Source of the DNA: Globomyces pollinis-pini
Taxonomy: Eukaryota; Chytridiomycota; Chytridiomycetes; Rhizophydiales; Globomycetaceae
Length of the DNA: 12,120 bases
Assembly: GCA_025399215.1 (NCBI GenBank)
Contig: MU621526.1
Coordinates: 1-12,120 of the forward strand
Direction: 5' to 3'
Shown here: positions 1 to 12,120 of the stretch, in pieces
Layout: each line of letters begins with the position of its first letter
Position numbering within the stretch: the stretch's first letter is position 1
Translations under genes and position numbers: made by a program
Notes under the pieces: generated by a model
Database searches by the model: none
Told to the model about the DNA's origin: nothing
The model's input: the letters and a program-made list of their open reading frames with translations, nothing else

Positions 1-51
1 CTTTCCAAAATGTCAGCACGTTTGTTTAGGGTTCCTATCTATTTCTGATAA

Positions 52-234
52 TTAACAGCTATTACTGATAGTGATTTTGGCACTATCAGATAAAAAGCTA
101 TAACCCACTTCTGCTAACGGAGCATTGAAATACGGAATATATTCTTGAACCGAACGTGAACCCTGATTACACCTCAAACGTTTTTGAAAATTTCCACAGA
201 GTCCATTGGTCTCGGGCATCGGTTCGAACCTCAC
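52..234 (-). pseudogene. possible LTR-retrotransposon Gag remnant
   Basis: A 60-codon open stretch on the minus strand with no convincing start. Its middle reads QGSRSVQEYIPYFN followed by FLSDSAKITIS. This resembles the part of Ty3/gypsy-type Gag proteins where a 'Q-x-x-x-SVxEYIxxF' segment precedes a helix ending in a hydrophobic block. The resemblance is from memory of the family pattern, not an alignment. Nothing else of a retroelement (protease, RT, LTR, primer site) is visible nearby, so this would be a short decayed fragment. It overlaps the first of the two TTCGA repeats. It could equally be a chance open frame. Confidence 0.3.
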
Positions 235-329
235 CTTAACTGCTTTTTTTCAAGCATATTTAGTGCTATTTTGAGCCTTGAGATCCTGGGCACCGGTTCG
301 AGCCCGGCCTCAACTACCCTTCTTTTTTT
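203..329 (+). repeat. pair of related repeats with B-box-like core and T-run
   Basis: Two related segments, about 203-250 and 275-329, share GGGCAYCGGTTCGARCC, then CCTYAACT, then a run of seven T. Their GGTTCGA cores start at 221 and 294, 73 nt apart. The second core, GGTTCGAGCCC, fits the eukaryotic Pol III B-box consensus GGTTCGANNCC, and the T-run resembles a Pol III terminator. I find no A-box and no acceptor-stem partner, so neither copy is a tRNA. Most likely they are truncated tRNA-derived (SINE-like) 3' ends or part of a mobile element. Confidence 0.45.
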
Positions 330-330
330 G

Positions 331-455
331 GATGGGTGAGTGGGTGAATACTGGGTGAAATGGGTAGGGTCGTCATTTCTGGAACTTCACCCACCCTGAA
401 CTTACCCAAGGTCTCACCCATGGTTCATGGGTCACTGACCCATGGGTGCCCAGCC
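331..455. repeat. cluster of inverted GGGTGA / TCACCC repeats
   Basis: The left half (about 331-370) repeats GGGTGA-type words on the plus strand and the right half (about 384-455) carries the complements, TCACCC and ACCCATG. Facing arms include AGTGGGTGAA against TTCACCCACC and GATGGGTGAG against CTCACCCATG, each 9 of 10 matched. At 426-444 there is a perfect 19-nt palindrome, CATGGGTCA-C-TGACCCATG. The block is GC-rich compared with its surroundings and could fold into several alternative hairpins. It may be a mobile-element end or simple-sequence expansion. No coding potential was seen. Confidence 0.6.
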
Positions 456-684
456 TTACACCTTGGTATGATAACTTTACTAGAATTCATACTAATGAGT
501 TACAAACATGATAAACACTTTCGTAATTGAGCAATATACGTGTATTAATACATTAAAAATGGATGATAGTTTCTGGATAATAAGTTAGGATTCATGATGC
601 CATTATTGATTCATGTCCAAGTTGTCTCATGTTCATGGCTCAGTTTACAATTGATTTTGTGGTTTACCCAGAAACAAAGATTTG
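456..684. other. AT-rich upstream region of the first 7TM gene
   Basis: Plain AT-rich sequence between the repeat cluster and the ATG at 685. It presumably holds promoter and 5' leader, but I see no motif that I can defend. An in-frame TGA at 652-654 fixes the ATG at 685 as the first in-frame start. Confidence 0.4.
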
Positions 685-1855
685 ATGGAAAATGTATTTG
701 AAATAGCAGGTGCATTGTTGAGTTCCGTTGGTACGATTTGGGTTTTATTGGTAAAGAATTGAATTCACTGAAGGACAGAATAACAAACTACCCAATAATT
801 CTTACAATACTCTACTGAAAACGTTTTGCATTGCATGGACCATTGCACTATGTAGGTTTATATATAAAGTGTAATATTGTAGTGTACATTACTGCGTTTG
901 TGGTTTTGAAAATCGTTGCTGCGGATGATGCTTGCTGGAAGTCAGGGATGAAGACTGATTGTCCAGTCTATATACAAATTGCTAATAGTATTGAAATTGT
1001 GTTGGGTATTTTTGTATATACCATTACATTTGTCTTGACTGGCATTCCATGGTATATTGTGGGGCACAATGGTTCGCTAGAGCAAATCAATCCTCAAAAG
1101 ATCATAATAACTGCTGCTGCATTATCCAGTCTATGCCTGTCTGCTGGCATCCCCAGTGAAACGTAATGGTTGTTATTTAACTTTCTAGTGCCCTAAGAGC
1201 TGCTTCAATATATGTATTATTATTATACATTACTATCTTTCCTGGAATAGGGTACTTTTGTGCACGCACTTGGTATCGATTAAGACAAGAAGCTATAGAA
1301 CGGAACACCAACCATTCAAATTCAGTTAAAGAATATAGCGAAAATCGAAAATACCGTGCGAGTGTTCTCATGGCAAAGTTATCATACATTACCGCTGGAT
1401 CCACGTTCCTTCCTTTCATTATTACTACCTTGACATTTCTATGTATTGGTATTCTATACCCCGACGATCCAGATATGCTGAGGCGAAGTGAATACCCTAT
1501 TTGGCTTAAACTACTGTTGTGGTTTTCCACATTTTGTGGAACAGGTATGGGCGCCTTTTTTGGAGTATGTGTCTATTATCTTTTCAAGGATATTGATGAC
1601 TATATGAAAGAATCGCCAAGATTAGAAGTGAAGGAAAGTGTAATGGATCTACCAGACTCGGGGATTGACAGGAACGGAGCACACAGCTTGAATGAAGTAG
1701 TTCCTGACCAAGATCTTTCAATATCAATAAGCGACAATGGACTAGATATGGACTTTGATATGTCCATCAGTAGGGATTTTGGACAAATTTCGATATCTAA
1801 CAATGATTCCATTACTCCTTTAAACAAACGAAATTTTGATGTAAATAGCTTCTAA
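685..1855 (+). CDS. seven-transmembrane (GPCR-like) protein, tandem copy A
   Basis: Predicted 361-residue protein from four exons: 685-750, 779-851, 883-1162 and 1189-1855, with introns of 28, 31 and 26 nt. Seven hydrophobic segments lie near residues 4-22, 34-57, 83-106, 119-136, 146-165, 203-230 and 245-272, after a very short N-terminus. The TM2-TM3 loop has Cys64 and Cys73. TM3 ends in GIPWYIVGHNGSLEQ, which is nearly the same in copy B, and TM5 ends in RTWYRLR, a basic cytoplasmic start of loop 3. The roughly 90-residue C-terminal tail is acidic and Ser-rich and carries the motif DMDFDMSISRDFGQI (about 326-340). Architecture and topology suggest a cell-surface receptor, but I could not assign it to a named GPCR family. 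The resemblance to STE3-type pheromone receptors is only general. The exon structure matches the next gene, so the two are tandem duplicates. The first AG of intron 1 (about 773) would give a stop, so the AG at 778 is required. Confidence 0.8.
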
Positions 1856-2061
1856 TATATTCTGTGCATATCATTATGTCTGTTTTCAAGTGAAGCTCCA
1901 AACCTTGTATCTTGATCGAAATGACCGAATCGATTGCTCAATCTCAGAAGACAATAAAGAAAACACTAAGAGTACTAGTACATTTTCAGTTGGACATGAA
2001 ACTGGGAGGAAGACAACCAACTCCCAAAAACGCCAAAATCACTTTACCAAGCACAAACAAG
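1856..2061. other. short spacer between the two 7TM genes
   Basis: About 206 nt separate the stop of copy A from the start chosen for copy B. The frame of copy B stays open upstream through in-frame ATGs at 1921 and 1996. The spacer could therefore be 5' leader, as I assume because copy A lacks any such extension, or encode up to 47 extra, basic N-terminal residues. No promoter motif recognised. Confidence 0.4.
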
Positions 2062-3444
2062 ATGATTATGGTGATATGCAGCCTCTTGGGGAGTTTTATG
2101 GGTTTAATGGGGTCAATATGGATATTAAGAGTAACACAACGCAATTAATTCTAGAATAACAAACTACCAAATAATGTGTATAGAAAACTGATGAAATATA
2201 TGTGTATTGGATGGATAATCGCAGCTGGTAACCAAAAATTTAAGTTTGATTCAGGAAAAAGGGTATCAATTCATATATGAGATTCTATCGTTTGCATTTG
2301 TGAATGAAGATTGTAGACTATCTTTACTTAAGTTAAATTGTCCAATGACAGTACGAATAGGATATGGAATCTCAACAGCACTGGAATGTTTTCCATTGAT
2401 GATTGTGTGTGTGCTAATGGGTATACCATGGTATTTGGTAGGACATAACGGATCCATAGAACAAATTGATTTTCAAATAGTTATTTCATTGGCATCCTGT
2501 TATTCTTTATTGCAGTTGGTAATACTAATAGATAATCCAACGTAAACTTTCACAAATATTCTAAATTTAGTGTTCAAGCTATAATACTATTGGCTAATGG
2601 ATTATTTATATTTGGTATTTTACCTGGATCGATTTATTGTTGTTTTCGAACTTGGTATCGACTACGACTTGAACGTCAAGAGTTAGGGATAGAAATAGAT
2701 GAAAATGGAAAGTATAAAGGCAGTTTTCTGATCGCAAGATACTCATACATCTTGCTTGTTTCTATATTAATTTCGTATTTACCCACACCTGCTTATATGT
2801 CTATTCGTCCGTACTTACATCCTGAAGACCTCAATTTCGAGAATTACATGAATGACGCGATATGGCTTCAAATTTTCCTTTACTGTGATGTATTCTTAGG
2901 TACTTCGATAGGTGGTTGGTTCGCACTTGGTATACATTATCTATTCCAAAAAATGAAGTTTCCAATACATACATCATCGCGAAGTGAAACTCTTCAAGAT
3001 CCGAATTCAAATCCGTCGATGGTTATTGAAGAGATATGTCAAATGGACAGTGATGGATTTGATAAGTTGAATCAATTGGCTATTCAACCTAGTCAGTCAA
3101 TGTCGGTTGGTGATTATGAAATGGATTTTGATATGGATATGTCACTCAGTCGCGATTTCGGTCAAATAGATAGTGGAAATAGTCTCGGATTGGGTCAAAG
3201 ACTTAGCGAAAATGACACGAATTTTGGTCAAATATCCAGCTATAATGATATGGCACAAAGTTACGGTTTTGGTCAAGGGGGAGACAGCAACGTGAAAGTT
3301 CACACCACACAAGATTTAGGTCCAATGGCGCCAAATAATTCCTTAGCATCAGATCAAAATGTATCATCCAACCAAGTATACAATAACATGACAGACTCAA
3401 CTGAACCACTAACAAACGGTATGTTTGCTGATAAAACGTCTTGA
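2062..3444 (+). CDS. seven-transmembrane (GPCR-like) protein, tandem copy B
   Basis: Predicted 431-residue paralogue of the preceding gene, with exons 2062-2130, 2155-2227, 2262-2541 and 2571-3444 and introns of 24, 34 and 29 nt. Exons 2 and 3 have the same lengths (73 and 280 nt) and phases as copy A. The start at 2062 is chosen because it aligns with copy A; in-frame ATGs at 1921 or 1996 remain possible. Shared features are seven hydrophobic segments, two cysteines in the TM2-TM3 loop, GIPWYLVGHNGSIEQ after TM3, and RTWYRLRLERQ after TM5. The C-terminal tail is longer than in copy A, about 160 residues. It is Asn/Ser/Gly-rich and carries EMDFDMDMSLSRDFGQI at about 324-340, followed by further FGQ motifs (NFGQI, GFGQG). 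Function is probably receptor-like signalling, with ligand unknown. In intron 2 the nearer AG would create a stop, so a downstream AG (2261) is used. Confidence 0.78.
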
Positions 3445-3667
3445 TAAATCCAAGTTGGACAGAATCCTACATAACACGGCATACAGTGCCAAACCCAACA
3501 ACAAGCTCAATTAATAATTTTATAAGATCAAATCAAACAAGACTAGACATATCTTTTCCACTGACCCAAAAACGAAGCACATAATGGAAAATTTAACAGC
3601 ACTAAATCGTAACCAAGTCAAGAAGAATAACATATGAATAATAAAATATATATCAATCTAAACTTAT
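3445..3667. other. convergent 3' intergenic region
   Basis: AT-rich spacer of 223 nt between the stop of the second 7TM gene (plus) and the stop of the peptidase (minus). It must hold both 3' ends. No gene or strong repeat is seen; ATAATAAAATATA-like stretches near 3637-3652 could serve 3'-end formation. Confidence 0.4.
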
Positions 3668-5626
3668 TTATTTCGGTGTAATAGATTCGAGGTAAAAAGG
3701 GATCTTTCGTTCAAAAATAGCTGCCTGCATTTTAGGAATCTCAAAAAATTGATGTCCACCAGTAGCAAATGGTATTAATTCAACCGATTTACCAGACTCC
3801 TTCAATCGATCATACAAAGCTTGGGTGTGTTCATACACTACATTTTCATCATCTCTAGCATGTGTCAACAGCAACGATCCTTTAAAATTTTCTGTGAAAT
3901 TCAATGGAGATCTGTTGTAGTACACTTCTGGAATATCTTCAGGCTTTCCACCATACAAGTCAACAAATAACGGCCACCCATCATCATCTACTATATTGTA
4001 ATTATAATTTTTCACCGTTATGTTCAGATCTGAGGGACCACAAGATGAACATCCAGCTTTGAAAACATCCGGTTCAAACATAAGACAACAATTTGTTATA
4101 TAACCACCTGCAGAAATCCCTTCCACCAGCAATCGCTCACGATCAACCAACCCAATAGACGCCAAGTACTTTGCTGCATCACACGTATCTGCAACATCAA
4201 CCACCCCAACTTTACTTATAAGGCGTCGAAAATGATTTTTACCAAATGATGGTGAACCACCATAATTGACTATAGCATAGGCGAAACCTCGAGATGTTAC
4301 GTACTGTATCTCCCAATTAAATCCACATCTTTCGAAATAATCAGGGCCTCCATGACAATAAACAATACAAGGTGGTAATTCACCATCCAAACCAGTATAA
4401 TCAGGATTCGTTGGTGGGTAGTAGTACAGATATGAACTTGATCCATCTCTTGTTGGGAAAGTGAAATATTGATGTTCTGAAATATATCCTTTCAAGTCTT
4501 GAACATCATAAGAAGTCGCAAATTGTAATACCTCTTTTGTAGACAAATCCAACCCAAACAAGCTTACAGGTTTATCAAATTGAGATGCTCTCAGTGCCAA
4601 TATAGCTCGATCTCCAAATTGGACCACTCTTATCCCAACAATATCACAGAATATTTCAGTAACTTTAGTGTATTCATTTGTGTTCAAGTCAATCTTTCCA
4701 ATAGTTTCCTTACCGGCATCATTGTACACAAAGTATAATTCATTAGATAACAATGACAGATATGATCTAGAATCTTCATCATCCACAGGCAAGCAATCCC
4801 CATTGACTGATGAAACTTGTTTTGATACTTTAGTATCAATATCAAAAGTCTTGATTTGTCGATAATTTCCACACTCTCCAATGTAACAGAATGTGTTTAG
4901 ACCGTGCCATTGTACTGGTCCACTGCACAGTTCCGGAATTTCATTAACCCGTATAACGTCAGTCAATTTCAATCCTTCAATTCTTCCAACACAGATATGT
5001 TTTTTCTTTCCAAAGTGTTCTTGGTAAACCCAAGATACGTAAGATCCATCAGGTGAGAAAGAAAAAGCTTCAAAAGTATAACCATCTAGCCATACTTCAA
5101 CATGACCAGATTCTAGATTGATATAATTTGCGACATAAGGTCCTGGAAAGTCATTTGCTAGTAACACCAAGACATGTTTACCATCGGGATGAAATTCAAT
5201 TTGTTCTGCTCCAAGTTCAAATTCCGCAACTAATTGATGTTCATTGTTCTTGTAAGTATAGACATTATTATCTTTAGGATCTTGGTATACGATGATACCA
5301 TCATTAACCGCAAACATTCGAGGAGGTACGAAATCATCTTGATTCGTTATGAATGGTACAGAATTCGTAATGGATTCTGCTGTGACTTTCAATAAAGATT
5401 TAACTTTTTTTGGATCGATATGTCTAATGTACCAGTGACCAGTAACGTTATCAACAATCAACCTTGTAGAAAATAAAGTTTTTGGTCTAAGCATATCATT
5501 GGTTTGAATTGGACTAGTCCAAGTCCCAAAACTTTTACTTTTCATTTTGTTTTTTGTCATTTGTTTTCCATTTACCGTTACCGTGGTTTTGTTGGAAGGA
5601 ACGTTGACTTTAATAGATACTGGCAT
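3668..5626 (-). CDS. prolyl oligopeptidase-family (S9) serine peptidase, intronless
   Basis: A single uninterrupted frame of 652 codons. The N-terminal ~380 residues have repeated beta-strand patterns (for example IEFHPDGK and FSFSPDGS near 143-150 and 188-195) typical of the seven-bladed propeller that gates S9 peptidases. The C-terminal alpha/beta-hydrolase domain has HGGP (425-428), NYGGSPSFG (454-462, with the likely oxyanion Tyr455), nucleophile motif GISAGG (Ser505), acid in ARDDENVV (Asp593) and TGGHQF (His625), so the triad is complete. The family cleaves peptides or N-acyl-aminoacyl peptides; the exact specificity (acylaminoacyl versus dipeptidyl) cannot be told from this. There is no signal peptide or membrane segment, so it is probably cytosolic. 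It is the only complete gene in the window without introns, although it is among the longest, which could mean retroposition or acquisition by transfer. It ends 223 nt from the convergent 7TM gene. Confidence 0.93.
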   Translation of the reverse strand: MPVSIKVNVPSNKTTVTVNGKQMTKNKMKSKSFGTWTSPIQTNDMLRPKTLFSTRLIVDNVTGHWYIRHIDPKKVKSLLKVTAESITNSVPFITNQDDFVPPRMFAVNDGIIVYQDPKDNNVYTYKNNEHQLVAEFELGAEQIEFHPDGKHVLVLLANDFPGPYVANYINLESGHVEVWLDGYTFEAFSFSPDGSYVSWVYQEHFGKKKHICVGRIEGLKLTDVIRVNEIPELCSGPVQWHGLNTFCYIGECGNYRQIKTFDIDTKVSKQVSSVNGDCLPVDDEDSRSYLSLLSNELYFVYNDAGKETIGKIDLNTNEYTKVTEIFCDIVGIRVVQFGDRAILALRASQFDKPVSLFGLDLSTKEVLQFATSYDVQDLKGYISEHQYFTFPTRDGSSSYLYYYPPTNPDYTGLDGELPPCIVYCHGGPDYFERCGFNWEIQYVTSRGFAYAIVNYGGSPSFGKNHFRRLISKVGVVDVADTCDAAKYLASIGLVDRERLLVEGISAGGYITNCCLMFEPDVFKAGCSSCGPSDLNITVKNYNYNIVDDDGWPLFVDLYGGKPEDIPEVYYNRSPLNFTENFKGSLLLTHARDDENVVYEHTQALYDRLKESGKSVELIPFATGGHQFFEIPKMQAAIFERKIPFYLESITPK

Positions 5627-5994
5627 TTGATTATTAAAGTTTCATAATTCAATCTGACATGTTTTATAAGTTTGTCAAGAAATGACTCATTTGCTTCAGG
5701 TGGTAGGACAGGCTTGTCTGAAACACTTATTTGATTAAAAATGGACTGAATTGGGAACGAATATATTTGAGTTTAAACTGATTCTTGGATAGAAGGAAAG
5801 GGCATTATTGGAGTTAGTAAATGAATATCTTCACAGATCAAGTCGCGTAAAAGTTGTTAGTACATTTCGTATAGATAAACCAGTTCTCAGTTATTTTAAA
5901 CAGTCTATTGAATCAAAACAATCCTTCTTAAAAAAGTAACAGTTTATTGGGAGTAAAGATATGTAAATTCAATAGTAATTTCATAAACACAAGA
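5627..5994. other. intergenic region between lipin 3' end and peptidase 5' end
   Basis: Spacer of 368 nt, AT-rich, between two minus-strand genes. It should hold the lipin 3' untranslated region and the peptidase promoter and leader. No ORF, RNA gene or clear motif was found. Confidence 0.4.
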
Positions 5995-8900
5995 TTAAGG
6001 TTGAAAAACAACACGTCCAAGTGGATCAATTTCATCCGAGCTTCCAGAAGACTCCGATTCATCATCACTCTCAACATCAATCACCACAGGTGGCAATGCA
6101 GGTTTCCAATACGAAAAATCATTATACTCTGGTTCCAATACTGTTGTAGGTGCTATTCATAATAAGATAATGATTAAAATTACGGAATAATTGATCAACA
6201 GTTTCATTGAGCTTAGTATAGGTTGATTTGTAATCGGCCAACAATTCAAGTTTGATATCACCACTAGGATCGATTGTGAAGATTCGACTGGATGGAACAT
6301 TCTAAAGTATTACACATCAAAGACAAAAACTCTTACAACACTACGGTACGACATGGCATCCTAAGGGGTTAGATGCAATTGATTACAGTGATTCGATTGC
6401 CAAAGCCAGCATAGAATGGATTGGTTTCTCCAAATAAACGTCCAATATCTCGCAGACATTGCATTTTGAATTCCTGAGGTTTACGTTGAATAACTTCTCG
6501 AGTGAATGCTAATGGTGAATAAATAACAAATCAACCTTGCATGAGTCGGTCGGGTGATAACAGTATAGGTCCTTCAGGCAATTGATACTGATCTTGCTCA
6601 ACTTTAGCTAGATATTCTCGCGTATAGCCAGCCTGTCCAATAGCACGCGAAGTCAAGTACAAGAAATGGTACCCATTATTTGCAATATTTGTATAGAAAT
6701 TAGCTACACCTGCATGTGTCCAATCTTTGCCCACCTACAGTCAGTTGGATTATCTACCATAGTAAAGACGTGACCAAGAACATCAGACCTATGGTTAAAA
6801 AAGGCAAAGTTACTTGGTGATAGTTCCATCGACGTCGGATATGACAATCTTGGTATCATGGTCCCAGAGATAAATCTTGGCACTGGATATAGCTTTACCT
6901 TGAAACCCAGAATTCACAGAAAACTACCATATTAAAAATATAAAATCACTTGAATCGTATTCACACCTTTCTTCAAATTCAACGCTTTCTAACCGTAAAC
7001 AAATATAACGTACCAGCTGAGTGGAGTTCATCCGCAGCGATTTGGCATAACCCGGTCGTCGAGCTGCAGGACTCATCGCCCGTTTTGGACTCACCAATGG
7101 TGTTGCAGGTGGAGGAGTATGGAAGTTAGGCTCAGACGCTTTTGGCCTCAGCGTACGAGTGGGAGAGGTAGACCTTGAACCCCACCAAGACCAAGAGGTG
7201 GATTTCGGGGTGCTCAGAATATCCATTAATCCCTGAGTCGAGAGTGACCGCCGAAACAGGATTTGCGATAGGATAATCGGACATGCAGTTTCCCAAGTGT
7301 GAAGGCTACAATGAGTTAAATAGTATTACTAGCCATTAATTTTGTAGATTGTGGTTGATTTATAGAGGATATCGGGCCTATCGCAAAAGGTCTCGAAATC
7401 AATCTGCTGTGCTTCAAATCGATCATCAGCGTCCTACTATCAACTCTGGTCAACATTTGATACCTTTGGGGACAACTTTTGTAGATCAGACAAGGGTCCA
7501 CATTGCGACACCAAAATTTCCGTTTCTTCTCGAAGTCCATTTCCAAGGATTTCCTGACATATATCAGGATTCAGCTCTTGGTCAATGGCGATGCGGTTGG
7601 CGTTGGGTTGCAGTGTTGATAAATACTTGTTAACTTTTTCATCAGGGGAGATCGAGCCTTGGATAAGTGGTTGATCCGCACCTGAATATGAGTTATTGGT
7701 GTCATTGTACCAGTGACGACCGATATGGTAGGTTTGGCATGGTATGATAAAGCTGGCGTACTAACACGTTTTCCTATACAACGTCAATTAATACTTCACA
7801 TACCTAACAGTTAATAGATATTTGAATCACCTGTGTGTTAGTGGTTATGCAATACCAAGATTGGGCGCCTTTTGGTTAACATTTTGAGACTGTCGTTCCG
7901 GGAGACCTCCCCAACTCCAACTCCAAGGCGGACTGTTGGGTGGTAATTTGGTATGTAAATCAAGGGTTGCTAATGACGCATCGAAATAATCCGGATTATC
8001 CATTGGGTTTATTGGTGGGATATCATTGGTGTGCATTTGATTCATCAATGTTATATCAGTCGGTTTGGTAGTTTTATCCTGGTTATTGGAGTCAACACCA
8101 TCTAAAAGCAATGATGGTTGTATTTTTGTGGTTTGTGAGGATAGGATGGTGTTAAGTTGTGATGTAGGAGCATCATGTAGCGCATTCTGAATATCGGTTT
8201 TATGAATTGAAAGAGTATGCGTACTTTCATTATCTGCAGTGACGGCGTTGGTTTTAATCGTTCCAGACTTCTGATTATCAAGCTCATTGTTGCTGTATAC
8301 GTTTTCAATAACGGTTGAGCCAAGCCCACTCCCAAGTTCAACGCCAAGTGAATTATTATCCTGAGCTAATCCAGTATTGTTGTTATTGTTTATGAGAGGA
8401 GCCAAGAAATCACGTTGAATACGAGCAGATGTAGGAATGTTTGAAAAATCCGAATCAAGATTTGTGTTGTTAAGTTGCATCTGTGCGAAATCTGAATGAT
8501 TAGTGAGTGTTGGTACCGCTATTCATGGTTGACAATGCAGTGCTTGCTTTATCCTATCGTTAATGATTACTGGGGGATATGTGGTGATTGGAGCGAGAAA
8601 TAAAAATACAAAAAGGCATCCTGTACAAAAAGACAGTAGTTAAGGAAAATAAAATAAAGATTATAAGAGCATGGTTAGAAGAGGAGTTTAAGAGATACCA
8701 ACACTTTGTGTTTGGACAGTATATGCGTGTTAGTTACATTAGATTCTGGCAGCTGTGGGTTTAATTGAAATTGTGAGAGAGCCTAAAATGAGAACCAAAA
8801 CAATACATTATCATCTGTAGGTGTAAGAGATGGATGTAAAATGGGAGAAGTAGCGTATTCGGAGGCGGGATTATCAGCTTCTACGACAAAGAACGCTTCT

Positions 8901-9397
8901 CCCTGATCACCAACCTTCATGACGATATCCACAGGGTTGTTGTTTACTGAAAGTTCGACCTAAACCATTAAAGATCATCTTTTTGAGTAGTAGTGATAGT
9001 CGTTCCGGTAATATTAGTCGCATTGGTGGTAACATTAATTGAGAGGTAATAAAGAGAAACATTACAATTTTATCAGAAGGTCTGAGTAGTTTAAGTTTTC
9101 CAAAACGAACGTGAAAGGGAGAGGCCATCAAATCACCATTTGGTTGTTTTACGACAACGATACTAGCTATTAGTAATAAGTGGTGATATATACCTATTGG
9201 TAAGTAAATAGTGGTTTATACCTATTGGTTAATTGATTAAAATTAGATACCTAATTATTATTGATTGGTAATGAATACTCTATAGCACCAGAGAGGGTAG
9301 CAGGGTTTATTTCACCATAAAATGATCCCACCGCATTAACAGCTGATACTACAGGCCATAAAGCTCTACCAGCCAGATCGGTAACAAGAGATGTCAT
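5995..9397 (-). CDS. PAH1: lipin / phosphatidate phosphatase, 18 exons
   Basis: Mg-dependent phosphatidate phosphatase, which converts phosphatidic acid to diacylglycerol at the ER/nuclear membrane. Predicted about 867 residues. Exons (minus): 9279-9397, 9066-9162, 8807-8959, 8699-8782, 8517-8553, 7856-8491, 7711-7773, 7464-7681, 7330-7433, 7014-7305, 6950-6988, 6814-6923, 6758-6788, 6536-6734, 6387-6508, 6337-6360, 6184-6301, 5995-6152. Exon 4 could instead end at 8705 or 8738 (865 or 854 residues). The N-LIP domain is clear: [19 protein letters not shown] (54-62), [10 protein letters not shown] (88-97) with the conserved Gly89. The middle is low-complexity with two Trp motifs, WSWSWGG (353-359) and WSWWGS. 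C-LIP has [12 protein letters not shown], the HAD catalytic motif DVDGT (644-648; Asp644, Asp646), [19 protein letters not shown] and [10 protein letters not shown]. The tail has FSYWKP (Trp831), like the conserved C-terminal Trp region of fungal and animal lipins, then an acidic stretch like the one that recruits the Nem1-Spo7 phosphatase in yeast. All catalytic residues seen are intact. Introns are 23-35 nt except for two multi-unit arrays and two longer ones. Confidence 0.93.
7774..7855 (-). other. three-unit mini-intron array in lipin (exon 6/7 boundary)
   Basis: Three complete GT..AG units abut head to tail: 7831-7855 (25 nt), 7804-7830 (27 nt) and 7774-7803 (30 nt). Each has its own branch-like word before the AG (CTAAC, TTAAC, TTGAC). 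Joining 7856 to 7773 restores the frame (codon G|GA). Leaving any single unit in gives an in-frame stop within a few codons. Whether the 82 nt leave in three steps or in one cannot be told from DNA. Confidence 0.75.
8554..8698 (-). other. long lipin intron with ambiguous 5' splice site
   Basis: Between exons 4 and 5 of lipin lies an intron far longer than the 23-35 nt norm. The acceptor ending at 8554 is needed for the frame ([12 protein letters not shown] follows). Three in-frame phase-0 donors are possible, at 8698, 8704 and 8737, giving introns of 145, 151 or 184 nt. The interior is pyrimidine-rich and has no internal AG|GT junction, unlike the arrays. Confidence 0.55.
8960..9065 (-). other. 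106-nt lipin intron
   Basis: Sits between DKI (exon 2 end at 9066) and VELSV (exon 3 start at 8959), splitting the N-LIP domain in phase 0. It starts GTAATG and ends TTTAATGGTTTAG. It has no internal AG|GT junction, so it is a genuine longer intron and not a chain of mini-introns. Confidence 0.75.
9163..9278 (-). other. four-unit mini-intron array in lipin (exon 1/2 boundary)
   Basis: Four GT..AG units in series: 9251-9278 (28 nt), 9222-9250 (29), 9194-9221 (28) and 9163-9193 (31, using the second of two close AGs). All begin GTAT. Units 2 and 3 end ACCAATAG and unit 4 has ACTAATAG, so they look like diverged copies of one another. Removing all 116 nt joins GA|T and gives [19 protein letters not shown], the expected lipin N-terminus. 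Any single unit left in creates a stop. Confidence 0.8.
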
Positions 9398-9707
9398 TTA
9401 TAATAAGAGATTAGGATACTTTGTGATTGAATGAATTTGGTAATAGGTAATTGATTCTTTAGTTTTTTGATTATAGTTTTTTGGTGGTAGTTTGAATGAT
9501 AGTTAAATGAGAGTAGGGTTAGGGTTTCCAATTCTAGTCACGTGATTAGGTTCAACCGTCACGTTACAAAAGTGGGAAATTAGTTGCACTTGGATCACCA
9601 TACTCACCAACTATCAACAAAATCATTCAATCAATTACTGCATTAAATACTTGCTAAAATATTACTATCAATCACTAAATTACTTACTAAAATACAAAAA
9701 TAATCTC
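9398..9707. promoter_or_regulatory. shared divergent promoter of lipin and acyltransferase genes
   Basis: These 310 nt separate the ATG of lipin (9397, minus) from the ATG of the acyltransferase (9708, plus). They hold a palindromic E-box TCACGTGA at 9538-9545, an imperfect copy GTCACGTTAC at 9558-9567, and TAGGGTTAGGGTTT at 9514-9527, which is two telomere-type repeats in tandem. CACGTG-type sites bind bHLH factors in fungi and animals, including regulators of phospholipid genes. TTAGGG sites bind Tbf1-like factors in yeasts. Which factors act here is inference. The 3' part (about 9600-9707) is AC/AT-rich and probably the leader of the acyltransferase mRNA. Confidence 0.65.
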
Positions 9708-11103
9708 ATGCTTTCAACTCTATCAAAATTAGCCCTACTCTTCTTTATACTTCAAACGGCCTCTAAACGTTCTCCTCTACTCAGATACGTATTAAGAACT
9801 CTTGGGCTAGTTGCTTCAATTGCAATCGCTGGTTAACTATTCATACCTCTAACAATAACAGGTAATCTATCCGACCTTTAACTCTAAGGTGTCTTGGCTT
9901 GTCTTGCCTCTCTCATCCTCGTCCCATTACAGCAACGTTTCTACGTCAATGCAATCAACGCTTACTTTTTCAGACTCTTCTGTCCTCTCTTTACCGGAAT
10001 TCAAGCCGAAATCGTTTGATCTTCTTATGACTTACCTTAGGTATATCTAATATCCCTCACTTTAGGTGTCCGGTCACGATTATTTGGAACATACTCCAGG
10101 AAAACCTTGCATTTATGTTGCCAACCACCAATCTACTCTCGACCTCATGGTGATCTCAACAGTATGGCCATCTCGCACTGTCATCAGTGGAAAAAAAGAA
10201 ATTAAATATATTCCAATTATGGGTCAAGTTCTCTGGGCTGGTTTGTCTTCCTCTCTTATCTTTTTTTAGGAAGTAATATCTTTATTGATCGTCAGAACAG
10301 GAAAAATGCTATCGACGCAATGACTCAGGTAACTACAAATCATCTTTATCTCATCAATGCACAATCACTTCAAATGTGTTCTGAAAGAGTTTTTGTATTT
10401 TATAAGACCAAATTTGATTTTGTATGCATATCAACCAGGAATAAGCACTAAAGTGTTTCAGTTACTATGAGCATTCACAAATGCTAAAAGCTTTTGGTTA
10501 TTGATACAGATTTCGTTTGGGCATATGCTTAAAGATCACCAATGATGATAATTCACTTTACGATTCTTTCAAGTGTTCATATCTTTTCTCTATTATTAAT
10601 ACTCCCAATTATATCAACACGACTAACTAACAAATAGGTAGGAAATAGAATGAAAAAAGATGATTTGAATTTCTTTATTTTCCCTGAAGGAACTCGTTCC
10701 CACCAAATTGATAATACACTCCTGCCGTTCAAAAAAGGCGCATTTCATTTGGCTAAACAGTTCGGATACCCTATCGTTCCAATTGTTTCTTCTACTTATT
10801 ATCCAGGTTTGTTTTTACACTTGCTTATTTTCTCTTAGGTAAATAGATTCATATTCATTCATTCATTCATAGGTACGAATATAAAAATAACAAGTAGCGT
10901 ACGATGAAAAACGAAAACTATTCAATGATGCCACTATACAAGTCAAAGGTACAACTATCCATCTAATTCCAGTGTTACCACCCATTGACAGTACTGATGA
11001 ATCAAAGTCTGTGAATGATTTGGTCAAGGAAACTCATGATGCTATGTCTCAAGCCCTCAAGGATATCAAAACCGTTTGCCATGGCAAAAAGAAGATTCAA
11101 TAA
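9708..11103 (+). CDS. SLC1: 1-acyl-sn-glycerol-3-phosphate acyltransferase (LPAAT), 7 exons
   Basis: Transfers an acyl group to lysophosphatidic acid to make phosphatidic acid, at the ER membrane or lipid droplets. Exons: 9708-9831, 9889-10013, 10066-10240, 10270-10328, 10638-10806, 10898-10948 and 10973-11103, giving 277 residues, the usual size for the family. Hydrophobic anchors lie near residues 4-18 and 31-55. All four acyltransferase motifs are present in order: NHQSTLD (103-109; catalytic His104 and Asp109), GKKEIKYIPIMGQ (125-137), FPEGTRS (176-182) and YPIVPIV (205-211). LPFKKGAFHLA and VLPPID are also typical. The ATG at 9708 is the first in-frame ATG. Three of its six intron positions are arrays of two or three abutting mini-introns, one is 309 nt, and the last (10949-10972, 24 nt) is in frame and stop-free. 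It pairs head to head with lipin, which consumes its product. Confidence 0.93.
9832..9888 (+). other. two-unit mini-intron array in acyltransferase (exon 1/2)
   Basis: Units 9832-9861 (30 nt) and 9862-9888 (27 nt) meet at AG|GT. Each carries a TAAC branch-like word (CTCTAAC, TTTAAC). Joining 9831 to 9889 gives SIAIAGVLACL with frame kept. Leaving unit 1 gives an immediate TAA; leaving unit 2 gives GNLSDL then TAA. Confidence 0.75.
10014..10065 (+). other. two-unit mini-intron array in acyltransferase (exon 2/3)
   Basis: Units 10014-10040 (27 nt) and 10041-10065 (25 nt) meet at AG|GT; both end in a CTTAG or TTTAG type acceptor. Phase 0 joining gives AEIVSGHDYLE, as expected before the catalytic NHxxxxD motif. 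Unit 1 retained gives TGA at once. Unit 2 alone (25 nt) shifts the frame. Confidence 0.72.
10329..10637 (+). other. 309-nt intron, outlier in length
   Basis: Lies between MTQ (ends 10328) and VGNRMKKDD (starts 10638), phase 0. It starts GTAACT and ends ACTAACTAACAAATAG with a strong branch site. It is about ten times longer than its neighbours, has no internal AG|GT junction and contains stops in the reading frame. I looked for a hosted snoRNA: one ATGATGA C-box-like word is present but no D box follows. Confidence 0.75.
10807..10897 (+). other. three-unit mini-intron array in acyltransferase (exon 5/6)
   Basis: Units 10807-10838 (32 nt), 10839-10872 (34 nt) and 10873-10897 (25 nt) follow each other at AG|GT junctions. 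Joining 10806 to 10898 gives SSTYYPAYDEKRKLFN in frame. Each unit retained alone brings a stop. The middle unit holds an ATTC microsatellite (about 10851-10870), so its length may vary between individuals. Confidence 0.75.
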
Positions 11104-11548
11104 ACTATCAATGTTTTATTATACTCATTTTCTTTACGTTCTTTTAGTAGGGATTCATTTTCTTCATGAAATTGATGACTTCATTATTTAAAGATCAACG
11201 TATTCGCGTTCACATTTCTTGTAATAGCACTGAGATGGTAAGTCATCATAAATACGTTGTAATAGAATGAAGGAAATCGTTTATATATGTGTGTTGTATT
11301 TTCCCACTGACCAGTCGGTTTGTATTTATTCTTCGCACGACAACAAAAACTTTATATTTAGGTGGATAAACTTTTGCGTATCTAAAATACATGTAGTCTC
11401 GGAAGAAACGTGTAAATTTGACTGAATTTTAGATCCTGCCTTGATTACACATGTCTAGAAATAATGAAAGAATAGTAAAGATTTGCCAGACCACATTAAG
11501 TAGAATGAAATAATCAATCAATTTGATGTCAAGAATTTTTATTCGTAA
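11104..11548. other. convergent 3' intergenic region
   Basis: 445 nt between the stop of the acyltransferase (plus) and the stop of the kinase (minus). It is AT-rich, with no ORF of note, no repeat and no RNA gene that I can support. It must contain both transcript ends. Confidence 0.4.
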
Positions 11549-12120
11549 CTAGTCTCGATTTCTACTAAAACAACTGATGGATCTAATCATTGCTCGGCAA
11601 TTATCCCAATATCTTCCAAAAACGCTTCGAGAACTGCCCTCTTCAACACCTTTTCTTCCTTCTGTAGGCAATACTGGTTCTGGTAACAGCGTTAAATCTG
11701 AATCCTCACTGTTGAAGCATTTCAATTGCGTAATGCCATCAAACGCGGGACGAATGTTCACATCTACCTCCATTAGAGTCTTGATAAGTAGTTTCGCATT
11801 TGGGGAGATATGAAATGGTCTCTCCTCATTTAGTATTGCCTCGAACTCTTCCATGCTCTTGCCAATATCTCTCTCTGAAGCCGGTAAATTAAATGCAAAT
11901 GGAAGCTTGGCTCCATAAAAGATTGAAAATGCAAGCATACCGAAAGAGTAGCTCTCCGATTTTGAAACATCAAATGGATCACCTCCGATTGCTTCAGGAG
12001 GTCCGTAATACTCAGATCCATTGAATGGTGGATCAACAGCTTTAGTTGAAATACAAGACCCAAAATCAATCAACTTCGTTTGCATCGTAACGGTGTTTAC
12101 CATAACATTAAAGTCTAGTA
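11549..12120 (-). CDS. protein kinase, C-terminal part (runs off the right edge)
   Basis: About 190 residues of the C-lobe and tail are visible. The frame remains open to the window edge, so the ATG at 12103 is internal, not a start. Visible motifs: LDFNVMVN just before the edge (catalytic-loop N-V-M-V), KLIDFG (the Mg-binding DFG), EYYGPPEAIGG (the APE-like end of the activation segment), SESYSFGMLAFSIFYG (subdomain IX) and NIRPAF (subdomain XI Arg). This is enough for a Ser/Thr or Tyr-like kinase fold. Two oddities: the residue usually Asp in D-x-Y/W-S-x-G is Glu, and the residue two before the N of N-V-M-V is Asp with Leu before it, so the catalytic-loop Lys of a standard HRDLKxxN may be missing. 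The substrate is unknown. There is no intron in the visible part. The tail ends CFSRNRD. Confidence 0.82.
   Translation of the reverse strand, partial: LDFNVMVNTVTMQTKLIDFGSCISTKAVDPPFNGSEYYGPPEAIGGDPFDVSKSESYSFGMLAFSIFYGAKLPFAFNLPASERDIGKSMEEFEAILNEERPFHISPNAKLLIKTLMEVDVNIRPAFDGITQLKCFNSEDSDLTLLPEPVLPTEGRKGVEEGSSRSVFGRYWDNCRAMIRSISCFSRNRD

Follow-up and report, generated by a model that had tools for sequence, protein, structure and literature searches.

Recursive splicing has mostly been studied for the very long introns of animals. At the ratchet points of Drosophila and vertebrates, an acceptor and a donor are juxtaposed as AG/GT, leaving an apparent zero-nucleotide exon, and the intron is removed stepwise (PMC8605326, PMC5126111); in Drosophila, this requires a cryptic RS-exon that has a donor of its own downstream (PMC8605326). 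Dual-specific splice sites, in which one AGGT serves as donor and acceptor, have been described for human UBC and VCX3A, with intron copies arising via repeat expansion (PMC10809524). Stwintrons are compound introns of fungi, excised in consecutive U2 reactions (PMC9024468, PMC7138796), ultra-short introns near 25 nt are the norm in some ciliate species (PMC5014332), and a tandem genomic duplication can create an intron (PMC4974935). These descriptions follow the excerpted text of the papers cited.

Here, we analyzed one contig of the fungus Globomyces pollinis-pini (Chytridiomycota), which is 12,120 bases long and as a whole is called the window. We found that some gene interruptions in this organism consist of two to five complete tiny introns placed end to end, with zero exon between them. 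The first-pass annotation had divided five intervals in a lipin and an acyltransferase gene into 14 GT..AG units joined by nine AG/GT junctions, and re-division of all five intervals returned exactly these coordinates (Table 1). The units were also re-found by a gene model whose training set excluded the window. Since the units abut at AG/GT, every junction doubles as the acceptor of one unit and the donor of the following one. The arrays resemble ratchet points in this juxtaposition, which occurs nine times in the window and 33 times in a 262-kb sample (one of the latter over-called), stepwise removal being predicted here from the sequence. They also resemble them, as far as sequence can tell, in having acceptor signals on the upstream side of the junction and donor signals on its downstream side (12/13 junctions each for T-3, A+3 and a branch point). 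Unlike the ratchet points described for long animal introns, the arrays total only 52-160 nt, contain up to five minimal introns and belong to a fungus. As in dual-specific sites, the AG/GT sequence would fit use as donor and acceptor; the excerpted account of UBC and VCX3A concerns coding repeats and variable UBC splicing, whereas the Globomyces unit is a complete non-coding mini-intron and one product is deposited. Ciliates share the norm of about 25 nt; no abutting arrays are described for them in the excerpted text, and the terms 'tandem' and 'AGGT' are absent from the main text of that paper (PMC5014332). Among the matches listed in the literature searched, we found no report of such mini-intron arrays.

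Table 1. Array units and other introns of the lipin and acyltransferase genes, in window coordinates.
Feature	Position	Strand	Length (nt)	Evidence
Lipin array 1	9278-9163	-	28+29+28+31	
Lipin array 1 unit 1	9251..9278	-	28	Exact tiling; gene models; absent from deposited lipin P0212
Lipin array 1 unit 2	9222..9250	-	29	Exact tiling; gene models; absent from P0212
Lipin array 1 unit 3	9194..9221	-	28	Exact tiling; gene models; absent from P0212
Lipin array 1 unit 4	9163..9193	-	31	Tiling; gene models; absent from P0212; earlier AG gives stop codon
Lipin array 2	7855-7774	-	25+27+30	
Lipin array 2 unit 1	7831..7855	-	25	Exact tiling; gene models; absent from P0212
Lipin array 2 unit 2	7804..7830	-	27	Exact tiling; gene models; absent from P0212
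Lipin array 2 unit 3	7774..7803	-	30	Exact tiling; gene models; absent from P0212
Acyltransferase array 1	9832-9888	+	30+27	
Acyltransferase array 1 unit 1	9832..9861	+	30	Exact tiling; gene models; absent from deposited P0001
Acyltransferase array 1 unit 2	9862..9888	+	27	Exact tiling; gene models; absent from P0001
Acyltransferase array 2	10014-10065	+	27+25	
Acyltransferase array 2 unit 1	10014..10040	+	27	Exact tiling; gene models; absent from P0001
Acyltransferase array 2 unit 2	10041..10065	+	25	Exact tiling; gene models; absent from P0001
Acyltransferase array 3	10807-10897	+	32+34+25	
Acyltransferase array 3 unit 1	10807..10838	+	32	Exact tiling; gene models; absent from P0001
Acyltransferase array 3 unit 2	10839..10872	+	34	Exact tiling; gene models; absent from P0001
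Acyltransferase array 3 unit 3	10873..10897	+	25	Exact tiling; gene models; absent from P0001
Single acyltransferase intron, left in deposited protein	10949..10972	+	24	Absent from four relatives' proteins reaching there
Undivided lipin intron	8960..9065	-	106	No AGGT; irreducible by nesting; removed in P0212
Undivided long lipin intron	8554..8698 (predicted); from 8737 per deposited protein	-	145; 184 per deposited protein	No AGGT
Undivided acyltransferase intron	10329..10637	+	309	No AGGT; removed in P0001; start 10395 in one model variant

The exon ends at the window arrays, which had been taken as fixed by homology and frame, are set independently by the deposited proteins P0001 and P0212, which lack exactly these segments; both lipin arrays are removed precisely in P0212. 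The deposited G. pollinis-pini acyltransferase P0001 equals our predicted spliced product except for eight residues, which stem from a 24-nt intron further downstream that was not spliced out of the deposited sequence; these residues are absent in four of six aligned relatives, the other two ending earlier. In lipin array 1, the last unit measures 31 nt, and stopping at an earlier AATAG would bring an in-frame stop codon into the next exon. Outside the window, homology fixes five-unit arrays in the Rab8 and CLK genes. The deposited Rab8 protein is 100% identical to the predicted product over 206 aa, and the solved Rab-8A (5szi) is identical across the array joint. For CLK, the neutral-prior model also gives five units, and a sixth, over-called by the chaining model, is ruled out by homology. 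The arrays sit in conserved genes that are unrelated to one another.

Arrays recur across the genome, so the expectation that they are not confined to the window was borne out: the abutting-unit pattern occurs 109 times genome-wide versus 2 and 5 times for patterns shifted by 1 or 3 nt, and by extrapolation there are several hundred or more array loci. In the 262-kb sample, 542 of 567 introns measure 23-37 nt, with a length peak at 27-29 nt and few introns above 37 nt. When chaining was allowed, exons of length zero were found 33 times in this sample (one being the over-called CLK unit), compared with an average of 1.2 per individual length between 1 and 60 nt. Under a neutral prior, with no exon-side scoring and the window kept out of training, the counts were 18 versus 1.1. 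The three acyltransferase arrays go uncalled at the neutral prior, and the neutral-prior counts are therefore conservative.

Could the arrays simply result from how the genes were annotated, or from AG/GT occurring by chance in AT-rich introns? Dinucleotide-preserving shuffles of an intron's own sequence do tile at rates of up to 0.42 in single cases, and the backwards control is not empty: the abutting-unit pattern occurs 19 times read backwards versus 109 forward, and units flanked by TAG/GTA on both sides number 128 backwards versus 209 forward. However, 9 of 32 predicted introns of at least 44 nt tile exactly into AG/GT-joined units versus 1.45 expected from shuffles (internal sites unscored; two of the nine are the window's lipin arrays). 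The TAG/GTA-bounded units cluster in length, with 93 of the 100 listed (of 209) at 24-36 nt where 15-45 nt was allowed, and exon ends are fixed by deposited proteins and solved relatives. A gene-model run on reversed sequence returned only two genes with three introns and one abutting pair, too few for a control. We reject a chance origin, also on the window-excluded neutral-prior counts, and regard the probability of chance or artefact as practically negligible.

We confirmed for each of the three longer introns (106, 145 and 309 nt) that, as previously noted, there is no internal AG/GT; the 145-nt lipin intron is 184 nt long in the deposited lipin, which has 13 residues fewer, and this version lacks AGGT as well. 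The accompanying suggestion of a spliceosome limited to introns of ~25-35 nt fails, because P0212 lacks the undivided 106-nt lipin intron and P0001 the undivided 309-nt acyltransferase intron. The idea that arrays are a common state stands for mid-sized intervals of 44-175 nt, where the neutral model gives 12 arrays versus 12 undivided introns, but not overall (12/515 positions); arrays make up 2-4% of intron positions. Undivided introns thus match arrays in number within this size range, so long introns can go in one step. Stwintrons, where the outer intron has one of its signals interrupted by an inner intron, provide a fungal precedent for removal by successive reactions (PMC9024468, excerpted text). 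They are nested and their inner intron leaves first, whereas every Globomyces unit is complete with its own ends and abuts its neighbours, none is nested, and any order of removal is possible. With nesting allowed, the 106- and 145-nt lipin introns still could not be divided into GT-AG pieces of 22-38 nt, and of the 17 introns of 57-148 nt that do not tile, 4 were reducible in this way versus ~3.4 expected from resampled sequences, which is no excess. With the reducible fraction at chance, nesting is rejected as a general account of the longer introns, and we give a stwintron explanation of the arrays next to no credence.

We investigated the splice signals inside the units. In the window, donors are GTA in 10 of 14 units (GTT in 3, GTG in 1), acceptors are TAG in 11 of 14 (CAG in 2, AAG in 1), and 12 of 14 units have a YTNAY motif within the branch-point window. 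A typical unit is ~24-35 nt long; most have GTA as the donor, TAG as the acceptor and, 6-13 nt upstream of the end, a branch point of the YTNAY type. Branch points were compared in 98 listed neighbouring pairs from 61 contigs (182 distinct units). The branch-point score is 2.88 for both unit 1 and unit 2, compared with 3.21 for single introns and 1.1-1.3 for shuffles. Branch points of unit 1 differ from shuffles at p = 2e-18, and those of the 67 less similar pairs at p = 4e-13 (20 mononucleotide shuffles per unit; pairs within one array are not independent). The predicted splice signals of internal units are close in quality to those of single introns, and for the branch points this holds even beside unalike neighbours.

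These signals bear on whether an array is instead spliced as one 50-160 nt intron, from the first donor to the last acceptor, with the internal AG/GT sites being unused relics of duplication. In the same genes, splicing also takes out undivided introns of similar or greater length, and the one-step and stepwise routes yield identical mRNA. Against this, first-unit branch points equal last-unit ones, also where neighbours are unalike: among those no more similar than the random median, the motif is present in 21 of 27, versus 0.32 in shuffles. Moreover, relics should decay along with diverged interiors, yet in introns chosen with internal sites unscored, the 13 junctions inside them (5 of these in the window) keep T-3 in 12/13, A+3 in 12/13 and a branch-point motif in 12/13; for AGGT in coding sequence, T-3 is found in 57/361 and A+3 in 58/361. 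One-step removal is thus possible but, in our assessment, unlikely. The presence of an own donor, branch point and acceptor in most units fits unit-by-unit removal, and it is likely that the arrays are dismantled stepwise. It is quite probable that they represent series of complete, ordinary ultra-short spliceosomal introns that were duplicated and are usually removed singly under a short-intron preference. Donors generally prefer an exonic AG just upstream, which by itself favours abutting AG/GT and counts against this best explanation. On the supporting side, an AG before or a GT after the array is found at 13/19 arrays versus 205/515 single introns (p = 0.017, a weak test).

AGGT sites are reportedly involved in intron gain by tandem genomic duplication. 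The excerpted account of such gain describes a single new intron (PMC4974935), whereas in Globomyces a whole intron would be copied in place, at many loci. Among the 98 listed neighbouring pairs, 28 are more alike than the random 95th percentile and 19 exceed the 99th, with one pair being identical; of the 33 pairs from the 262-kb sample, just 2 reach the 99th percentile (0.32). Near-identical neighbours argue for local tandem duplication, and for the minority of arrays with near-copy neighbours, sequence similarity indicates growth by local copying of a single entire intron, the duplication breaking at AG/GT. With so few sampled pairs reaching the 99th percentile, duplication can only be inferred for most arrays. 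These findings together suggest whole-unit copying as a way in which introns of this fungus can become longer. The other 31 of the 33 sampled neighbours are dissimilar (<0.32), as they would be after independent insertions by introner-like, intron-sized mobile elements stacking up at AG/GT. However, among 726 units, only 12 of 260,493 cross-gene pairs have a similarity of at least 0.6, five of them being the same locus counted twice, versus 9 of 2,682 pairs within a gene or contig. We found no dispersed families of near-identical units, cross-gene similarity being at chance (726 units, 262-kb sample; 98 listed pairs). Introner-like dispersal is rejected within the sample, and we consider it improbable as the source of the arrays.

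In the mechanism we favor, a whole intron would be duplicated in place with break points at AG/GT. The duplication would be silent, because losing any unit or run of units still leaves an intact AG/GT or the correct exon joint. Units would usually be excised one at a time and in free order, because the spliceosome here would work best on introns of 24-35 nt. This short-intron preference, rather than an absolute limit, may keep the donors, branch points and acceptors inside the arrays intact once the unit sequences have drifted apart. Alternatively, retained units might regulate genes by shifting the frame, tuning expression or making isoforms. About two thirds of introns and of array units are not multiples of three, and a retained unit would therefore often shift the frame; such lengths (370/544 introns, 36/52 array units) are as frequent as chance gives, the array genes are unrelated, and no sign of regulation was found. 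A regulatory role thus seems very improbable.

The AG/GT logic of recursive splicing is now seen in fungal introns of ~24-35 nt. We lean toward the view, held somewhat less firmly than the nature of the arrays themselves, that miniature recursive splicing is routine in Globomyces: introns would grow by 24-35 nt units at AG/GT, and on the order of a thousand arrays would be dismantled singly in any order, with each unit kept functional. The arrays offer a natural test of whether a spliceosome's short-intron preference is so strong that it excises a 57-nt insert in two steps instead of one. Gene finders that do not allow zero-length exons may misread such genes. Through whole-unit tandem duplication, introns could grow directly while the encoded protein stays the same. 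If true, miniature recursive splicing would be path-independent, and intron duplication would be selectively silent as a result.

We compared the spliced genes of the window (bases 1-12120 of contig C430, from a eukaryotic genome of 18.5 Mb) with known and deposited proteins. Pfam matches identify a minus-strand lipin and a plus-strand lysophosphatidate acyltransferase. As the first-pass annotation had claimed, five intervals in these genes divide exactly into 14 complete mini-introns (units), abutting at AG|GT with zero-length exons between them. The exon ends around these arrays appear to be fixed independently, with the alignment of relatives and the deposited Globomyces pollinis-pini proteins P0001 (acyltransferase) and P0212 (lipin) in agreement. 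P0001 is the best match of the spliced acyltransferase and equals the model at all three arrays, and P0212 does so at both lipin arrays; solved lipins also align across the joint of the first. The sole difference in P0001 is eight extra residues, corresponding to a retained 24-nt intron; they are absent from proteins P0002, P0008, P0010 and P0016, and P0003 and P0005 stop earlier. P0213, a lipin available as protein only from a second isolate (Globomyces sp. JEL0801), has the same first-array joint. It lacks 21 residues after the second array, and the JEL0801 deposit therefore skips the exon located there. Separately, the residues GKDWTHAG are missing from P0212 and present in the second isolate's lipin and in our gene model, which probably reflects a mis-annotated short intron in the P0212 deposit. 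Elsewhere in the window, a gene of ~650 residues stands out in this intron-dense genome by having no predicted introns; it resembles a prolyl-oligopeptidase-type peptidase. Two adjoining genes with similar tails (DFDMDMSLSRDFGQI-like) are probably tandem paralogues, presumably seven-helix receptors.

Positions of arrays, undivided introns and side observations
Feature	Contig	Position	Strand
Lipin, first array	window	9278-9163	minus
Lipin, second array	window	7855-7774	minus
Acyltransferase, first array	window	9832-9888	plus
Acyltransferase, second array	window	10014-10065	plus
Acyltransferase, third array	window	10807-10897	plus
Lipin, undivided 106-nt intron	window	8960..9065	minus
Lipin, undivided 145-nt intron	window	8554..8698	minus
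Acyltransferase, undivided 309-nt intron	window	10329..10637	plus
Probable mis-annotated intron of P0212	window	~6735-6813	minus
Gene without predicted introns	window	3668-5626	minus
Probable tandem paralogues	window	948-1855 and 2417-3444	plus
15-nt exons of CLK-like kinase gene (locus L011)	C1	~21981-21683	minus
63-nt interval (locus L020)	C6	~7383-7445	plus

We built a semi-Markov gene model that used no external annotation in training, and applied it to 250 kb from 16 contigs plus the window. It predicted 567 introns and ~154 kb of coding sequence, the introns mostly with a GTA donor, a TAG acceptor and a YTNAY-type branch point. As 542 of them measure 23-37 nt, ultra-short introns are the rule in this genome. 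With chaining allowed, 33 zero-length exons were found versus a mean of 1.2 per length over 1-60 nt, where the most frequent length was 15 nt (n = 7, six from a single gene). Arrays make up 19 of 534 intron positions: 11 have two units and five have three, and there is one array each of four, five and six; homology corrects the six to five. A neutral run, with the window out of training, no exon-side scoring and chaining no likelier than any intron, gave 18 zero-length exons in 237 kb versus 1.1 per other length. Depending on the prior, these 237 kb hold 10-14 arrays, which extrapolates to some 800-1,100 genome-wide. Trained without the window and with a chain prior of 0.12, the model recovered 14 of 14 window units, and a scan by unit score only, window excluded, found units abutting exactly in 16 cases, where other offsets averaged 2.9. 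The arrays are thus real and widespread. Two other structures were seen in the sample. A CLK-like kinase gene starts with six consecutive 15-nt exons, encoding YDDRR-like repeats; with the 25-30 nt introns between them, they form a tandem array of intron plus micro-exon. On another contig, a 63-nt interval splits as 30 + TT + 31 and reads either as a pair of introns around a 2-nt exon or as a decayed array joint.

In a less biased test chaining was forbidden, so that only the ends of an intron and the coding sequence beside it counted in its scoring. Across sampled contigs and window, nine of 32 introns of at least 44 nt could be partitioned without remainder into adjoining GT..AG units of 22-38 nt versus 1.45 expected from shuffled introns; the other 23 showed no exact tiling. 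T-3, A+3 and a branch-point motif each occur at 12 of the 13 internal junctions, five of which come from the window's lipin arrays; at AGGT in coding sequence, T-3 is found in 57 and A+3 in 58 of 361 cases. Genome-wide pattern searches are independent of the gene model. There are 109 occurrences of GTAT...TAG|GTAT...TAG|GT with intron-sized gaps, compared with two and five when one or three arbitrary bases are placed at the joints, and 19 when the pattern is read backwards. The looser TAG|GTAT...TAG|GTA contrasts weakly in number (209 versus 128 backwards); spacings of 24-36 nt, with 15-45 permitted, account for 93 of the 100 listed among the 209.

Gene identity and joint are supported for 11 of the 19 arrays: three in the acyltransferase, two in lipin, and one each in Rab8, CLK, Dopey, an M48 peptidase, a MutS-family (MSH2-like) protein and KAP. 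For the last four, joint support is a Pfam domain spanning the joint only; the searches covered 12 of the 19 arrays and gave no Pfam match for a phosphatase-like array gene. The Rab8 array (160 nt; 32+31+35+28+34) lies within RFRTITT|AYYRGAMGI, a stretch identical in the solved Rab-8A 5szi, and the deposited Rab P0123 matches the model along all 206 residues. The CLK array (138 nt; 25+27+29+28+29) lies within FLHDLG|LIHTDLKPEN.

We examined 98 neighbouring pairs (61 contigs, 182 distinct units) from the 109-occurrence pattern, which sets no branch-point requirement. Scored with a matrix trained on predicted introns, branch points reached 2.88 in first units, 2.88 in second units and 3.21 in single introns versus 1.1-1.3 in mononucleotide shuffles, and first units differed neither from singles (p = 0.18) nor from second units (p = 0.82). 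First units also outscored shuffles among the 67 less similar pairs (p = 4e-13). Where similarity was no higher than the random median (27 pairs), 21 first units have the motif, versus 0.32 in shuffles. If one-step removal were the only route, nothing would keep the branch points of first units from decaying; their retention is the main support for a probable unit-wise use.

Some arrays arose by duplication. Near-copy neighbours include two identical 32-mers on contig C168, five similar 27-mers on C68 and two almost identical units in Dopey, and 28 of the 98 pairs exceed the random 95th percentile of similarity. The copies are local: similarity of at least 0.6 is reached by nine of 2,682 pairs that share a gene or contig versus 12 of 260,493 pairs from different genes, and five of these 12 stem from a single locus that was counted twice. 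The flanks of 13 of 19 arrays carry an upstream AG or a downstream GT versus 205 of 515 single introns (p = 0.017), the trace expected from duplication via microhomology at splice sites. Of the 33 neighbouring pairs in the sampled contigs, just two lie above the random 99th percentile, and most arrays are thus old or of other origin.

A spliceosome limited to introns of 25-35 nt, as first suggested, is contradicted by the undivided 106-nt and 309-nt introns, which are gone from the deposited proteins. These two contain no AGGT, as had been noted for the longer introns, and the 106-nt and 145-nt introns yield no breakdown into smaller pieces even with nesting. Between 44 and 175 nt, arrays and undivided introns are equally numerous in the neutral model, at 12 each. 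These data fit a soft preference for short introns but not a limit.

Globomyces is a chytrid fungus of the order Rhizophydiales (the reference cited for it is Amses et al. 2022). Among the titles and abstract openings of the literature matches listed, which cover few subscription journals, none describes chains of abutting mini-introns, either as a state found throughout a genome or in chytrids. Related known systems are stwintrons, dual-specific sites in human repeat genes and the ultra-short introns of ciliates. Recursive splicing shares the AG|GT logic, seen for the Globomyces arrays at the sequence level, but is a class defined by long animal introns, outside which the arrays lie. Because all joints are AG|GT, excising any unit or run of units would regenerate AG|GT or make the correct exon joint, so that every route of removal would yield the same mRNA and whole-unit duplication would therefore be silent. 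If splicing is more efficient on short introns, unit-wise removal would dominate, and selection would then maintain the signals of each unit.
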